A model generated the notes under the pieces. That model was not told the origin of the DNA. It saw nothing but the letters and a program-made list of their open reading frames with translations, and searched no databases. From positions 2,604,001-2,668,000 of the forward strand of contig NZ_CP092104.1 in assembly GCF_016918765.2 (NCBI RefSeq): a stretch of DNA of 64,000 nt. The letters run 5' to 3'. The DNA is from Flagellatimonas centrodinii. GTDB taxonomy: Bacteria > Pseudomonadota > Gammaproteobacteria > Nevskiales > Nevskiaceae. Shown one piece after another: positions 1 through 64,000 of this stretch; within the stretch, counting starts at the first letter, position 1, and the number at the start of each line of letters is the position of its first letter. The position numbers and the translations under genes are program-made.

Positions 1-2
1 CC

Positions 3-3000
3 GACCTGTTTCTCGGGACCGGCCTGGGCGGCAAGAACCAGTACGCCATCATCGAACAGGGCATGGTCAGCCGGATGATCGAGGCCAAGCCTGAGGAATT
101 GCGGCTGTGGCTGGAGGAGGCGGCTGGCATCAGCAAGTACAAGGACCGCCGGCGCGAGACCGAAAGCCGCATCCGCCAGACCCGCGAAAACCTGGATCGT
201 CTCAACGACGTCCGCACCGAATTGCAGGGGCGTCTTGACGTGCTCGGCCGTCAGGCGGCCAATGCCGAGAAGTACAAGGGCCTGAAAGCCGACGAACGAC
301 GACTGAAGGCTGAGGTGTTGTTGCTGCGAGCCCGTCAGCTGGATGCCGAACAGGCCCTGCAGCAGCAGACCATTGCCGAGCGCGAGCAGGCCGCACTGCA
401 GGCGCGCGCAAGGTTGGAGGCGACACAGCAGGCGCGGGCAGCCTCCGAGCAGGCCCTGCGCGCCTCGCAGGAGGCCATTCATGCCGAACAGAGCCGGCTC
501 TATGAATGCGAAGCGGCGCAGGCGCAGGCACAACAGACCCTGACCCACACGCGGGAATTGCAGTCGCTTCAGGCCCGCGAACGCGAGGGTGCCGAGCGGG
601 CGCTGGCCGACGCAGCCGAACGCATCACGCGGGAAAGCCAGCGCCTGGACGAGGCGCGACATCAGCTGACCTCACTGGAGCAGGCGTTCGCTGATGCCGA
701 GGCCGCCGAACGGGCGGCACAGGACCAGCTGGTCGAAGCCGAAGAAGCTGCAGCGGAGGCCCAGAAGGCCTGGGACCTGTTCACGCACGATGCCGAAGCG
801 CCTTTGACCCAGACCGAAGCCGAGCGCGTCCGGGTTCAGGCGCTCGAACGGAGCCGGTTCCAGGCGCAGGAACGGCTGAAGCGCTTGGAGCAGGAGATCG
901 GAACGCTCAACATCGAGGCGGTGCGGCAGTCATTGAACGACGCCGAAGCCGAACTGGTCAGTCTGCAGACCGCTGTCGAACAGCATCAGCAGCGGCTCAC
1001 CGAGGTTGACCAGCAGCTCAGCCTGGTGCGGGAAGCGCGGCGCGCCGATGAAACGGCCTTGCATGAAGCGCGGCAGCAACAGCAATCGGTCAAGGGGCGT
1101 CTGTCGTCGTTGGAGACGCTGCAGCAGGCGGCGATGAAGCGGGATGACGCCGAACTCGGTCAGTGGCTGCGTCAGCACGACGTCGAGGCAGCCCCGCGGC
1201 TGGCCCAGTGCCTGGAGGTCGACCCCGGCTGGGAGGCGGCCGTGGAGCAGGTGCTGGACGGGCTGCTGCAGGCGCCGGTGGTCGACAGTCTGGGCGAGAA
1301 AGGCTTGCCGTCGCGGGGACCCAAGGCCGGACTGATGCTGATGGACGGTGTTCTGGCACGCGGCGAGCAGGGCCTGGCAGCGCATTTGCGTGGGCCGGGT
1401 GCGGTGCTGGCGCTGGCATCCCAGGTGGAACTGGTGGAGTGCGCGGACGCGCTGATGGCACGGCGTCCCGCCCTGCCGCCGGGTCGCTCCTGTATCACCC
1501 CTCAGGGCCTGTGGGCGGGGCGCGACTGGCTGCGATATCCCCGCGGCGGTGAAGACAACAGCGGGGTCATCGTCCGCGGCCGTCTGATTCAGGAGTTGCG
1601 CGACGAGCTGGCCAAGCTTGATGCGCGTATCGAGCGCCTCGATGGGCTTGTCCGCACGCAGGTCGAGCAGATGCAGCAACTGGAAGGCGAGCGGCGCAAC
1701 CTGGCGGCGCAGTTCGAGCAGACGCGCAGCCGGCATTCGCAGAAGCTGGCGGTGCGGCAGTCGCAGCAGGTCCGGCTGGAACAGATGCAGGCCCGTCTGG
1801 CGCGGCTGCAGGCCGAACAGGAAGAAGCGGCCGGTGTCGTGCAGACCGCCGAGCAGGAGCTGGGCAGCGCCCGATCACGGCTGACCGACCTTGAAGCGGT
1901 GGCGGCGGCCCTCAAGCAGCAACGTGGCGAGATTCAGCAAACCCTGGCGCGGCGTCGTGACGAGGTACATCGGGCACGTGCACAGCTGGCCCAGCAACAG
2001 GCGCAACGGAACCAGCATCAGGTGCAACGTGCTGGTCGGCAGTCGGCGGTTGCTGGGATGGAACAGGGGTTGCAGGAGCTGCAGCAGCGACATCAGGGCC
2101 TCAGCGAGCAGGTACGCAGCCAGTCAAGCCGGGCTGAAGAGTGGAGCGTGCCGCTGGCGCAGCAGCAAGCCGCGCTTGACCAGGCGCAGCAGGCGGTGGC
2201 TGCGGCCCGCGACGTACTGCGCAAGGTGCGCGGAGAAACCGAGGGGGTCGAGCAGGCACTGGGCGCCGCCCAGCAGGCCCTGCTGAACGCCGAGCAGGCG
2301 CGCGATGCCGCGGTGGAGGCAACCCAGCAGGCCCGGCTGGCGGCCGAGAACAGCCGGGCCAGGGTCGAGGAGTTGGCGACCCAGCTGGCGGAAACCGGTT
2401 TCGAACGGGAGGCCCTGGAGGCCAACGTACCAGCCGATGCCGAGGTGGCGGCCTGGGAGGCCGAACTGGCTGCCGTACTGCGACGCATCGAACGGCTGGG
2501 TGCGATCAACCTTGCTGCCATCCAGGAACTGGAGGAGGGTCAGGCACGCGCCGACTATCTCGAACGGCAGCACACGGACCTGGTAGGGGCGCTGGACACC
2601 CTGGAATCGGCGATGCACAAGATCGATACCGAGACCAAGGCGCTGTTTCGCGATACCTTCGATCGTGTCAACACCGTGTTCGTCGACCGTTTCCCGCGAT
2701 TGTTCGGTGGCGGTGAGGCCTACCTCGAACTCACCGGCGATGACCTGCTCAACACCGGGGTGCGGGTGATGGCGCGCCCCCCCGGCAAGCGCAATTCCAC
2801 CATCCAGCTGTTGTCGGGGGGCGAGAAGGCGATGACCGCGGTGGCGCTGTTGCTGGCGCTGTTCCAGCTCAACCCGGCGCCGTTCTGCCTGATGGACGAA
2901 GTCGATGCCCCGCTGGACGATGCCAATGTCGGCCGTTTCTGCGATGTGGTCCGGGAAATGTCGGAAGCCGTCCAATTCATTATCATCACCCATAACAAAA

Positions 3001-3121
3001 TCACCATGGAACTGGCCCTGCATCTGCACGGTGTGACCATGCAAGAACCCGGCGTGTCTCGCTTGGTGAGCGTGGATGTGCAGCAGGCAGTGGCGCTGAC
3101 CGAAGATCGAGAGGCGGTGGC

Positions 3122-3125
<4 letters not shown>
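3..3125 (+). CDS. smc: Chromosome segregation protein SMC (5' truncated by window edge)
   Basis: The reading frame is already open at base 3, so the N-terminal Walker A part lies outside the window. Visible in order: the end of the N-terminal head (IIEQGMVSRMIEAKP), a long Ala/Gln/Glu-rich coiled coil, a hinge near 1200-1560, a second coiled coil, and the C-terminal head. The head has the ABC signature LSGGEKAMTA (about 2810-2840), Walker B with LMDEVDAPLDDANV (about 2888-2930) and the ITHNK segment. SMC is the DNA-entrapping ATPase of the condensin that compacts and segregates chromosomes. Its stop overlaps the zipA start by 4 bases (ATGA). The order smc-zipA-ligA is a standard gammaproteobacterial arrangement. 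Confidence 0.97.
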
Positions 3126-6039
<2,914 letters not shown>

Positions 6040-6079
6040 CGTCCTGACGCACGGCCCTGTGCCTGGGGCACACTGGGTC

Positions 6080-7135
6080 ATGCGTGCGCACCTGCAGTCA
6101 CTGACCCTGTTGCTTCGCCTGGGGCTGGTCATCGCCCTGTGGGCTTGGCTGTGGGCCGCTTGGCCGACACTGCAGGCGGAATGGCAGCTGACGCAGATGC
6201 CGGTGCCCGACGCTCGCGTCGAGGCGCAGGCATTGGCGGCCGAGTCGCGTTTCGCCGAGGCGCTGACGGTCCTGGCACTGGCACCGCCCGGGCCCGAGAC
6301 GGACCGGCTGCGGGCTGCGATCGAAGCCGAGCGTGATCACTGGCGCCGACAGGGGCGTGCGCTGTTGTCGGGTGCGCTGACCGGTGACGGTGATTCCACT
6401 GCCGCGCTCACTGGTGCGGTGGTGGCCGATCTTCTGGTGTTCGGCGATGTGCGCGATCTGGTGATCCAGGGCGGACGGGCACTGCGTGGCGAGCCGACCG
6501 ATCCGGTGTTGGTCGGGCTGTCGTCCGCCGGCCTGCTGCTGACGGCCGTCCCCTCGGCCGATCTGGGCACCGCCGTACTGAAGCTGGCCCGGCGGACCGG
6601 GGCACTGAGCGCCCGGGTGGGTCGACAGGTGCTGCAGATGACCCGGCGTGCCGTGCAGCGGGGCGACCTGGGCCCCTGGCGGCGCACGGCCACGGCGGTC
6701 GGGCAGCTCTCGGCCGAGACCGGGCCCGCCGTCGGCATTCGCCTGTTGCACTTGGTCGACGATGTCGACGAGCTGCCGTTGATGACACGTTTGGCGCGCC
6801 AGCCAGCCATCCGACAGGGCCTGCTGTGGGCAGGTCGCCCAGGGCTGGTGCTGGCTAAAACACACGGAGACGACGGTGCAGCGCTGCTGGCCCGGGCCGC
6901 GCGTCATGGCGATGCCGGCGTTCGTTTTGCCCTGCGACGGTCGGTGGTATTGCTGAAGCCGCATCCCCTGCTGGGGATGATCAAGACCGTCTACAAGGGC
7001 ACCCTGCCGCGCTTGCTGATACAGCAATGGCCACAGCTGATGATGGCCCTGATGGGCATTCTTGGCGCTTACGGCGCTCTACTGATGCTGCGCTTGATCG
7101 CCCTTTTCGGGCATAAAAAAACGCGGGGGCCATGA
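6080..7135 (+). CDS. Hypothetical membrane-anchored protein
   Basis: 351 residues from ATG 6080. The frame is open further upstream, but that stretch lies inside ligA. A hydrophobic helix sits near residues 8-28 and another near the C-terminus (MMALMGILGAYGALLMLRLIAL), with a large Ala/Gly/Leu-rich region between that probably faces the periplasm or cytoplasm. I recognise no family. It follows ligA by 40 bases and may belong to the same transcript. Its stop codon lies inside the terminator hairpin at 7121-7147. Confidence 0.7.
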   Translation: MRAHLQSLTLLLRLGLVIALWAWLWAAWPTLQAEWQLTQMPVPDARVEAQALAAESRFAEALTVLALAPPGPETDRLRAAIEAERDHWRRQGRALLSGALTGDGDSTAALTGAVVADLLVFGDVRDLVIQGGRALRGEPTDPVLVGLSSAGLLLTAVPSADLGTAVLKLARRTGALSARVGRQVLQMTRRAVQRGDLGPWRRTATAVGQLSAETGPAVGIRLLHLVDDVDELPLMTRLARQPAIRQGLLWAGRPGLVLAKTHGDDGAALLARAARHGDAGVRFALRRSVVLLKPHPLLGMIKTVYKGTLPRLLIQQWPQLMMALMGILGAYGALLMLRLIALFGHKKTRGP

Positions 7136-7147
7136 TGGCCCCCGCGT
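7114..7147 (-). terminator. Intrinsic terminator for the leftward lipoprotein gene
   Basis: Perfect 11-bp stem ACGCGGGGGCC (7121-7131) and its complement (7137-7147) with a 5-base loop. On the minus strand it is followed by a run of seven T (plus-strand A-run 7114-7120). The orientation suits the leftward gene at 7165. On the plus strand the U-tract is poor, so it would be weaker for the rightward gene that ends inside it. Confidence 0.88.
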
Positions 7148-7164
7148 TGCATGCCACACGCTGA

Positions 7165-7968
7165 TCAGGGTGCGATCGGCGGCGGAATCACCTGAACATC
7201 GGTGCACATCTCGTAGACGAACATGGCTTCGCCAACGTCCGCATTGAGCACGGCCGGTTCGAAGCTGAGAGTGGCCCGATCGTACGGCTGGGTGGCCTGC
7301 AGACCGACAAAGGCGAAAACATCACCCACCAGGTTCTGACCCAAGAGGTCAAGCGCATTCTGGGTGAGGGGCAGGGAGGTTTCCTGCTCGTTGCCATTGA
7401 GGAAGGTCGTCACCCGGATCTGGTTCAGCAGCGCCAGGTTGACCGTGCCGGCCGGGAAGGCCACCGCAAACGCGGCGAAATCTCCGGCATTGCGATCAGT
7501 CGGCAGGAGCACCGATTGATCAACCGAGTCCAGCAGGTTCAGCAGATCAACCGTCAGCACGAAGGTCGAGTGGCTGACCAGTGAGCCGTCAATGGCGTCG
7601 TTCTTGTCCTGGACACTGTTGGTCAACGCGGTGACGGTGTTGCCACCGAGCAGATTCAACAGCAGCGACAAGGGGCCGCCGAGCAGGCCATTGGCGGTGA
7701 CTTCGGTGGTGGCGCCGGCCAGTGCCTGGGCGCTGGCGGTGCAGCGGAAGGTGCCTTCGATGGCGGTGCCATCAACCGAGATCACGCCGCCGACCGAACC
7801 GTCGTTGAGGAAGCCGTCATTCGGGTCGTCGGAGACTTCGTTGCCGTTGTCGTTGAGACCGCCGGTGCCGGAATCGAAGTCCAGGGTGCCGTCGGCGCTG
7901 CAGCCGGCGAGGCCGAGCGTGAAAAGACCGGCGATTGCCGCCGAGGTCCAGATGTTTGCTTTTTTCAT
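7165..7968 (-). CDS. Predicted outer-membrane lipoprotein
   Basis: 267 residues. N-terminal MKKANIWTSAAIAGLFTLG then lipobox LAGC, so a lipid-modified cysteine near residue 23. An Asp/Gly/Asn-rich linker (GTGGLNDNGNEVSDDPNDG) follows, then a mainly beta-looking domain without a name I recognise. It lies 29 bases downstream of an OmpA-like gene on the same strand and ends just before a strong terminator, so the two may be one transcript. The role is unknown beyond the probable envelope location. Confidence 0.8.
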   Translation of the reverse strand: MKKANIWTSAAIAGLFTLGLAGCSADGTLDFDSGTGGLNDNGNEVSDDPNDGFLNDGSVGGVISVDGTAIEGTFRCTASAQALAGATTEVTANGLLGGPLSLLLNLLGGNTVTALTNSVQDKNDAIDGSLVSHSTFVLTVDLLNLLDSVDQSVLLPTDRNAGDFAAFAVAFPAGTVNLALLNQIRVTTFLNGNEQETSLPLTQNALDLLGQNLVGDVFAFVGLQATQPYDRATLSFEPAVLNADVGEAMFVYEMCTDVQVIPPPIAP

Positions 7969-7997
7969 GATGAATAGTCCTGTGTGGTCGCCGTGGC

Positions 7998-9065
7998 TCA
8001 GTTGAGAATGCGCAGTTCAACGCGGCGGTTGAGTTCGCGTCCTTCGGCGGTATCGTTGGTTTCGATCGGCTCCGACTCGCCGTAGCCTTCCGAGGTCAGC
8101 TGGCTGCTGCCAACACCATTGGCGACGAAATAGTCGACCACGGCAGCGGCGCGGCGCTTCGACAGTTCGAGGTTGTAGGCATCCGAACCGATGTTGTCGG
8201 TGTGACCCGCGACCTCAACCTGCATCTCCGGATACTTGGTCAATGTCTCGGTGGCGTCGTCGAGAATCGTCTTGGCGTCCGCGGTGAGGCGGTCCTTGTT
8301 GAATTCGAAGGTCACGCCATGAAGGGTGATGACGCTGTCGAGCGGGCAGCCGACGCCGTCAACCCGGGTGCCGGCGGGGGTGTCAGGGCAGTTGTCCTTT
8401 TCATCCACCACGCCGTCGCCGTCGCTATCGACCAGACCGGTGGGCACTTCGACCACCTGTACCTGGGCTTCGGCCGGTGCCGGCGCTTCGGCCGGCTTGA
8501 ACATGGCGAACTCGAGGCCGAGTCCGACGCGGATGTCGCCGAAGCCATCGAGGAAGTTGTCGTACACGTAACGACCTTCGCCGCGCAGACGCAGCTGGCC
8601 GGAGTCGGTCAGCGGACCGGTCACGAAACCGAGGCCGGCGTTGGCGGTGAAGTCGAAATCGTCTTCATCGTCGGGGACGACGTCGTTGTAGGCGCCGCCG
8701 ATACCGGCGATCAGGAACGGCGTGAAGCCGCTGCGATCACCACCCAGACGCAGGGTGAGATCAAGCCCGAGACCGGAACGGTAGAAGTCGGTGCCGTTGA
8801 GATCGGTCTCGAAGGTATCGAAGAACGCATTGAATTCGTAGCCGAAGGCACTGTCGGTGAACTGCTTGCCGAACAGCACCTTGGCGCCGGTGGCGTAGTC
8901 GAGATCCGCCAGGCGCTCATCGTCCGCGAAGGTGTAGGTGGCGAGAACGCCGATGTAGCTGTCGACCGTGCTGCAGTCACAGAGCACGCTCTGTGCAGCG
9001 GCCGGACCCGACAGGCCGATGGCGGTCGTCATGGCGACGCCGCTGAGGAACGTTTTTGTGTTCAT
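7998..9065 (-). CDS. OmpA-family outer-membrane protein
   Basis: 355 residues with a signal peptide ending near GPAAAQS (residue 25). Residues about 30-200 look like an eight-stranded barrel (alternating hydrophobic segments, GLGLEFAMF at its end). A thrombospondin-3-like calcium loop (DSDGDGVVDEKDNCPDTPAG) follows. The C-terminal OmpA domain (about 235-355) has the peptidoglycan-binding pattern GHTDNIGSDAYNLELSKRRA and ends NRRVELRI. It probably links the outer membrane to peptidoglycan. The adjacent lipoprotein shares strand and spacing. Confidence 0.92.
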   Translation of the reverse strand: MNTKTFLSGVAMTTAIGLSGPAAAQSVLCDCSTVDSYIGVLATYTFADDERLADLDYATGAKVLFGKQFTDSAFGYEFNAFFDTFETDLNGTDFYRSGLGLDLTLRLGGDRSGFTPFLIAGIGGAYNDVVPDDEDDFDFTANAGLGFVTGPLTDSGQLRLRGEGRYVYDNFLDGFGDIRVGLGLEFAMFKPAEAPAPAEAQVQVVEVPTGLVDSDGDGVVDEKDNCPDTPAGTRVDGVGCPLDSVITLHGVTFEFNKDRLTADAKTILDDATETLTKYPEMQVEVAGHTDNIGSDAYNLELSKRRAAAVVDYFVANGVGSSQLTSEGYGESEPIETNDTAEGRELNRRVELRILN

Positions 9066-9178
9066 GCCCTTGAAGCCCCTTGTGGTTATGTCAGTTGCAA
9101 ACTCACCCTCATTCTGGCACAGCCCCTCGAACTGGCAAACCGGGAGCGCTGTTGTTGCAGGGCGATGTCGACAATTTC

Positions 9179-9487
9179 CTACAAGGGTGTCGGGTCGGGC
9201 GCGAGGTCCGAGTCGCTGGCCTGGGGGGTGGACAGGGCCAGTGACAGGGCGTGAATGTCGCTGTCCATCAGGCTGCCGAGGGCGGCGTAGACCGCACGGT
9301 GACGCGCCAGCGGCGGCATCCCCCTGAATTGGGCGCTGTGCAACGTGACGTGAAAGTGACCGCGGCCGCTGCGGGCACCGGCATGGCCGGCATGTAAATG
9401 GCTGTCATCGCGGATTTCCAGGTGGGTGGGCGTCAGCGCAGCCCTGAGCGCGGCCTCGATGCGGGCGATACGGTCTCCGGTCGTCAT
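9179..9487 (-). CDS. BolA/IbaG-family protein
   Basis: 102 residues. It matches the small alpha/beta class II KH-like BolA fold: DDSHLHAGHAGARSGRGHF followed by HFHVTLHSAQFRGMPPLARHR, with the conserved His in the HAGH loop and the RHR helix. BolA proteins act with monothiol glutaredoxins in iron-sulfur handling and stress physiology. The start overlaps the stop of the YciI-like gene (ATGA), and YciB follows upstream, a cluster order seen in many gammaproteobacteria. Confidence 0.92.
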   Translation of the reverse strand: MTTGDRIARIEAALRAALTPTHLEIRDDSHLHAGHAGARSGRGHFHVTLHSAQFRGMPPLARHRAVYAALGSLMDSDIHALSLALSTPQASDSDLAPDPTPL

Positions 9488-9783
9488 GCTGGCAGCACCT
9501 TCAACATCGGCTCGATGCGGACCTGTTCGAACAGACCGGCTTGTGCGTAGGGGTCTCGATCAGCCCAATCCCGGGCTTCGGCCAGGCTGGCGAACTCGCC
9601 GACGATGACACTGCCGATGACGCCGCCGGCCGGGTCCGGCACATCGTTGAGTAGCCGTGGGCCGGCCAGCAACAGGCGCCCCTCGGCCTGCAGCGCCGCG
9701 AGATATTCGAGGTGCGCCGGGCGCGTGGCGCGACGGATCGCAGCGGTACCCGGTCGGTCGGTGGCGAGAATCAGATACTGCAT
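9484..9783 (-). CDS. yciI: YciI-family protein
   Basis: 99 residues, the normal length for YciI. The ferredoxin-like fold is visible as MQYLILATDRPG, then RPAHLEYLAALQAEGRLLLAGPRL and the closing VGEFASLAEARDWADRDPY. The conserved His in RPAHLEYL and Asp in the WADRDPY segment are the presumed active-site residues of the YciI/muconolactone-isomerase-like superfamily. The substrate is unknown. It sits between YciB and BolA with overlapping ends. Confidence 0.92.
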   Translation of the reverse strand: MQYLILATDRPGTAAIRRATRPAHLEYLAALQAEGRLLLAGPRLLNDVPDPAGGVIGSVIVGEFASLAEARDWADRDPYAQAGLFEQVRIEPMLKVLPA

Positions 9784-10319
9784 CAGCGGCTCGACTCCGG
9801 CAGATACTTCGACAGGAACGGCAGGTGTGCCATCAGAAAGCCGAACATCAGCAGCGAATAGCCATAGGTGCGGAACTGCACCCAGATGGCCTCGCTGAGC
9901 TCACTGGCAACATAGAAGTTGAGCGCCGCCAGCCCGAGAAAGAACCCCGCCCAGATGCCGTTGAGGCGGCGCCACAGTGGGGCGGGCAGGGTCAGCAGGG
10001 TTTGCGGCAGACGTTGCAGCATCACGCGCTGGCCGATCAGGTGGCTGCCGGCCAGCACCAGGCCCATCAATCCGTAGACGGCACTGGGCTTGAACTTGAT
10101 GAACACCGGGTCGCGCACGTAGAGCGTCAGGCCGCCCAGCACCAGCCCCAGCATGGCAGCGGTGAAGTGCATCTTGTGCAGGCGACGTTCCCATAGCGCA
10201 TAAATGATGACCACCGCGAACAGGGCGGCGATGACTGCTGCCGTGGCGGTGTAGATGTCGCCCAGGTAGTAGGCAACGAAGAAGATCACGGCCGGAGCCA
10301 GGTCGAGCAGATTTTTCAT
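9783..10319 (-). CDS. yciB: Inner-membrane-spanning protein YciB (septation protein A/IspZ family)
   Basis: 178 residues with about five transmembrane helices (for example LAPAVIFFVAYYLGDIYTAT at the N-terminus and FRTYGYSLLMFGFLM near the end). The motifs DPVFIKFKP and LNGIWAGFFLGLAALNFYVA are typical of YciB. The protein affects cell-envelope integrity and division. Its stop abuts the YciI start. It is divergent from the YciO gene 35 bases away, so the two promoters must overlap. Confidence 0.93.
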   Translation of the reverse strand: MKNLLDLAPAVIFFVAYYLGDIYTATAAVIAALFAVVIIYALWERRLHKMHFTAAMLGLVLGGLTLYVRDPVFIKFKPSAVYGLMGLVLAGSHLIGQRVMLQRLPQTLLTLPAPLWRRLNGIWAGFFLGLAALNFYVASELSEAIWVQFRTYGYSLLMFGFLMAHLPFLSKYLPESSR

Positions 10320-10354
10320 GCGGTTATTGTAGGGCGGGCGGGTACAATGCGCCG

Positions 10355-10981
10355 ATGGCCGCAGACTGGTTTGACCTTCACCCCCTCAACCCGCACGGGC
10401 GACAGCTTGCACAGATCGCTGCGCGCATCCGCGAGGGTGCGGTTGTGGCCTATCCCACCGATTCCGGCTATGCACTCGGCTGTCACCTCGATGATCGCGC
10501 GGCTGCCGAGCGCCTACGTCGGATCCGCCGCTTCGACAAGCATCATCAGTTCACTCTGGTCTGTCGCGACCTGTCGGAAATTGCGACGTATGCGCGGGTG
10601 GACAACACCCAGTTCCGGCTGCTGAAGCAGCTGACACCAGGCGCCTACACCTTCGTGCTGATGGCCAGCAAGGAACTGCCCAAGCGGATCGCCCATGAGC
10701 GACGCAAGACCATCGGTATCCGGGTGCCCGATCACATCGTCACCCAGGCCTTGCTGGGCGCCCTTGATCAGGCCCTGATGTCCTGCACCCTGCAGTTGCC
10801 CGACGAAGACGAGCCGGTGGGCGACCCCGAAGACTGGCGCGAGGCCCTGTTGCCGCTGGTGGATATCGTCGTCGCAGCCGGGTCCGCCGGCACCATTCCA
10901 ACCACGGTGGTCGATCTCACCGATGACGTGCCGCGGGTGCTGCGCGAGGGCGCCGGACCGCTGGCGCCGTTGGGCCTGTGA
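10355..10981 (+). CDS. YciO/Sua5/YrdC-family protein (threonylcarbamoyl-AMP synthase-like)
   Basis: 208 residues. The YrdC fold is clear: REGAVVAYPTDSGYALGC near residue 28, the RIRRFDKHHQFTLVC nucleotide-binding segment, TPGAYTFVL, RRKTIGIRVPDH and STTVVDL-like IPTTVVDLTDD near the end. It lacks the C-terminal Sua5 extension, so it fits YciO better than TsaC. YciO-type enzymes may have weak or altered threonylcarbamoyl-adenylate activity. Divergent from yciB. Confidence 0.88.
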   Translation: MAADWFDLHPLNPHGRQLAQIAARIREGAVVAYPTDSGYALGCHLDDRAAAERLRRIRRFDKHHQFTLVCRDLSEIATYARVDNTQFRLLKQLTPGAYTFVLMASKELPKRIAHERRKTIGIRVPDHIVTQALLGALDQALMSCTLQLPDEDEPVGDPEDWREALLPLVDIVVAAGSAGTIPTTVVDLTDDVPRVLREGAGPLAPLGL

Positions 10982-11010
10982 CGACGCGCGTGCGGGTGCA
11001 GTGCAGGATC

Positions 11011-11715
11011 CTACGGCGCCGCGTCCTGAATGTCGTCGTCGCCGTCGTCGGTCCCGGGTGGCACCTCCAGCGAGGCGGCTTCCGCCTGCAGCAGCCGTTG
11101 CGCCAATAGTGCCGCCTGGGTGCGACGGATCAATCCGAGCTTGCGCAGGATGGCGGTGACATGGGCTTTCACCGTGGCTTCGGTGACATGAATCTCATAG
11201 GCAATCTGCTTGTTGAGATAGCCCTCGGCCAGCATCATGAAGACGCGGAACTGCTGCGGCGACAGGCTGGCGATACGCTTGGCCTGTTCCCGGTCGCCGG
11301 CATGGACGCTGGCGTGCAGCAGTTGCGGCGGCGTCCAGATGCCACCTTCCAGGACCCGGGTGAGCGCCTCGGACAACACCGGCAGGCCCGCAGATTTGGG
11401 GATGAAGCCGGAGGCGCCGAAATCGAGGGCGCGGCGCATGATCGCCGGGTCTTCATGGCCGGAGACCACCACCACCGGTAGCGCCGGATGTTCGTTGCGC
11501 AGATGCAGCAGCGACGAGAACCCCCGGGCGCCGGGCATGTGCAGGTCGAGCAGCACCAGTTCGGCATCGGGTGTGGCGGCGGCGGTTTCGCGCAGGCTGT
11601 CAAAACGATCGACCTCCAGGACCGTGGCATCCGGCAGCAGCCCGCGCACCGCCTGCACCAGGGCGGCGCGAAACAGCGGATGGTCGTCGGCAACGATCAC
11701 CACGGTGGCCTGCAT
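11011..11715 (-). CDS. LuxR/NarL-type two-component response regulator
   Basis: 234 residues from ATG 11715; an in-frame upstream start at 11766 gives only a low-complexity extension. The receiver domain has acidic D10/D11, phospho-acceptor D57 in LLDLHMPG and a lysine in SGFIPKSAG. The LuxR helix-turn-helix follows (LSPQQFRVFMMLAEGY...ATVKAHVTAILRKLGL). No partner kinase lies in the window. It is divergent from the DcaP-like porin gene, a plausible but unproven target. Confidence 0.92.
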   Translation of the reverse strand: MQATVVIVADDHPLFRAALVQAVRGLLPDATVLEVDRFDSLRETAAATPDAELVLLDLHMPGARGFSSLLHLRNEHPALPVVVVSGHEDPAIMRRALDFGASGFIPKSAGLPVLSEALTRVLEGGIWTPPQLLHASVHAGDREQAKRIASLSPQQFRVFMMLAEGYLNKQIAYEIHVTEATVKAHVTAILRKLGLIRRTQAALLAQRLLQAEAASLEVPPGTDDGDDDIQDAAP

Positions 11716-11968
11716 GGTCGTCAACCTCGTATCGGGCGCCGGGGCGCCGGGGTCTGGTCCCGCCATCGTATGTCGCCTCGCGCAAACAGTTCATTCACGG
11801 TTCTACGCCGCCGCGTTCCCCGACGCCATTCGACTTAGGGTGAGCGTGGCCTTTGGTCGAAACCGCCGCCGTTTTCGACCAAGGGTGAATGGCGGCCGAT
11901 GGCGCCGGGCGCAACAGTCGTCTCATCGCGTCCGACGAGGCGCATTCGGCGACAGAGAGGAGACAACA

Positions 11969-13165
11969 ATGATCACCATACGCACCGTGCGACCGTGCCG
12001 CCCGTCGGGGCTGATGCGCCTCGGTCTGGTCGCATTGGCCGCCAGCCCGGCGCTGGGCCTGGCCAATGAGATGAGTTTTGGCACCACCACCCTGAACTGG
12101 GGCGGCTACGTCAAAGCCGACGTGCTCTATAGCCGCTTCTCCGAAGGGGAAGTGGCGCAGGGGGGTGCCCGCGACTTCTACCTGCCGGGGGCCACCCCGG
12201 TTTCGGCGGGGGGCGGCAACAGCTACAGCGTTCTGGATGCCCATGCCAAGGAAACGCGGCTGTTCATCAGCGCCAAAACGCCTTACCAGGGCCTGCAGAT
12301 CGGTGGCCACATCGAGTTCGACTTCATCGTCAGCCAGGGCGCCGGCAACGAGGTCATCACCAACGCCTACAACCCGGGGCTGCGGCGCGCCTTCCTGACC
12401 ATCGACAACTGGTTGATCGGCCAGGAGTGGAGCACCTTCCAGAACCTCGGCGCGATTCCCGAGACGCTCGATTTCGTCGCCTTTCCCTCCGAAGGTACCG
12501 TGTTCGACCGCCAGACCCAGCTGCGGTATAGCCACGGCAACTGGGCGGTGGCGCTGGAAAACCCGGAAACCACCGTCAACACTGCCGGCACGGTCGCCGC
12601 CAAGAACGACAGCCAGCTGCCGGATCTGGTGCTGCGCTACATCGCGCCGCTGCAGGGCGGAAACGTTGGGGTGGCGGTGATCGCCCGGCAGCTGTCGATC
12701 GACGATGCCAGCACCGGCGGACCGGACGACAGCGAAACCGGGATCGGCATCAGCGTGTCGGGCAAGCTGCCGTTGGGGCCGGCAACCGATTTCCGCTTCA
12801 TGCTCAACCATGGCGAGGGCATCGGGCGTTACATCGGCCTCGGGCTGTCAGCCGATGCTGCGCTCGACGGCAACAATGAACTTGACGCCATCGGCATCAC
12901 CGCCGGGTACGTCGCCCTGCGGCAGGCCTGGAGCCCGAAATGGCGCAGTACCGTGACCTACTCGATGTTCACCGCGGACAACGATGTCGCCCTCACCACC
13001 AACGCCGTCACCCAGCGTGTCAGCAGCGCCAGCGTCAACCTGCTCTATTCGCCGGTGCCGAAAATCACCACCGGGGTCGAGTTCCGGCATGCCGAACGCG
13101 AAGTGGAAAGTGGCGCCGATGGCAGCCTGGACCGCCTGCAGTTCTCGGCCAAATACGTCTTTTGA
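11969..13165 (+). CDS. DcaP-like outer-membrane porin
   Basis: 398 residues from ATG 11969, chosen because AGAGAGGAGA lies just upstream and a signal peptide follows (cleavage near LGLANE, residue 31). The mature part starts with FGTTTLNWGGYVKADVLYS. It contains the family pattern ETRLFISAKTP, IEFDFIVSQG and LIGQEWSTFQNL, and ends in aromatic FSAKYVF as expected for a barrel. DcaP-type porins are trimeric channels for dicarboxylic or small aromatic anions. Preceded by the orphan response regulator; followed by a terminator and tRNA-Pro. Confidence 0.85.
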   Translation: MITIRTVRPCRPSGLMRLGLVALAASPALGLANEMSFGTTTLNWGGYVKADVLYSRFSEGEVAQGGARDFYLPGATPVSAGGGNSYSVLDAHAKETRLFISAKTPYQGLQIGGHIEFDFIVSQGAGNEVITNAYNPGLRRAFLTIDNWLIGQEWSTFQNLGAIPETLDFVAFPSEGTVFDRQTQLRYSHGNWAVALENPETTVNTAGTVAAKNDSQLPDLVLRYIAPLQGGNVGVAVIARQLSIDDASTGGPDDSETGIGISVSGKLPLGPATDFRFMLNHGEGIGRYIGLGLSADAALDGNNELDAIGITAGYVALRQAWSPKWRSTVTYSMFTADNDVALTTNAVTQRVSSASVNLLYSPVPKITTGVEFRHAEREVESGADGSLDRLQFSAKYVF

Positions 13166-13188
13166 GCTAAACTGTTGTCTGAACTAAG

Positions 13189-13214
13189 CGCCCGGCCGCA
13201 CGGTCGGGCGTTTT
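13189..13214 (+). terminator. Intrinsic terminator of the porin gene
   Basis: Nine-base-pair stem CGCCCGGCC (13189-13197) with GGTCGGGCG (13202-13210), including one G-U pair, a 4-base loop, followed by TTTTCTT. It lies 23 bases after the porin stop and upstream of tRNA-Pro. Confidence 0.9.
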
Positions 13215-13241
13215 CTTCGTCTGCAGGCTTGAGAAGGATGT

Positions 13242-13318
13242 CGGGGCGTAGCGCAGTTTGGTAGCGCATCTGCTTTGGGAGCAGAGGGTCGGGGGTTCGA
13301 ATCCCTCCGCCCCGACCA
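13242..13318 (+). tRNA. tRNA-Pro(UGG)
   Basis: 77 nt with encoded CCA (13316-13318). Acceptor stem CGGGGCG pairs with CGCCCCG. The anticodon stem TCTGC/GCAGA encloses loop TTTGGGA, giving anticodon TGG (13276-13278). The T arm contains GGTTCGAATCC. The 3' part from the first base of the anticodon loop is repeated at 59698, so this copy carries the phage-supplied 3' half and remains intact. Confidence 0.98.
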
Positions 13319-13320
13319 TT
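13274..13320 (+). repeat. attL core (47-bp direct repeat)
   Basis: Identical over 47 bases to 59698-59744. The repeat begins exactly at the first base of the anticodon loop of tRNA-Pro and runs two bases past the CCA. Upstream, seven more bases (GCGCATC) also match after a three-base mismatch. Integration at the anticodon loop is a known class of tRNA attachment site. Confidence 0.96.
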
Positions 13321-13417
13321 AAAGCCAATAAAAACATCACGATACAGCGCACGCTGTCAACGTGGGTTTGTTGTTCCCCCTATTTTCCCGTTATTTTCCC
13401 CGAAAGGAGGAGATGAC

Positions 13418-14566
13418 ATGGGACGACATCGATCGACGCGGGCTCGCGCTGGGTGGCCTCAGGGGTTGCGCGCGCGTGAGCGCAGGGGCGTGACGTATTA
13501 CAGCTATGTGGACCCCGTTTCAGGCGAGGAAATCGGCCTGGGGCGCGATCTGGCGGCTGCGCTGCAGGCGGTGCGGGTTGCGGCGCGGCGGTCTGCGCCG
13601 GATGCGGTGCAGGTGCTGGTCAACCGCATTGATGCGCCGGCGGAAACGTGGCGCGAGCACATGGGCTGGGTGTTCGACGAATACCTGCCGACGAAGAAGC
13701 GCAAGCGCAGCGGCCAGCCCTTGGCCAAGTCGACGATGGACAACTACCGGGTGTCTGCGCGCAAGGCGGAGATCTGGAACGAGCGCGATGTGGCGTCGAT
13801 CACCCGGCGCGAGGTGGTGGATCTGCTCGATGAGCAGCCGCTGCGCGCGGCCGAGGTGCTGCGGGCGCACCTGGCGCTGTTCTTCGCCCTGGCGGTCTCG
13901 CGCGGTCGCCGTGACGCCAACCCGGCCGAGGGGGTGATATTGCCGGACTCGGAGATCCAGCGGGTTCGGCTGACATATGAGGCCTACGATGCTGTGTTCG
14001 CGGCGGCGCCTGGCTGGCTGCAGCGGGCGATGACGCTGACGCTGACGAGCCTGCAACGGCCGGTGGACCTGACCGTGCTGCCGCGCACGAGCTGGGACGC
14101 AAGGGCCAAGCGCTGGGCTGTGCGGCAGTTGAAAAGCGAGGCCGCAGGTTTTGGCTTGCTGCGTATACGGCCGCACGTGGAGCTGCGCCGCGCGATCGAG
14201 GACTGCCTGGCGCACCAGGTGGAGGATTGCCCCTTTCTGCTGAGCTACCCGCCCGAAAAGCGGAAGCTGGGGCAGCGCGAGCATGCGGCGCAGCTGAGCC
14301 GGCCGATTCTGTCGCGGGCATTCGCGGAGGTGCGCGAGAGGGTGGTGCAGGCAGGGGCGCCGCCGGCGGTGATGGAGAGCCTTTCGCCGGCGAAAGGGCA
14401 GGCCAGCTCGTTTTATGAGATCAAGGCGTTGGGCGCGCGGCGGCTGGAGGAGAAGTTCGGCTGGCCAACTGCGAAGGTGCAGGCGCTGGCGGGGCATCAG
14501 TCGCCGGAGACGACGCAGATCTATACTGGGCGGCACCGAGAGAAGTGGGTGGAGGTGCTGCTGTGA
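13418..14566 (+). CDS. int: Tyrosine recombinase, phage integrase
   Basis: 382 residues, start supported by AAAGGAGGAGATGAC just upstream. N-terminal DNA-binding and core-binding regions, then the catalytic domain: R214 in TSLQRPVDL, beta-strand lysine K239, box II written SFYEIKALGAR (residues 331-341), H360 in LAGHQSPETTQ and the nucleophile Y369. In lambda integrase box II is H-x-x-R; here the two positions are Y333 and K336, an unusual pair. It lies 100 bp from attL and reads into the prophage, the normal arrangement for a tRNA-site integrase. One dispersed palindrome copy is in this gene. Confidence 0.95.
   Translation: MGRHRSTRARAGWPQGLRARERRGVTYYSYVDPVSGEEIGLGRDLAAALQAVRVAARRSAPDAVQVLVNRIDAPAETWREHMGWVFDEYLPTKKRKRSGQPLAKSTMDNYRVSARKAEIWNERDVASITRREVVDLLDEQPLRAAEVLRAHLALFFALAVSRGRRDANPAEGVILPDSEIQRVRLTYEAYDAVFAAAPGWLQRAMTLTLTSLQRPVDLTVLPRTSWDARAKRWAVRQLKSEAAGFGLLRIRPHVELRRAIEDCLAHQVEDCPFLLSYPPEKRKLGQREHAAQLSRPILSRAFAEVRERVVQAGAPPAVMESLSPAKGQASSFYEIKALGARRLEEKFGWPTAKVQALAGHQSPETTQIYTGRHREKWVEVLL
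14381..14396. repeat. Dispersed palindrome, exact copy 1 (in int)
   Basis: CTTTCGCCGGCGAAAG, perfect 16-bp palindrome containing the shared 14-mer TTTCGCCGGCGAAA. Read as LSPAKG in the integrase. Confidence 0.95.
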
Positions 14567-15210
14567 AGCAAGAACTAGGGGGCGGAGCGCGCGGACTGAC
14601 GGGGGGCGAGGCATTCGTCGCGGGGATCTTGGTAGGGGGGATTTCCGTCTTGCTGCTGCTCACGGTTTTCGGCTCCATCCCCTTGAAGGCTGAGTGGTTG
14701 ACTGCCGGCGCTGCAACTGCGGCCCTGTTTACCAGCAGCGCCATCCACTACCTTTCGAATATCGAGCGAAGGGCTGATGCCGAGGCGGCGCTCAACCTGA
14801 AGGTTCGCGGCGAATACCTTTCCCTGATGCGCGGCATAGAGCGGCACATGGGGGCTGTGAGAAGTGCATTTCAGGGTTATTCAGACGAGCACATTCTTCT
14901 CAATAATTTCGACCAGACTCTGCTGCCGCCAATTAAGTCGGGATTCAAAGCGAACATTAACGAGGCCATCGATGCCGCTATAAAGTGCGGCCATGGCGAG
15001 CTTTTTACCCTCGAGGCACTGCGGGCCAAGGTCGCTACTTACAATGAAAAGTGGGGGGATGTGTTTCAATCTCAGTCCAGAGGCGCCCCGGGCAGTCGAT
15101 CTCAGCAGCTCAAGGCCTTTAAAAGGGAGTTCGAAAGTTTCGAGGCCGCCTGCAAGCCGTTCCTGGATTTCTGTCGGAATGCATACGACCCTCCGGTATC
15201 GAACCGATAG
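14563..15210 (+). CDS. Membrane protein of unknown function next to int (possible lysogenic cargo)
   Basis: 215 residues starting at GTG 14563, which overlaps the integrase stop (GTGA). Two hydrophobic helices (about residues 18-40, FVAGILVGGISVLLLL; and about 45-65) are followed by a soluble, charged helical region. The DNA is visibly more A/T-rich than its neighbours, especially 14870-15000, which suggests separate acquisition. It is transcribed with int away from the early operon, so it could be expressed in the lysogen. A role in superinfection exclusion or host defence is possible from location alone; I recognise no domain. Confidence 0.75.
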   Translation: MKQELGGGARGLTGGEAFVAGILVGGISVLLLLTVFGSIPLKAEWLTAGAATAALFTSSAIHYLSNIERRADAEAALNLKVRGEYLSLMRGIERHMGAVRSAFQGYSDEHILLNNFDQTLLPPIKSGFKANINEAIDAAIKCGHGELFTLEALRAKVATYNEKWGDVFQSQSRGAPGSRSQQLKAFKREFESFEAACKPFLDFCRNAYDPPVSNR

Positions 15211-15267
15211 GGCACTCTCGGTTGGCGGGCGCCGCCTGTGGGATTGCTAGTGCCGGCCTGACTGCCT

Positions 15268-15537
15268 TCAGCGCAGGGGCGTTCTGTCGCGCCGGTCGTG
15301 GCCAGTCAGCGCCAGGTGATCTTCGTCGTCGACAACATGAATCGTGCCGTGAAACTGTTGCGGGTGGATAAGCCTCGCCAATGCAGGGGCGCTGGAATAT
15401 TCCAATTCCACTAGCGTGGTGAGCAGCTGGTCCTGCCTGAGGCCCAAGTAGATGTGGGCGGGCGGTTGGCCGTAGCGCTGGTGGTGGCGGGTTATGCCAT
15501 CAATTATGGCGTCCCGCAGCTGTTCAAGGTTCGTCAC
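15268..15537 (-). CDS. Hypothetical early phage protein, paralogue of 15824-16093
   Basis: 89 residues from GTG 15537, which overlaps the upstream stop (GTGA). An ATG at 15570 would add 11 residues but overlap the upstream gene more. The pattern LRDAIIDGITRHHQRYGQPPAHIYLGLRQDQL...HLALTGH parallels the gene at 15824, also 89 residues, indicating an old duplication. Last gene of the leftward early operon, convergent with the membrane gene at 14563. Function unknown. Confidence 0.6.
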   Translation of the reverse strand: MTNLEQLRDAIIDGITRHHQRYGQPPAHIYLGLRQDQLLTTLVELEYSSAPALARLIHPQQFHGTIHVVDDEDHLALTGHDRRDRTPLR

Positions 15538-15827
15538 TGCGCGTCTCTGCTGGTGATCTGGTTGGGCCATGCGACAAGCGTGGCGGAACGTTCGAGCATT
15601 GTGGTCCACCGGTCGTGTGCATACCTTTTGAGGTCTGCACACGACAGTGCTTGCTGATCCTGGCACAGGGCCTCGATCTCCTGATCCAGCACAGGTGCAA
15701 GGGCGCGTGCTCCCGATGCGAACAGTGCCTGCGAGCCCTGCGCCAGCAGCGCTGGCAGCGCACGCAGTTGGAATTCCTCGACTAGCGCTACGGCCTGGGC
15801 CTCGGGGTTGGGCTGCGGGGTTGTCAT
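15534..15827 (-). CDS. Hypothetical early phage protein
   Basis: 97 residues, mostly helical and acidic/Ala-rich (EFQLRALPALLAQGSQALFA, LDQEIEALCQDQQAL). The start overlaps the stop of the upstream gene (ATGA), so it is translationally coupled within the early operon. It lies between the two members of a paralogous pair. No family recognised. Confidence 0.6.
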   Translation of the reverse strand: MTTPQPNPEAQAVALVEEFQLRALPALLAQGSQALFASGARALAPVLDQEIEALCQDQQALSCADLKRYAHDRWTTMLERSATLVAWPNQITSRDAQ

Positions 15828-16093
15828 CGCGCGGGCAGGTGGTTTTCGGTGACGAGGACGATGCAGCTCTCCGCATCGACCTCGCGGATGTCGACGCCGG
15901 CAATCTGCGGCGGGGCGATGGTGTAGCTGGGGCGGGTGGCTGCCGCCTCGAGGGCCCGGACCTCGCTCTGCCCTAGGTGGATGCGCGTAGGAGCGGAGCC
16001 GGTTTTGCGCATGTGCTCCTCCATGCCAGCGCGTATGGCTGCAACAATATCCTCGGCAGTGGCGCCGCTTGCGGTTGCACGGGTTTCGGTCAT
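15824..16093 (-). CDS. Hypothetical early phage protein, paralogue of 15268-15537
   Basis: 89 residues: IVAAIRAGMEEHMRKTG, then APTRIHLGQSEVRALEA and the closing VDAESCIVLVTENHLPAR. The order helix, IHLGQ/IYLGL strand, and terminal ENHL/EDHL strand is shared with 15268-15537. No family recognised. It lies immediately downstream of the probable excisionase. Confidence 0.6.
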   Translation of the reverse strand: MTETRATASGATAEDIVAAIRAGMEEHMRKTGSAPTRIHLGQSEVRALEAAATRPSYTIAPPQIAGVDIREVDAESCIVLVTENHLPAR

Positions 16094-16097
16094 CGGG

Positions 16098-16391
16098 CTA
16101 CGCCCCTCCTGGGCGGCTGAGTGCCGAGGTTCGCCTACGCCGCCGGCGCTGTCCAGTGATCGCTGCGGCCCTGGCGTTGTTGCGGGCCATCAGCACTTTG
16201 TCGGCCAGGGGGTTGCCGGTGCGGGCCTCCCAGGCCTCGGCGTCGATCCAGACCTGGATGCGCCGGCCGGTGTTTACCACGCGGCCGGCAACGATGCCCT
16301 CGATGACCCAGTTGCGGAGGGTTTGTTCGCTGGGGGCGTTGCCGTTGCGGAAGTAGGTTTCGCGGAACTCTTTGGGTTTCATCAGGCCCAT
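16098..16391 (-). CDS. Probable excisionase / helix-turn-helix DNA-binding protein
   Basis: 97 residues from ATG 16391, with GAGGTGA upstream. The N-terminus MKPKEFRETYFRNGNAPSEQ then TLRNWVIEGIVAGRVVNTGRR and IQVWIDAEAWEA is the winged-helix pattern of phage excisionases and related MerR-like DNA benders. It lies in the early operon 1.5 kb from int on the opposite strand, so it would be made on induction, when excision is needed. The tail is Arg-rich (QRRRRRR). Alternative: a general transcriptional regulator. Confidence 0.7.
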   Translation of the reverse strand: MGLMKPKEFRETYFRNGNAPSEQTLRNWVIEGIVAGRVVNTGRRIQVWIDAEAWEARTGNPLADKVLMARNNARAAAITGQRRRRRRTSALSRPGGA

Positions 16392-16395
16392 GGGG

Positions 16396-16587
16396 TCACC
16401 TCGCGTTGCGGCCCTTGTTGCCGTCGAGGGCCTTCTCCAGCTCGTCAGCCAGGGCATCGAGCGGGCGGGATGCGACGCGATCGCCGGGCTGGATGGGTGC
16501 GTGGTCATCGTCCATCACCAAGTTTTCGACGGCGCGGATGGGGGCGTTGACGATGCGCAGCGGGGCTGCGAGCAGTTTTCCGAACAT
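16396..16587 (-). CDS. Small hypothetical early protein
   Basis: 63 residues from ATG 16587, with an AAAGAGG-type ribosome site 9-10 bases upstream. Residues MFGKLLAAPLRIVNAPIRAV form an amphipathic N-terminal helix, followed by LDALADELEKALDGN. Lies four bases upstream of the excisionase start. Function unknown. Confidence 0.55.
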   Translation of the reverse strand: MFGKLLAAPLRIVNAPIRAVENLVMDDDHAPIQPGDRVASRPLDALADELEKALDGNKGRNAR

Positions 16588-16600
16588 GATTGGGCCTCTT

Positions 16601-17005
16601 TCAGGGGTGGGGTGTGCGTGCGGGCGGGGTGTGGCCAGGGCCGAGGTGGAGCGGGGCGGGGGCACGCACGTGGCGTTTGAGCTCGCTCGCGAAGATGGCT
16701 TTCACGTCTTCGGCGGTCAGCGGCGGTACCGCGCGAGTGCGGCCGTCGCGGTCGGCGTAGTGGTCATCCAGGGCGGCAAGGGCTTTGCGCAGTACGGCGC
16801 GCAGATCCTGCTTGCCCCAGAAGGTGACGGCGGCGCTGTCGTCATCGCCTGGGTGGTGCATGAACGGCCCTTGGTATTGCTTGCCGCCGACGGTGGCGGG
16901 CAGCTCGAGGAAGATGCGTAGGCCGGTGAAGGTCTGGCCGTCGATCTCTTTGCTGATGATCTGTATGCGGTCGGTCATTTCCTCTGCGTAGACGTTGACT
17001 CTCAT
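16601..17005 (-). CDS. Hypothetical early protein
   Basis: 134 residues. A mixed alpha/beta core (IQIISKEIDGQTFTGLRIFL, then YQGPFMHHPGDDDSAAVTFWG) precedes a helical DLRAVLRKALAALDDHYA and a Pro/His-rich tail. The start overlaps the upstream stop by ATGA. No family recognised. Confidence 0.6.
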   Translation of the reverse strand: MRVNVYAEEMTDRIQIISKEIDGQTFTGLRIFLELPATVGGKQYQGPFMHHPGDDDSAAVTFWGKQDLRAVLRKALAALDDHYADRDGRTRAVPPLTAEDVKAIFASELKRHVRAPAPLHLGPGHTPPARTPHP

Positions 17006-17196
17006 GATTTGACCTCGACGATGTTGGACTGCGCCTCCCAGGCGCTATCGATGACGGACTCGATGCCGCCCAGGCAGCGGCGCTTGGTGGTGTAGCCCTC
17101 GGCGCTGTCAGCGATGATGCGGCCGTTGGGGGCGCGCAGGCGCCAGCGGTGCTGTTTGCGGCGGTCTTGGTAGTGCTCGAACTTTGCCAGTCTCAT
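17002..17196 (-). CDS. DUF1508 (YegP-like) protein
   Basis: 64 residues with one DUF1508 repeat: FEHYQDRRKQHRWRLRAPNG then RIIADSAEGYTTKRRCLGGI and ESVI. The W-R-x(3)-N-G-x-I-I-x(2)-S-x-E-G-Y pattern is diagnostic. These small beta-rich modules are common in bacteria and phages; their biochemical role is not settled. Coupled to its neighbours by ATGA overlaps. Confidence 0.75.
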   Translation of the reverse strand: MRLAKFEHYQDRRKQHRWRLRAPNGRIIADSAEGYTTKRRCLGGIESVIDSAWEAQSNIVEVKS

Positions 17197-17729
17197 TCGG
17201 GTGATCTCCGGGCAGGGGTGGGCGTTGCCGCCGGCGGGGTGCCGGCAGCGGGGGTGGGCAGTTGGCGGATGTAGCGCTCCAGCTCGAGGCGGAGCGCTCG
17301 GCGCACCTCGTCGACGGGCGCCTTGGGGTTGATCCAGACGGCGCTAGCGTGTCGGCGCCGGCGGCGCGTGGCCGCTGTTTTCGATGCGCTGCTTGATCTC
17401 TGTGCGGTGGATCTCGATCGACTTGTCGGCATCACAGCCGATGCGGACCTGGTTGCCTTTGATTTCGAGTATGCGGATGACGATGCCGTCGCCGATCGAG
17501 ATCGACTCGCCGGGCCTGCGGGTGATGATGAGCATGCGGAAACCTCCTGTTTCGCTGGCGTGTAGTCGACGAGGTATGCGCGGCCTCGCCAGTGGACGAT
17601 GGTAACGCTGGTGCCGCCAGGGTCGACAGTGACCTCCTTGCGGCCGAACAGAGTGGCGCAGGCCATCTGCCACCAACTGGCCGAGAGAGTGGCGCTGGCT
17701 TCGCGAAGGTGGTGCCGGGGGCGCGTCAT
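17193..17729 (-). CDS. Hypothetical early gene that encloses csrA in another frame
   Basis: 178 residues if read straight through. Residues 1-66 ([39 protein letters not shown]) and about 130-178 ([20 protein letters not shown]) look like real protein. The middle, about 67-130, is a Ser/Arg/Ala run typical of an out-of-frame read, exactly where csrA lies in a different frame. Either csrA was inserted into an older gene without breaking its frame, or there are two short genes flanking csrA and the through-reading is accidental. Confidence 0.45.
17344..17535 (-). CDS. csrA: Phage-encoded CsrA/RsmA-family RNA-binding regulator
   Basis: 63 residues from ATG 17535 behind an ideal AGGAGG. The family signature is intact: [20 protein letters not shown], then [14 protein letters not shown] and [14 protein letters not shown]-contact residues R6, R7 and H43-R44 are present. 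The short C-terminal tail GHAPPAPTR is unlike chromosomal CsrA. CsrA dimers bind GGA motifs in mRNA leaders and change translation or decay, so this copy may reprogramme host or phage translation during early lytic growth. It is nested within the frame 17193-17729. Confidence 0.92.
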
Positions 17730-17989
17730 GACGACTGGTCCGCGGCCGGGGCGAGTCGCTCGTTCCAGAGTGCCCTCATCTGGTTTTCGGCATTGGCGAC
17801 CGGGCCAGTGGCGTGGCAGGTGTCACACTCAATGGCGACGGCAGTCGGGGCGTTATCCGGCGAGTCGCGAAGCGTGATGAGGGCGAGCTGCACGCTGCCG
17901 CAGAACGGGCACGGCAGGTTGCCGTGCGGGCTGAGAAGCGGTTGATGCTCGATCTGCTCTGGAGCCTGCGGCTGGGCGCTAATTTCCAC
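17726..17989 (-). CDS. Lar-like zinc-ribbon protein (restriction-alleviation family)
   Basis: 87 residues with two CxxC pairs (CPFCGS about residue 27, CDTCHATGP about 55) and the terminal ALWNERLA. This is the pattern of Lar-family proteins, named for the Rac prophage protein that eases type I restriction. Presence in the early operon suits a host-takeover or anti-restriction role, but that function is shown for few members. The start lies 9 bases inside the upstream small membrane gene. Confidence 0.75.
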
Positions 17990-18110
17990 GGTTGGTACCT
18001 CGCGTGAGCTTCAGCGCGTCGGCGATCGTGCGGGCGGCGGCCTTGATGTCGCTGCCCAGGGAAAACAGCCCAAGGAGGATGCACGCGCCCATAAAGACGG
18101 CGTCAGACAT
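17979..18110 (-). CDS. Small membrane protein
   Basis: 43 residues, MSDAVFMGACILLGLFSLGS then DIKAAARTIADALKL. One short hydrophobic helix and a basic amphipathic tail. The start overlaps the upstream gene by 8 bases and the end overlaps Lar by 11, consistent with the compact operon. Function unknown. Confidence 0.5.
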   Translation of the reverse strand: MSDAVFMGACILLGLFSLGSDIKAAARTIADALKLTRGTNRGN

Positions 18111-18378
18111 CGGTAGGGCCCTCCGGGTGTTGCAGGCCGAGGCCGTGACTGCCCTCGGTGCGGCGTGACTGGTCGGCGAAGGCTGGCCGTGGCAGGCCCT
18201 GCAGCTCGGCGAGCAGGAAGCAGCGCTCGCAGGCCTCTGCGCGCGCCACCTCCTTGGCTGGCGTGCCGTAGAGGCAGTCGACCTGACACAGCGAGCGGTG
18301 GGTGCCGTCGGGGACGAGGTGGACGATGGTGACGCCGGCGCCGATGCGGGTTGCGATTGGGAGGAGGTCGGGGTTCAT
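18103..18378 (-). CDS. Hypothetical early protein, Cys-rich
   Basis: 91 residues from ATG 18378 (ATGA overlap). VTIVHLVPDGTHRSLCQVDC then ARAEACERCFLLAELQ gives a CxxxC and a CxxC that could hold a metal. No family recognised. Confidence 0.55.
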   Translation of the reverse strand: MNPDLLPIATRIGAGVTIVHLVPDGTHRSLCQVDCLYGTPAKEVARAEACERCFLLAELQGLPRPAFADQSRRTEGSHGLGLQHPEGPTDV

Positions 18379-18641
18379 GGCTGGCGCTCCGCCGCTGAGC
18401 AAAACGGGCACGGGCCAATCGGGCCGTTGTTGTCCGTCTCGATCTCGCAAGATCCTCCGCAGTAAAAACACGGCTGCGGCTCGGCTGGGCCCACGAATGC
18501 AATCAGATGCTCCGCGCAGTCTCGAATCACGTCCTGTTCCGCTGGGCTCAGATCGCCTTTGCCTGCCAGCATCCCGGGCTCAATCGCCACCAGCGTGCCG
18601 GCGTGCGTCGAGACTTCGACGCGCCACCATCCGGCGCTCAC
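18375..18641 (-). CDS. Hypothetical early protein with zinc-ribbon end
   Basis: 88 residues from GTG 18641 (GTGA overlap). The N-terminal part VSAGWWRVEVSTHAGTLVAI is beta-like; the C-terminal part has two CxxC motifs (CFYCGG and CPFCSA), a zinc ribbon. No family recognised. Confidence 0.55.
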   Translation of the reverse strand: MSAGWWRVEVSTHAGTLVAIEPGMLAGKGDLSPAEQDVIRDCAEHLIAFVGPAEPQPCFYCGGSCEIETDNNGPIGPCPFCSAAERQP

Positions 18642-18865
18642 AATCCCACCTCCCCGCGCATGGCGGCGTCGATCCACGCCTCGATTTCTCGGCATGCAGA
18701 TTCGAGGTCCGTTGCCGCCAAATCGACACAGAGGTCACCGTAGTCGTAGACGCATGCCGAGACAGGCTCGCCTGGCTCGATATGGATTGAGTACGTGATT
18801 CCAAGGTGTACGCGTTCGGTGAAGGGGCATCCACATTTCGGCGGCGCCACTAGTGTGTCGCTCAT
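18638..18865 (-). CDS. Hypothetical early protein
   Basis: 75 residues with KCGCPFTERVHLGITYSI, then GEPVSACVYDYGDLCVDLAA and a terminal helix ESACREIEAWIDAAM. Coupled by ATGA to its upstream neighbour. No family recognised. Confidence 0.55.
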   Translation of the reverse strand: MSDTLVAPPKCGCPFTERVHLGITYSIHIEPGEPVSACVYDYGDLCVDLAATDLESACREIEAWIDAAMRGEVGL

Positions 18866-19707
18866 GTCTCGTCTCCGATGGCGCGCTCGTCGCTGCTTGG
18901 AAGCCGCCGTAGGTCACTGAGCATCCGGGCACGTTGCTCGTTGGTCGCCTTCTGAATGAGCGTGCAGTCGGACCGATCAGCGCGGCACGGTGGCCACCCT
19001 GCCGGGTAGACGTGCTGGTCCGTCACCCGCGCAACAATCCATTCCTCGCCGGTTGGGCCGTGCTTTACCGCGTCGGCGACCTCAATCTTTTCTTGCGCCG
19101 CCTCAACATCAACGGCGGGCACTTGCGGCGCAGGGGCGGCAAATACGGCGAAGCGCAGAGCGCGCTCCATCGCCTTGTAAGACGGCGGCATTGCGAATGA
19201 ATCAAGCGCTGCTTGCACCATCTCTGCCGTTGGGGCGAAATCATGCCTATCAAACGACACCGAGGCCGCCTCGGGCTTCGCCAGTTCGGCGCGGTAGGCG
19301 CTAATCGCCGTCGCAGCTGCCAACTGATCCCCCTGTGTGCCCGCCCCAATTTGCAGGCGAGCAAGGGTGTCGTCTTCGATTTCATCTGTGTAGCGGCTTA
19401 TGGCTGCCCTCGGCTCTTGCTGGTGCGTCCTATGTGTCGCCACCTTTGCCGGAGCCGCTTCGGCCCGTAGTTCGAAGTGCTTGCCGAATACAATGAAGGC
19501 TTCATCCAGCTTGCGCAGCAGCTCCTTTGTCTGAACGCGCAGAACATCTGGCGCCCCGACCATGAAGACGTACGTGCCGTAGGGGATTGCGCCGGTCTTG
19601 TTGGCGAATACGTACTTCCAGTGGGCGTTCTCGGCGGTTTCGGGCCACCCCTCTGAAAGTGTCGCCCACGACTCGTCGCCGTGATCTCGTTGATTCAATG
19701 GCGTCAT
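18862..19707 (-). CDS. Hypothetical early protein
   Basis: 281 residues from ATG 19707 (ATGA overlap); upstream in-frame sequence is the shadow of other genes. Segments: GWPETAENAHWKYVFANKTG, VFMVGAPDVLRVQTKELLRK, a charged linker, FAPTAEMVQAALDSFAMPPS, and TGEEWIVARVTDQHVYPAGW before a C-terminal helix. It may be a mosaic of short phage modules. No function assigned. Confidence 0.55.
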   Translation of the reverse strand: MTPLNQRDHGDESWATLSEGWPETAENAHWKYVFANKTGAIPYGTYVFMVGAPDVLRVQTKELLRKLDEAFIVFGKHFELRAEAAPAKVATHRTHQQEPRAAISRYTDEIEDDTLARLQIGAGTQGDQLAAATAISAYRAELAKPEAASVSFDRHDFAPTAEMVQAALDSFAMPPSYKAMERALRFAVFAAPAPQVPAVDVEAAQEKIEVADAVKHGPTGEEWIVARVTDQHVYPAGWPPCRADRSDCTLIQKATNEQRARMLSDLRRLPSSDERAIGDET

Positions 19708-19937
19708 GCTGCCTCCTGGTTGTTGTCGCCCGGCGCCAGCAGGTTGCGCCGGGCGATTGCGAATGCGCGGCGGGTGGCCCGCTGCAATGCGATGGGGTAT
19801 TTCTGCCGGCCGGCTTCGATGCGGCATGCGAAGCCGTTTGGGGCAGCAGTGGTGCACGACACGCCTGTGAACCGTGCGTCGTGAGATATGACGTACAGCG
19901 GACAGTCGGCGACGTTGTTGTGGGGGCAGGCGCTCAT
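19704..19937 (-). CDS. Hypothetical early protein with N-terminal Cys cluster
   Basis: 77 residues. The first third, MSACPHNNVADCPLYVISHD ARFTGVSC, has three cysteines and two histidines in a spacing that could bind metal; the rest is basic. Coupled by ATGA overlaps. No function assigned. Confidence 0.55.
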   Translation of the reverse strand: MSACPHNNVADCPLYVISHDARFTGVSCTTAAPNGFACRIEAGRQKYPIALQRATRRAFAIARRNLLAPGDNNQEAA

Positions 19938-20221
19938 TGCTGCACCTCGGCCGTTGGTGCGACTGCTGGTGTGTAGCGCCAGTTCTCGGTGAATTCGTCG
20001 ACATCGCCGTTGTGGTAGGCGACGGCGATTTTGCAGTTGCTGGTCCAGCTCCCATGTGCCTCGATTGCCACAACCTCGCCGACCCGGGCGAGATCGGCTC
20101 TAGGCGCGACCTGGTCGCCGCGCGCAACGGGGCAATGGTTCACGAATGCCGTGCGCTGTTCGCAGGCCGGGAGCGTGATCATGATGGCGATCGCCACCAG
20201 TGGAAGTACGGGCGCGCGCAT
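19934..20221 (-). CDS. Small lipoprotein made in the early operon
   Basis: 95 residues from ATG 20221 (ATGA overlap). Signal peptide MRAPVLPLVAIAIMITLPAC with a lipobox LPAC, cysteine at residue 20. The mature part has VARVGEVVAIEAHGSW-like beta strands. An envelope lipoprotein in an early operon may act in superinfection exclusion, but this is inference. Confidence 0.65.
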   Translation of the reverse strand: MRAPVLPLVAIAIMITLPACEQRTAFVNHCPVARGDQVAPRADLARVGEVVAIEAHGSWTSNCKIAVAYHNGDVDEFTENWRYTPAVAPTAEVQQ

Positions 20222-20799
20222 CAATGGGCCCTCGCGTTGTTGGGGCGGCCGCGGTTCGCGGTTGCCAGGGTGCGGCTGGCGCCGGCGAGCAGGCGGACGA
20301 TGAGGTCGTAGTCGGTGGTATTCGACAGCAACTTGACTGCGACAAGGTCGGGGCGCGTGGCGTGGCCTTCGCACAGCGCGACAGCGGCGACGATTTGATG
20401 GGTGCCGACGTCGGTGACGGCCTGCATCAACGCGGCCATGGCCGCGTCGCGAGTCGGCGTCGTAGCGCCGGGGGCGGTCTTGGGCTTGTCCAGGGCGCGC
20501 TGCGCGAGTTCCCAGCCGAGCCTGACGGCCGAGAGGTCGTACCGGGCCCAGTAGTTCTCGGGCAACGAGTCGCGGACCTGGCCGAACGCGGGCGAAGGGG
20601 CCTGCATGAGCGCGTCGAGCTCGGGGTTGCCGGTGCCTTTGAATGCGCCGTGCTTGGTCATCAGCGCGTCGTCGCGGGCCTGCAGGCGCTCGAACTCGTC
20701 ACACAGTGGCATGAGGTTCTTGAGCAGGACGCCGGGCCAGGTGGCGTTGCGTTGTGCAGCCTGCTCGCGGAGGGTGGCGATGATCTCGGCGGGGGTCAT
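20221..20799 (-). CDS. Hypothetical early protein
   Basis: 192 residues from ATG 20799 (ATGA overlap). Mostly helical: EIIATLREQAAQRNATWPGV, LLKNLMPLCDEFERLQARDD, LDALMQAPSPAFGQVRDSLP. No family recognised. Confidence 0.55.
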   Translation of the reverse strand: MTPAEIIATLREQAAQRNATWPGVLLKNLMPLCDEFERLQARDDALMTKHGAFKGTGNPELDALMQAPSPAFGQVRDSLPENYWARYDLSAVRLGWELAQRALDKPKTAPGATTPTRDAAMAALMQAVTDVGTHQIVAAVALCEGHATRPDLVAVKLLSNTTDYDLIVRLLAGASRTLATANRGRPNNARAH

Positions 20800-21173
20800 G
20801 TGCGTTGCTCCGCTGCCCGTGCCCATTTTGCAAGGGTAACTGTGGCCTCTGTGAGGTTCGGGTCGTCGCGGGTCATGCGGTCGACCGGGTCGCAGTCGCC
20901 GCCAAGATTGATGATTCTGTCTCGCGCGGATTCGATCAGGCCGACGTACGCACGCTTGAGCTTGCGCAGCACCTCAACCGCCTCTGTGACGTCGTCTGCT
21001 GAGGGCGTGTTGCCGTCGATGCGCTCCCACAGACTTTCCATTTCAAACGGGTAGGCCTTGCCATAGCTCCACACGATGGCGTCGGTTGCGATGCTCTCGG
21101 CGGCCTGCAGTATCTGGCTGGCCTGTTCGTGGGTGAGGCCGCGCAGCACGAGTGTCTCGGTGGGTTGGCTCAT
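20796..21173 (-). CDS. Hypothetical early protein
   Basis: 125 residues from ATG 21173 (ATGA overlap). LVLRGLTHEQASQILQAAES followed by FEMESLWERIDGNTPSADDV and a helical region RKLKRAYVGLIESARDRI. No family recognised. Confidence 0.55.
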   Translation of the reverse strand: MSQPTETLVLRGLTHEQASQILQAAESIATDAIVWSYGKAYPFEMESLWERIDGNTPSADDVTEAVEVLRKLKRAYVGLIESARDRIINLGGDCDPVDRMTRDDPNLTEATVTLAKWARAAEQRT

Positions 21174-21499
21174 GTCTGCAGCTCCTGCCGGGCCTTGGCC
21201 TCGTCTGCATCCAGGGCATCCAGCGCCTGCAGGGCGGCAAGTACGAGCGCGCCGGCGCGCTCGAGGTCGCGGCGCATGGATTTTGGCTTCCAGCACGTTT
21301 TGTCCCACGGCCAGCCTTTAGGCGGCGTGCCACCCGCAGAAGGGCGTGCACTCCTGCGGTGGATGATCAAGTAGGAGGCGGCGGCTTGGGCGAGTTCGCG
21401 CGCGCGGCCGCGGTCGTTGTCTGGAGTGAATCTTTCGGCGCTGATCTGGCGAAGTCGCTCCTGACCGACGCGGCGGGTCACAGCGGCGAAGTGCTGCAA
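21170..21499 (-). CDS. Hypothetical early protein with irregular start
   Basis: 109 residues if it starts at TTG 21499. Family-like sequence seems to begin earlier (LTEAEITATLQHFAAVTRRV), but there is no ATG or GTG between the in-frame stop near 21541 and 21499, and an eight-C run (minus strand, 21526-21533) lies in that stretch. RQISAERFTPDNDRGRARE and LAQAAASYLIIHRR match a common phage pattern. Possible explanations: TTG start, slippage on the C8 run, or a mutation. Confidence 0.5.
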   Translation of the reverse strand: MQHFAAVTRRVGQERLRQISAERFTPDNDRGRARELAQAAASYLIIHRRSARPSAGGTPPKGWPWDKTCWKPKSMRRDLERAGALVLAALQALDALDADEAKARQELQT

Positions 21500-21507
21500 C
21501 GTGGCGG

Positions 21508-21933
21508 TTATTTCTGCCTCCGTGAGGGGGGGGCAATATCAGCCTCCTGGCTGAACTCCAATTGCACGACGTGGGTCGTGGGGCGCTTAAACATTGCTGC
21601 TTCAAGCACGCGCCGGGTTTCGCTGGCGCGTACGGGTTCGTTCAGCATCTCAAGCGGCATGGTCGGCACGTTCTCGGCGCACTCGCCGGCGAGGCCGATG
21701 TAGGCGGCGCCGTCGACGTAGTCGTCCGGGTTCAGCGCGCCGGCCTGGGCGCGCGCGAGCTTGAGTACGGCCATGAAGACCCAGCCCTCGCGCTCGTTGA
21801 TGTTGTGGCCGGTGAGGGCGGCGAAGGTTTTCACGGTGCGGGCCATGCTGCGTTCGGCGGCCACGTCGCGGCTGGCGGCGCGGTCGGCGATGGCGTCGGC
21901 GGCGGCGGTGAGGATTTGGGGGGCGGATTTCAT
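21508..21933 (-). CDS. DUF6378-type phage protein
   Basis: 141 residues. RAASRDVAAERSMARTVKTF, ALTGHNINEREGWVFMAVLK, LARAQAGALNPDDYVDGAAY and IGLAGECAENV match the small helical phage family often labelled DUF6378. The function is not established. ATGA overlap with the upstream winged-helix gene; its 3' end carries the C8 run discussed for the next gene. Confidence 0.7.
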   Translation of the reverse strand: MKSAPQILTAAADAIADRAASRDVAAERSMARTVKTFAALTGHNINEREGWVFMAVLKLARAQAGALNPDDYVDGAAYIGLAGECAENVPTMPLEMLNEPVRASETRRVLEAAMFKRPTTHVVQLEFSQEADIAPPSRRQK

Positions 21934-22967
21934 GCGTGGATCTCGGAAGGGGTGGCAGCGAAACGGGCGATGTCGTCGGCCGTGCTGGTGAGCACGTCGG
22001 CAATTGAGGGGTCGAGCAGATCGGCGAGCCGGCGCAGGGTTTGCTGTTTGAGGTCGGCGCGGTCGATGTGAGGCGGTGGGGCCTTGAGCATCTGTTCGAG
22101 CCGCTGCAGGCCGGTGGTGACCTTGCGGTAGGGGTCATCCGCCGCGGCGGGTTGGGCAGGTGCTGCGCTTTGCGCGGGGGCCGCCGGCGCGGGTGTTGGT
22201 TTCGCCGGCGAAACTGCGGCCGGTGCGGCGCGTGGGGTGATGCCGTTGCTGGCAAGCAGCTGCAGACCGGCATCGGTTATCGCCCATCGTTTGGGGTTGC
22301 TGCCGGCTACGGCGTTCACGTGCCCACTGGTGGCGAGGTTGCGCATGTAGACGTTGAGGCGCGCCACATCATTGCCGAGTGCGGCGGCCACTTGCCGCGT
22401 TGTGGCGGGCCCGTGTTCGGCCAGGCGTTTGATGGCCGACAGGCTGCTCGGCGGGCGCTTGGGCCTTTCGGCGGGCGCGGGTACCGCCGTTGCGGCTTGC
22501 GGCAGTGCGTAGCGGGCGGGGCGGGTTTCGCCCACGCAGATGATCTCGCCACGCTTCTTGAGGTAGTACAGCATCGCGTCGACGCGGGAGCGGTCTGCCT
22601 GCAGGCCGGCGGCGATCTCGGCGCCGGTGGCGGGTGTGCCGCGGCGTTTTAGGAAGTCGCGGATGATCGGGCCGCTGGTGCCGCCGCTTGGGGGCTCGTC
22701 AGCCTGATCGCTGCCGGCCGGGGCTGCGGCGGGCGCCACGGTGCCGGTGGGCAGCTTTGCGCCCGGTACGATCTGGTAGGTGCGGCGCTGCCCGGCGAGG
22801 GCCTCGCATGCCAGCGTGCCGGCGTCGGTGAGGGCATCGAGCGTTTCCATGATGTCGACCTGGCTGCCCTTGATGCGCTCGCGGATGCTGGTGAGCGTGA
22901 CGGGGGCGCCGGTGATACCGAGCAGCTCGATGATGTCGGCGGCGATGGCGGCTTGCTGGGGGCTCAT
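21930..22967 (-). CDS. Multi-winged-helix DNA-binding protein
   Basis: 345 residues from ATG 22967 (ATGA overlap with parB). At least three winged-helix-like units: IIELLGITGAPVTLTSIRER (about 10-55), IIRDFLKRRGTPATGAEIAA (about 95-145), AIKRLAEHGPATTRQVAAAL (about 170-235). An Ala/Pro linker with the palindrome at 22199 precedes a C-terminal helical domain. Its position directly after parB suggests it works with ParB in DNA binding, partition or regulation. No named family. Confidence 0.65.
   Translation of the reverse strand: MSPQQAAIAADIIELLGITGAPVTLTSIRERIKGSQVDIMETLDALTDAGTLACEALAGQRRTYQIVPGAKLPTGTVAPAAAPAGSDQADEPPSGGTSGPIIRDFLKRRGTPATGAEIAAGLQADRSRVDAMLYYLKKRGEIICVGETRPARYALPQAATAVPAPAERPKRPPSSLSAIKRLAEHGPATTRQVAAALGNDVARLNVYMRNLATSGHVNAVAGSNPKRWAITDAGLQLLASNGITPRAAPAAVSPAKPTPAPAAPAQSAAPAQPAAADDPYRKVTTGLQRLEQMLKAPPPHIDRADLKQQTLRRLADLLDPSIADVLTSTADDIARFAATPSEIHA
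22199..22214. repeat. Dispersed palindrome, exact copy 2 (in winged-helix gene)
   Basis: GTTTCGCCGGCGAAAC, perfect 16-bp palindrome with the shared 14-mer. Read as VSPAKP on the minus strand. The closest copy to parB. Confidence 0.95.
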
Positions 22968-24523
22968 GCCTGGGCCCCTTCGGTTGTCAGCGCGATCCCG
23001 ATGTAGGCGTAGCCGGTCTTGAAGCGCTTTTTGGTGAGGCCTGCCGCGACGCTTGATGGCCCCCAGGTTGTGGCTTGCATGCTGAGCAGGGGGATATCGC
23101 CTGCCTCGCCATCGGCGCTTCTGATGTGCTCGTTGAAGGCGGTGTGCAGGTCGATGCACTGCACGCGGCTGTTTGGGGATGCGCGGGTGTGCTCTTTGAC
23201 GAAGCGGGCCAGGCCGGTGGCGTGGCGTTCGGCAACCTCTTTGGCGGACGGTTTGCCAGCGCCAACCCGTGCCGCTGGCTTGCTGGCTTGTGCCGGCGCG
23301 GCCGCTTCGGCCAGCTTCTGGGTGAGCTGACGCCCCTTGTATTTGTGGGACGCGGTGCACTCGAGCCCGCTGCCGCCCAGGGCGGCCTCGATCTTGAGCG
23401 CTTCGGCGTGGGTGATTTCACGCGCGATGCTCGCGGAGTAGAGGGCGCCGGGGATGAGCAGGTCAACGGCGGGCTTGATGTCGTTCGGGCGCCCCTGGAA
23501 ACGCAGGAAGAAGGGCATCGCGTCGGCCGATTTAGGCGGCTCGCCGCTGCTGTATTCGGAATAGCGCTCAGCATGTAGGCGCAGGCCGGGGACGCCAGGG
23601 CCTCTCCATCCGTCGTCTTTTATGACGCGCTGGCCCAGGCGCTTGGCGATTTCGCCTGCAAAATCCTGGGCGGCTGCCTTTCCGATCTCGTTGGCGGTGG
23701 AGACGCGCTCGCGAATGCCCTTGCGGCTGTCCTCGGCCTGCTTTTTGGCGCTGAGCTGGGCTGCAACCTTGGGGTCGGTTTTTGCGGCCTCGCGCAGGGC
23801 CTTGCGTTGCTCTTTCTCGGCCTCGTGCCGCTGCCGGGCGCTTTCGGCCTGCTCTACGCGGTTGCGGATCTGCTGCCGGGTGGGCTTGGCGACGCCGTGC
23901 TGCTGGCCGTACTGGAAGCGGTAGATCTCCGACTCGGCGGCTCGCTTGTCGAGCTCGTACAGGCGGTTGAGATCCGCCGCGATGTCGGCACTGGTGATGG
24001 CGTCGCTGGCAATGAGGGCGCGCACCGGGTCAGCGAGCTTGCCGATGTTGGCGTGCTTGCTCACCCAGCCGGGGCTGCGGCCCAGCTGCTCGGCGGCGCT
24101 GGCGTTGCCGACGCTGGCAACCAACTTGGCAACGCCCTCGGCGGTTTCGCTGAGCGTGAGGTCGGCCCGCTGAAGGTTTTCGACGATCTGCACGATGGCG
24201 AGATCGGCATCGACGAGGTCGGTGCGGATGACGCAGGGCACCGCGGCCAGGCCGATGGCGGTGGCGGCGCGCCAGCGGCGCTCGCCGGCGATGATGGTGT
24301 GGGTAACGGCGCCGGCGAGCACTGTGTCGGCCCCATGCACGGGGCGAACGATGATTGGCTCGATGACGCCCTGGGCTTTGATGCTGGCCTTGAGGCTGTC
24401 GAGCGCCTCGGGGTCAAAGTGGCGCCGGGGCTGCTGTGGGTCGGGCGCGATGCTGCCGGGGCTGAGATTGGCGAACGTCGGCGGCAACTTGGCGGCCGCA
24501 GGTGCGGCGGTGGTGTCTGGCAT
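22964..24523 (-). CDS. parB: ParB/Spo0J-family DNA-binding protein
   Basis: 519 residues from ATG 24523 with AGGAG upstream. N-terminal ParB domain with GERRWRA (residues 80-86) and ENLQRADL (115-122), the motifs of the ParB nucleotide-binding pocket. The helix-turn-helix is ASAAEQLGRSPGWVSKHANI (141-160), then a long charged coiled coil and an extra C-terminal domain of about 200 residues that I do not recognise. No ParA lies nearby. It could act in partition, DNA condensation or regulation; the dispersed palindromes in this prophage are candidate sites. Confidence 0.88.
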   Translation of the reverse strand: MPDTTAAPAAAKLPPTFANLSPGSIAPDPQQPRRHFDPEALDSLKASIKAQGVIEPIIVRPVHGADTVLAGAVTHTIIAGERRWRAATAIGLAAVPCVIRTDLVDADLAIVQIVENLQRADLTLSETAEGVAKLVASVGNASAAEQLGRSPGWVSKHANIGKLADPVRALIASDAITSADIAADLNRLYELDKRAAESEIYRFQYGQQHGVAKPTRQQIRNRVEQAESARQRHEAEKEQRKALREAAKTDPKVAAQLSAKKQAEDSRKGIRERVSTANEIGKAAAQDFAGEIAKRLGQRVIKDDGWRGPGVPGLRLHAERYSEYSSGEPPKSADAMPFFLRFQGRPNDIKPAVDLLIPGALYSASIAREITHAEALKIEAALGGSGLECTASHKYKGRQLTQKLAEAAAPAQASKPAARVGAGKPSAKEVAERHATGLARFVKEHTRASPNSRVQCIDLHTAFNEHIRSADGEAGDIPLLSMQATTWGPSSVAAGLTKKRFKTGYAYIGIALTTEGAQA

Positions 24524-24537
24524 GGGGATGCTCCTGG

Positions 24538-24657
24538 TTACGCGGGGGTGGGTGGCGGCGGGGCGGGATGACGGCACCGGCGCTTTCGGTTGCGGGTGGA
24601 CCAGCGCTCGCGGTGCTTGATACGGGCGGCGGCGCGGTAGCTGCGGGGGCGGCTCAT
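24538..24657 (-). CDS. Small basic protein
   Basis: 39 residues, MSRPRSYRAAARIKHRERWS then TRNRKRRCRH and a Pro-rich tail. The start overlaps the upstream stop by ATGA, which is the main support. Strongly basic, so perhaps a nucleic-acid binder. It ends 14 bases before the parB start. Confidence 0.4.
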   Translation of the reverse strand: MSRPRSYRAAARIKHRERWSTRNRKRRCRHPAPPPPTPA

Positions 24658-24911
24658 GAGGCGGCCTCGCTGTAGCTGGGGGGCGGTTCGGGTGGGCGCC
24701 GGCCGTCATGGGTGGCCAGGGGGTCGGTGGCGCTGAGACGCCGCAGGGTTGCGAGGGCGGCGCGGAGATCTCGCAGCGTCATTTCGGCGCGCTCGGGGGT
24801 GATGCGGCCGCGGCTGATGAGCTGGGGCAGGGCGCGCTCGCGATAGCGCAGTTCGCGCTCGACGGCGGAGGCCTGCCAGCTGATGGGCACAGCGTTGCCC
24901 TGCCGGCTCAT
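24654..24911 (-). CDS. Hypothetical early protein
   Basis: 85 residues from ATG 24911 (ATGA overlap). Helical: VERELRYRERALPQLISRGR, ITPERAEMTLRDLRAALATL. No family recognised. Confidence 0.55.
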   Translation of the reverse strand: MSRQGNAVPISWQASAVERELRYRERALPQLISRGRITPERAEMTLRDLRAALATLRRLSATDPLATHDGRRPPEPPPSYSEAAS

Positions 24912-25351
24912 GCGGCGTGCTCCAGGCGGGGGGCATTTGCAGCTGGCAAGGGCCGGCCCTGTTGTTCCCATTGCAGGTATTCGCTATGCCCTGCATCGGC
25001 GAACGAAAACCCGGCGCGGGCGGCAATGCCGTGGTCGCAAAACAGGCTGCCCTTGCGGTGCGGGTAGGGTTCGCGCCCGATGTATGCGCCGCAGTGGCAG
25101 ACGGTGGCGCGGTGTTCGGCGCCGGTGTAGCGGTACCAATCGATACGCAGCAGCTGGCCGCAGCACATGGCGTGGTGCTGGCGGTAGTAGTGCTCAGGTT
25201 CCATGCGCAGGGTGCGCCGGCGCTTGCATACGGCGCAGCGGCAGGGCACGCCACGTTTCCACCGGCGGCCGCTGCCGCCCACGTGCCGGCCGTAGGGGCC
25301 GTGGTGGCCCCTGCGGGTGCGGCGGTTGCGGGCGGGCAGGGCGGTGGCCAT
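24908..25351 (-). CDS. Cys/His-rich zinc-finger-like early protein
   Basis: 147 residues from ATG 25351. Several metal-binding pairs: CRCAVC, MCCGQL, CHCGAYIG and CDHG, with the pattern EPEHYYRQHHAMCCGQLLRI. The N-terminus is strongly basic. Probably a multi-zinc structural or nucleic-acid-binding protein. No named family. Confidence 0.6.
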   Translation of the reverse strand: MATALPARNRRTRRGHHGPYGRHVGGSGRRWKRGVPCRCAVCKRRRTLRMEPEHYYRQHHAMCCGQLLRIDWYRYTGAEHRATVCHCGAYIGREPYPHRKGSLFCDHGIAARAGFSFADAGHSEYLQWEQQGRPLPAANAPRLEHAA

Positions 25352-25352
25352 A

Positions 25353-25673
25353 TCAGGCGCCAGTGCCGGGCTGGTAGCACGCGCTGCAGATGTCGCCAGC
25401 CGTGTTGACCCAGTGGCAAGGCTCACCGGTGCGCTGGATGCACTGGCGGCAGTCGTCGTTGGTGCAGCCGCAGACCCGGCAGGTGCGCGGCATGCACACG
25501 CAGCAGACAGTGGCACCGTCGGTGGCCTGGTACACGCCGGCGCCCTGGCAGTGATCGCAGCCGACTACGGCCCCGGTATCTGTCCAGCGCTGCTGGCCAT
25601 CGCGCCCCATCGCCCAACTGCGCATCGCCCCGCGCTCGATGTCGAACTGCGTGCCAAAGCCGCCGGTGATCAT
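25353..25673 (-). CDS. Cysteine-rich phage protein
   Basis: 106 residues with CDHCQGAG, CCVCMP, CRVCGCTNDDC, CIQRTGEPCHWV and CSACYQPG. The block CRVCGCT...C.W....DICSAC recurs in many phage early proteins, usually fused or next to ParB-like or recombination functions. The start overlaps its neighbour by ATGA. The biochemical role is unknown. Confidence 0.65.
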   Translation of the reverse strand: MITGGFGTQFDIERGAMRSWAMGRDGQQRWTDTGAVVGCDHCQGAGVYQATDGATVCCVCMPRTCRVCGCTNDDCRQCIQRTGEPCHWVNTAGDICSACYQPGTGA

Positions 25674-25831
25674 GCGCGGGCACTCTGGGCGGGCACGGCA
25701 ACTAGGCCCTGGCGCGTCTGCCGCAGTGTGTAGCCGGCGGCGACCAGCGGGCGGGCAACATCCGCCAGCCGCGTGCGCGGCGGGTAGTGGGCGGCGCGGA
25801 TGGGGCGGCCGGGCGTGCTGATGGCGCTCAT
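25670..25831 (-). CDS. Small hypothetical early protein
   Basis: 53 residues from ATG 25831 (ATGA overlaps at both ends). TRLADVARPLVAAGYTLRQT followed by RQGLVAVPA. No family recognised. Confidence 0.45.
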   Translation of the reverse strand: MSAISTPGRPIRAAHYPPRTRLADVARPLVAAGYTLRQTRQGLVAVPAQSARA

Positions 25832-26058
25832 GCCTGCGGCCTCAGCTTGGCGAGCAGGTCGCTGATTGCGCTGCCGCCGCCGCTGGCGGTGCCGGCGCAA
25901 TTGAGCGCGGCGTCCAGGCGGGCGATCTCGGTGTTGCGCTGCTGCAGGGCATCGGCCAGGCGGACGACATCGCGTGCCTGCTGGTCGGCGACACGGCGGA
26001 AGCCGTTGACAACCTCGGTGGCGCGCTCGCGAGCTTTGGCGATTTGATCGGGTGACAT
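25828..26058 (-). CDS. Small coiled-coil early protein
   Basis: 76 residues from ATG 26058. Nearly all helical with heptads (IAKARERATEVVNGFRRVAD, VVRLADALQQRNTEIARLDA). No family recognised; could be a subunit-pairing factor for a neighbouring protein. Confidence 0.5.
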   Translation of the reverse strand: MSPDQIAKARERATEVVNGFRRVADQQARDVVRLADALQQRNTEIARLDAALNCAGTASGGGSAISDLLAKLRPQA

Positions 26059-26062
26059 GACG

Positions 26063-26875
26063 CTACTCCTTGATGTTGTTGCCTGGCTGGGGCAATGCGG
26101 TGGCGGTGAGCAGGTAGCGGCGCCCGGTTTCGCGGTGGCGGCAGTCGGCAATGACCAGGCGGGCGCTCACCTCCGGCGGCAGCTTTTCGGTAAACGCGAT
26201 GACATCGAAGCCGTGCGCGGCGGCGGCGTCCCACAGCATTTGGGCGCTCGTTTCCCCGCGCCCTGGGCGTTTCGCTGTGCCGGCGATGCGGGGCGGGTCC
26301 AGTGCTTCGGCCAGGCGGTTGGCGAGCAGCAGCTGCTGACGCGCCTGGGCGATGTGGTAGCGGGCGAGGGGGTCATTGGTGCCGGCTGCGACGCTGGCCT
26401 TGATGGCGTTTGCTGCCAGCCCGGCGTGCAGGGTGCGCCGGTTGCGGAACGTGGCGGCGGCAGTTTTCCGTTCCGATGAGTGGCTGACGCGAGTGAAATC
26501 GCGGTACATCTCTTCGTAGCTCCTGCCGCGGGCGCAGGCAGCGAGTCGGCTCGCCCAGAATGCGATGGGTTCTTTGATGGGCCCGGCCACAGCCGGCGTT
26601 ACCGGGGCAGCGCGCCCCCCGCCGGTTCCGCCGGCGAAAGGCACGTACTGGCGCATTTCGGCCAGGGCCTCGCCGTCGTACAGGTGACGGCGGCTGATGG
26701 AATCGTCGCTGCTGCCATTGGGCGTGTGCGTGTAGATGACGCCGGACATGAGGCCGCGCGGGTTGTAGGTGAAGCGGCAAAGCGCCCGCAAGCGCGTGCG
26801 GTCCGCATAGATGTAGAGATGGCGGACTTCGGGGCTCTGCCGATTCGGCCCAATCCAAAGGTAGGGGGAACTCAC
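26063..26875 (-). CDS. Hypothetical early protein, N-terminus duplicated in 26872-27135
   Basis: 270 residues from GTG 26875 (GTGA overlap). The first 85 residues (PYLWIGPNRQSPEVRHLYIY...LYDGEALAEMRQYVPFAGG) are homologous to the adjacent 87-residue gene. The rest is helical (SYEEMYRDFTRVSHSSERKT, LAANAIKASVAAGTNDPLAR) and ends in a beta region with VIADCRHRETGRRYLLTATA. A near-copy of the palindrome lies at the end of the shared block. Function unknown. Confidence 0.6.
   Translation of the reverse strand: MSSPYLWIGPNRQSPEVRHLYIYADRTRLRALCRFTYNPRGLMSGVIYTHTPNGSSDDSISRRHLYDGEALAEMRQYVPFAGGTGGGRAAPVTPAVAGPIKEPIAFWASRLAACARGRSYEEMYRDFTRVSHSSERKTAAATFRNRRTLHAGLAANAIKASVAAGTNDPLARYHIAQARQQLLLANRLAEALDPPRIAGTAKRPGRGETSAQMLWDAAAAHGFDVIAFTEKLPPEVSARLVIADCRHRETGRRYLLTATALPQPGNNIKE
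26627..26640. repeat. Dispersed palindrome, near copy (one mismatch)
   Basis: TTCCGCCGGCGAAA, one change from the 14-mer. In the paralogue of the next copy, at the equivalent protein position (VPFAGG). Confidence 0.85.
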
Positions 26876-27135
26876 GTCGCGCCCCCTTTTTCGCCGGCGA
26901 AAGGCACGTACTGGCGTAGCTCGGCGCGGGCCTCGTCGTCGTAGACGTATCGCTTGCCGACGATCGTGCTGCCATGCCTCCGCCGGTAGATCACGCCGCA
27001 GGCAGACCGCCGGCCGCGGCGTGACACCGTGAAGTGGCAGATGGGGAAGCAACGCGTGCTGTCGGTGTAGACGCCCAGGCAGCTGCTGGTGTTGTCCAAT
27101 GGATGAGGGGCGATGCGGATGTAAGCGCCGGCCAT
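26872..27135 (-). CDS. Hypothetical early protein, paralogue of its downstream neighbour
   Basis: 87 residues from ATG 27135 (a GTG one codon earlier is possible). YIRIAPHPLDNTSSCLGVYT, GVIYRRRHGSTIVGKRYVYD, ARAELRQYVPFAGEKGG align with the N-terminus of 26063-26875, so one arose by tandem duplication. An exact palindrome copy encodes its FAGE end. Confidence 0.6.
   Translation of the reverse strand: MAGAYIRIAPHPLDNTSSCLGVYTDSTRCFPICHFTVSRRGRRSACGVIYRRRHGSTIVGKRYVYDDEARAELRQYVPFAGEKGGAT
26889..26902. repeat. Dispersed palindrome, exact copy 3
   Basis: TTTCGCCGGCGAAA, encoding FAGE at the C-terminus of 26872-27135. Confidence 0.95.
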
Positions 27136-27359
27136 CACGCGTTGCCCTCTACCTTGCGGACCAGCTCGTAGCTTTCGTAGCCAACAAGCCGGGCGAGGCG
27201 CTCGTACCAGCGGGTGGGGGCTACGCGCTCCCAGGCGTAGGCATCGGCGAGCTGGATGCCTGCGGGCAGCTGCTGGCGGATCTGCTGCAGGGTGTCGAAT
27301 GCGATGCGCCGGCTGTCAGCGCGCAGCTCTACCTGCAGGATGATGTCGCCGCCACTCAT
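27135..27359 (-). CDS. Small hypothetical early protein
   Basis: 74 residues from ATG 27359 (ATGA overlap). IILQVELRADSRRIAFDTLQ, QIRQQLPAGIQLADAYAWER. No family recognised. Confidence 0.55.
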   Translation of the reverse strand: MSGGDIILQVELRADSRRIAFDTLQQIRQQLPAGIQLADAYAWERVAPTRWYERLARLVGYESYELVRKVEGNA

Positions 27360-27625
27360 GCGCGCTGCGCCCGGCGGCTGCGGCGAGCCATCTTGTTGCG
27401 GGCGCGGCGCTTGTCCAGCGCCTTGCGCTTCGCCACGGCGTACTGCATTTCGTTGGCGGCAGCGCGGCGCGGGTTGCGGCGCCACTCGGCCCGGATGACC
27501 TGCGTGGCGAGGCGGCGGGCGGCCTCGTAGCGGTAACCGGAGTTACGGGCCGTTGCCCGGTCGCTGCCGGCAAGCGTGAAAAGGGGGTTGCTGTAAACCT
27601 GGCTGTTCTGGACGGTGGCTTTCAT
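27356..27625 (-). CDS. First gene of leftward early operon, basic hypothetical protein
   Basis: 89 residues, strongly basic: YRYEAARRLATQVIRAEWRR, AVAKRKALDKRRARNKMARR. The ribosome site GGAG lies 7 bases before ATG. As the first gene behind the left operators and a good -35 (TTGACA on the minus strand at 27680-27675), it sits where lambda has the antiterminator N. A basic RNA-binding role is an attractive guess, not shown. Confidence 0.6.
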   Translation of the reverse strand: MKATVQNSQVYSNPLFTLAGSDRATARNSGYRYEAARRLATQVIRAEWRRNPRRAAANEMQYAVAKRKALDKRRARNKMARRSRRAQRA

Positions 27626-27653
27626 GGCTCACTCCGGTGGGTGTGAGCGGAAA

Positions 27654-27714
27654 GTAACTAGAGTTACATCAGAATGTCAACCCGGGTTACAGACAGGCAT
27701 GTAACCACGGTTAA
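27654..27714. promoter_or_regulatory. Left operator cluster (three repressor half-palindromes) with leftward promoter
   Basis: Three sites of the form GTAAC-N4-GTTAC: GTAACTAGAGTTAC (27654-27667), TCAACCCGGGTTAC (27677-27690) and GTAACCACGGTTAA (27701-27714), about 23 bp apart. The same motif occurs three times beside the repressor gene. A minus-strand TTGACA (27680-27675) inside the middle site could be the -35 of the leftward promoter; the -10 is weak (TTACTT at 27657-27652). Confidence 0.8.
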
Positions 27715-27790
27715 CTCGACGCCTTTGCAGCGTTGCCGGTGCGCGGCCCGCGCTGTAGTGTTTGCTGTATCGAATCGCACGGAGCGGCAG

Positions 27791-28351
27791 ATGGCGAATG
27801 CAACGAAATGTGGGGCCTGCGGCACGTGGGTTGACGCGCAGATGAGGGGCTGCCCGAAGTGCGGGGCGCCAGCTATTGCAGCAGGCTCGCGGGAGCAGGC
27901 CCCAGTTGGCGGCGGCGGGCTTGGGCCGGCGTTAGCGATGGCGTTGGTGGTGGTGTTGGTGATGGGAGGCTTCGGCTACCTGCTGCTGAAGCAGGGTAGG
28001 GCGTCTGCCCCGCCACAGAAGGCGGTGTCAAAGCCAGCCGCACGCTCGCTATCTGAGCTTGCTGATGAGCTTGAGGCCAGGAACCGCCTGAGATACCCCT
28101 ACGGTGCGGACCTTGACCTGAGCCGCCTCACGGACGATAAGCGGCGATCAATGTGTGGCGACGATTTCGGGAAGATTGCGAACGGTTGGCCGCTGCAGAA
28201 GGCACTTGTGTGCGCTGGGCCCGTCGAGAAGGTCAGTGAGGCTGGCGCCGGGAGTAACTCGCTCGCGATCTACCAACGTTGCAGCACCTACGGCGGCTGC
28301 ATTACGTTCAGCGTGAGCGGTGGGGTTGTGTCAACCTGGAGCAGGTTCTAA
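27791..28351 (+). CDS. Zinc-ribbon membrane protein between the two operator clusters
   Basis: 186 residues from ATG 27791 (GGAG 8 bases upstream; the frame extends to 27674 but would start among operators). Two CxxC pairs in KCGACGTWVDAQMRGCPKCG (residues 6-25), then a membrane helix LGPALAMALVVVLVMGGFGY (about 43-65), then a soluble domain with four cysteines. It is convergent with the repressor gene (13 bases apart) and lies where lambda carries rex, so expression in the lysogen and an exclusion role are possible. No family match claimed. Confidence 0.7.
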   Translation: MANATKCGACGTWVDAQMRGCPKCGAPAIAAGSREQAPVGGGGLGPALAMALVVVLVMGGFGYLLLKQGRASAPPQKAVSKPAARSLSELADELEARNRLRYPYGADLDLSRLTDDKRRSMCGDDFGKIANGWPLQKALVCAGPVEKVSEAGAGSNSLAIYQRCSTYGGCITFSVSGGVVSTWSRF

Positions 28352-28364
28352 ACGCGTACCTGAC

Positions 28365-28775
28365 TCAGGCGGCGCGGCGGGTTGCAAGATGCTTGGCGAG
28401 TGTGCGTAACACGGCGACGTCATCTTCGTTGATGGCGCCCACCGATATGGCTTTGTGCAGATCGTCCAGGAGCCGCAATCCCCAGCCGGGCAGGGCGCCT
28501 CTCGCTGAGTATTGAGATCCAGGCTCTTCTTGTACGCGATTTGGATGGTTGCCGGGCTCCTGCGCGCCGAGTATCTCGCTGCGCGGCATGCCCAAGCCGT
28601 GGGCAAGCGCATCGAGGTTTCTTTCTTTGATCTCGATGTTGTCGTCGGCTTCCCACTTGAGGATTGCCTGGCGTGTTACCCGGCGTATCGGGCCCATCGC
28701 GCGCGCAAGGTCTTCGTGCGAGTACCCGAGGTCCTCGCGCCGCTTGCGAATACGATTTCCTCGGCCCGGCCACAT
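28365..28775 (-). CDS. CI-like XRE-family repressor without peptidase domain
   Basis: 136 residues from ATG 28775; upstream in-frame sequence would run through the operators. XRE helix-turn-helix: RIRKRREDLGYSHEDLARAM...RQAILKWEADDNIEIKERNL, residues about 6-65. The C-terminal part is a short helical dimerisation-like segment (LLDDLHKAISVGAINEDDVA). There is no S24/LexA-type autoprotease, so RecA-stimulated self-cleavage is not expected. The start codon abuts operator 28776-28789, so its mRNA may be leaderless, as for lambda cI. Confidence 0.85.
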   Translation of the reverse strand: MWPGRGNRIRKRREDLGYSHEDLARAMGPIRRVTRQAILKWEADDNIEIKERNLDALAHGLGMPRSEILGAQEPGNHPNRVQEEPGSQYSARGALPGWGLRLLDDLHKAISVGAINEDDVAVLRTLAKHLATRRAA

Positions 28776-28837
28776 GTAACAAAGGTTGACAGATCCGTGC
28801 GTAACTGAGGTTGACGGAGCGGTGTAACTGCGGTTAC
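28776..28837. promoter_or_regulatory. Right operator cluster between repressor and Cro-like gene
   Basis: Three sites: GTAACAAAGGTTGA (28776-28789), GTAACTGAGGTTGA (28801-28814) and GTAACTGCGGTTAC (28824-28837), spaced 25 and 23 bp. They match the left cluster motif. TTGACG (28811-28816) with TTACAA 17 bases on is a possible rightward promoter that would start just before the Cro-like ATG. The divergent layout mirrors lambda OR. Confidence 0.82.
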
Positions 28838-28848
28838 AACTGTCAGCC

Positions 28849-29094
28849 ATGACGAAATCCCAAGCCATTTCCGCGTTCGGCACGGTTGCGAACCTGGCCG
28901 GTGCCCTCGGCATCAGCCGCCAGGCTGTTTACAAGTGGCCCGAGCGCCTGCACCAAGACTGCGCCGACCGTATCGTCGGCGCGGCTATTCGCACGCGGCG
29001 TGACCTGGGGCTCCTCGGCATTTCGGCTCACGGCGCGCTCACGCCTCCAGCTGCAGCTGCCAACAGCGCCACTGAAATGCGAAGCGCTGCATGA
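28849..29094 (+). CDS. Cro-like helix-turn-helix regulator
   Basis: 81 residues. TVANLAGALGISRQAVYKWP followed by ERLHQDCADRIVGAAI is the compact Cro/YdaS-type DNA-binding domain. Divergent from the CI-like gene across the three right operators, which defines it as the lytic-switch repressor. No clear ribosome site precedes it. Followed after a short overlapping frame by a tR1-like terminator. Confidence 0.85.
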   Translation: MTKSQAISAFGTVANLAGALGISRQAVYKWPERLHQDCADRIVGAAIRTRRDLGLLGISAHGALTPPAAAANSATEMRSAA

Positions 29095-29282
29095 ATCCAG
29101 CGCAATCCCCTGGGCATCCAAAGTGTGGCCCGCGTCCGCCGGGCCTCGATGCGTTGTTCTGCTCCTACGTGACAGCGCCTCGGAACGAGCAAGCCCGGGC
29201 CGGCCCGGGTGCGGTTGTGGGCAGCCGGCACATCTCCTCCCTCGCAGCCCCAGTGGCTGCCTGGTCTTTCCGGCCGCCATAG
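29091..29282 (+). CDS. Doubtful small reading frame after cro
   Basis: 63 residues overlapping the Cro-like stop by ATGA. The Pro/Ala-rich composition (PGHPKCGPRPPGLDALFCSY) is unlike a folded protein and its last codons lie inside the terminator hairpin at 29270. Only the overlap supports it; it may be non-coding leader of the next gene. Confidence 0.25.
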   Translation: MNPAQSPGHPKCGPRPPGLDALFCSYVTAPRNEQARAGPGAVVGSRHISSLAAPVAAWSFRPP

Positions 29283-29298
29283 GGCGGCCGGGCTTTTT
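29270..29298 (+). terminator. Strong intrinsic terminator downstream of cro (tR1-like)
   Basis: Nine-bp perfect stem CCGGCCGCC (29270-29278) and GGCGGCCGG (29283-29291), 4-base loop, followed by CTTTTTG. It lies between the Cro-like gene and the next early gene, the position of lambda tR1, so rightward replication genes would need antitermination or leak-through. Confidence 0.88.
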
Positions 29299-29361
29299 GA
29301 GTGAGAGAAGACGGGCGGTGTCCATGCCCGAAACGGTAGACCAGCTGAGGAGCAGCCCAAC

Positions 29362-29937
29362 ATGACCCATCGCCCACACGAAACCCGTGCTGAGTGTGTG
29401 TGGAGGCACATCCTGGAGGCCCGATACGCGGGGCGCCATGCGATGCTGCCGTATGCCGTCGAGGTAGTGATGCACTACCACGCCACGGTGCCCGACATCG
29501 CGCGCACGGTGGTGTTCCGAGTTGTCGACGGCGACTACACCAGCCGGGGCGACCGCTACTGGCAACAGATCACGCGGATGCTGATGGCCGAGGTGGACAA
29601 CACGCGGCTGCCGGCGGATCTCGAGGAGTCGCTGGTGCTGTGCCTGCCGCAGCCCTACCGCGACCGCTGCATTCAGGCACTCGCAGCGCGATACAACCTG
29701 CTCGCTGTGCCGATCCCTGACGACACGCCAGTTGGCCACATGGCCAGCGTGGCTGATTTCACCGGTGCGGCTGGCGGTGTGCTGAGCCGGCTGGCCGAGG
29801 TGCTGGATGACCAGGTCATCGATGAGCGGGATGCCGAGAAAGCACCCGGCACCCTGGTGGCGGTGGACAAGGCGATCGGCATTTTGCAGTCGATACGTTC
29901 TCGTCTCGTGGCAGTCACCGGGCTGGGAGGGCAGTAG
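29362..29937 (+). CDS. Hypothetical rightward early protein in the cII position
   Basis: 191 residues with GAGGAG upstream. N-terminal half: ECVWRHILEARYAGRHAMLP, IARTVVFRVVDGDYTSRGDR. The C-terminal half VADFTGAAGGVLSRLAEVLD followed by GTLVAVDKAIGILQSIRSRL resembles the tail of CP76/CII-type phage regulators, but the usual DNA-binding motif is not evident. A regulatory role is therefore suggested by position and weak similarity only. Confidence 0.6.
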   Translation: MTHRPHETRAECVWRHILEARYAGRHAMLPYAVEVVMHYHATVPDIARTVVFRVVDGDYTSRGDRYWQQITRMLMAEVDNTRLPADLEESLVLCLPQPYRDRCIQALAARYNLLAVPIPDDTPVGHMASVADFTGAAGGVLSRLAEVLDDQVIDERDAEKAPGTLVAVDKAIGILQSIRSRLVAVTGLGGQ

Positions 29938-29938
29938 C

Positions 29939-30148
29939 GTGGATCTCGCAGACCGGGCGTCGCCATACCTCGAAGCCGTTGACCAGGAGATCCACCGCAG
30001 GGCCCGACAGACCGAGCGACCGCGCGGGCCGGAGTGGTGCATCACCTGCGGAGATGACATCCCGGCCCGTCGGCGAGACCTGGGCTATGCGACCTGCGTG
30101 CCGTGCGCCGAGCGAGACGATCGCCGCCGCGCCCACTTCCGCCGCTGA
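29939..30148 (+). CDS. TraR/DksA-family C4 zinc-finger protein
   Basis: 69 residues from GTG 29939, one base after the upstream stop. A short helix precedes CITCGDDIPARRRDLGYATC and CVPCAE, the four-cysteine finger of TraR/DksA, followed by a basic tail. TraR mimics DksA plus ppGpp at the RNA polymerase secondary channel; phage copies probably modulate host transcription. Confidence 0.85.
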   Translation: MDLADRASPYLEAVDQEIHRRARQTERPRGPEWCITCGDDIPARRRDLGYATCVPCAERDDRRRAHFRR

Positions 30149-30154
30149 CCGCGT

Positions 30155-30343
30155 ATGCCGACCCCCGCCCCCATGAAGGCCAAAGAGGCCCGTCGCTGCA
30201 TCATTGCGCCACTTGCGCGGGCGCTTGCGCATGTCTTCCGCCCTCACCGACAGCAGCCGGTTACGGGTCCTTCCTCCCCAATCCGCTACGCGGGTAATTC
30301 GCACCCCGTTTTGTGGGTAGGTAGCGGGGGGCTAAGTTACTGA
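30155..30343 (+). CDS. Small hypothetical protein upstream of primase
   Basis: 62 residues, or 56 from the second ATG at 30173. KAKEARRCIIAPLARALAHV is a plausible basic helix; the end is low-complexity. The stop lies one base before the primase start, so it could be a coupling leader frame. Weak support. Confidence 0.35.
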   Translation: MPTPAPMKAKEARRCIIAPLARALAHVFRPHRQQPVTGPSSPIRYAGNSHPVLWVGSGGLSY

Positions 30344-30344
30344 A

Positions 30345-32759
30345 ATGGCAGGGCAAACGAACCTGCATGATGCCGTGTCCCAGATGCGCCTGGTCGGGCT
30401 GCTGGTCGACGAACATGACCTGCGGATCGGCAAGCTGCACCGCGTCCGCGTCGAGGGCGAGGGGCGCGAGAAGAAGGGCTGGTACTACCTGCACGAGGTG
30501 ACCGCCGGTGACGGCGACCTGCTGATCGTCGGCAGCTTCGGCGTGTTCCGCGGGGCGGACCACGACAAGCATCAGGTCAAGCTGCCGCGCGACGAGCGCA
30601 TGAGCCGCGACCAGATCGAGTCGCTGCGCCGCCGGCTGAAAGAGGACCGCAAGCGCGCCGAGCAGGACCGGGCGCGGGAGCACGAGCGCGCCGCCCTGGC
30701 TGCAGCCGCTGCCTGGGCCAAGTGCAGCGAAGATGGCGACGCCGAGTACCTCCACCGTAAGGGGGTGGGGGCGCACGGCGTGCGTTTCTCGCCGGGCGGC
30801 GCGCTGGTGATCCCACTGATTGACACCGGCGGCAAGATCCACGGCCTGCAGGTCATCCGCAGCCGCGCAGCAGCCAGGGGCGACAGGCGCAAGGAAAAAG
30901 AGTTCTGGCCGGCGGGCCTCGCGGTCAAGGGTCATTTCCACCTGATCGGGACGCCAGTGTGGGTGGTGATCATCGCCGAGGGATACGCCACCGCCGCGAG
31001 CATCCATGAGGCCACCGGCCTGCCGGTAGCCGTCGCCTGGTCAGCCAACAACATCGCAGCCGTGGCACGCGAGCTGCGCCAGCGGTACAAGCGCGCGCGC
31101 ATCCTGATCGCCGGGGACGACGACAACCTCCAGAAGTGCCGCGACCCCGACTGCAAGGCGCGGATCGTGCTCAACGATCACCCGAAGGTCTGCCCGCACC
31201 ATGGCGGCGAGCACCGCGCCACCAACGCCGGCATGGTCAATGCCAGCGCAGCTGCGATGGAAGTGGGCGGGGCCTGGCTGCTGCCGACGTTCTACGACGA
31301 GGCCGACCGCCGCCGGCGCTTCCTCGAGCGCGGCGCCAAGGTGAACGACTTCAACGATCTGCACGCCGCCGAGGGCCTCCACCTGGTGCGGGTGCAGATC
31401 GAGCGCAAGCTCCACGAACTGGGCTGGGCGCCCCCCCGCGCGCGCTCCACCACCGAACACGAGGGGCCGGGGAAAGCGCCGCTGCAGCCGATCGAAACCC
31501 TCGATGAGTTGCTCGAGCGATACGCCCTGGTCTACGGCGCGGGCGGCACGGTGTTCGACCGGCAGGAGCATTGCATGCTCGCCCTGGGCGACATGCGGGA
31601 CGCCTGCATCACGCGCGACCTGCACCGCGCCTGGGCCGAACACCCGGACCGGTCTATCGTCCGCCTCGAGGAGGTGGGCTTCGACCCCACCGGCCTCGAC
31701 GACCGCATCCAGTGCAACCTGTGGGGTGGGTGGCCCACGGTCCCGCGCGAGGGCAAGTGCGACCGCCTGCTCGAGCTGCTCTATCACATGTGCACCGCCG
31801 AAGCCGAGAACGTCGACGGCCTATTCCAATGGGTGCTCAAGTGGATCGCGTACCCGCTGCAGCACCCGGGCGCCAAGATGAAGACGACCGTGGTGATCCA
31901 CGGGCCGCAGGGCACCGGCAAAAATATGTTCTACGAAGCGCTGATGAAGATCTACGGCGAGTACGGCCGCATCATCGATCAAAGCGCAATCGAGGACCGG
32001 TTCAACGATTGGGCCTCGAAAAAGCTGTTCCTGATCGCCGACGAAGTGGTCGCGCGGTCCGATCTCTACCACGTCAAGAACAAGCTCAAAGCATTCATCA
32101 CCGGCGACAACATCCGCATCAATCCCAAGAACATGGCGGCCTACAACGAGCGGAACCACGTCAACATCGTGTTCCTCTCGAACGAGCAGATGCCCGTCGT
32201 GCTCGAGGAGGACGACCGCCGGCACGCCGTGATCTGGACACCGAAGAAGCTCGGCGGCGACTACTACCGCGCGGTGCTGCAGGAGATCCAGGACGGTGGT
32301 ATCGCGGCGCTGCATCACTACCTGCTCAATCTCGACCTCGGCGAATTCGATGTCGGCACCCTGCCGCCGATGACAGCTGCCAAAGCGGAGCTGATCCAGC
32401 TCAGCCTGGACAGTACCTCGCGGTTCCACGCCGAGCTGACCGCTGGCGAGATCGGCGGGGTGAGGGCGGGTGCTGTTTTGTCGCAGGACCTGTACGAGCT
32501 GTACAAAAGCTGGTGCAACCGCAGCGGGCACCGAGCAGCACCCATGCCCAAGCTCGTCAGCGTCCTCAAGCGGCGGCACGAGGTGCCGGATGCGCGCAAG
32601 CGCTACCTCGGCACTGTCGGCATGGAAGGCCCCCACGGCATCCTGTTTTTCAATGGCGCCGAGTGCCCGCCGGGCGCCACCGAGGCAGCGTGGCTCGGCG
32701 AAGAGATCCGAGGCTTTCGCCTGGCCATCAACGACTATAAAGGGGGCGCCCATGCGTGA
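30345..32759 (+). CDS. Phage replication protein: Toprim primase-like plus SF3-type helicase
   Basis: 804 residues. N-terminal region, then a Toprim domain with the glutamate in IIAEGYATAASI (about residue 211) and the acidic IAGDDDN (about 254). A zinc-binding insert CRDPDC...CPHHGGEH (about 264-288) follows. The C-terminal half (DUF5906/D5-like) has Walker A GPQGTGKNMF (about 519-528), Walker B LFLIADEV (about 562) and a sensor-like IVFLSNEQMP. It probably unwinds and primes phage DNA. It ends at the iteron structure 32776-33002, a natural place for its origin. Confidence 0.9.
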   Translation: MAGQTNLHDAVSQMRLVGLLVDEHDLRIGKLHRVRVEGEGREKKGWYYLHEVTAGDGDLLIVGSFGVFRGADHDKHQVKLPRDERMSRDQIESLRRRLKEDRKRAEQDRAREHERAALAAAAAWAKCSEDGDAEYLHRKGVGAHGVRFSPGGALVIPLIDTGGKIHGLQVIRSRAAARGDRRKEKEFWPAGLAVKGHFHLIGTPVWVVIIAEGYATAASIHEATGLPVAVAWSANNIAAVARELRQRYKRARILIAGDDDNLQKCRDPDCKARIVLNDHPKVCPHHGGEHRATNAGMVNASAAAMEVGGAWLLPTFYDEADRRRRFLERGAKVNDFNDLHAAEGLHLVRVQIERKLHELGWAPPRARSTTEHEGPGKAPLQPIETLDELLERYALVYGAGGTVFDRQEHCMLALGDMRDACITRDLHRAWAEHPDRSIVRLEEVGFDPTGLDDRIQCNLWGGWPTVPREGKCDRLLELLYHMCTAEAENVDGLFQWVLKWIAYPLQHPGAKMKTTVVIHGPQGTGKNMFYEALMKIYGEYGRIIDQSAIEDRFNDWASKKLFLIADEVVARSDLYHVKNKLKAFITGDNIRINPKNMAAYNERNHVNIVFLSNEQMPVVLEEDDRRHAVIWTPKKLGGDYYRAVLQEIQDGGIAALHHYLLNLDLGEFDVGTLPPMTAAKAELIQLSLDSTSRFHAELTAGEIGGVRAGAVLSQDLYELYKSWCNRSGHRAAPMPKLVSVLKRRHEVPDARKRYLGTVGMEGPHGILFFNGAECPPGATEAAWLGEEIRGFRLAINDYKGGAHA

Positions 32760-33123
32760 CCGGGCGCGTCCACCCGTGCGGCATGTGCGGCATCCTGTGC
32801 GGCATGCTGTGTGGCATGAAACCTATATGGGGCGGGGATTGTGCGGCATGTGCGGCATGCAGCGTGCGCCCGCATGTGCGCCTGCGCGTGCCCGCGCGTG
32901 TGCGCAGCGCGCGCCCGCGAAGGCGCACATGCCGCACATGCCGCACAGCGCCCGCCGCTGCGTTGTTTCATGCCGCACGGCATGCCGCACGGCATGCCGC
33001 ACCGGCGCACCCATCGTGGTCCACGTGGAACATCGACCGATCCGTAGGCGTACTTTTTTCGCGCGCGCGTCTTTTCACTCCATTGCGTGCTCGAAAGAAA
33101 ATGTTGTTGGAGGTTGTAAATGA
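32752..33123 (+). CDS. Low-complexity reading frame across the iteron structure
   Basis: 123 residues from ATG 32752, overlapping the primase end by 8 bases, with its stop overlapping the terminase start by ATGA. These tight joins favour a real gene, but the sequence (PVRHVRHPVRHAVWH, CGMCGM, TACRTACRTG) is what the DNA repeats force. The last 35 residues, HRPIRRRTFFARASFHSIAC, are less repetitive. I think the DNA structure is primary and coding secondary or absent. Confidence 0.3.
   Translation: MRDRARPPVRHVRHPVRHAVWHETYMGRGLCGMCGMQRAPACAPARARACAQRAPAKAHMPHMPHSARRCVVSCRTACRTACRTGAPIVVHVEHRPIRRRTFFARASFHSIACSKENVVGGCK
32776..33002. repeat. Mirror-symmetric iteron array (candidate origin or packaging site)
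   Basis: The 9-mer GTGCGGCAT occurs at 32776, 32785, 32797, 32809 (one mismatch), 32841 and 32850. Its complement ATGCCGCAC occurs at 32929, 32938, 32970, 32982 and 32994. Spacings are mirrored exactly: 12, 12, 32, 9 in each arm. The arms 32785-32858 and 32929-33002 are both 74 bp and about 80 percent identical as an inverted repeat, around a 70-bp GC-rich centre. It sits between the primase-helicase and the small terminase gene. Confidence 0.9.
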
Positions 33124-33725
33124 GCGGGGGCGCCATTCCTGCGGCGTGTGGCCTCAAGGCGTTCGCGGCTATTGCCGGCTTCAAGCCCAGCTACATCACC
33201 CAGCTCAAAAAAGATGGGCGCCTGGTGCTCACGCCGGACGGGCGGCAAGTGCGGGTTGCGGAATCGCTGGCGCGCATCAAAGAGACGCGCGACCCGTCGA
33301 AAGAGGGCGTCGCCAACCGGCATGCTGCCGCCCGCGCGTTGCCGCCAGCGCCGCCGCCCGAGGCGCCAGAGCGGGGTGATGACGATACGGGGGCGATCCC
33401 CGCCGACCCCGCGCCGGGGACTGGGCACTACCAGGAGGCTCGCGCAAAGCGCGAGCACTACCTCGCCCTGGCGGCGCAGCGCGACTACATGATCAGCATG
33501 CGGGATCTATTGCCCGCCGGCGAAGTGGAGGCATACCTGGCCGATGCAGCAACTCAGCTGCGCGCGCGGCTCGAGGGCCTGGCCGTGTTGCTCGCCCCGC
33601 AGCTGGCTGCGGAACGTGACGAGCACCGCTGCCGCGCCATCGTCGCGGATGCTGTTGAGCGTGTGCTGCACGAGCTGGAGCGCCAGTTCCTCCGCATTTC
33701 CGCTGACGAGGGCGCGAAGGGATGA
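33120..33725 (+). CDS. Terminase small subunit (Nu1-type)
   Basis: 201 residues, GGAGG 7-12 bases upstream. The N-terminal winged-helix region (GLKAFAAIAGFKPSYITQLK, KDGRLVLTPDGRQVRVAESL) is the DNA-recognition part. A Pro/Ala linker and a helical oligomerisation region (EARAKREHYLALAAQRDYM, VERVLHELERQFLRI) follow. It overlaps the large subunit start. Small subunits of this type bind a cos/pac site that usually lies just upstream of their gene, here the iteron region. Confidence 0.85.
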   Translation: MSGGAIPAACGLKAFAAIAGFKPSYITQLKKDGRLVLTPDGRQVRVAESLARIKETRDPSKEGVANRHAAARALPPAPPPEAPERGDDDTGAIPADPAPGTGHYQEARAKREHYLALAAQRDYMISMRDLLPAGEVEAYLADAATQLRARLEGLAVLLAPQLAAERDEHRCRAIVADAVERVLHELERQFLRISADEGAKG

Positions 33726-35698
33726 GCGGCCCGGTACCCGCGCTGGCCGGTGTGCTTGCACGCGCCGCCGTGCGCGAGCGGCTCGGCGCCGTCATTGGCC
33801 GCGCCGTTGCGCCACGCAAGCCGTTGACCGTCAGTGAATGGGCCGATGCAAACCGGCACCTGTCAGCCAAAGACAGCCCCGAGGCGGGGCAGTGGCACAC
33901 CTCGCGCAATCCCACGCTGCGCGAGCCGATGGACTGTTTCAGCACGCGCTCGACCGTTCGCGATGTCGTGCTGATGTTCCCCATCCAGTTTGGCAAGACG
34001 CAGATCGCGCTCAACGTGCTCGGCTACTGCATGGACCATGACCCCGGCCCGGTGATGTACGCATTGCCGGGCGAGGTCTCCATGAACAAGTGGATCGACC
34101 AGAAGTTTCAGCCCACGCTTGATGAGACGCCGGCAATGTCGCGGGCGCTCAGCACGACGAATAGCCGCGATGCATCGAACCGCCGCGAGTTCAAGGATTT
34201 CATCGGCGGCCAGCTCTACATCGAGCACGCCGGCTCTCCGTCTCGACTCAAATCCACCAGCGTTCGCACGCTTATTGTCGACGAGCTGGACGAGTTCGCG
34301 TCGACGCTGCGCGGGGGCGATGACCCGCTCGAAATGCTCAAGGGCCGCACCTCGGCGTTCCGCAGCACCTATCGCCGCCTGTATATCTCCACCCCGCAGC
34401 TGCAGGGCGTAAGCCGCACCGGCCACCTGTGGGACGAGAGCGACCAGCGCCGGTACCACGTGCCATGCCCGCACTGCGAGCACGAGCAGCCGCTGGAGTG
34501 GGGCGGGCTGCACTGGAGCACCGACGCCACCGAATGCTGGTACGCCTGCCGCGAGTGTGGCGCTACCATCGAGGAGCACCACAAAGACGCGATGATCGCG
34601 CGCGGTCGGTGGGTCGCGACCTACCCCGATCGAAAGACGCGGGGCTATCACCTCAACGCGCTGTATTACCCCATGGGCCTCGGCCCGCGCTGGCTCGATC
34701 TCGTCGAAATGTGGCGCGACGCCCAGGGCGACCCGGCCAAGCTCAAGGTTTTTGTCAACGATCGCCTGGCCGAGCTGTACGAAGACCCCGCGATGCGGGC
34801 GGTCAAGCACAACGTCATCGCCGATCGGGCCGAGCCCTACAAGCTGCGCACCGCGCCCCTTGGTGTGCTCGCCCTCACGGCCGGGGTGGACACGCAAGAC
34901 AACCGGCTTGCGGTGCACGTAGTCGGCTGGGGCAGGCGGCTGGCTGCATGGACGCTGGACTATGTCGAGCTGCCCGGCGACCCGGCCGAGGAGGCAGTGT
35001 GGCTCGCGCTCGTTGATCTACTCAACCGCCCCATCGAGCACGCCAGCGGCACCACATTGCGGCCGCTGGCCACCGCCATCGATGCCGGCGGCCACCGCAC
35101 CGAGGCGGTGAAGGCGTTCGTCCGTGCGCGGCGCATTCCGCGGCCAATGGCGATCTTCGGCGCCAAGGCGAACAACGCGCCTATCCTGAGCAAGGCGCGC
35201 GCCATGGACGTCAACTGGCTGGGCCGCACCGACCGCAACGGCGTGATGATCCACCACGTTGGCTCCGTCGCCGCAAAGCACTGGTTGTACGCGCGGCTCT
35301 CCACCGATGCCGAGAAAGCAGACGCCGATCAGCGCCTTGTTCATTTCCCGGACGAGCTGGACGAGGACTTCTTCGGCGGCATGGTTTCCGAAGTATTCAA
35401 GCCGGACAAGGGCCGGTTCGAGAAGCGCCGCGGCGCCAAGCGCAACGAACCACTGGATACCTGGGTCTACGCCTACGCTGCCGCGCATCACCCGGAAGTC
35501 CGCCTGCATCGGTTTACGCACGCGGACTGGGATGCTGCCGATGCGCGATTGCGCGCCTCAGCCGCTGCCGCAACGAGCGCGGCTTTCGCCGGCGAAAGTG
35601 CCGCCGCCTCGGCGCCGGTCGATGTTGATCCCCTCGCCGCAGCTGAGCAGGACCGCCTCGCGCGGTTCCGTGCGCTCGGCGCTCGCAATCGCCGCTAA
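33722..35698 (+). CDS. Terminase large subunit (GpA-type)
   Basis: 658 residues. GpA layout: N-terminal ATPase with a Walker A-like PIQFGKTQIAL (about residue 88), Walker B TLIVDELDEF (about 182), coupling motif STPQLQG, a zinc-like pair of CxxC (CPHC about 249, CREC about 279), and a C-terminal RNase H-like nuclease region with acidic residues (GVDTQDNRLAVHVVGWG). It packages DNA into proheads and cuts concatemers. An exact copy of the dispersed palindrome lies in the Ala-rich tail (about residue 622). Confidence 0.95.
   Translation: MSGPVPALAGVLARAAVRERLGAVIGRAVAPRKPLTVSEWADANRHLSAKDSPEAGQWHTSRNPTLREPMDCFSTRSTVRDVVLMFPIQFGKTQIALNVLGYCMDHDPGPVMYALPGEVSMNKWIDQKFQPTLDETPAMSRALSTTNSRDASNRREFKDFIGGQLYIEHAGSPSRLKSTSVRTLIVDELDEFASTLRGGDDPLEMLKGRTSAFRSTYRRLYISTPQLQGVSRTGHLWDESDQRRYHVPCPHCEHEQPLEWGGLHWSTDATECWYACRECGATIEEHHKDAMIARGRWVATYPDRKTRGYHLNALYYPMGLGPRWLDLVEMWRDAQGDPAKLKVFVNDRLAELYEDPAMRAVKHNVIADRAEPYKLRTAPLGVLALTAGVDTQDNRLAVHVVGWGRRLAAWTLDYVELPGDPAEEAVWLALVDLLNRPIEHASGTTLRPLATAIDAGGHRTEAVKAFVRARRIPRPMAIFGAKANNAPILSKARAMDVNWLGRTDRNGVMIHHVGSVAAKHWLYARLSTDAEKADADQRLVHFPDELDEDFFGGMVSEVFKPDKGRFEKRRGAKRNEPLDTWVYAYAAAHHPEVRLHRFTHADWDAADARLRASAAAATSAAFAGESAAASAPVDVDPLAAAEQDRLARFRALGARNRR
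35583..35598. repeat. Dispersed palindrome, exact copy 4 (in terminase large subunit)
   Basis: CTTTCGCCGGCGAAAG, read as AFAGES in the Ala-rich tail of the terminase. Confidence 0.95.
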
Positions 35699-35712
35699 TC
35701 GGAGCCGTCATC

Positions 35713-36474
35713 ATGCTGACCATTTCACGAGACCTGGCGGGCCCCGCGCTGCGAGAGATCGAGGCATTCGAAAAGCAGCAGCGATTCGCCGAACGCTTGG
35801 CGCTGACGCGGCTCTCGATTGAAGTGCAGAAGGCCGAGCAGGTCGCTATCGCCACTGTGTTCGACCGACCCAGCAGCTTCACCCAACGCTCCGTGCTCAC
35901 GTTCGCACGACAGGAGGCCGGCGGCAACGGATTCGTGCGCGTGGTGAAGATCCGCGACCAGGCCAGCGGCGGCACCGCGCCGGACCGGTATCTCGCGCCC
36001 CAGGTCCACGGCGGCGAGCGCTCCGCAAAGCGCTTCGAGCGCGCGTTTCGGTTTGTTGATTTTCGCAACAACGCATTCCGCGACGACCAGCTCTTCGCGG
36101 TGCCCGGCAAGGGCGCGCGGCTCAACCGCTACGGCAACCTCAGCCAGGGCACGTACCAGCGCATCCTGTCGGCGCTGCGCATGCATAGTGACGATGCGTT
36201 CAACAGCAGCGCCCGCAGTCGCCGGCGCAACAAGAAGCTCCCGCAGTATTTCCTCGGCAAAGCCGGCAAGGGCAGGCGGACGCTCGCGATCTGGGAGCGG
36301 CACGGCCGCGGGCAGCGCAGCATCAAGCCCGTCCTCATCGCCGTCGAGAAAACGAACTATCGCAAGCGGTTCCCGTTCTTCGATATCGGCGCACAGGTCA
36401 TGCGCGGCCGACACAACGAGGTTCATGCCGCCGCCCTGGATGAAGCGCTGCGGACAGCGCGGAGCGGCCGATGA
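35713..36474 (+). CDS. Phage morphogenesis protein of unknown role
   Basis: 253 residues. The central and C-terminal pattern (NRYGNLSQGTYQRILSALRM, KKLPQYFLGK, KTNYRKRFPFFDIGAQVMRG) matches a group of phage structural or tail-completion proteins that I cannot name precisely. It lies directly after the terminase and overlaps the Mor-type gene by ATGA. Confidence 0.6.
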   Translation: MLTISRDLAGPALREIEAFEKQQRFAERLALTRLSIEVQKAEQVAIATVFDRPSSFTQRSVLTFARQEAGGNGFVRVVKIRDQASGGTAPDRYLAPQVHGGERSAKRFERAFRFVDFRNNAFRDDQLFAVPGKGARLNRYGNLSQGTYQRILSALRMHSDDAFNSSARSRRRNKKLPQYFLGKAGKGRRTLAIWERHGRGQRSIKPVLIAVEKTNYRKRFPFFDIGAQVMRGRHNEVHAAALDEALRTARSGR

Positions 36475-36806
36475 CCAGCTCCGCCAGTGCTCGCACGGAA
36501 CTTGACGACACCGACGATCTGCGGCCCGTGCTCGAACGCAACATCGTCGCCGTGCTCGCCGATCGGTGCGGCATGGACCCGGCTCGCGCGACACAGCTCG
36601 CCCGGGAGTCGATCGCGCGCACGCAAGGCGATGTCGGCGGCCGCCGGGTCTATCTGCGAGTGCTCAATCGGCAAGTGCGCGACCAGGCGATGCGGCTCGC
36701 GTTCGACGCACGGCGGCGAGATGCCAGTATCACCGAGAACATGGAGATGACCGCACGGGAGTTCGGTGTCTGTCAGCGGACCGTGCGCCGAGTCTGTTGC
36801 AGCTGA
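36471..36806 (+). CDS. Mor/C-family transcription activator
   Basis: 111 residues. The conserved Mor-family core is present: GGRRVYLRVLNRQVRDQAMR, LAFDARRRDASITENMEMTA and the helix-turn-helix REFGVCQRTVRRVC at the very end. In Mu, Mor and C bind dyad sequences and recruit host RNA polymerase to middle and late promoters. Here a 37-bp element with a dyad begins 12 bases after the stop and is repeated 1,617 bp downstream before the head genes, so this protein is the likely late-gene activator. Confidence 0.8.
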   Translation: MTSSASARTELDDTDDLRPVLERNIVAVLADRCGMDPARATQLARESIARTQGDVGGRRVYLRVLNRQVRDQAMRLAFDARRRDASITENMEMTAREFGVCQRTVRRVCCS

Positions 36807-36817
36807 CCGCACCAGAT

Positions 36818-36854
36818 AGAAAGTGACAATCCTTGCCTAGTTTTGTCACATGAC
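36818..36854 (+). promoter_or_regulatory. Late control element, copy 1 (before lysis genes)
   Basis: 37 bases that recur with one difference at 38435-38471. Contains the dyad GTGACAA (36823-36829) and TTGTCAC (36843-36849), 20 bp centre to centre, as expected for a dimeric activator. Dyad centre to endolysin ATG is 39 bases, identical in the second copy. No ribosome site separates it from the ATG. Confidence 0.82.
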
Positions 36855-36874
36855 GTCGCGGCACCCTGCCGTGC

Positions 36875-37462
36875 ATGAAATCGCCTCGTTCGATCATCGA
36901 CGACATCATCCGCGCCGAGGGTGACCGCTATACCAACGATCCCAGCGATAGCGGCGGGCCGACACGCTGGGGGATAACCCAGGCGACGCTTTCGCGGTAC
37001 CGGGGCAGGGCGGTGACGCCGAATGAGGTGGCGGCGCTGACGCGCGACGAGGCGGCGCAGATCTACGAGCGCATGTACTGGATCGACCCGGGCCTGCATC
37101 TGCTCGGCGAGCACTCGATGTTGATCGCGGCCGAGGTGATGGACACGGGCGTCAATTGCCCGATGCGGGCGGCGGTGACGATGCTGCAGCGGCAGCTCAA
37201 CGTCCATAATGATCGCGGCCGCCATTACGCCGACCTGGTGGTCGACGGGCGGTGCGGCGCGAAAACGGCGGAGGCGCTGCAGGCGTTCCTCGCGCGGCGC
37301 GGCACGCTCGGCGAGCAGGTGCTGTTTGTCGCGCTGAACGGCATGCAGGTCGCGTACTACACCGAGCTGGCCGAGCGCCGGGAGAAAGACGAGCGGTGGC
37401 TGTGGGGCTGGCTGCGCGTTCGCGTGGCCGACCAGGTGCGCGAGGGTATCGGCCATGGCTGA
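36875..37462 (+). CDS. Endolysin, glycoside hydrolase family 108 type
   Basis: 195 residues. The catalytic signature is near the N-terminus: IIRAEGDRYTNDPSDSGGPT then RWGIT, with the acid E15. The C-terminal part GVNCPMRAAVTMLQRQLNV...RREKDERWLWGWLRV matches the peptidoglycan-binding 3 region that goes with GH108. It cleaves the glycan backbone. No signal peptide, so it depends on the holin. First gene of the lysis cassette. Confidence 0.92.
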   Translation: MKSPRSIIDDIIRAEGDRYTNDPSDSGGPTRWGITQATLSRYRGRAVTPNEVAALTRDEAAQIYERMYWIDPGLHLLGEHSMLIAAEVMDTGVNCPMRAAVTMLQRQLNVHNDRGRHYADLVVDGRCGAKTAEALQAFLARRGTLGEQVLFVALNGMQVAYYTELAERREKDERWLWGWLRVRVADQVREGIGHG

Positions 37463-37477
37463 TCAAGCGTGCCCGCA

Positions 37478-37702
37478 ATGACGCACCGCGACCGCCTGCT
37501 GCGCGGCATCACCGGTACTAAATTCATTCTGTGCTTCGCCGCGCTCAGCGGCTCAATGCTGGGCGCGTTGCTGGGTTGGCTATCGGGTGCGGAATGGGTG
37601 GCCACCGTCAACATCACCCTCGGCATATTCGCCGGCTCCAACGTCGCCGCGACGTTTGCCCACAAACCGGCCGCAAGTGATGCCGCACCTCGCCTGGATT
37701 AA
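37478..37702 (+). CDS. Holin-like membrane protein
   Basis: 74 residues from ATG 37478 (GTG 37469 would add three). Two membrane helices: FILCFAALSGSMLGALLGWL (about 17-36) and WVATVNITLGIFAGSNVAAT (about 40-60), a short loop and a polar tail. This suits a class II-type holin that opens the inner membrane. Position between endolysin and spanins supports it. Confidence 0.7.
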   Translation: MTHRDRLLRGITGTKFILCFAALSGSMLGALLGWLSGAEWVATVNITLGIFAGSNVAATFAHKPAASDAAPRLD

Positions 37703-38156
37703 GGGCCTGTGGGCGGCGCGCTGGCAGGTGCTGGCAGCGTCGCTGGCCGTGGCGGTGGCGGTGCAAACGCTCCGGCTCGGCAGTGCCCTGGATGCGCTCA
37801 CCGCGGCCGACGCCGTGCAGGAGGCCGCGGCCGCCACCAGCGAGGTGCGCGGCCTGCAAACCGGTATCGAGGAAACCCGAACTTTTGAGGACACCGTTGA
37901 TGAAAATCGCCCTGTTGTTGAGCGCGTTGTTGAGCGTGTCGTGCGCCAGTGCGCCCCGCGTGATCCGCCAGTGCCCGAGCGCCCCAGTCGAACTGATGCG
38001 GCCGCCGCCGCCGCTGGAAACCATGCGGCAGACCGCAACGCTTTCGCCGGCGAAAGGGCATTCGCACTTGCGGTCGCTGTAGATCTCGAAAGCTGCGCGG
38101 TGGAGCTGGAACGGTTCCGCGCGCTGCAACGCTGGGTGCTGCGAAATGGCGGCTGA
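37680..38156 (+). CDS. Inner-membrane spanin (Rz-like)
   Basis: 158 residues from ATG 37680, overlapping the holin end. N-terminal anchor WQVLAASLAVAVAVQTLRLG, then a long helical periplasmic region with VDENRPVVERVVERVVRQ and a C-terminal helix. An outer-membrane spanin gene is nested in the next frame, the classic Rz/Rz1 layout. The two would fuse inner and outer membranes at lysis. Confidence 0.8.
   Translation: MPHLAWIKGLWAARWQVLAASLAVAVAVQTLRLGSALDALTAADAVQEAAAATSEVRGLQTGIEETRTFEDTVDENRPVVERVVERVVRQCAPRDPPVPERPSRTDAAAAAAGNHAADRNAFAGERAFALAVAVDLESCAVELERFRALQRWVLRNGG
37900..38082 (+). CDS. Outer-membrane spanin lipoprotein (Rz1-like), nested in Rz
   Basis: 60 residues wholly inside the Rz-like gene in another frame. 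Signal peptide MKIALLLSALLSVSC gives lipidated Cys15, followed by a Pro-rich mature peptide (RPPPPLE). An exact copy of the dispersed palindrome (38041-38056) lies in this doubly coding DNA and reads LSPAKG here and FAGER in Rz. Confidence 0.82.
   Translation: MKIALLLSALLSVSCASAPRVIRQCPSAPVELMRPPPPLETMRQTATLSPAKGHSHLRSL
38041..38056. repeat. Dispersed palindrome, exact copy 5 (in Rz/Rz1 overlap)
   Basis: CTTTCGCCGGCGAAAG in DNA coding for two proteins at once. Confidence 0.95.
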
Positions 38157-38424
38157 GGTTCTCGCTGTAGAGGTGCCGTTCTCGTTGATCCTGACGGCGT
38201 TCGTCGGCCTGCTACTGGCGGCCGTGGGGTGGTTCCTGCGGCTGACGTTCACCCAGATACAGGCCGGGATGAATGAGCTGTTTACCCGCATGCGATCGAC
38301 AGAGACCAATCAGGCCACGACGACCGAGTGTGTGCGGCATCTCGAGGCCTCGGTCGAGCGACTCAGCAAGCGCCTGGAGGCGCGTGATCGCCTCCACCAA
38401 CAGCGCCAACATCCCAATCAATAA
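38146..38424 (+). CDS. Small membrane protein with coiled coil, lysis cassette
   Basis: 92 residues from ATG 38146, overlapping the Rz stop. One membrane helix (FSLILTAFVGLLLAAVGWFL, about 12-31) then a coiled coil (HLEASVERLSKRLEARDRL). Could be a second holin, an antiholin or a regulator; no family recognised. Confidence 0.6.
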   Translation: MAAEVLAVEVPFSLILTAFVGLLLAAVGWFLRLTFTQIQAGMNELFTRMRSTETNQATTTECVRHLEASVERLSKRLEARDRLHQQRQHPNQ

Positions 38425-38434
38425 GCGATTTTTC

Positions 38435-38471
38435 AGAAAGTGACAATCTTTGCCTAGTTTTGTCACATGAC
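38435..38471 (+). promoter_or_regulatory. Late control element, copy 2 (before head genes)
   Basis: 36 of 37 bases identical to 36818-36854. Dyad GTGACAA (38440-38446) and TTGTCAC (38460-38466). Dyad centre to the gpW ATG is again 39 bases. A small inverted repeat CCGCA/TGCGG lies between element and ATG, and there is no ribosome site. Confidence 0.82.
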
Positions 38472-38491
38472 CCCGCCGCAGCCTATGCGGC

Positions 38492-38698
38492 ATGGCAACT
38501 CCCACCAACGCTGAGCTCCTCCAGACCGCCCGCGAGCAGCTGCAGCTCGCCCTGGCCGGCAAGCGGTTTCGCTGGGCGGGGCGCGAGCACGAAGCGCAGG
38601 ACGTGGGCGTGCTCACCAAGTTTATTGGGTGGGCCGAGCAGCAGGTGGCGCGTGATGCCGCCTGCACGCGGCGCCGCTTCATTTCGGTGAGCTTCTGA
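38492..38698 (+). CDS. Head-tail joining/head completion protein (gpW-like)
   Basis: 68 residues: MATPTNAELLQTAREQLQLA, then GKRFRWAGREHEAQDVG and a terminal RRFISVSF. Length, two-helix plus hairpin pattern and position directly before the portal match lambda gpW, which plugs the portal after packaging. First gene after the second late element. Confidence 0.88.
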   Translation: MATPTNAELLQTAREQLQLALAGKRFRWAGREHEAQDVGVLTKFIGWAEQQVARDAACTRRRFISVSF

Positions 38699-40347
38699 TG
38701 CAGGCCGGCGCCGCTACCGCACCGTCGTTGGTCGACCACCAGGGCCGGCCCATGGCCTCGGCCATTCGCGGGCAGGGCGCCGCGCATCACGCTGCAGATC
38801 ATCAGCGGACGGAGACCCGGCACTGGGCGCCGATGCTGAGCTCGCCGGATGTCGAGGTGCTGCCGGAGTGGGGCGACATCGTGGCGCGCACGCGCGACCT
38901 GATCCGCAACAACGGCATTGCCAGCGGCGCGGTGCAAACGCATGTCGACAAGGTCATCGGCACCAATCTGCGGCTGAGCGCAAAGCCGGACTGGCGCGCG
39001 CTTGGGCTGTCGGCCGAGTGGGCTGACGAGTGGCAGCGCAACGTCGAGGCCAAGTGGCGGCAGTGGGCCGACGATGTCGACTGCTACTGCGATGCGCGCC
39101 GCCGGCTCACCTTCAGCGGCCTGCTCGCCCAGGGCTACCGCAGCTACCTCAGCAACAACGAGATGCTCGCGACCCTGGAGTGGCTGCCGCGCAGCAAACA
39201 CCACTACGCCACGACGGTGCAGATGATCGCGCCGGAGCGGCTGAGCAACCCCGGCGATGCCACCGACCGCGACCGCTTGCGTGGCGGGGTGGAGATGGAC
39301 GAGCACGGCGCGCCGCTGGCCTATCACATCCGCGCCGGACACCCCAGCGAGTACTGGTACGACACGGTGAGCAATGGCCGCCGCTGGCGCCGGGTGCCGG
39401 CGGAAACCGCATGGGGCCGTCGCCAGGTCATCCACGTGTACGACGCCGAGGTCGGCCAGACTCGCGGCAAGAGCGTTTTCACGTCGATCTTGCCGAAGGC
39501 GAAGATGCAGGATCACTGGCAGAAAGCCACGCTGCAGGCGGCGGTGATCAACGCCATGTACGCGGCGGTGATCGAGACCAGCATGGGCTCGCCCGAGATT
39601 ATTGCCGCCCTCGGCGGCAGCGATGCTCAGTCTGCGATCAGCGGATTCATGGATATGCAGGGCGCCTACCACCAAGGCGCCGATATCCGTTTCGGCAGCT
39701 CCGGCATCGCCCATCTGGTGCCCGGTGAAAAGCTGACGCTCACCGCGCCGCAACAGCCGGTGGCTGCATTCGAGCAGTTCGAGGCTGCCGTCAACCGGCA
39801 CATCGCCGCCGGGCTCAACATGAGCTACGAGGAGCTGACGCGCGACTACACGCGCACCAACTACTCCAGCGCGCGCGCCTCAATGCTGGAGGGCTGGCGA
39901 TTCTTCATGGGCCGCCGGCATCACATTGCCGGCCGCTTTGCCACCCAGGTGTATGCGGCCTGGCTCGAAGAGGCCATCTCGCGCGGCGACGTGGAGGTGC
40001 CCACCGGCGCGCCCTCGTTCTATGAGGCAAAGAGCGCCTGGACGCGCTGCTTGTGGATCGGCGCCCCCAAGGGCCACATTGACGAGCTGAAGGAAATGAA
40101 GGCGCGCACCGAGGCGCTGGACCAGGGCACCACCACCCTCGAAAAACTGTGCATGGAGCAGGGCGAGGACTGGGAGGAGGTGATGGAACAGCGCGCCCGC
40201 GAGGAGCGCAAGCGCATTCAGCTGGGCCTGCCCGCGCGGGTTCAGCGTGCCGCCAACGGTGCCGCTGCGCGCATGGACGACCCCCAACCCGACGATGACC
40301 CCGACGCGGCTGACCGCGCCGAGCGGCAGGAGCTGGCCGATGCGTGA
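38698..40347 (+). CDS. Portal protein (lambda gpB family)
   Basis: 549 residues. Family features: RDLIRNNGIASGAVQTHVDK, WRQWADDVDCYCDARRRLTF, QTRGKSVFTSILPKAKMQDH and the distinctive YEELTRDYTRTNYSSARASM. Forms the dodecameric portal at the capsid vertex. The TGA stop of gpW overlaps the ATG, and the protease gene overlaps the 3' end by 8 bases. Confidence 0.95.
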   Translation: MQAGAATAPSLVDHQGRPMASAIRGQGAAHHAADHQRTETRHWAPMLSSPDVEVLPEWGDIVARTRDLIRNNGIASGAVQTHVDKVIGTNLRLSAKPDWRALGLSAEWADEWQRNVEAKWRQWADDVDCYCDARRRLTFSGLLAQGYRSYLSNNEMLATLEWLPRSKHHYATTVQMIAPERLSNPGDATDRDRLRGGVEMDEHGAPLAYHIRAGHPSEYWYDTVSNGRRWRRVPAETAWGRRQVIHVYDAEVGQTRGKSVFTSILPKAKMQDHWQKATLQAAVINAMYAAVIETSMGSPEIIAALGGSDAQSAISGFMDMQGAYHQGADIRFGSSGIAHLVPGEKLTLTAPQQPVAAFEQFEAAVNRHIAAGLNMSYEELTRDYTRTNYSSARASMLEGWRFFMGRRHHIAGRFATQVYAAWLEEAISRGDVEVPTGAPSFYEAKSAWTRCLWIGAPKGHIDELKEMKARTEALDQGTTTLEKLCMEQGEDWEEVMEQRAREERKRIQLGLPARVQRAANGAAARMDDPQPDDDPDAADRAERQELADA

Positions 40348-41704
40348 GCGCATGAACTACCCGATGATCGCTGCGCGGGTGTTCAACACCCCACTGCTGA
40401 TCGCCCAGGCGAAGGCCGACATCATCCTCAGCGTGCTCAGCGAGCGGCTGGGGTTTGAGGCCGCCGCGCCGCAAGAGCCGGTGGAGACGCAAACGCCTGA
40501 CGCTGCCGCAGCCACATTCCGTAGCGCCGGCTTCTCGTATAGCGACCGTGGCTATTACCTCCGCGACGGCATTGCTGCGATCCCGGTGATCGGCACGCTG
40601 GTGCAGCGCGGCGGCTACCTGGGCTACAGCGGCATGACCAGCTATGACGCCGTCGAGAGCATGTTCAACGCCGCGCTCGCCTCGAGCGAGGTCGAGCAGA
40701 TCCTGTTCGAGGTGGACAGCCCCGGCGGCGAAGTTGCGGGTGCATTTGATCTCGCGGCGCTGATCCATTCGGCGCGCAACACCAAACCCATCACCGCCAT
40801 CGCCAGCGAAATGGCCGCGTCTGCTGCCTACCTGCTCGGCAGCGCGGCCGGCTCGATGTGGGTGGCGCGCAGCGGCTACACCGGCTCCATCGGCGTGGTC
40901 ACGGCCCACCTCGATGTCAGCGAGGAAATGGAAAAGCGCGGCCGTGCGGTCACGTGGATCTACGCCGGCAAACACAAAGTCGACGGCCACCCCTATGCAG
41001 CACTGCCGAAAGCGGTGCGCGATGACATCCAGGCGGACATCGATCGCCTGTACGGCATGTTCACCAGCGCCGTGGCCACGCATCGCGGCATGAGTGAGGC
41101 CGCCGTGCGCGCCACCGAGGCGCGGGTGTTCCTCGGCCAGCTCGGCGTTGATGCCGGCCTGGCCGACCGGGTTGGCTCGTTCAACGAGTGCGTCGAGCAC
41201 CTCCTGTCCCAATCAACACGGTTTGGCGGCCGTTCATTCCGCCTGGCATCCCACTCTCAATCGGAGAAAACCACGATGAGTGAAAAAGAGAACGGCGCGG
41301 CCACCATTACCGCGCAGCAGCTGGAAACGGCCAAGGCCGAAGCGAAGGCGGAGGGCGTGAAGGCTGGCGCCGCTGCCGAGCGGACGCGTATCGCCGGCAT
41401 TCTGAATCACGCCAACGCCGAGGGCCGCGCCGACATGGCGAAGCATCTGGCGTTTGAAACCGACCAGACCGTCGAGGCCGCCAGCGCGCTGCTCGCAGTG
41501 TCGCCCAAGGCTGCCGCCACTGCGGCTGCCCCGGCCGATCCGCTGGCCGCCGCCATGGAGCGGACCGGCACGCCTGCTGTGGGCGATGGCGGGGCTGATG
41601 CGGCCGCAGCTGCGGCTGCTACCCAGGGCGGCGGCGCGGTGATCAACGCCTCCGACATTTTCGCCAAGCGCGCCGCGACGTTTCGCGGCGGCCAGTCGGC
41701 ATAA
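40340..41704 (+). CDS. Prohead protease, S49 peptidase family (lambda gpC-like)
   Basis: 454 residues from ATG 40340. The S49 core (about residues 60-290) has VDSPGGEVAG, the catalytic serine region SEMAASAAYLLGSAA and the lysine-containing GVVTAHLDVSEEMEKRGRAV. The Ala-rich C-terminal third is the scaffold that can also be made separately from ATG 41276. Processes the prohead and matures the capsid. Confidence 0.93.
   Translation: MRERMNYPMIAARVFNTPLLIAQAKADIILSVLSERLGFEAAAPQEPVETQTPDAAAATFRSAGFSYSDRGYYLRDGIAAIPVIGTLVQRGGYLGYSGMTSYDAVESMFNAALASSEVEQILFEVDSPGGEVAGAFDLAALIHSARNTKPITAIASEMAASAAYLLGSAAGSMWVARSGYTGSIGVVTAHLDVSEEMEKRGRAVTWIYAGKHKVDGHPYAALPKAVRDDIQADIDRLYGMFTSAVATHRGMSEAAVRATEARVFLGQLGVDAGLADRVGSFNECVEHLLSQSTRFGGRSFRLASHSQSEKTTMSEKENGAATITAQQLETAKAEAKAEGVKAGAAAERTRIAGILNHANAEGRADMAKHLAFETDQTVEAASALLAVSPKAAATAAAPADPLAAAMERTGTPAVGDGGADAAAAAAATQGGGAVINASDIFAKRAATFRGGQSA
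41276..41704 (+). CDS. Nested scaffold protein (Nu3-like), in-frame internal start
   Basis: 142 residues, in frame with the protease. Start supported by GGAG 9-12 bases upstream. ATITAQQLETAKAEAKAEGV then RIAGILNHANAEGRADM is a helical scaffold, ending in an Ala/Gly-rich tail. Lambda makes Nu3 from an identical internal start in C. Confidence 0.75.
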   Translation: MSEKENGAATITAQQLETAKAEAKAEGVKAGAAAERTRIAGILNHANAEGRADMAKHLAFETDQTVEAASALLAVSPKAAATAAAPADPLAAAMERTGTPAVGDGGADAAAAAAATQGGGAVINASDIFAKRAATFRGGQSA

Positions 41705-41719
41705 CCGGGAGTAACTGAC

Positions 41720-42079
41720 ATGCAGATCGAACCCAACCACCCGGGCGAGCACATCGTGAGCGAGGCCAACGGCATGCGCTCGCGCGAGTCGGACACGCTG
41801 GCCGAAGGCCAGAACCTGCAGGCCGGCACCGTGCTGGGGCGTATCACCAGCACCGGCTTGCTGACCCAGCTGGCGCCCGCCGCCGAAACCGGTGAGGAAG
41901 AAGCCGTCGGCGTGCTGTTTGCCGCGGTTGATGCCAGCGACGCCGACACGTCGTGCGTTGTCCACGTTCGCGATTGCGAGGTGGATGACCAGGACCTGGT
42001 GTGGCCCGAGGGCATCAGTGGGCCCAACAAAGAAACTGCCGTCGGCGAGCTGCTCGCGCTCGGCATCATCGTTCGCTAA
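41720..42079 (+). CDS. Head decoration protein (lambda gpD family)
   Basis: 119 residues: RESDTLAEGQNLQAGTVLGR, EEEAVGVLFAAVDASDADTS, CEVDDQDLVWPEGI. The beta-rich small protein lies between scaffold and capsid genes, as gpD does. It would trimerise on the expanded capsid surface and stabilise it. Confidence 0.9.
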   Translation: MQIEPNHPGEHIVSEANGMRSRESDTLAEGQNLQAGTVLGRITSTGLLTQLAPAAETGEEEAVGVLFAAVDASDADTSCVVHVRDCEVDDQDLVWPEGISGPNKETAVGELLALGIIVR

Positions 42080-42094
42080 CCGGAGTCACCCGAA

Positions 42095-43111
42095 ATGAAT
42101 CTCGACGTTTTCAATGCGACCTCCGGTGCGTTCAGCATGCGGGCGCTCACGGCGTCCATCAACGCCATGCCGTTTGTGCCGGGCCAGATCGGCCGGCTTG
42201 GGCTGTTCAACGAGCGCGGCATCAGCACCACGCAGATCAGCCTGGAGCGCCGCGACGGGCAAATCTACCTGGTGCCCGCCGCCGACCGCGGCGCGCCCGC
42301 CAAGCAGAATCAGAAGAACGGGCGCAAGTTGGTGCCGATTAACGCCGTACATCTGCCGGTCGAAGACGTGCTGCAAGCTGACGAAGTGCAGAACGTCCGA
42401 GCCTTTGGCTCCGAGAGCGAGCTGCTCGGTGTGCAGGAAAAGGTGAACGAGAAGCTGGAGACCATGTCGATGTCGCTCGAAGCCACGCTCGAGCACCATC
42501 GCATGGGCGCGCTCAAGGGCATCGTCCTCGATGCCGATGGTGCCAGCCCGCTGTACAACCTGTTCACCCTGTTCGGCATCAATCAGCCCGCCGAGGTTGA
42601 TTACGATCTCGATGCCGCATCGCCCGCTGCCGGCGCCGTTCGCAAGAAGATCAACGCGACGATTCGCGGCATCGAAGATGCGCTAGGCTCGGCCACGTAC
42701 ACCAGTATCCACTGCTACTGCGACAGCGCGTTCTTTGACGCGCTGGTATCGCATGTCGAGTGCGTCGCGGCGTATGAGCGCTGGCAGAACGGGCAGGCGC
42801 TGCGTGAGCGTTCGGCGCGCCGCACCTTCCACTACGCCGGCATCGACTTCGAGGAGTACCGCGGCAGTGTCGGCGGCGTGCCCTTTATCGGCGCCGGCAA
42901 GGCGCAGTTCTTCCCGGTGGGTGTGCAGCGGCTGTTCGAGACGGTGTACGCGCCGGCGAACTGGATGGAGACCGTCAACACCATGGGCCTGCCCAAGTAC
43001 GTGAAGGCGACGCCGGACAAGAAGGGCCGCTGGGTGGAGCTGGATGCCCAGTCGAACCCGGTGACGTACTGCACCCGGCCGGAAGTGCTGTTCCGGGCGA
43101 AGATGACCTGA
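42095..43111 (+). CDS. Major capsid protein (lambda gpE family)
   Basis: 338 residues: FSMRALTASINAMPFVPGQI, GRLGLFNERGISTTQISLER, HLPVEDVLQADEVQNVRAFG, the GTITYTSIHCYC-like region and the terminal RPEVLFRAKM. Typical of the gpE/HK97-fold family. Followed by a stable stem-loop at 43118. Confidence 0.95.
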   Translation: MNLDVFNATSGAFSMRALTASINAMPFVPGQIGRLGLFNERGISTTQISLERRDGQIYLVPAADRGAPAKQNQKNGRKLVPINAVHLPVEDVLQADEVQNVRAFGSESELLGVQEKVNEKLETMSMSLEATLEHHRMGALKGIVLDADGASPLYNLFTLFGINQPAEVDYDLDAASPAAGAVRKKINATIRGIEDALGSATYTSIHCYCDSAFFDALVSHVECVAAYERWQNGQALRERSARRTFHYAGIDFEEYRGSVGGVPFIGAGKAQFFPVGVQRLFETVYAPANWMETVNTMGLPKYVKATPDKKGRWVELDAQSNPVTYCTRPEVLFRAKMT

Positions 43112-43117
43112 GTGCCA

Positions 43118-43153
43118 GCCCCGGCGTGAGGCACGGACGCCACACGCCGGGGC
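43118..43153 (+). terminator. Stem-loop after the capsid gene (attenuator or mRNA stabiliser)
   Basis: Perfect 11-bp stem GCCCCGGCGTG (43118-43128) and CACGCCGGGGC (43143-43153) with a 14-base loop, seven bases after the capsid stop. No T-run follows, so it is not a standard terminator; it may protect the capsid mRNA or partly attenuate downstream transcription. Confidence 0.6.
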
Positions 43154-43175
43154 AGCCTTCTGACACGACGACGCC

Positions 43176-43505
43176 ATGACGCTCGCCACCCATTTCAACG
43201 ACTCGCTGCAGGGCGCCATGCTGGCGCGCCTGGGCGAGCCGGTGCGCCTCACCTGGCCGGGCAACAGCGCGGACACGAAGGCGGTGGTGGATGAGCGCTT
43301 CGCGGATGCCGGCGACGACTTTGCCGTTGGCACCCTCGTGTACACGCTGGAGCTGCTGCAATCGGCCTTGCCGGCATTGACGCGCAAGCAGATGAGCGAG
43401 CAGCTCAGCGTGACGCTGTTGGCGCGGCCCAACGAAACCGAGCTGAGCATCGGTGACGTGCAGGCCATGGGCGCCGGCGTGACGCGGCTGGTGTGCACGC
43501 GATGA
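43176..43505 (+). CDS. Head-tail attachment protein (gpFII-like)
   Basis: 109 residues: EPVRLTWPGNSADTKAVVDE, DDFAVGTLVYTLELLQSALP, a beta-rich small connector. Size and position after the capsid match lambda FII, the protein joining head to tail. Overlaps the next gene by ATGA. Confidence 0.7.
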   Translation: MTLATHFNDSLQGAMLARLGEPVRLTWPGNSADTKAVVDERFADAGDDFAVGTLVYTLELLQSALPALTRKQMSEQLSVTLLARPNETELSIGDVQAMGAGVTRLVCTR

Positions 43506-43927
43506 GCAGCACCATCGAGCTGCTGGACCCGCGCGCGATCGCCGACTGGCTGCAGCCAACGCTGCTGGCGTTGGGCTGGTCGCGGGTGGATGTCGCCGTC
43601 ACGTTGCAGCCCGACCCGGAACTGACCGACACCCCGGCGCTGTATGTCGTGCCGCTGAAGGACAAGGCCTTGAGTGCCGAGTCTGGTTACGGCACCACGC
43701 TCACACAGCAGGACATCGAGGGCCAGATCGGCCTGCAGATCGTATGCCCCAGCAGCGAGCTCATACAGCGTCGTCGCGAAGCCGCCAGCGCCACCCACGG
43801 CAAAACGCTGCCGGGCACGCGCTCGGTCGCGCATTTCGTCGAGGGCGAAGTGCTCGCGCTCGACCGCAGCAAAACCTGGTGGGTGGATGTGTACGCCACC
43901 CGCACCTACTGGAGATCCACGCCATGA
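43502..43927 (+). CDS. Tail terminator/completion protein
   Basis: 141 residues from ATG 43502. Pattern: RAIADWLQPTLLALGWSRVD, PALYVVPLKDKA, TLTQQDIEGQIGLQIVC, THGKTLPGTRSVAHFVEGEV, ending TWWVDVYATRTYWR. Matches the Gp37/U-like terminators that cap the tail tube. Coupled to both neighbours by ATGA. Confidence 0.7.
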   Translation: MSSTIELLDPRAIADWLQPTLLALGWSRVDVAVTLQPDPELTDTPALYVVPLKDKALSAESGYGTTLTQQDIEGQIGLQIVCPSSELIQRRREAASATHGKTLPGTRSVAHFVEGEVLALDRSKTWWVDVYATRTYWRSTP

Positions 43928-44169
43928 ATACAGGCGGACGTTTTTATCTGCGCAACGGGAAGCGCGTGCAGGAGACCGATGCGGCCTCACGCAGCGCAAC
44001 CGAGACGAGCGCCCCGGCGCGAGATTCTTCGCCGGCGAAAGCGAAGCAGCCCCGCGGCGCCCGGTTCGGCGATGCCGATGCCGATGCCGCTAGCGCCGGC
44101 GCGAAAGCGAGCTCACCCCCGGCATCTGACACCACCACCCCCAACAACAACGAGGAACCCACGTCATGA
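43924..44169 (+). CDS. Small disordered phage protein
   Basis: 81 residues, MNTGGRFYLRNGKRVQETDA, then an Ala/Ser/Pro-rich tail. The start and end both overlap neighbours by ATGA. A near-exact palindrome (44026-44039) encodes SSPAKA. Possibly a minor virion or assembly peptide. Confidence 0.55.
   Translation: MNTGGRFYLRNGKRVQETDAASRSATETSAPARDSSPAKAKQPRGARFGDADADAASAGAKASSPPASDTTTPNNNEEPTS
44026..44039. repeat. Dispersed palindrome, near copy (one mismatch)
   Basis: CTTCGCCGGCGAAA, perfect for the inner 12 bases. Read as SSPAKA in the small protein 43924-44169. Confidence 0.85.
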
Positions 44170-45107
44170 GCAACAAGCTCTACAACAAGCGCCTGCTGAT
44201 GGCCAAGATCGGCGCGGGCGAATACCCGACCGACGCCGTGCCCACCGCGGCAGACAACGCGATTCTCACCAGCAACCTGAAGTTCCAGCCGTTCCAGGGC
44301 GCGACGGTTGTGCTGGACTACGACCGGCGCAATCTCGGCGCGGGCAAGAGCATCTACACCGGCACCCACGCCAAGCTGACCTGCGATGTCGACATCAGCG
44401 GCGCCGGCGCCGCGGGCGATGTACCGCCCTGGGGCGCGCTGCTGCGCATGTGCGGATTCTCCGAGACCGTTGAAGAGGGTGTGAGCGTCGTCTACGCGCC
44501 CGTCAGCGAGGGTTTCGAGTGGGGCACGATGTACTTCAACCACGACGGCAAGCTGCAAAAGATGCAGGGCGTGCGCGGCAACGTGTCGTTCGGGCTGACG
44601 AAGGAAGGCCTGCCGAAAATGAGCTTCGAGTTCTGGGGCCTGTGGAACGCAGCCCCCACCGCCGTTGCATTCGGCGAGCCGGACTTCGATGCCTTCGTCG
44701 AGCCGATCCCGGTCAATGCCGTGAACACGCCGACGTTTACGGTTGACGCCTTCGCCGCCAATGCTGAGTCGTTCACTTTCAATGCGGGCTGGACGGTGAG
44801 CTACCGCAATGTGGTGGGCAACGAAGCCGTGCTCATCACCGACCGCGACGGCAGCGGCGCGATGACGCTCGAAACCGTCGCCCTTGCGGACTACGACTTC
44901 TACGAGACGGTGCGCGAATGCGAGGTGGTGCCGATCAACCTGGTGCATGGCACCGAGGCCGGCAACATCGTGCAGTTCGACGCCAAGGCGCAGCTGATGA
45001 TGGGCGAAGACAGCGACAGCCAGGGCCTGTCGGTCACGCCCTTCAACCTGCGCCTGGTTCCCACCCTCAACGATGGTGATGACGAACTCATCATCACCGT
45101 GAAGTAA
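44166..45107 (+). CDS. Tail tube protein
   Basis: 313 residues: LYNKRLLMAKIGAGEYPTDA, VPTAADNAILTSNLKFQPFQ, CDVDISGAGAAGDVPPWGAL, LRMCGFSE, YVAPVSEG-like VYAPVSEGFEWGTMYFNHDG and LGLTKEGLPKMSFEFWG-type strands. Matches the siphophage major tail tube family with a C-terminal added domain. Followed directly by the chaperone genes. Confidence 0.85.
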   Translation: MSNKLYNKRLLMAKIGAGEYPTDAVPTAADNAILTSNLKFQPFQGATVVLDYDRRNLGAGKSIYTGTHAKLTCDVDISGAGAAGDVPPWGALLRMCGFSETVEEGVSVVYAPVSEGFEWGTMYFNHDGKLQKMQGVRGNVSFGLTKEGLPKMSFEFWGLWNAAPTAVAFGEPDFDAFVEPIPVNAVNTPTFTVDAFAANAESFTFNAGWTVSYRNVVGNEAVLITDRDGSGAMTLETVALADYDFYETVRECEVVPINLVHGTEAGNIVQFDAKAQLMMGEDSDSQGLSVTPFNLRLVPTLNDGDDELIITVK

Positions 45108-45116
45108 GGGGGCGCC

Positions 45117-45503
45117 ATGGCACTGAAACTGAAGCGTGGACAGAAGAACCAGGTGTGGGAAGACGTGGTCGTGACGCACCGCGACGACCTGGGCACAACG
45201 TTTGAGGACACGTTCCAGGTCCTCGTGCGGCTGCCGGCCGATGTCGACGAGCTCGAGCAGGAAGCCAAGGCACTGACCGGGACGCAGGATGACAAGGCGC
45301 TGCCGCCGTTGTCAGCGGTCGACTACCTGGAGGCGAACGTGCTCGGCTGGCGAAAGCTCGAAAGCGCTGATGACCAGGAGATCCCGTACACGCCCGAGAA
45401 CTTCGCGGATCTCGTGGCGCTGGTGCCCTACCGGCGCGAGCTGATGAATGTCGTCAGCCGAACCCGACGCAAGCCGGGCGAGTCGCAGCGAAAAAACTCC
45501 TAG
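45117..45503 (+). CDS. Tail assembly chaperone, short form (gpG analogue)
   Basis: 128 residues: LKRGQKNQVWEDVVVTHRDD, EDTFQVLVRLPADVDELEQE, PYTPENFADLVALVPYRREL. It sits between tail tube and tape measure. Five bases before its stop codon is the heptamer A AAA AAC (45491-45497), a classic -1 slip site, so a fraction of ribosomes should extend into the downstream frame. Confidence 0.88.
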   Translation: MALKLKRGQKNQVWEDVVVTHRDDLGTTFEDTFQVLVRLPADVDELEQEAKALTGTQDDKALPPLSAVDYLEANVLGWRKLESADDQEIPYTPENFADLVALVPYRRELMNVVSRTRRKPGESQRKNS

Positions 45504-45877
45504 CGTTCGCGCGCGAATGGGCCGACGCCCCAGCGAGCGGACAAGAGAGTTTGCACGATGACCTGCGGGCATTCGGCATCAAGGCATCGGCCGCTGCCCG
45601 CGCGGCGGCCGAGCACCCGATGTTCGAGGTTGATTACGCCAACTGGGATGCGGTGCAGGTCTTCTGCGGCAGCTGCACGCAGTGGCGCACCGGCATGGCC
45701 GGTGCGACCGGCCTGGACTACCCCGCCGTCGAGTGCGTGATGCGCATGCACCAGGTCAGTGACACGGCAGAGACGCTGGCCCGCGTGCAGGTGATTGAAG
45801 TCGGCGTGCTCGAGGTATGGCGCAAGGCGCGCGAACGCGAACGGAACAGCAGCGGGAATCACAAGAAGACACGATGA
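45117..45877 (+). CDS. Tail assembly chaperone, -1 frameshifted long form (gpGT analogue)
   Basis: Reading 45117-45497 and then shifting back one base continues as LLAFAREWADAPASGQESLH to the stop at 45877, giving 253 residues. The downstream part (FGIKASAAARAAAEHPMFEV, CTQWRTGMAGATGLDYPAVE) resembles DUF1799 proteins found beside G-like chaperones. No good independent start exists for this second frame. The long form would coat the tape measure during tail assembly, as in lambda. Confidence 0.85.
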
Positions 45878-48800
45878 CCGGGAACCGTCAATTCAAACTG
45901 GAGCTTGTCCTCGCCGGCGATAACCGGGGTGGCGTCAACGCTATCCGCGGCACGCGCCAGGAGATGAAGCAGCTCGGCGACCAGGGCGCGGAAACGCGCG
46001 TTGCGCTCGCGAACGTTCGCGGCGGGATCGATGAGATGACGGTAGGCGCCCGGGCTCGCATCCTGGGTGTTGCGGCGGCGGTTGGCGCCGTGGGGGCCAG
46101 CACCGCCGTACTGCTGCGAACGGCAGAAGCCGCCCGGGAATTCAGGCGGGAAATTGCCGAGATCAGCACGCTGCTGTCCGACACGAGCGAGCTGGACGAG
46201 TATACCCAGCAGATCCGTGCACAGGCGCGCGAGTTCGGTATCTCGGCAACGAAGCAGGCGGACGCGCTGTACCAGATCATCAGCGCCGGGCAGGAGGGCG
46301 CCGCCGCGATCGACACGCTGGACGCCTCGAATCGGCTCGCGATCGGCGGCATAACCGACATCGAGGTCGCGGCCGACGGTCTGACCAGCGTGCTCAACGC
46401 CTACGGCGACAAGGTTGCGGGCGCGACTGATGTGTCGGACACCCTGTTCGTCGGCATGCGCACCGGCAAGACCACGATTGATGCTTTGAGCCAGAGCATC
46501 GGCAAGGTCGCACCGATCGCGGCCGGGCTGAACGTGCCGTTTACCGAATTGGTCTCTGCGGTATCGGCCATCACCACCGGAGGCGTCAAGACCACCGAGG
46601 CCGTAACGCAAGTGCGCGGCGCGCTGGTGGCGGTGCTCAAGCCCACCGCCGAGGCGCAGGATCTCGCCGGCCAGCTCGGCCTGAAATTCGACAGCCAGGC
46701 CCTGGCTGCCAAGGGGCTGGCCGGCTTTCTGCAGGATGTGCGCGACAAGACGCACGGCAACAAGGATGCGATGGCGACCCTGTTTGGCGGGGTGGAGGCC
46801 ATCAATGCCGTGATGGCGCTCACCGGCAATCAGGCCAAGGCGTTCGAGCGAAACCTCGACGCAATGGCGGAGCGCAGCGGTGAAACGGGCGCCGCGTTTT
46901 CCAAGATGGCGCAGGAGGCTGAGTTCGCAGCTGATCGCATGCAGGCGGCGATTCAAGACAAGTTCCTCGACGCCGGCGACCAGGCCAATATTGCCCTGGC
47001 GCCGGCGTATCTGGCTGTAGCTGACAACATCGACCTGATCGCCGAGGCGGCAGTCAATACCGGCATTGTGTTGGCATCGGTGATGGGCGCCCGACTGACG
47101 GCCGAGATCGCCAAGACGGCCGCCGCTACCGGCCGGGTTGTGCTCGCGCGACAGCAGGAGCTGGCCGTCAACCAGGCGGCGGCCGCATCGTTTGCGCGCA
47201 TGACGCAAGCGCGTGTGGTGGATCTGCAGCAAACGCTGCGGGTGGTCGCGGTGTCTCGGCAAGAGGCGCAGGGCAGTCTCGCGGTCGCAAATGCGCGTGT
47301 CGCCGAGGCTGAGGCGACCATGGCAGCGACCCGGGCGACCGGTGCTCAGGCCGCAGCAAGTGGGATGCTGGCGCGTGCCGAGCAGCAGCTCGCGGCTGCG
47401 ATTGCGCAGCGCACGGCAGCCACCAATTCGCTGGCGGTACTCGGGCGCCAGCAGGCAGGGTTGCAGACGCAGCTCGCGGTCGCCACCAAGGCAACGGCGG
47501 CCGCGCAGGCGCAGGGCGCTGCGGCTGCCACTCAACTCGCCCTGGGCAGCCGCCTGGCGGCCACAGCTATGGGCGGCCTTCGGGCGGCAACTGCGCTGGT
47601 GGGCGGCCCGATCGGCGCTGCAGTGTTGGGGCTGACCGGGCTGGTGCTGTGGCTGACCCGGTCAAAGGATGCCGCCGACCGGTTCGAGCTGGACGAGGCC
47701 GTGCGGTCTATCACCGAACTGGCGGATGAGGCCGAACGCCTCAAGCGCGGTGGGCCGATCATCTCGGAACAAGATCAAGAATCGCTCAGCGCCACGCACG
47801 CGGAGATTCAGCGCATTGCCGGCGCCATGGGGCAGCTCGCCGAGCTGCGTGACGAGTACGCCCGGCAGGGTAACGGTGGCGCAGCGGCCTCGGTGCAGGG
47901 CGAGATGGATCGACTAGCCGAGCGCATTGCATTTCTGAGCGCCGAGCTGCGGCGGTACCAGGAAGCCTCTGCATCTGGCGCCGCGGCCACAGAAGCGCAG
48001 GCTGACGCGATGGGCGGGCTGAGCGATGAAGCCAAAGAGGCCGCTGAGCGTGTCGCGAAGTACCGCGAATCACTGGACGCACAGAATGCTCTGATTGCCC
48101 GCCAGCTGGAACTGATGGATGGCACGCGCGACTCCCAGGCAGCGTTGCGGATCGCAACGATGGAGGCCAACGGCGCCACCGATCAACAGATCGCGTTGAG
48201 CGAGCAGCGGCGCGCGCAGCTGGAGGCGCGCCAGCAGCAGGAAAAAGATCTCGCGGATGCGATCAAGGCGAGCGCCACAGAGCGTGAAGCTGCGCTGGCG
48301 ACCTTTGAAACGCAGATTGCAGCGCTCGATCAGGCGCTAGCGGAAGGGATGGACCCGGCGGAGTACCAGGCTCGCGCCGACCAGCTTCGGGCCGTGTACT
48401 GGGATGCCATCCGAGGCGATGCGAAGGGCACCGCCGACGAAGTTTCCGAGGCGCGCAAGGAGATTGACGCCTTCCTCAATGCCGACGGATTCTCCAGCGC
48501 CGCGGCAACGATGCGCGAGGCGCTGGGTACGGTCAGCGACCCTCTGTTCGGCATGCTCGATGGCTTCGAGACGCTGACAAACGTCAGCAAGGCCAGCGGC
48601 AAGGCCATGGCCGCGGCGTACAAGGAGGCGGCGGGAGACGCCGACAAGCTGCGCGAGTTCCAGGACGACATCAACAACCGGACGATGCGCGAGAGCCTTG
48701 GGGCATACGGCCAGATGGCCGGCGCCGCCAGCGGCTTTTTTGACGAGAACTCGAAGGGCTACAGGACGCTGCAGGCGCTCAGCACGGCATTTCATGCCGC

Positions 48801-51800
48801 CGAGCTGGCAATGACGATTCAGACCCTGGTGCCCAAGGGGGTTGCCGCGATCCTGAACCAGGGCGGCGGTGATCCCTACAGCGCCATCCCGCGCATGGCG
48901 GCCATGGCTGCGATTGTTGGCGGCCTCGGCGTCGCCGTCAGTTTCGCCGGCGGAAGTGGCGGCGGCGGTGGCGGCGAAGCCCAGCCCACATTCAACCCGC
49001 GCGGCCGTGTCCTGGGCGACCCCGATGCCATGAGCGAAAGCATCGCCAACAGTGTGGAACTGACGGCGATCGCAACCGAGCAGCTGGTGGGCATCAACAG
49101 CGACATGCTCAAGAGCCTGCGCGGGCTGGAGTCGAGCATCGGTAATGTGGGCACGCTGATCGTGCGCAACCAGTTGGACTACGGGGTAACGCCTGGCGGC
49201 CGAAGTGATGAGTTGAACGCGATCCTCGCCAGCGGCCCGATGGGCGCGTTGGCCGTGGCGCAGCAGCGCGTGACGCAGCAGATCGACAGCCTGTTCGAAG
49301 ATATCGGTCTCGATTTCATAGGCGACATTGTGGGCGGCATTGGCGACCTGTTCCTGAAAGGATTGTCCGAGCTGGGCAACGCGGTGTTCGGGGGTGAGCA
49401 GAGCATTCGCGGGCAGGGGGTGCAGATCCTCGCCGACTCGTTCGGCGACATGCTCGACAACCTGCAGGCAGGCACGTGGACCAACGTGCGCACCTCCGGC
49501 GGAGTTTTCAGCGGCAGCAGCTATGACATCAAGGAGGGCGCGCTGCCGGCCGAGATCGAGCGCCAGTTCGCGCTGGTGGTGCGGGGCATCGGCGAGGCAG
49601 TCAGCAGCACTGCAGATCTGCTGGGGGTTGCGCAGGCCGAGGTGCAGGCTGCATTCGACTCGCTGGAGATCGACCTCATTCGAATCGATTTCCAGAACAA
49701 GTCGGGCGAGGAGATCAACGAGGCGCTGTCCGAAACGTTCTCGGCCATGTTCGACGATGTGGCGCAGGCGGTTGTGCCCTACATCGAGACCTTCCAGGAC
49801 ATCGGCGAGGGGCTCGGCGAAACGCTGACGCGGCTGGCGACCACGGCGCAGATTGCGCGGTCGACGCTGGGTGATCTCGGCGTGGACCTCGATGCCATCC
49901 CCGACTCCCTGCGGGTGTATATCGACGGCTTCCTGCCGAATACGGGGGATGCATTGATCCCGAACGTGCGGACGCGATCGGACGGCGAGATCATGGCCGG
50001 CGTCTTCGACAGGCTCACGGACCAAGCGGGCGGGCTCAAGGCCTTCGCCAGCAACATGGGCAATCTGCTCGACACCGTGCTCACCGAGGGCGAGGCATTT
50101 GACCGGCTGGAGCGGCAGCTTGGCAGCGCACTCGAAACGGTCACCATGTCGCTGCCTGATAGCCGTGAGGGGCTGGCCGATCTGGTATCCGGCATCAACC
50201 TGTTTACCGATGCGGGGGTCGAGCAGCTGACGGTGATCAGCCAGCTGAGCGAAGGGCTGGACGATTACTACCAGACGCTTGCGCGGCGCGAGGCCGACCG
50301 CGCCGAGTTCAGCGACGACCTGCGGGACGAGATCGAGGCGTTGACGCTCACCGCCGATGAGCTGGCCGCGGTGCGGCTGGATCGCGAGCTGGAGGCGTGG
50401 CGCAGTAAGGCCGAGGATCTCGGGTTCGACGCCAACATCATCGACCCGCTGGAAGATCTGAAGCGCGCAGCCGCCGAGGCCGGCGGTGCCGTTGCCGACC
50501 TGTCGGCCGAACGCGATGCGTTCAACCTGCGCTTCAGCGATCTCAATGCCCGCCAGGGGCTGGACGGTGAGGCGCTGGATCTCTATGACTGGGAGCAGCG
50601 CCGAGCCCGCGACATTGCAGAAGCCGAGCGGCTGGAGGCCGACATCAATGCTGTGGAGGCCTGGTACTCCGAGGACCGCCTGCGCATCGTGCAGGCCGCG
50701 GCCGAAGCAGCGCTGGCGATCGAGGAAAGCCGCGCCCGGGCAACTGCGGAGATCCAGGCCGAAACCGAACGACTGCATCTGACGGGCCTTGAGGCCGAGC
50801 TGTTTGACCTGGACCAGCAGTTTGCCCGCCGCCGCGATCAGCTGGCCGACAACGCCGAGGCGCTCCTCGCATTGGATGAGCAGTATGCCGTGCGTCGGCA
50901 GCAGATCGAACAGGCCGCGGCTGACGAAACCATCGCCGCCGCCGAGGCGGCGGCGGAGGCAGAGCGCGAACTGGCGGCGGCCCGTGCCCAGGCGGTGACG
51001 GACATCCGCGCCGAGATCGCCCGGTCCGGGCTCACCGGCGTTGATGCCGAGCTGTTCGACCTGGACGCTGAATTCGCCCGGCGCCGCCAGGCCAACGCCG
51101 ACAACGCCGAGGCTCTGCTGGCGCTGGATGAGCTGTACGCGATCGAGCGCAACGCGATCGTTCAGGCGGCAGCGGATGAGGCCATCGCTGCGGCAGAGGC
51201 GGCTGCCGAGGCTGAACGCGAATTGGCGACTGCGCGTGCCCAGGCGGCCGAGGACATCCGCGCCGAGATCACCCGGTCCGGTCTCACTGGCGTTAATGCC
51301 GACCTGTTCGACCTCGACGCCGAGTTCGCCCGCCGGCGGCAGGCCAACGCCGACAACGCCGAGGCGCTGCTGGCCCTGGATGAGCTGTACGCGATCGAGC
51401 GCAACGCAATCGTTCAGGCCGCCAATGCCGAGACCATCGCCGCCGCAGAAGCCGCCGCTGAAGCCGAGCGCGAGCTGGCGGAGGCTCGCGCCCAGGCGGT
51501 GACCGATATCCGCGCCGAGATCGCCCGGTCCGGTCTCACCGGCGTTGATGCCGAGCTGTTCGACCTGGACGCTGAATTCGCCCGGCGCCGCCAGGCCAAC
51601 GCCGACAACGCCGAGGCGCTGCTGGCGCTGGATGAGCTGTACGCGATCGAGCGCAACGCGATCATCCAGGGCGCCAACGATGAAGCGATCGCCGCAGCCG
51701 AAGCGGCTGCCGAAGCCGAACGCGAACTGGCGGCGGCCCGCGCTCAGGCAGTCGCGGACATCCGTGCCGAGATCACCCGGTCCGGCCTTACCGGCATCGA

Positions 51801-52977
51801 TGCCGACCTGTTCGACCTGGATGCCGAGTTCGCCCGTCGGCGGCAGGCCAACGCCGACAACGCCGAGGCGCTGCTGGCGCTGGATGAGCTGTACGCGATC
51901 GAGCGCAACGCGATCATCCAGGGCGCCAACGATGAAGCGATCGCCGCCGCCGAGGCAGCGGCGGAAGCAGAGCGCGAACTGGCGGCGGCCCGCGCTCAGG
52001 CAGTCGCGGACATCCGTGCCGAGATCACCCGGTCCGGCCTTACCGGCATCGATGCCGACCTGTTCGACCTGGATGCCGAGTTCGCCCGTCGGCGGCAGGC
52101 CAACGCCGACAACGCCGAGGCGCTGCTGGCGCTGGATGAGCTGTACGCGATCCGTCGCCAGCAAATCCTCAGCGCTGCGAACGAAAGTGCGCTTGAAGCT
52201 GAGGCGCAGCGCGTAAACGATGCGGCCGACATCCTGCGCGGGGCCTACCGCCGGCAGGCAGACGACCTGCAGGCGCTGGTCGACGAGTACGCCAACATCA
52301 GCGCCGAGCTGCAGGGATACCGCGGCACCCTGTTCTCGGGCGCAGCTGCACGGCTCACGCCCGAGCAGGCGTACGCGCAAACGGCGGCCCGCGTCGAGAG
52401 CCTGGATGCGCTGGCGTCTGTTGGCGATATCGACGCGCAGCGCCAGCTGCAGGGTGCGATCGATGCCTGGCTGGAGGCCAGCAGCGAATACAACGCCACC
52501 GGCGCAGCCTATTTCGCCGACCGCGACCGCGCCGCCGCGATACTCGACCGCGCGATCGGCGCCGCCGACATCGAGCGCGACATCGCGCAGGAGCAGCTCG
52601 ATGCCATCACCGAGCAGGTTGGGGCGCTGATCGACCTGACCGAGGCTGTCGTCACGCTCGAAGACGCCATCGCCAGCTACCAGCAGATCGCCGCCGGCGG
52701 CAGCGCAGAGCCGGCAGCGTTTGCCACCACCGGCCCGGTGGTCACCGTGTCCGGGCCAGTGCCGCTGCCTGAAGCCACCTCGCCTGCCTCAGCCAGCGCC
52801 GCCGGCGCCGGCGGCGACAGCGCGGCCGTGGCCGAGCTGCGCGAGCAGAACCGGCAGCTACGCGCCATGGTTGGCCTGCTGAGCGCCGGCTTTGCCGACG
52901 TGCGCGAGCGCGGCGAAACCACCAGCAATGACGTGGCTGACATTCGCCGCCGCGTCCGCCAGATGGTGCAGGCATGA
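45874..52977 (+). CDS. Tape measure protein
   Basis: 2,367 residues from ATG 45874 (ATGA overlap with the chaperone stop). N-terminal phage tape-measure core (AARFRREIAEI-like AREFRREIAEISTLLSDTSE, DALYQIISAGQEGAAAIDTL), Ala-rich coiled coils, hydrophobic spans near 560-590 (VGGPIGAAVLGLTGLVLWL) and 1005-1030, and a Gly-rich stretch. A tandem array of 84-residue units lies at about 1690-2109, followed by a C-terminal coiled coil. Tape-measure length sets tail length; at about 0.15 nm per residue this predicts roughly 350 nm, long for a siphophage. Confidence 0.94.
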   Translation: MTGNRQFKLELVLAGDNRGGVNAIRGTRQEMKQLGDQGAETRVALANVRGGIDEMTVGARARILGVAAAVGAVGASTAVLLRTAEAAREFRREIAEISTLLSDTSELDEYTQQIRAQAREFGISATKQADALYQIISAGQEGAAAIDTLDASNRLAIGGITDIEVAADGLTSVLNAYGDKVAGATDVSDTLFVGMRTGKTTIDALSQSIGKVAPIAAGLNVPFTELVSAVSAITTGGVKTTEAVTQVRGALVAVLKPTAEAQDLAGQLGLKFDSQALAAKGLAGFLQDVRDKTHGNKDAMATLFGGVEAINAVMALTGNQAKAFERNLDAMAERSGETGAAFSKMAQEAEFAADRMQAAIQDKFLDAGDQANIALAPAYLAVADNIDLIAEAAVNTGIVLASVMGARLTAEIAKTAAATGRVVLARQQELAVNQAAAASFARMTQARVVDLQQTLRVVAVSRQEAQGSLAVANARVAEAEATMAATRATGAQAAASGMLARAEQQLAAAIAQRTAATNSLAVLGRQQAGLQTQLAVATKATAAAQAQGAAAATQLALGSRLAATAMGGLRAATALVGGPIGAAVLGLTGLVLWLTRSKDAADRFELDEAVRSITELADEAERLKRGGPIISEQDQESLSATHAEIQRIAGAMGQLAELRDEYARQGNGGAAASVQGEMDRLAERIAFLSAELRRYQEASASGAAATEAQADAMGGLSDEAKEAAERVAKYRESLDAQNALIARQLELMDGTRDSQAALRIATMEANGATDQQIALSEQRRAQLEARQQQEKDLADAIKASATEREAALATFETQIAALDQALAEGMDPAEYQARADQLRAVYWDAIRGDAKGTADEVSEARKEIDAFLNADGFSSAAATMREALGTVSDPLFGMLDGFETLTNVSKASGKAMAAAYKEAAGDADKLREFQDDINNRTMRESLGAYGQMAGAASGFFDENSKGYRTLQALSTAFHAAELAMTIQTLVPKGVAAILNQGGGDPYSAIPRMAAMAAIVGGLGVAVSFAGGSGGGGGGEAQPTFNPRGRVLGDPDAMSESIANSVELTAIATEQLVGINSDMLKSLRGLESSIGNVGTLIVRNQLDYGVTPGGRSDELNAILASGPMGALAVAQQRVTQQIDSLFEDIGLDFIGDIVGGIGDLFLKGLSELGNAVFGGEQSIRGQGVQILADSFGDMLDNLQAGTWTNVRTSGGVFSGSSYDIKEGALPAEIERQFALVVRGIGEAVSSTADLLGVAQAEVQAAFDSLEIDLIRIDFQNKSGEEINEALSETFSAMFDDVAQAVVPYIETFQDIGEGLGETLTRLATTAQIARSTLGDLGVDLDAIPDSLRVYIDGFLPNTGDALIPNVRTRSDGEIMAGVFDRLTDQAGGLKAFASNMGNLLDTVLTEGEAFDRLERQLGSALETVTMSLPDSREGLADLVSGINLFTDAGVEQLTVISQLSEGLDDYYQTLARREADRAEFSDDLRDEIEALTLTADELAAVRLDRELEAWRSKAEDLGFDANIIDPLEDLKRAAAEAGGAVADLSAERDAFNLRFSDLNARQGLDGEALDLYDWEQRRARDIAEAERLEADINAVEAWYSEDRLRIVQAAAEAALAIEESRARATAEIQAETERLHLTGLEAELFDLDQQFARRRDQLADNAEALLALDEQYAVRRQQIEQAAADETIAAAEAAAEAERELAAARAQAVTDIRAEIARSGLTGVDAELFDLDAEFARRRQANADNAEALLALDELYAIERNAIVQAAADEAIAAAEAAAEAERELATARAQAAEDIRAEITRSGLTGVNADLFDLDAEFARRRQANADNAEALLALDELYAIERNAIVQAANAETIAAAEAAAEAERELAEARAQAVTDIRAEIARSGLTGVDAELFDLDAEFARRRQANADNAEALLALDELYAIERNAIIQGANDEAIAAAEAAAEAERELAAARAQAVADIRAEITRSGLTGIDADLFDLDAEFARRRQANADNAEALLALDELYAIERNAIIQGANDEAIAAAEAAAEAERELAAARAQAVADIRAEITRSGLTGIDADLFDLDAEFARRRQANADNAEALLALDELYAIRRQQILSAANESALEAEAQRVNDAADILRGAYRRQADDLQALVDEYANISAELQGYRGTLFSGAAARLTPEQAYAQTAARVESLDALASVGDIDAQRQLQGAIDAWLEASSEYNATGAAYFADRDRAAAILDRAIGAADIERDIAQEQLDAITEQVGALIDLTEAVVTLEDAIASYQQIAAGGSAEPAAFATTGPVVTVSGPVPLPEATSPASASAAGAGGDSAAVAELREQNRQLRAMVGLLSAGFADVRERGETTSNDVADIRRRVRQMVQA
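48942..48955. repeat. Dispersed palindrome, near copy (one mismatch)
   Basis: TTTCGCCGGCGGAA in the tape measure gene, read as SFAGGS. Confidence 0.8.
50941..52200 (+). repeat. Five in-frame 252-bp tandem repeats in the tape measure gene
   Basis: Units start at 50941, 51193, 51445, 51697 and 51949, period exactly 252 bp (84 codons). Each encodes AEAERELAAARAQAV, then DIRAEI-RSGLTG, LFDLDAEFARRRQANADNAE and ALLALDELYAIERNAI. The last two units are nearly identical at DNA level (compare 51742-51900 with 51994-52152), so the latest duplication is recent. A divergent unit precedes 50941 from about 50690. Confidence 0.95.
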
Positions 52978-54443
52978 TGCTGCCCGGCGCGCCGCAGTGG
53001 TTGCTGGAGATCGATGCCCTGGATGGCAGCGATGCGCCCGTGACACTGCGATTCTCGCGCGGCCTGTATCGCGCCGCCGAGATCTACATCGATCGCCTGC
53101 GAGAGCCGGTCACCTACCACGCCGGCGCCATGGGCTGCCCCGTGTGGCGCGGCGGCCAGGCCGGCTTCGGTGATGCCGTACTCACCAATATCGACGGCGG
53201 GCTCGACTGGCTGGCGGACTACGCCATCGACGGCCGCCCGCTACGCAGCCTGCGGGTGACGGCGGCTGGCGTGCAAACCGTGGCGCGCGGCACCGCACTG
53301 ATGCCGCGCTGGGACGGTGACGACATCATCATCCCCGTGCGTGAGCCGCTGTTCGCGTTGAACCAGCCGCACCCGCACCAGGTGTTTGCCGGTGACAATG
53401 TGCTGCCCGCCGGCGTCGAGGGCACCGAGGCGGATCTGCAGGGCAAGCGCAAGCCGCGGTGCCGCGGCGCGGCGCGCAACGTGACTGCCGTACTGGTCAA
53501 CTCTGCCATCAATGTCTGGCAGGTGCATGACCTTGAGGACGGCGCAATCACCGCAGCCCGCGTCGCCGGTGTCGCGCTCAGCGACCTGGGCGAGCAGGCC
53601 AGCCTCGCCGCCCTGCTGGCCAGCAGCCCCACCGGCAGCCAGTACACGCGGTGGCATGGCTACATGAAGCTGGGCTCGGTGCCTACGGGCGCGCTCACCG
53701 CTGACTACGACTGCACTCTTACGGCTGCCGGCGATGTGTTCGAGGAGATCGCCAACGAAGCGGGCTACGACGTGTCCGCGGCCAGCGTCACCGCGCTGAA
53801 TGCCCTCGGCGATGTCGGCTGGCAGGATGCAGACAGCACGCCGAGTACCATCGACATGCTCGGCCGCATCACCGCGGCCGGCGCGTACTGGACGCTCAAT
53901 AGCGATGGCGAGCTGGTCGCCGACCTGGTGGCAGCGCCGGGCGCGCCGGTGGTGACGATCCGCGAGCGGCACCGCTTCGACATCAGCCGCGAAGCGCTTT
54001 TCGCCGGCGAAAGCGGCGCCCCCGTCTGGCGCCTGGTGCTCGATGCCGACCCCGTTTCGGTGGTTCAGCGGGATCTCGCGGGCTCTGCTGACGCCGCGCT
54101 GGCCGCGCGGGTGGGCAGCGAGTACCGGTCTGCCGTGTATGAGTCGGCTGCCACACTGGCGCGGCACAAAACGGCAACCGAACTGCGGTTGGCCACTGTG
54201 CTGCGCAGCCTGGCCAGCGCCCAGGCGCGCGCCGATGCCCTGGGCCCGCTGCTGGCAGCGGGCTGCCACCGCACGACGGTGGAGGCCTGGCTCGATGACG
54301 ACAGCCTGGCCGCGCTCTCAATCGGCGTCACGGTGCGTCTCATCACGCCCAAGCTGGGCTACTCGGCGGGCCGCGACATGATCGTGATCGACAGCACCGT
54401 CGACGGCGACCGCAACCGCGCAACACTGGAGCTCTGGGGCTGA
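52974..54443 (+). CDS. Tail tip/distal tail-associated protein
   Basis: 489 residues, overlapping the tape measure by ATGA. PVTLRFSRGLYRAAEIYIDR, CPVWRGGQAGFGDAVLTNID, GGLDWLADYAIDGRPLRSL, and a C-terminal half with LGRITAAGAYWTLNSDGEL. By order (after the tape measure) it should belong to the tail tip. An exact palindrome copy encodes LFAGESG near residue 343. Confidence 0.7.
   Translation: MMLPGAPQWLLEIDALDGSDAPVTLRFSRGLYRAAEIYIDRLREPVTYHAGAMGCPVWRGGQAGFGDAVLTNIDGGLDWLADYAIDGRPLRSLRVTAAGVQTVARGTALMPRWDGDDIIIPVREPLFALNQPHPHQVFAGDNVLPAGVEGTEADLQGKRKPRCRGAARNVTAVLVNSAINVWQVHDLEDGAITAARVAGVALSDLGEQASLAALLASSPTGSQYTRWHGYMKLGSVPTGALTADYDCTLTAAGDVFEEIANEAGYDVSAASVTALNALGDVGWQDADSTPSTIDMLGRITAAGAYWTLNSDGELVADLVAAPGAPVVTIRERHRFDISREALFAGESGAPVWRLVLDADPVSVVQRDLAGSADAALAARVGSEYRSAVYESAATLARHKTATELRLATVLRSLASAQARADALGPLLAAGCHRTTVEAWLDDDSLAALSIGVTVRLITPKLGYSAGRDMIVIDSTVDGDRNRATLELWG
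53999..54012. repeat. Dispersed palindrome, exact copy 6 (in tail tip gene)
   Basis: TTTCGCCGGCGAAA, read as LFAGES. Confidence 0.95.
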
Positions 54444-55315
54444 TGCTGCTCAACCCGCATTACAAAACGCTGTGCGCCCCCAACCTGGTGTATCGCAGCA
54501 CGCTGGACGTTGCTGCGCCGGGCGACTGGGATGAAGCCGCTCCGCTGGCCAACCTTCAGGTGCCGCAGTTCTCGGTGTTTGCTCGGAGTGACGGGCTTGA
54601 TGATGTGAACATCCTCGGCGTGATCGACCGCACCCGGCGAGTGGGCGCGATCGCGCTGTCGCAGCACAACATGACTACCGCTGCGCAATGGCGGGTGCGG
54701 CTCTATAGCGACGACGCGCACGCCGAAGAGGTGTACGACAGCGGTCTGATCGATGTGTGGCCAGCGATCTACTCGTCGCTGGATCTGGCCTGGACCGATC
54801 CCAACTTCTGGTCCGGCAAGATGCTCGAGGAAGACCGCGCCCTGTATCCGTCCAAGTCGGTCCATATCTGTGCTGGCGGCAACATCTTTGCCCGCAGCTT
54901 CCGCATCGATATCGTCGACGACGACAACGCCGACGGTGCAATCGATCTCGGCGGCCTGCTGCTCGCTGAGGCTTGGCAGCCCGGGTGGAACGCATCGTTC
55001 GGCGATAGCCGAGGGCTGATCGTCAACACCCGTGTGGCCCGCGCTGGCGGCGGCACCAAGTACTACGACGTGCAGCAGGCCGAGCGCGAGGTCGCATTTG
55101 ACTACGCGCATCTCAGTGAATCGGAAAAGAACCGCATGAACCGGCTGCGGGTTGAGCTCGGCATTCACGGTGAGCTGCTGTACCTGCCGAACCTGCTGCC
55201 TGGTGTCACGCAGTACCTCGAGGGCTTTGTCGGCACTTTCAAACAGGTCGACGCGATCACTCACCCCTACCTCAACAACTACGCCACATCGGTGGCGATC
55301 GTGGAGAAAATCTGA
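54443..55315 (+). CDS. Tail tip-associated protein
   Basis: 290 residues, TGATG overlap at the start. HYKTLCAPNLVYRSTLDVAA, GVIDRTRRVGAIALSQHNMT, RVRLYSDDAHAEEVYDSG, and a C-terminal SLLYLPNLLPGVTQYLEGFV-like segment. A recurrent protein of phage tail clusters, probably structural; exact role unknown. Confidence 0.65.
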   Translation: MLLNPHYKTLCAPNLVYRSTLDVAAPGDWDEAAPLANLQVPQFSVFARSDGLDDVNILGVIDRTRRVGAIALSQHNMTTAAQWRVRLYSDDAHAEEVYDSGLIDVWPAIYSSLDLAWTDPNFWSGKMLEEDRALYPSKSVHICAGGNIFARSFRIDIVDDDNADGAIDLGGLLLAEAWQPGWNASFGDSRGLIVNTRVARAGGGTKYYDVQQAEREVAFDYAHLSESEKNRMNRLRVELGIHGELLYLPNLLPGVTQYLEGFVGTFKQVDAITHPYLNNYATSVAIVEKI

Positions 55316-56805
55316 TGGCCGGTGTCACCTTCCCCGAAAACATTGGCGGCTCAGGCGCCACCTATACCGATGACACCGACCCCGCCACCGGGCTCGACGC
55401 CGATGGCCACCGCGTTCGCTTTGTTCCCGCGCTCGCCGAGGTCGTCGGCGTGGGCCAGTTCGTCCGCGCCAGCGGCATCACCGTAGCGGCCGACAAGGCG
55501 GAAGCCGCTGCGAGTGCCGCGGCCGCAAGCGGCAGCGCGGATGCGGCGGCGACGCACGCGGATACTGCATCCGGGCACGCCGATACCGCAGCGGCGGCTG
55601 CCAGCGCCGCCACGGGGGCAATCGCGGGTGGTGTCGCCCTCGCGGCCGACTGGGCGGCCAAGACCGACGGCGCTGTTGAAGGGGCCGACTACTCGGCAAA
55701 AGCGAACGCGGCCGGCACGACGCCTGACGGCAGCGCGAAGGATTGGGCAACCAAGACGGATGGTGCCGTTGCAGGCGGCGAACACTCGGCCAAACACTAC
55801 GCAATGCAAGCCGCGGGCGTGGCCGGCCTGCCGTTGCCAGGAACCCAGCCCGGCGGATATCTCAAATCCAATGCCGCAGGCACGGCATGGGAGCTGGTGC
55901 TGGTTGGGCTCAGCATCAACGTACAAGAATTTGACGAATCGGGAACGTGGACGAAGCCGCCAGGCGCTGTGAGCGCGTATGTCGAACTATTTGGCCCCGG
56001 AGGCGGCGGGGGCTCAGGCCGGCGGGCGGCCAGCGGTAACCGTGCCGGCGGAGCGGGCGGCGGTGGTGGCGCTAAAACTGAGGGGTGGCTGCTGGCTGAT
56101 GCGTTAGCCGCTACCGAGGCTGTCACTATCGCGGCGGGCGGTGATGGAGCAGCCGGAGTAACGGTTGATACCACGAACGGCACCGCAGGCAGCAGCGGCG
56201 GGACCTCGACCTTCGGCGACCATTTTTCCGCCCACGGCGGTGGTGGTGGTGGTGGCGGGGGCCTGCTCGACCCCAGCGTGTCGACCAGTGGCGGCGGTGG
56301 CGGCCAGTTGTCAGCGGGTAGCCCTGGGGGCGCGAGTAGCTCCGCCCCCGGGGGCGCGCCGAACGCCGATGGGGATGCAACGTTCGGGGGCGCCAATGGC
56401 GGCTCAGGCAGTGTGGGAGCGGGATCAATATTCGGTGGTGCGGCCGGAGGCGGAGGCACGGTCGGCGGGGTCCGCGCGGGCGGCGTGTCGGTGCACGGCG
56501 GGCACGGCGGCGGGGCAGGCGGCGCAATTACCAGCGGCGGCGCTGCCTTAAACGGGGGTGACGGCGGCGGCGGGCCGGAGGGCGGCACGTCTGGCGACCC
56601 CAATGGCGCTGCAGGGGCGGATCGGCAGGGCGGCGGCGGAGGGTACGGCGCTGGCGCGGCCGGCGGGGCCGGCGGGCCAAAGGGCGGCGGCGGCGGTGGC
56701 GGCGGAGCATCAACCAATGGCGTCACCTCTGGCCCCGGCGGCCCTGGTGGCGATGGCTACTGTCGTGTGACGACGTACTGCGATCTGGCATCCATCGAGG
56801 AGTAA
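55315..56805 (+). CDS. Tail fibre/adhesin with glycine-rich tip
   Basis: 496 residues. N-terminal attachment region, then Ala-rich helical stretch (KAEAAASAAAASGSADAAAT), then two similar blocks (DWAAKTDGAVEGADYSAK and DWATKTDGAVAGGEHSAK). From about residue 225 the protein is dominated by Gly runs (GPGGGGGSGRR, HGGGGGGGGGLLD, KGGGGGGGGAST) to a short CRVTTYC end. Such glycine-rich domains can form polyglycine II helical sandwiches in phage adhesins, where the loops contact the receptor. Confidence 0.8.
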   Translation: MAGVTFPENIGGSGATYTDDTDPATGLDADGHRVRFVPALAEVVGVGQFVRASGITVAADKAEAAASAAAASGSADAAATHADTASGHADTAAAAASAATGAIAGGVALAADWAAKTDGAVEGADYSAKANAAGTTPDGSAKDWATKTDGAVAGGEHSAKHYAMQAAGVAGLPLPGTQPGGYLKSNAAGTAWELVLVGLSINVQEFDESGTWTKPPGAVSAYVELFGPGGGGGSGRRAASGNRAGGAGGGGGAKTEGWLLADALAATEAVTIAAGGDGAAGVTVDTTNGTAGSSGGTSTFGDHFSAHGGGGGGGGGLLDPSVSTSGGGGGQLSAGSPGGASSSAPGGAPNADGDATFGGANGGSGSVGAGSIFGGAAGGGGTVGGVRAGGVSVHGGHGGGAGGAITSGGAALNGGDGGGGPEGGTSGDPNGAAGADRQGGGGGYGAGAAGGAGGPKGGGGGGGGASTNGVTSGPGGPGGDGYCRVTTYCDLASIEE

Positions 56806-56808
56806 CCC

Positions 56809-57359
56809 ATGCGATACGCAATCATCGACAACGGCCGAGTGGCCAACATCATCAAATGCAGCCCCGAGCGGGCCGCGCCATCGGCGCTGTTGACGCCACC
56901 GGAGCGCGCATCGGCGATACGTATGCCGACGGGCAATTCGCGCCCGTGCTGCTGCCCCTGGCAGAGCAGCAGGACGCGCTGCGCGCCGCCAACAGCACCC
57001 GCCATACCGCAGCCGAGGCCGCCGGCGTGCCCTACGCCTTCCCGGACGGCGCCGGCACGGCACAAACACGCGATACCCGTGACTTGCTCAACATCAACGG
57101 CATCGCATCAATGGCCGCAGCGCTGATCGCCGCCGGCGAGACCGGGGCCGTAATGCCGTTCCGTGACGCCGAGGATGTCACGCACATGCTGACGCCCCAG
57201 CAGGCGTACGACTTTAGCCAGGCCGTCGGCGTGCGCATCACTGCGTTGTATCAGATCAAGTGGCAGATCCGGCAGCAGATCGACGCGCTGCCGGATGCCG
57301 AGACAGCCGCGGCATTCGACCTCGACGCCACCTGGGGCGCGGCACTGCAGCAGCTATAA
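56809..57359 (+). pseudogene. Tail-fibre-associated (DUF4376-type) gene, apparently frameshifted
   Basis: Starts well (GAGGAG, then MRYAIIDNGRVANIIKCSPE RAA) but the matching continuation IGAVDATGARIGDTYADGQF lies in the -1 frame from 56880 and runs to 57359 (LDATWGAALQQL). In the first frame the reading becomes nonsense and ends at 57126. No slippery heptamer is near 56870-56880. A one-base deletion in this prophage or a sequencing error is most likely. Confidence 0.75.
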
Positions 57360-57364
57360 ACGAG

Positions 57365-57404
57365 GGCGACCCCCGACGGTGCAGCAACACCGTCGAGGGT
57401 CGCC
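57365..57404. terminator. Large hairpin after the tail operon
   Basis: GGCGACCC (57365-57372) pairs with GGGTCGCC (57397-57404), and CGACGGTG (57374-57381) with CACCGTCG (57388-57395), a near-continuous 16-bp stem with a 6-base loop. No T-run follows. A second perfect palindrome CGCCTGTACAGGCG lies at 57442-57455. Together they mark the boundary between the tail operon and the methyltransferase gene. Confidence 0.55.
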
Positions 57405-57493
57405 ACCCACCGAACGTGCCGGTGAGCAGCCAAGGCCCCCGCGCCTGTACAGGCGGGCTGAGGCTACCAGAATGATCACTGAGGGCTCACGTC

Positions 57494-58312
57494 ATGGCTC
57501 AGCCTGTTAACCCCGTCATCCCCTGGATTGGGGGCAAGCGCCGCCTCGTCGGCGAGTTGTTGCCACTATTTCCGCCACACACCTGCTACGTTGAACTCTT
57601 TGCGGGCGGCGCAGCGGTATTTTTCGCGAAGCAGCCTTCTACCTCTGAGGTGCTGAACGACGTCAATGCCGAGCTCGCCAATCTCTACAGGGTGCTCCGG
57701 CATCACCTTGAGGAGTTCTGCAGACAGTTCAAGTTCGCGATCACCAGCCGTCAAACCTACCTCTGGGAGCAGATGAAGGTGCCGGAGGCCTTGACCGACG
57801 TGCAGCGCGCAGCGCGCTTTTACTACCTGCAGCGGCTCAGTTTTGGCGGTCGTGTTGATGGTCAAACCTACGGCACATCGACGACAGGAGGGCCGCGGCT
57901 GAACGTGCTGAGGATGGAGGCGGACCTTACTGAGGCATGGTCCAGATTGGCGGATGCCAATGTCGAATCGCTCGACTGGCAAGAATGCCTGGCACGGTAT
58001 GACCGGGAGCACACCCTGTTCTATGCGGACCCGCCCTACTGGGAAACTGAGGGCTACGGTGTCGACTTCCCAATGAGCCAGTACGAGGCGCTTGCAAGTC
58101 GGGCGGCCAGCATGAAGGGCACAATTATCATCAGCGTGAACGACCACCCGGAAATGCGCAGGGTCTTTGGCGCGTTTCCCATGAAGACGGTTGGGATCAA
58201 CTACACGGTTGGCGGTGGTGCAGGCGTGGAGCGCACGGAGCTGATCATAGGCAATTGGCGTGGGGGGTGGCCCCGGCCCGTAGCGCAGCAGACAGCGATC
58301 GACTGGGGGTAG
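57494..58312 (+). CDS. D12-class DNA adenine methyltransferase
   Basis: 272 residues. PVIPWIGGKRRLVGELLPLF (SAM-binding start), CYVELFAGGAAVFFAKQPST (FxGG motif) and FYADPPYWETEGYG (DPPY catalytic motif, about residue 177). Matches Dam-like N6-adenine methyltransferases. No cognate nuclease is nearby, so it is an orphan enzyme, probably protecting phage DNA or altering host methylation. It lies outside the tail operon, at the cargo end of the prophage. Confidence 0.92.
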   Translation: MAQPVNPVIPWIGGKRRLVGELLPLFPPHTCYVELFAGGAAVFFAKQPSTSEVLNDVNAELANLYRVLRHHLEEFCRQFKFAITSRQTYLWEQMKVPEALTDVQRAARFYYLQRLSFGGRVDGQTYGTSTTGGPRLNVLRMEADLTEAWSRLADANVESLDWQECLARYDREHTLFYADPPYWETEGYGVDFPMSQYEALASRAASMKGTIIISVNDHPEMRRVFGAFPMKTVGINYTVGGGAGVERTELIIGNWRGGWPRPVAQQTAIDWG

Positions 58313-58341
58313 CGCTGCCGCACTCATGGTTCAGCGTGATG

Positions 58342-58357
58342 CTGTACTCTTATACAG
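58342..58357 (+). promoter_or_regulatory. LexA/SOS box
   Basis: CTGTACTCTTATACAG fits CTGT-N8-ACAG, the gammaproteobacterial LexA operator, with an A/T-rich centre that includes a possible -10 (TATACA, 58351-58356). It lies 30 bases after the methyltransferase stop and directly at the start of a two-gene unit that ends with YedK, itself part of the SOS-associated family. Confidence 0.78.
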
Positions 58358-58902
58358 TGAATCACGATCCACGCCGCCTGCTGCTGAAAGACGCTGCTCT
58401 GCTGATCCGGCAATACCGTGCCCGCAATCAGCCAGGCTCCATGCTGGACGCGCAGCAGCGCAAGCGGTGGGCGGCAGAGGCGGCGGATGTGATGGCCCGG
58501 CTCGGCCGCGAGCTGCACCATGTGCTCGGCGATGACCGGCATCCGACGGAAACCCTGTCGGCGTGGAACAGTCAGATCTCCGCAGGGCTGCGCCTGGCAA
58601 CGTTCAAGCGGCAGGTCCAGCGAGATTCCATCCATGGCAGTGCCTACCCAACGTCCTGGCCGGCGGACGTCCGGGCCAGATGGGAGAGACTTTCGGAGCG
58701 GGCAGGGCAGGTCATGGGGTACACCCAGGGTGCGAGATGGGCGCACGACCGTCAGGCGGCTCTCGATTGGCAGTCCCCCGGCGACATCGCCCGAGCATCT
58801 GATGCGGGCCTGCAGCGGATGCTGGCGGAGCTCGAGCGCCTTGCCCCGACAGTCGTCCCAGGGGCAATGGCGCCACCGCGGCGCCCCGGCAAGCGCGGGT
58901 AG
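58357..58902 (+). CDS. SOS-controlled phage protein of unknown function (candidate antirepressor)
   Basis: 181 residues if started at GTG 58357; ATG 58339 (inside or before the SOS box) and ATG 58441 are alternatives. Helical throughout: RRLLLKDAALLIRQYRARNQ, RWAAEAADVMARLGRELHHV, DVRARWERLSERAGQVMGYT, LQRMLAELERLAPTV. No family recognised. Being LexA-controlled at the end of a prophage whose repressor lacks a protease domain, it sits in the same logical place as Tum of coliphage 186. This is inference from context. Confidence 0.6.
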   Translation: MNHDPRRLLLKDAALLIRQYRARNQPGSMLDAQQRKRWAAEAADVMARLGRELHHVLGDDRHPTETLSAWNSQISAGLRLATFKRQVQRDSIHGSAYPTSWPADVRARWERLSERAGQVMGYTQGARWAHDRQAALDWQSPGDIARASDAGLQRMLAELERLAPTVVPGAMAPPRRPGKRG

Positions 58903-58938
58903 TTGGCGGATTCCAGTGCCGGCGATACCCTCGACACA

Positions 58939-59607
58939 ATGTGTGCGAACTACGAAGCGGCGGCAGCCGAGATCCTGCGCAAACGTGGCTATGCGGTGCA
59001 TGTTCTTCCGGCCTCGGAGCCGCGCGAGGTCTACCCCGGCCAGATCGCGCCCGTGATCACCAGCCAAGATCCACGTGCGGTCCAGTACGGATGCTTCGGC
59101 CTGATGCCGCACTGGGCCAAGCCCAATCTGTTCCGGTCCACCTACAACGCCCGGAGCGAAACCGTCAGCGCCAAGCCGTCATTTCGCGCGGCCTGGCGTG
59201 CAGGGAACCTTGCTGTCATCCCTGTGGCGGCGATCTACGAGCCCTGCTACGAGAGCGGGCGGGCCGTGCGCTGGCGGATCGGCAGGGCGGACCACCGGCC
59301 GTTCGGCCTCGCCGGCATTTGGGATCGGCGCTTGGACGACCCGGGGGATGCAGCCTGGTCGTTCTCCCTATTGACGATCGATGCAACCGGCCACTCGCTG
59401 ATGTCCCGCTTCCACGGGCCGGAGGATGAAAAGCGGTCCATTGTCGTATTGGATGACGACGATTGGGACACCTGGCTCATGGCCAAATCAGATTCTGATC
59501 GGCGAGCGCTGCTGAGACCCATGGACCCTGAAGTGATGACGGCGACCCCGAGCCCGCGGCCGCCAAGGGCCGCTGATCGTTCCCGGAAAACCGACCTAAC
59601 TATCTGA
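58939..59607 (+). CDS. yedK: SOS response-associated peptidase, YedK/HMCES family
   Basis: 222 residues from ATG 58939 so that cysteine is residue 2 (MCANYEAAA), as required: Cys2 forms the thiazolidine crosslink with abasic sites. YNARSETVSAKPSFRAAWRA carries the conserved Asn/Arg/Glu set and HSLMSRFHGPEDEKRSIVVL the conserved His. HMCES proteins shield abasic sites in single-stranded DNA. Follows the SOS-controlled gene by 36 bases and is the last gene before attR. Confidence 0.93.
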   Translation: MCANYEAAAAEILRKRGYAVHVLPASEPREVYPGQIAPVITSQDPRAVQYGCFGLMPHWAKPNLFRSTYNARSETVSAKPSFRAAWRAGNLAVIPVAAIYEPCYESGRAVRWRIGRADHRPFGLAGIWDRRLDDPGDAAWSFSLLTIDATGHSLMSRFHGPEDEKRSIVVLDDDDWDTWLMAKSDSDRRALLRPMDPEVMTATPSPRPPRAADRSRKTDLTI

Positions 59608-59630
59608 AACTATTCAACACTAAATAGATC

Positions 59631-59658
59631 GTTGCGCGTTCTCAAATATGACGCAACG
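59631..59658. repeat. Inverted repeat near attR
   Basis: CGTTGCG (59631-59637) and CGCAACG (59652-59658) in an A/T-rich 90-base gap between yedK and attR. Could be a terminator stem without a T-run, or integrase/excisionase arm sites. The rest of this gap holds nothing else I can identify. Confidence 0.4.
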
Positions 59659-59697
59659 CATTGTTATTAAAAGAAAAGGCTATGCCCGCGCATCCTT

Positions 59698-59744
59698 TTT
59701 GGGAGCAGAGGGTCGGGGGTTCGAATCCCTCCGCCCCGACCATT
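59698..59744 (+). repeat. attR core (47-bp direct repeat)
   Basis: Identical to 13274-13320; a partial tRNA-Pro 3' half with no 5' half, so not a functional tRNA. Host sequence resumes at 59745, two bases before the hmuV stop. Confidence 0.96.
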
Positions 59745-59746
59745 TC

Positions 59747-60547
59747 TCACACCGGTGAACGTCGCCCGATCAACAGCCGGGTGCTGCCGTCCGCCGCCGA
59801 CACCGGCGTGGCGTCGACACCGAAGACCTTGCGCAGACACCCGGGTGTCAGCACCGCCGCCGGTGTCCCCTGGTCCATCACCTCGCCACAGCACAGCACC
59901 GTCACCTCATCGGCATAGGCCAAGGCCAGGTTGGGGTCGTGCAACACCGCCATCACGCCATAGCCCGCGCGCGCCTGCCCCTGCAGCAGCGCCAGGCAGT
60001 CATGTTGATGGGCGAGATCGAGCGCACTGGTCGGCTCGTCCAGCAACAGATAGCGCGGGGCGTCCGCGGCTGGCTGTGACGGCGGCCACACCTGTGCCAA
60101 CACCCGCGCCAACTGCACCCGCTGGCGCTCGCCGCCGCTGAGGGTGGTGTAGCGACGTCCCGCCAGATGACCGGCGCCGGTGGCCGTCAGGGCATCGGCG
60201 ATCAGTGCGGCGGTCTGTCCCACCGGCAACGGCGGGCAGGGCAGTCGGCCCAGGCCGACCACCTCTTCAACCCGGAAGCCGAAGCGCAGTTGTTCCCCCT
60301 GCATCAACACCGCCCGACGTCGCGCCAGTGCGGTGCGGTCCCACAGCGGCAGCGGCCGACCGTCGAGACAGGCATTGCCGCGGTCCGGGGGCTGGTCGCC
60401 CGCCAGCACGCTCAGCAGGCTCGACTTGCCGGCGCCGTTGGGCCCCAGCACCACATGCAGGACGCCGGGGCGTATCGTCAGGCTGACGTTCTGGAGCCGC
60501 GGGGTGGCGCCCCGGCGCCAGCTCACCTGTTCGGCGCGCAGGCTCAT
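59747..60547 (-). CDS. hmuV: Hemin ABC transporter ATP-binding protein HmuV
   Basis: 266 residues. Walker A VLGPNGAGKSSLLSVLAGD, ABC signature LSGGERQRVQLARVLAQ, Walker B YLLLDEPTSALDLAH and the switch His in VLHDPNLAL. A typical FecE/HmuV ATPase energising heme import across the inner membrane. It overlaps hmuU by 4 bases and ends just beside attR; the integration did not damage it. Confidence 0.92.
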   Translation of the reverse strand: MSLRAEQVSWRRGATPRLQNVSLTIRPGVLHVVLGPNGAGKSSLLSVLAGDQPPDRGNACLDGRPLPLWDRTALARRRAVLMQGEQLRFGFRVEEVVGLGRLPCPPLPVGQTAALIADALTATGAGHLAGRRYTTLSGGERQRVQLARVLAQVWPPSQPAADAPRYLLLDEPTSALDLAHQHDCLALLQGQARAGYGVMAVLHDPNLALAYADEVTVLCCGEVMDQGTPAAVLTPGCLRKVFGVDATPVSAADGSTRLLIGRRSPV

Positions 60548-61566
60548 GCCAGTGCCGCGCGGTCACGGCCGCGCGCCAGCAACAGCAGGAAGAAGGGGCC
60601 GCCCACCAGCGCCGTCAGCACCCCGATGGGCAGCTCGGCCGGCGCCATCAGCGTGCGTGCCAGCAGGTCGCCAGCGGTCAGCAGTGCGGCGCCCAGCAGC
60701 GCGCTGCCCGGCAATAGCAGACGGTGGTCCGGGCCCAGGACCAGACGCAACAGATGCGGCACGATCAGACCCACGAAGCCGATGATGCCGGTCACCGCCA
60801 CACTGGCGGCGACCCCCAGCACCACCCACAGCGTGACCCGTCGCTTCAGCCGTTCCACATTCACGCCAAGGTGGCCCGCTTCCGACTCGCCCAACAGCAG
60901 CGCGTTGAGCGCGCCGGCCTGCGACGGCAGCATCACCAGCGACAGCAGCAGTAGCGGGGCGACCCACAGCAGCTCGGTCCAGCCGCTGCGACCCAGCGAT
61001 CCGAACAGCCAAAAGGTGAGGGTACGCAGGGCGGTGTCATCTGCGGTGTGGGCGAGAAAGCCGATGCCGGCACTGGCGATGGCGTTGATGGCGAGCCCGG
61101 CCAGCAGCAGGGTGGCCATGCGCAGGGCGCCGTCGACGCGCGCCAGTCGCATCACCAGCAGGGTCGCCAGCCAGCCGCCGGCGAAGCTGGCCAGCGGTAG
61201 TACCAGCATCGGCGGCAGCGCCTGCGGCAGACCGACGACGATGACCGCCACGGCGGCCAGTGCAGCGCCGCTGGAGACGCCGACAACCCCGGGGTCCGCC
61301 AGCGGATTGCGGAACAGCCCCTGCATGGCGGCACCCGCCTGGGCCAGCACCGCGCCCACCAGCAGGCCGAGCACCACCCGCGGCGCGCGGATCTGCGTCA
61401 GCAAGCTCCATTCATAGGGCTGCAGTGGCGGGTGTGCGGACAGGCCGAGGCTGCCGGCCAGCGCACGCCAGGACAGCGACACCGGGCCGGTCGCCAGAGC
61501 GGCCAGCGCGATGATGACAACGAGGCTCGCCAGTACGGCGAGCCCGAGCGGGCGGCGCGGGAACAT
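60544..61566 (-). CDS. hmuU: Hemin ABC transporter permease HmuU (FecCD family)
   Basis: 340 residues with about ten membrane helices. Family motifs: RAPRVVLGLLVGAVLAQAGA, MQGLFRNPLADPGVVGVSSG (the FecCD LADP...G signature) and GFVGLIVPHLLRLVLGPDHR near the C-terminus. Forms the transmembrane channel with HmuV. No periplasmic binding protein gene (hmuT) is present between it and the HmuS-like gene. Confidence 0.92.
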   Translation of the reverse strand: MFPRRPLGLAVLASLVVIIALAALATGPVSLSWRALAGSLGLSAHPPLQPYEWSLLTQIRAPRVVLGLLVGAVLAQAGAAMQGLFRNPLADPGVVGVSSGAALAAVAVIVVGLPQALPPMLVLPLASFAGGWLATLLVMRLARVDGALRMATLLLAGLAINAIASAGIGFLAHTADDTALRTLTFWLFGSLGRSGWTELLWVAPLLLLSLVMLPSQAGALNALLLGESEAGHLGVNVERLKRRVTLWVVLGVAASVAVTGIIGFVGLIVPHLLRLVLGPDHRLLLPGSALLGAALLTAGDLLARTLMAPAELPIGVLTALVGGPFFLLLLARGRDRAALA

Positions 61567-61593
61567 GCCGCAAGCTTACCGCGAGGATCGCCC

Positions 61594-62397
61594 TCAGCTG
61601 CGGCCGGGTGCGGCCAGCAGCATCGCCGCACAGTGGTGCCGCCAGCGGCGACTGGCCGCCGGTGCGGTTCGCGGATCGTCTTCGAGTTGCAGCGCCACGG
61701 CGCCCAACGGGTCGCGCCATTGCAGCGCCTGGCGCAGGCCGACATCGGTGGCCCGCCGCACCAGCATGGCATCAGGCCAGCGGTCCGCCTGCCAGTACAG
61801 CGCTGATGCCAGCCTCGCCCCGTTGTCGCTCAGCTGGCCGACATGGCGGAGCTGGCAGCCCGGACCGCGGGCGGTGAGCCGCAGTGGAATGGCCTCGGCC
61901 ACTGCCGTCTGCACCAGTCGGGCGGCGGTCGGGCCTGGCAGGGGGCGGGTCGCGCCGAGGGGGTCCAGCGGTTCTGCCGGGTCGGCTGTGATCGTCGCGG
62001 CGCGAGGGCGGCTGGGGGGCCCGGGTTCGAGCTGGGCCAGGGCCTGCAACAGGGCCTCCGGTGGCCCCAACGGGTTCAGTTCCAGCGCCACCGTGCCGGC
62101 CGGGCCGCAGAGCAGAATGCCGGGAGTCGCCGCCTCGGGTGCCAGCACCACGGCATCGGGACAGTGCCGCAGACAAATGCGAATCACCAGGTCGTTGCCC
62201 CGCAGCAGCGCGATGTCGTCCTGCTGCTCGTATCGCAGTTGCGGCACTGTACGGCTCAGCGTCATGCCCGCCACGGTCGTTCTCACCCGCAGGGCACCCA
62301 GTTCTGGCAGCCGGGCCAGCAGCGCGCTGCCGGTGTGCACGGCGCTGTCCTGCAGGGCCGGCCAGGCGCTGAGGGCGGCAGAGGGATCGGCGGGCAT
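61594..62397 (-). CDS. Divergent HmuS/HemS-like heme protein
   Basis: 267 residues, shorter than normal HmuS (about 340-350). The stretch LVIRICLRHCPDAVVLAPEA followed by GILLCGPAGTVALELNPLGP aligns in pattern with one half of HemS/HmuS, and the C-terminal half repeats a similar layout weakly. Heme-trafficking or degradation is suggested by its place between hemP and hmuU. Confidence is limited because the conserved half-repeat motifs are poorly kept. Confidence 0.6.
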   Translation of the reverse strand: MPADPSAALSAWPALQDSAVHTGSALLARLPELGALRVRTTVAGMTLSRTVPQLRYEQQDDIALLRGNDLVIRICLRHCPDAVVLAPEAATPGILLCGPAGTVALELNPLGPPEALLQALAQLEPGPPSRPRAATITADPAEPLDPLGATRPLPGPTAARLVQTAVAEAIPLRLTARGPGCQLRHVGQLSDNGARLASALYWQADRWPDAMLVRRATDVGLRQALQWRDPLGAVALQLEDDPRTAPAASRRWRHHCAAMLLAAPGRS

Positions 62398-62406
62398 CGG
62401 CGAGCC

Positions 62407-62598
62407 CTACTTGTTGAGAATCAGCTTGTCGTTGCGGGTCAGGCGCAGGCGGTATTCCTCGCCCTGATGCTCGATGATCAACTCATGAGTGTTGCGGAAC
62501 AGGTCCTCGCTGCGCAGCCGCGGCGCCGGTGCGCGGCTGGGGCGGCGAGGGCGGCTGTCGAGGCTGAGGGGGCGGGGCGGGGTGTAGGGCTCGTGCAT
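62407..62598 (-). CDS. hemP: Hemin uptake protein HemP/HmuP
   Basis: 63 residues from ATG 62598 (GAGGAA upstream). The C-terminal signature HELIIEHQGEEYRLRLTRND followed by KLILNK is that of HemP. HemP-family proteins are needed for, or promote, expression of heme-uptake genes. First gene after the Fur box. Confidence 0.9.
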   Translation of the reverse strand: MHEPYTPPRPLSLDSRPRRPSRAPAPRLRSEDLFRNTHELIIEHQGEEYRLRLTRNDKLILNK

Positions 62599-62621
62599 GG
62601 CAGGTTCCTCATAGGGAAAAC

Positions 62622-62641
62622 AAATGATAACGATTCGCATT
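62622..62641 (-). promoter_or_regulatory. Fur box upstream of hemP
   Basis: AAATGATAACGATTCGCATT closely matches the 19-bp Fur consensus (GATAATGATWATCATTATC) and lies 24-43 bases upstream of hemP. It implies iron-repressed expression of the heme locus. Confidence 0.85.
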
Positions 62642-62714
62642 ACATATGCAAACCCCGGTGCCCGCCCGTCTTGCGGCCAAGCCGCATGCACGCTGATATA
62701 CTGTTGCGCCCGAT

Positions 62715-62799
62715 GCGAGAGTGGCGGAATTGGTAGACGCACTGGATTTAGGTTCCAGCGCCGCAAGGCGTGCGAGTTCGAGTCTCGCCTCCCGCACCA
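62715..62799 (+). tRNA. tRNA-Leu(UAG)
   Basis: 85 nt with a long variable arm (GCGCCGCAAGGCGT) and encoded CCA. Anticodon stem CTGGA/TCCAG, loop TTTAGGT, anticodon TAG at 62749-62751. The acceptor stem GCGAGAG/CTCCCGC has an A4-C69 mismatch where E. coli has G-C. Confidence 0.96.
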
Positions 62800-62906
62800 C
62801 TGAACACCGCATTGGGTCCGAAGACATCGCCGCAGCCGGTCGTGCTGACCGCTTGTCGATGGCCTCGTCTCCGTATTCCGAATATCGTCTCTAGAGAATT
62901 TCACCC

Positions 62907-64000
62907 ATGGAAGTACAACTGGAAGCCCCGGGCGGTCTGCGCCGGGAACTGCGCGTTCGTGTTCCTGCCGAGCAGGTCAGCAAGGCGGTTGATGAGCGGC
63001 TGAAGCGCATGGCATCCCGCGCCAAGGTGCCGGGGTTCCGCCCCGGCAAGGCGCCGATGAAGGTCATCCAGCAGCAATATGGTGATTCCGCGCGTCTTGA
63101 TGCCGTGTCCGACCTGGTGAACCAGACCTATCCCGAGGCGCTCAGCCAGGCCGGCGTGGCGCCGGCCGGCCAGCCGCGCATCGACATCACCGCCGAGACC
63201 GCCGGTGAAGCGCTCGAATACGTGGCCCATTTCGAGGTGTATCCCGAGATCACCCTGCAGGGGCTCGATGCGATGAAGATCGAGAAGCCCGAGGTGGAGG
63301 TGACCGAGGCGGATGTTGATCGCCTGGTCGACAACCTGCGCAAGGCACGCCGCGGCTTCGAGGTGGTTGAGCGCGCCGCTGCCGATGGCGACACCGTCAC
63401 GGTCGACTTCGTCGGCAAGATCGATGGCGAGGCCTTCGGTGGCAGTGAAGGCAAGGATGTGCGCCTGGAAATCGGCCAGGGGCAGTTCCTGCCCGATCTT
63501 GAGGCCGGCATGGTCGGCAAGTCCGCCCCGGCGGACTTCGTGGTCGACGTGACCTTCCCCGGTGACTACCGCCGTGAAGACCTGCAGGGCAAGACCGCGC
63601 AGTTCGAGGTGAGCCTGAAGAAGGTCGAGGCCGCCACCCTGCCGGAGATTGATGCCGAGTTCCTCAAGGGTCACAACGTCGACCCCGATGCCGGCGTTGA
63701 TGGCCTGCGCAGCAAGTGCCGGCAGGCGCTGGAAAAGGAACGCGACAAGGCGGTGCGCAACCGTCTCAAGCAGCAGGTGATGGACCAGTTGCTGGCGGCC
63801 AACCCGATCGAGGTGCCCACCGCGCTGGTCGAGCAGGAAACCCCGCGCCTGCAACAGGAAGCCGCCTCACGCATGGGCCTGCAGAACCAGAAGGGTTTCA
63901 AGCCGGAGCAGCTCGACCAGATGCTGCCGGCGCAGATTTTCACGCCGCAGGCACAGCGTCGGGTGGCGTTGGGGCTGCTGGTGGGCGAAGTGATGAAGAG
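62907..64000 (+). CDS. tig: Trigger factor (3' truncated by window edge)
   Basis: About 364 residues visible from ATG 62907 (MEVQLEAPGGLRRELRVRVP). The ribosome-binding signature VPGFRPGKAP lies near residue 43. The FKBP-type prolyl isomerase domain (ADGDTVTVDFVGKIDGEAFG, about 160-180) and the start of the C-terminal chaperone arms follow. Trigger factor binds at the ribosome exit tunnel and folds nascent chains. The order tRNA-Leu then tig is common. Confidence 0.95.
   Translation, partial: MEVQLEAPGGLRRELRVRVPAEQVSKAVDERLKRMASRAKVPGFRPGKAPMKVIQQQYGDSARLDAVSDLVNQTYPEALSQAGVAPAGQPRIDITAETAGEALEYVAHFEVYPEITLQGLDAMKIEKPEVEVTEADVDRLVDNLRKARRGFEVVERAAADGDTVTVDFVGKIDGEAFGGSEGKDVRLEIGQGQFLPDLEAGMVGKSAPADFVVDVTFPGDYRREDLQGKTAQFEVSLKKVEAATLPEIDAEFLKGHNVDPDAGVDGLRSKCRQALEKERDKAVRNRLKQQVMDQLLAANPIEVPTALVEQETPRLQQEAASRMGLQNQKGFKPEQLDQMLPAQIFTPQAQRRVALGLLVGEVMK

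Follow-up and report, generated by a model that had tools for sequence, protein, structure and literature searches.

A 37-bp sequence is found twice in the window, i.e. the whole 64,000-nucleotide stretch of Flagellatimonas centrodinii DNA analyzed here, once before a lysis operon and once before a head operon. Neither first ATG is preceded by a visible Shine-Dalgarno sequence; the first-pass annotation had also found no ribosome site there. Structural genes must be expressed at very high levels, and in Proteobacteria leaderless mRNAs are generally seen as poor templates for translation. Each copy of the sequence is probably (at a probability of about 0.77) a late promoter activated by a Mor-family protein, which would give a leaderless mRNA beginning at or beside the ATG of the endolysin gene or of the gpW-like gene.

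The duplicated element and its genes

The two copies differ by one mismatch and the likeness extends to 50 nt at 90%. Each displays a dyad, GTGACAA-N13-TTGTCAC, with arm centers 20 bp apart, and both dyad centers are located 39 nt 5′ of the ATG. The arrangement is thus as first described from the sequence, in the single-base difference, the arm spacing and the distance to the ATG (Table 1). The exact dyad pattern is present only at these two sites in the 3.6-Mb host genome, and a backward control pattern is found at none. Taken singly, the window dyads are marginal relative to shuffled sequences (p 0.05 and 0.04); they are nevertheless secure because of the near-identical duplication and the related phages described below.

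Table 1. Features of the window in the region of the duplicated element
Feature	Position	Strand	Remarks
Terminase large subunit TerL (gpA type)	33722..35698	+	served to find relatives
Mor-like activator gene, 111 aa	36471..36806	+	Pfam Mor, PHROG 532; directly before copy 1
37-bp element, copy 1	36818..36854	+	AGAAA + dyad + ATGAC
Dyad, copy 1	36823..36849	+	center 36836; proposed operator of the Mor-like protein
Asymmetric dyad core, copy 1	36832..36840	+	CTTGCCTAG
-10-like hexamer, copy 1	36862..36867	+	CACCCT (NANNNT); 26 bp from dyad center
Predicted transcription start, copy 1	36874..36875	+	beside or at A of ATG; predicted as first hexamer base + 12
Endolysin gene (GH108 + PG_binding_3)	36875..37462	+	first gene of lysis operon
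Further small ORFs	37469..38424	+	taken as rest of lysis operon
37-bp element, copy 2	38435..38471	+	
Dyad, copy 2	38440..38466	+	center 38453
Dyad core, copy 2	38449..38457	+	TTTGCCTAG
-10-like hexamer, copy 2	38479..38484	+	CAGCCT (NANNNT); 26 bp from dyad center
Predicted transcription start, copy 2	38491..38492	+	beside or at A of ATG; predicted as first hexamer base + 12
gpW-like head-tail adaptor gene	38492..38698	+	first gene of head operon; seed of head-gene profile
Portal gene (lambda family)	38698..40347	+	

The gpW-like product itself shows no Pfam or PHROG match. Its counterparts in three relatives (L068, L074 and L078) match PHROG 118 'head-tail adaptor', and the counterpart in Stenotrophomonas phage S1 is annotated as a head-tail adaptor. 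Among the small ORFs, 38146–38424 matches PHROG 462 'lipoprotein' and 37469–37702 has no family match in Pfam or PHROG.

The Mor-like protein

The gene just upstream of copy 1 had been assigned to the Mor/C family, an assignment that holds: its product matches Pfam PF08765 (Mor) at 25.8 bits, just over the gathering cut-off of 24.9, and PHROG 532 'late transcriptional activator'. A profile of the clade (A3) finds Mu Mor (1rr7, E = 1.2e-9) and Mu C (9l0x, E = 8.2e-7); the single window sequence used as a query finds neither. The AF2 model of the protein has a pLDDT of 87.6 and a pTM of 0.54. Its top Foldseek match is 9l0x_I, with a probability of 0.99 but an E-value of 0.11. In the VIA structure comparison 9l0x (Z 6.3, rmsd 6.1, 94 aligned) and 1rr7 (Z 5.8, rmsd 8.3, 86 aligned) rank below 2rn7 (Z 7.4), amid unrelated rows. 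By entry titles and molecule names, 9l0x and 9vw8 contain four C chains each.

Searches with the Mor protein itself found no relatives in INPHARED and none by tblastn in genome_contigs, one match in IMG/VR, apparently from the same strain, and two weak matches in 57 other genomes of the host family. Pfam Mor matches are present in 18 of 85 genomes of the host order, the window's own included. In the 19 stretches covered, the matches are mostly away from a related TerL; one of the 19 has one (tblastn).

Dyads in related phages

Relatives were found by way of TerL rather than the activator, the alignment scans covering the best 80 of 312 and the best 80 of 233. TerL reaches 50% or more at 143 other loci, which are not dereplicated; setting aside 13 with less than 450 nt following TerL leaves 130. 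A Mor-like gene is found in 110 of the 130 and in 108 its end is within 700 nt of TerL, which supports the proposed pairing of a late control element with a Mor-type activator. Hosts of the clade phages include Rhodanobacter, Stenotrophomonas, Luteimonas, Rhodoferax and Methylobacter (from record titles). Filtering for a Mor-like match of 20 bits, a head-gene profile match of 20 bits and at least 20 nt after mor gave 103 start sites. Removal of 25 that are near-duplicates or have less than 80 nt upstream left 78 non-redundant regions, two of them from the window.

A search for the element in related phages had been suggested as a check. A significant dyad (p ≤ 0.05 vs dinucleotide shuffles) precedes the first head gene in 40 of the 78 regions and 38 have none. 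Thirty of the 40 are centered 35.5–40.5 nt before the ATG (binomial 2e-23 for position). The other ten lie outside this interval; L060, L154, L172, L173, L073 and L100 do not fit the layout, and L067, S1, L065 and L054 fit it only when another AUG or another dyad is chosen. A set of 37 'primary' dyads was preselected for a distance of 35–41 nt from the ATG, a score of at least 6 and p ≤ 0.3, so that their distance is not independent evidence. In these 37 the arms occupy offsets 7–13 on either side of the center, about 21 bp apart. The arm sequences vary among the phages while the layout is kept, i.e. there are 21 distinct 7-mers among 36 half-sites. The commonest dyad core in the relatives is TTTGCCTWR. 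The core TTTGCCT was considered as an ordinary -35 and rejected, as it is about 22–23 bp from the -10, which is too far.

Ten relatives have a second site ahead of a capsid-protease gene (L056 is not counted, being a near-duplicate of L054), with the ATG 34.5–39 nt from the dyad center.

The dyad could instead act as an RNA hairpin in a read-through transcript from TerL and mor; placed at a set distance from the AUG, it would control translation or RNA processing. The fixed distance, the inverted repeats and the lack of a Shine-Dalgarno sequence would all suit such a hairpin. However G.T is found in only 3 of 259 arm pair cells, which points to a palindrome at the DNA level and not to a hairpin in RNA, and on this ground the hairpin reading was rejected as highly improbable. 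The separation of the arms by two helical turns, the recurrent T-rich asymmetric core and the -10-like hexamer at a fixed distance also speak against it.

The -10-like hexamer and the predicted start of transcription

When scores for a -10 matrix are anchored on the centers of 46 dyads, they peak at +24.5 with z = 9.4 and fall to -0.7 at +23 and -0.2 at +26. The pattern NANNNT, noticed by eye before it was counted, is located 24–26 bp from the center in 32 of the 40 significant dyads, as compared with 9.4% for random centers, in 35 of the 37 preselected dyads and in 9 of the 10 second sites. The hexamer shifts with the dyad: it is at -12 where the center is 36.5 nt from the ATG, mostly at -14 for 38.5 nt and at -15 or -16 for 40.5 nt. 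The window hexamers are poor, with 2 of 6 consensus bases, and are 26 bp from the center instead of 24.5–25; the hexamer-to-AUG distance is 7 nt in both copies. A -10-like hexamer is present and the -35 position is taken by the dyad, an arrangement that, as judged from sequence, is that of a Mor/C-type promoter.

The usual distance from a -10 hexamer to the transcription start is 6–8 nt. With the hexamer 24–26 bp from the center, transcription is predicted to begin no more than about 2 nt from the ATG in most of the phages; the dyad center then falls at about -37, or -38 for the two window copies. The first-pass annotation had proposed binding near -43 as in Mu, and from this a leaderless mRNA. 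A start at or beside the ATG agrees with the conserved -10, and it is on this, not on the Mu analogy, that the leaderless conclusion is based. The Mu register (center at -43.5) is rejected, since -10 placement gives about -37.

In the proposed mechanism, the Mor-like product would bind the dyad through both arms, which are separated by roughly two turns of the helix and centered near -37, and the bound activator would recruit the main host RNA polymerase to the weak -10, which lacks a proper -35. The first transcribed base would be the A of the ATG or one no more than about 2 nt away. Both the endolysin mRNA and the gpW-like mRNA would then be leaderless, with ribosomes recognizing the 5′-terminal AUG, and the presence of two copies would allow one activator to fire the lysis and head operons together.

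Translation start signals

A Shine-Dalgarno sequence of at least 4 nt is found at 16 of 78 head-gene starts and at 203 of 372 control genes (p = 2e-8); the shuffled level is 14 of 78, thus there is no enrichment. C precedes the ATG in 65 of the 78. The second sites are similar, with a Shine-Dalgarno sequence at 1 of 10 and C at -1 in 10 of 10. At gpW starts that have no Mor-like gene (n = 12, not dereplicated) the values are 3 of 12 and 9 of 12, respectively; neither the lack of a Shine-Dalgarno sequence nor the C at -1 is peculiar to Mor loci.

These signals bear on whether the Mor-activated promoter has a short or ordinary leader, with a start several nucleotides upstream and the AUG reached without a Shine-Dalgarno sequence. 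Among 37 loci, 17 have the hexamer at -14 to -16, from which transcription would begin at ATG-2 to -4, and in L054 the first AUG is 41.5 nt from the dyad center. A hairpin of at least 5 bp that ends beside the ATG shows a modest enrichment (23 of 78; shuffled mean 12.8, sd 3.2). Against a short leader, the hexamer is 6–8 nt before the ATG in 30 of 37 loci, matching the usual start-site distance, and both the frequent C before the ATG and the unenriched Shine-Dalgarno sequence argue in the same direction. A short leader is considered unlikely.

Proposed activator and operator

The dependence of the promoters on the Mor-like protein is suggested by gene neighborhood. Some other regulator of phage or host origin, such as a late-gene repressor, might use the dyads as its operators, with the Mor-like gene a mere neighbor. 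The operator was assigned to the Mor-like protein from DNA sequence, and covariation of the arms with the recognition helix leaves room for such a regulator: the raw Mantel correlation (r = 0.35) is reached by 0 of 1000 permutations, but with N-terminal similarity held constant the covariation is not significant (partial r = 0.089, p = 0.076). Among pairs with dissimilar N-termini, mean arm identity is 0.26 for similar helices (48 pairs) vs 0.32 otherwise (324 pairs). On the other hand, a Mor-family gene adjoins the operator across the clade, a DNA-binding family is found at a fixed place, and the poor -35 and weak -10 suggest that an activator is needed. Another regulator appears quite improbable, and the Mor-like protein remains the probable activator.

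An extension of the Mor-activated leaderless promoter to the whole tailed-phage clade seems reasonably likely. The main late mRNAs (head, capsid and sometimes lysis) would be leaderless, and a diverging Mor-family activator would straddle the -35 from half-sites 21 bp apart. Selection would pin the start codon to the transcription start while the arms drift freely, and phages of the S1 group would pass ribosomes to gpW from a 7-codon open reading frame that is itself leaderless. Coupling of the late-gene activator to the start codon throughout a clade would, if confirmed, offer a large natural experiment on why phages drop ribosome-binding leaders and when they do so. The promoter rule (dyad center, -10 at +25, AUG at +38) can be used to annotate late promoters in many uncultured phages, and the activator-operator pairs form a set for reading the Mor/C recognition code.

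Comparison with known systems

Lambda cI mRNA from PRM is leaderless: the promoter is activated and transcription begins at the AUG. PRM however serves one repressor gene, as opposed to late structural operons in a whole clade. The late promoters of phage P2 have activator dyads before several late operons, as is the case here, but the P2 activator, Ogr, is an unrelated zinc-finger protein and its site is TGT-N12-ACA near -55. Phage transcripts are described as 'often leaderless' in a passage of PMC5312081. Among PMC titles and abstract beginnings, a set with few subscription papers, none was found to describe late promoters that are leaderless and depend on a Mor-type activator.

One of the closest known systems is Mu Pm. 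The protein family is the same, the dyad replaces the -35, a -10 is present and the activator gene adjoins the operon. According to PMC4390567, the Mu Mor element is 16 bp long, with two 5-bp arms and a 6-bp spacer, and is centered at -43.5. The elements of the window and its relatives do not have this form: the arms are at offsets 7–13, the center is at about -37, the ATG is mostly 36–40 nt away and there is no Shine-Dalgarno sequence. By comparison, the primer coordinates in the same source, read against the Mu sequence, give Pm a 24-nt leader, GGGGA before the ATG and a center-to-ATG distance of about 68 nt. Mu C, also a Mor-family activator, has dyads before several late operons (Plys, PI, PP and Pmom), lysis included (PMC4287176), and in this respect the window is similar. 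Unlike Mu, which has both Mor and C, this host genome shows one Pfam Mor match.

Phage S1 (NC_011589) has a TerL that is 62–65% identical, the Mor-like gp5 after TerL, and a dyad. A -10-like CAAACT is at +24.5 and an AUG is 37.5 nt from the dyad center. Unlike the window, this AUG opens a 7-codon open reading frame that ends in TGATG, so that its stop overlaps gpW. Pfam Mor is not among the gp5 matches at E ≤ 1; gp5 matches the clade profile, which contains it, and is annotated as 'putative peptidase a'.

The Element Copies in the Prophage

Two copies of a 37-bp element are present in the prophage of the window, one before the endolysin gene and the other before the gene for a gpW-like head-tail adaptor, the first head gene. 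They differ at a single base, as the first-pass annotation had it, and the similarity extends to 50 nt at 90%. The exact dyad GTGACAA-N13-TTGTCAC, centred 39 nt before each ATG, is found at only these two sites in the entire 3.6-Mb genome. A tighter version of the dyad pattern also occurs in one IMG/VR contig, whose spacing is identical and whose genes are nearly so; this contig is probably of the same strain. Short inverted repeats, differing in sequence, end 3 nt before the endolysin ATG and directly at the gpW-like ATG. Clade-wide, hairpins beside the ATG are modestly enriched (23 of 78 regions vs 12.8).

Features of the prophage in the window (window positions)
Feature	Positions	Remark
GC-rich short repeats	32756-33120	by eye, from translations
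Terminase small and large subunits	33120-35698	
Minor-tail-like gene	35713-36474	between TerL and Mor-like gene
Mor-like gene	36471-36806	
Element copy before endolysin	36818-36854	centre 36836
Short inverted repeat	36859-36871	
Predicted RNA start	36874/36875	hexamer CACCCT
Endolysin	36875-37462	
Small ORFs	up to 38424	
Element copy before gpW-like gene	38435-38471	centre 38453
Short inverted repeat	38475-38491	
Predicted RNA start	38491/38492	hexamer CAGCCT
gpW-like gene	38492-38698	
Portal	38698-40347	then more head and tail genes
ORF of 2386 aa	45817-52977	tape-measure-like

Relatives and the Mor-like Family

The Mor protein as sole query retrieved almost nothing outside its own strain. 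Relatives were collected by TerL scans with a single protein (44 loci) and with a 14-sequence alignment, the latter against viral contigs (best 80 of 312, partly overlapping the 44-locus set); of genome contigs the best 80 of 233 were taken. Among the matches listed in these scans, 143 loci have a TerL identity of at least 50%, a set that includes Stenotrophomonas phage S1 (NC_011589), leaves out the window's own locus and is not dereplicated. At least 450 nt downstream of TerL are available in 130 of the 143. A Mor-like ORF (at least 20 bits, profile built from 21 members) is present in 110 of these 130 and ends within 700 nt of TerL in 108. Twenty loci have no such ORF, and several of them carry at that place a different small protein that is HTH-like by eye. 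A strong Mor-like match is also found in 3 of 43 loci of lower TerL identity (41.6–45.5%).

The family is diverse, with 11–31% identity to the window protein; the family profile finds Mu Mor and Mu C, whose structures are known. An AF2 model of the window protein has fairly high confidence (pLDDT 87.6), and its best Foldseek match is Mu C, a weak match. S1 gp5 (L009 5357-5677) is annotated as 'putative peptidase a' and Pfam gives just weak HTH matches; by clade profile and position it is a member of the Mor-like group.

Position and Structure of the Dyad

The 78 non-redundant upstream regions comprise 58 of gpW-like genes, 19 of a second first-gene family (member L050 matches PHROG 5774 'head-tail joining') and that of the window endolysin. 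The best inverted repeat within 80 nt before the ATG was scored against 100 dinucleotide shuffles. A dyad at p ≤ 0.05 is present in 40 of the 78 regions, and in the other 38 this stretch has no significant dyad relative to shuffles. The centre lies 35.5–40.5 nt before the ATG in 30 of the 40 (binomial 2e-23). The fixed dyad-ATG distance, which had been claimed for the two window sites, is real and general across relatives.

Ten significant dyads fall outside this range. Misfits are L060, L154, L172 and L173 (14.5–19.5 nt), L073 (50) and L100 (66). L067 has a later AUG 38 nt from the centre, in L065 another dyad fits at 36.5 nt, and in L054 an AUG is at 41.5 nt. The tenth is the dyad of phage S1, described further down.

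In the 37 dyads close to the usual position, which were selected for symmetry though not for particular offsets, pairing is 81–100% at offsets 7–13 and at most 62% elsewhere. This places the half-sites about 21 bp apart, i.e. two helical turns. The arms vary between phages, e.g. GTGACAA, GTCCACG, GGAAACG, TCTAGTT and GCGGACA. An asymmetric core, TTTGCCTWR, is frequent at the dyad centre; it is exact in 16 of 78 regions, starting 41–45 nt before the ATG.

At L148 10248, L098 10230, L164 12197, L171 12191, L179 12249 and L068 10226 a second dyad precedes the main one by 72–74 bp, roughly seven helical turns, and lies inside, at or just past the end of the Mor-like gene. It could serve autoregulation or cooperative binding.

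The −10 Hexamer and the Predicted RNA Start

Scores with a sigma-70 −10 matrix are enriched relative to the ATG only about 12–15 nt upstream (z 5.2 at −12 and 5.1 at −14; 46 regions). The signal is sharper relative to the dyad centre, with z 9.4 at +24.5 and none at +23 and +26 (46 dyads of score ≥6 and p ≤0.3, 30–66 nt from the ATG). The hexamer pattern NANNNT, noticed by eye first and counted afterwards, occurs 24–26 bp from the centre in 32 of 40 significant, 5 of 17 weaker and 3 of 21 weakest dyads, compared with 9.4% of random centres. It is present in 35 of the 37 dyads close to the usual position, and its position shifts together with the dyad.

The ATG follows the hexamer by 6–8 nt in 30 of the 37. 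When the start is taken as the first hexamer base plus 12 nt, the RNA of these 30 is predicted to begin between 2 nt upstream of the ATG and its A. In the window the distance from centre to hexamer is 26 bp, which exceeds the usual one by 1 to 1.5 bp.

Translation Signals

A Shine-Dalgarno match of at least 4 nt precedes 16 of the 78 first genes (shuffles, 14 of 78), compared with 203 of 372 other genes that have unambiguous starts in the same loci (p 2e-8). C stands directly before the ATG in 65 of 78, versus 51% of controls (p 7e-8). Among gpW-like genes of loci that have no Mor-like gene (n = 12, not dereplicated), 3 have a Shine-Dalgarno match and 9 have the C. Both traits are shared by these genes and so may be properties of the gene and not just of the promoter.

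A GC-rich stem lies within 60 nt before the ATG in 8 of these 12 genes (L080, L153 and the following six), with five T after it in L070, L072, L084, L092, L178 and L203. The sequence GGCCCCGGC stands between stem and ATG in L070, L072, L084, L092 and L203. Stem and sequence together suggest antitermination or another leaderless arrangement in these loci.

The Case of Phage S1

In S1 the gpW ATG and the dyad are 60.5 nt apart. A −10-like CAAACT is at +24.5 from the centre and an AUG at +37.5, which opens a 7-codon open reading frame, MISRMPH (L009 5734-5757, ATG ATC TCG CGG ATG CCT CAC TGA). Its stop codon shares bases with the start of gpW (TGATG). Three Stenotrophomonas prophages (L165, L166, L167) retain this AUG, its frame and the overlap, with nearby bases changed. 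The distance rule thus applies to the first AUG and not to the gene, which is what a need for the AUG at the RNA 5′ end would predict. Ribosomes would then be handed on from the short frame to gpW.

Second Sites

A whole-element similarity scan gave a further similar site in 16 of 41 loci, i.e. the window, six tandem sites and nine of ten relatives with a downstream copy; the tenth, L054, came from a separate search outside this count. In the ten relatives the ATG is 34.5–39 nt from the centre, NANNNT is found in 9, C at −1 in all 10 and a Shine-Dalgarno match in 1. The following ORF has 605–671 aa in eight (L050, L054, L096, L130, L137, L158, L159, L181) and extends past the contig end in L065 and L085. 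For the four examined, L054, L096, L137 and L159, the family matches are to capsids and capsid proteases; for the L085 fragment they are to head maturation proteases. Unlike these sites, the second copy in the window precedes lysis genes; lineages thus differ in the operons before which the operator has been placed.

Proposed Operator and Mechanism

The 259 arm pair cells comprise 245 Watson-Crick, 3 G.T and 11 other pairs. Of the 14 arm mismatches, 21% are G.T where 16% would be expected, which shows no clear preference for wobble. This, with the −10 hexamer at a fixed distance, argues for the dyad as an operator on DNA. Most likely the fixed distance marks activator-dependent promoters that start at the start codon and would make the late mRNAs of a broad clade of phages leaderless.

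PMC4390567 and PMC4287176 describe Mu Mor as taking the place of the −35, with the alpha and sigma C-terminal domains required for activation. A Mor-like dimer, or two dimers, would occupy half-sites near −47 and −27, on either side of the core; at a guess, the conserved G-x-R-x-Y segment of the protein may read this core. L074 and L102 have the recognition helix SRRT and the arm GTGCCA in common, though the proteins are otherwise dissimilar. Such single cases are suggestive of helix-arm covariation; a partial Mantel test for it was not significant.

The Mu Mor operator differs in arm spacing from the clade dyads, and Mu Pm has a 24-nt leader with GGGGA before its first gene, unlike the leaderless starts predicted here. 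From sequence, these promoters are predicted to be a variant of the Mor/C type.

Other Features of the Prophage

About ten relatives have a weak match (24–30% identity) to the minor-tail-like gene a short way upstream of the small terminase. The 2386-aa ORF, tape-measure-like in its size and place, carries DLDAEFARRRQANADNAEALLALDELYAI five times, and the copies recur every 84 aa exactly. GC-rich short repeats stand directly before the small terminase gene in S1 (L009 2481-2710) and likewise in the window, and are possible packaging-site repeats.
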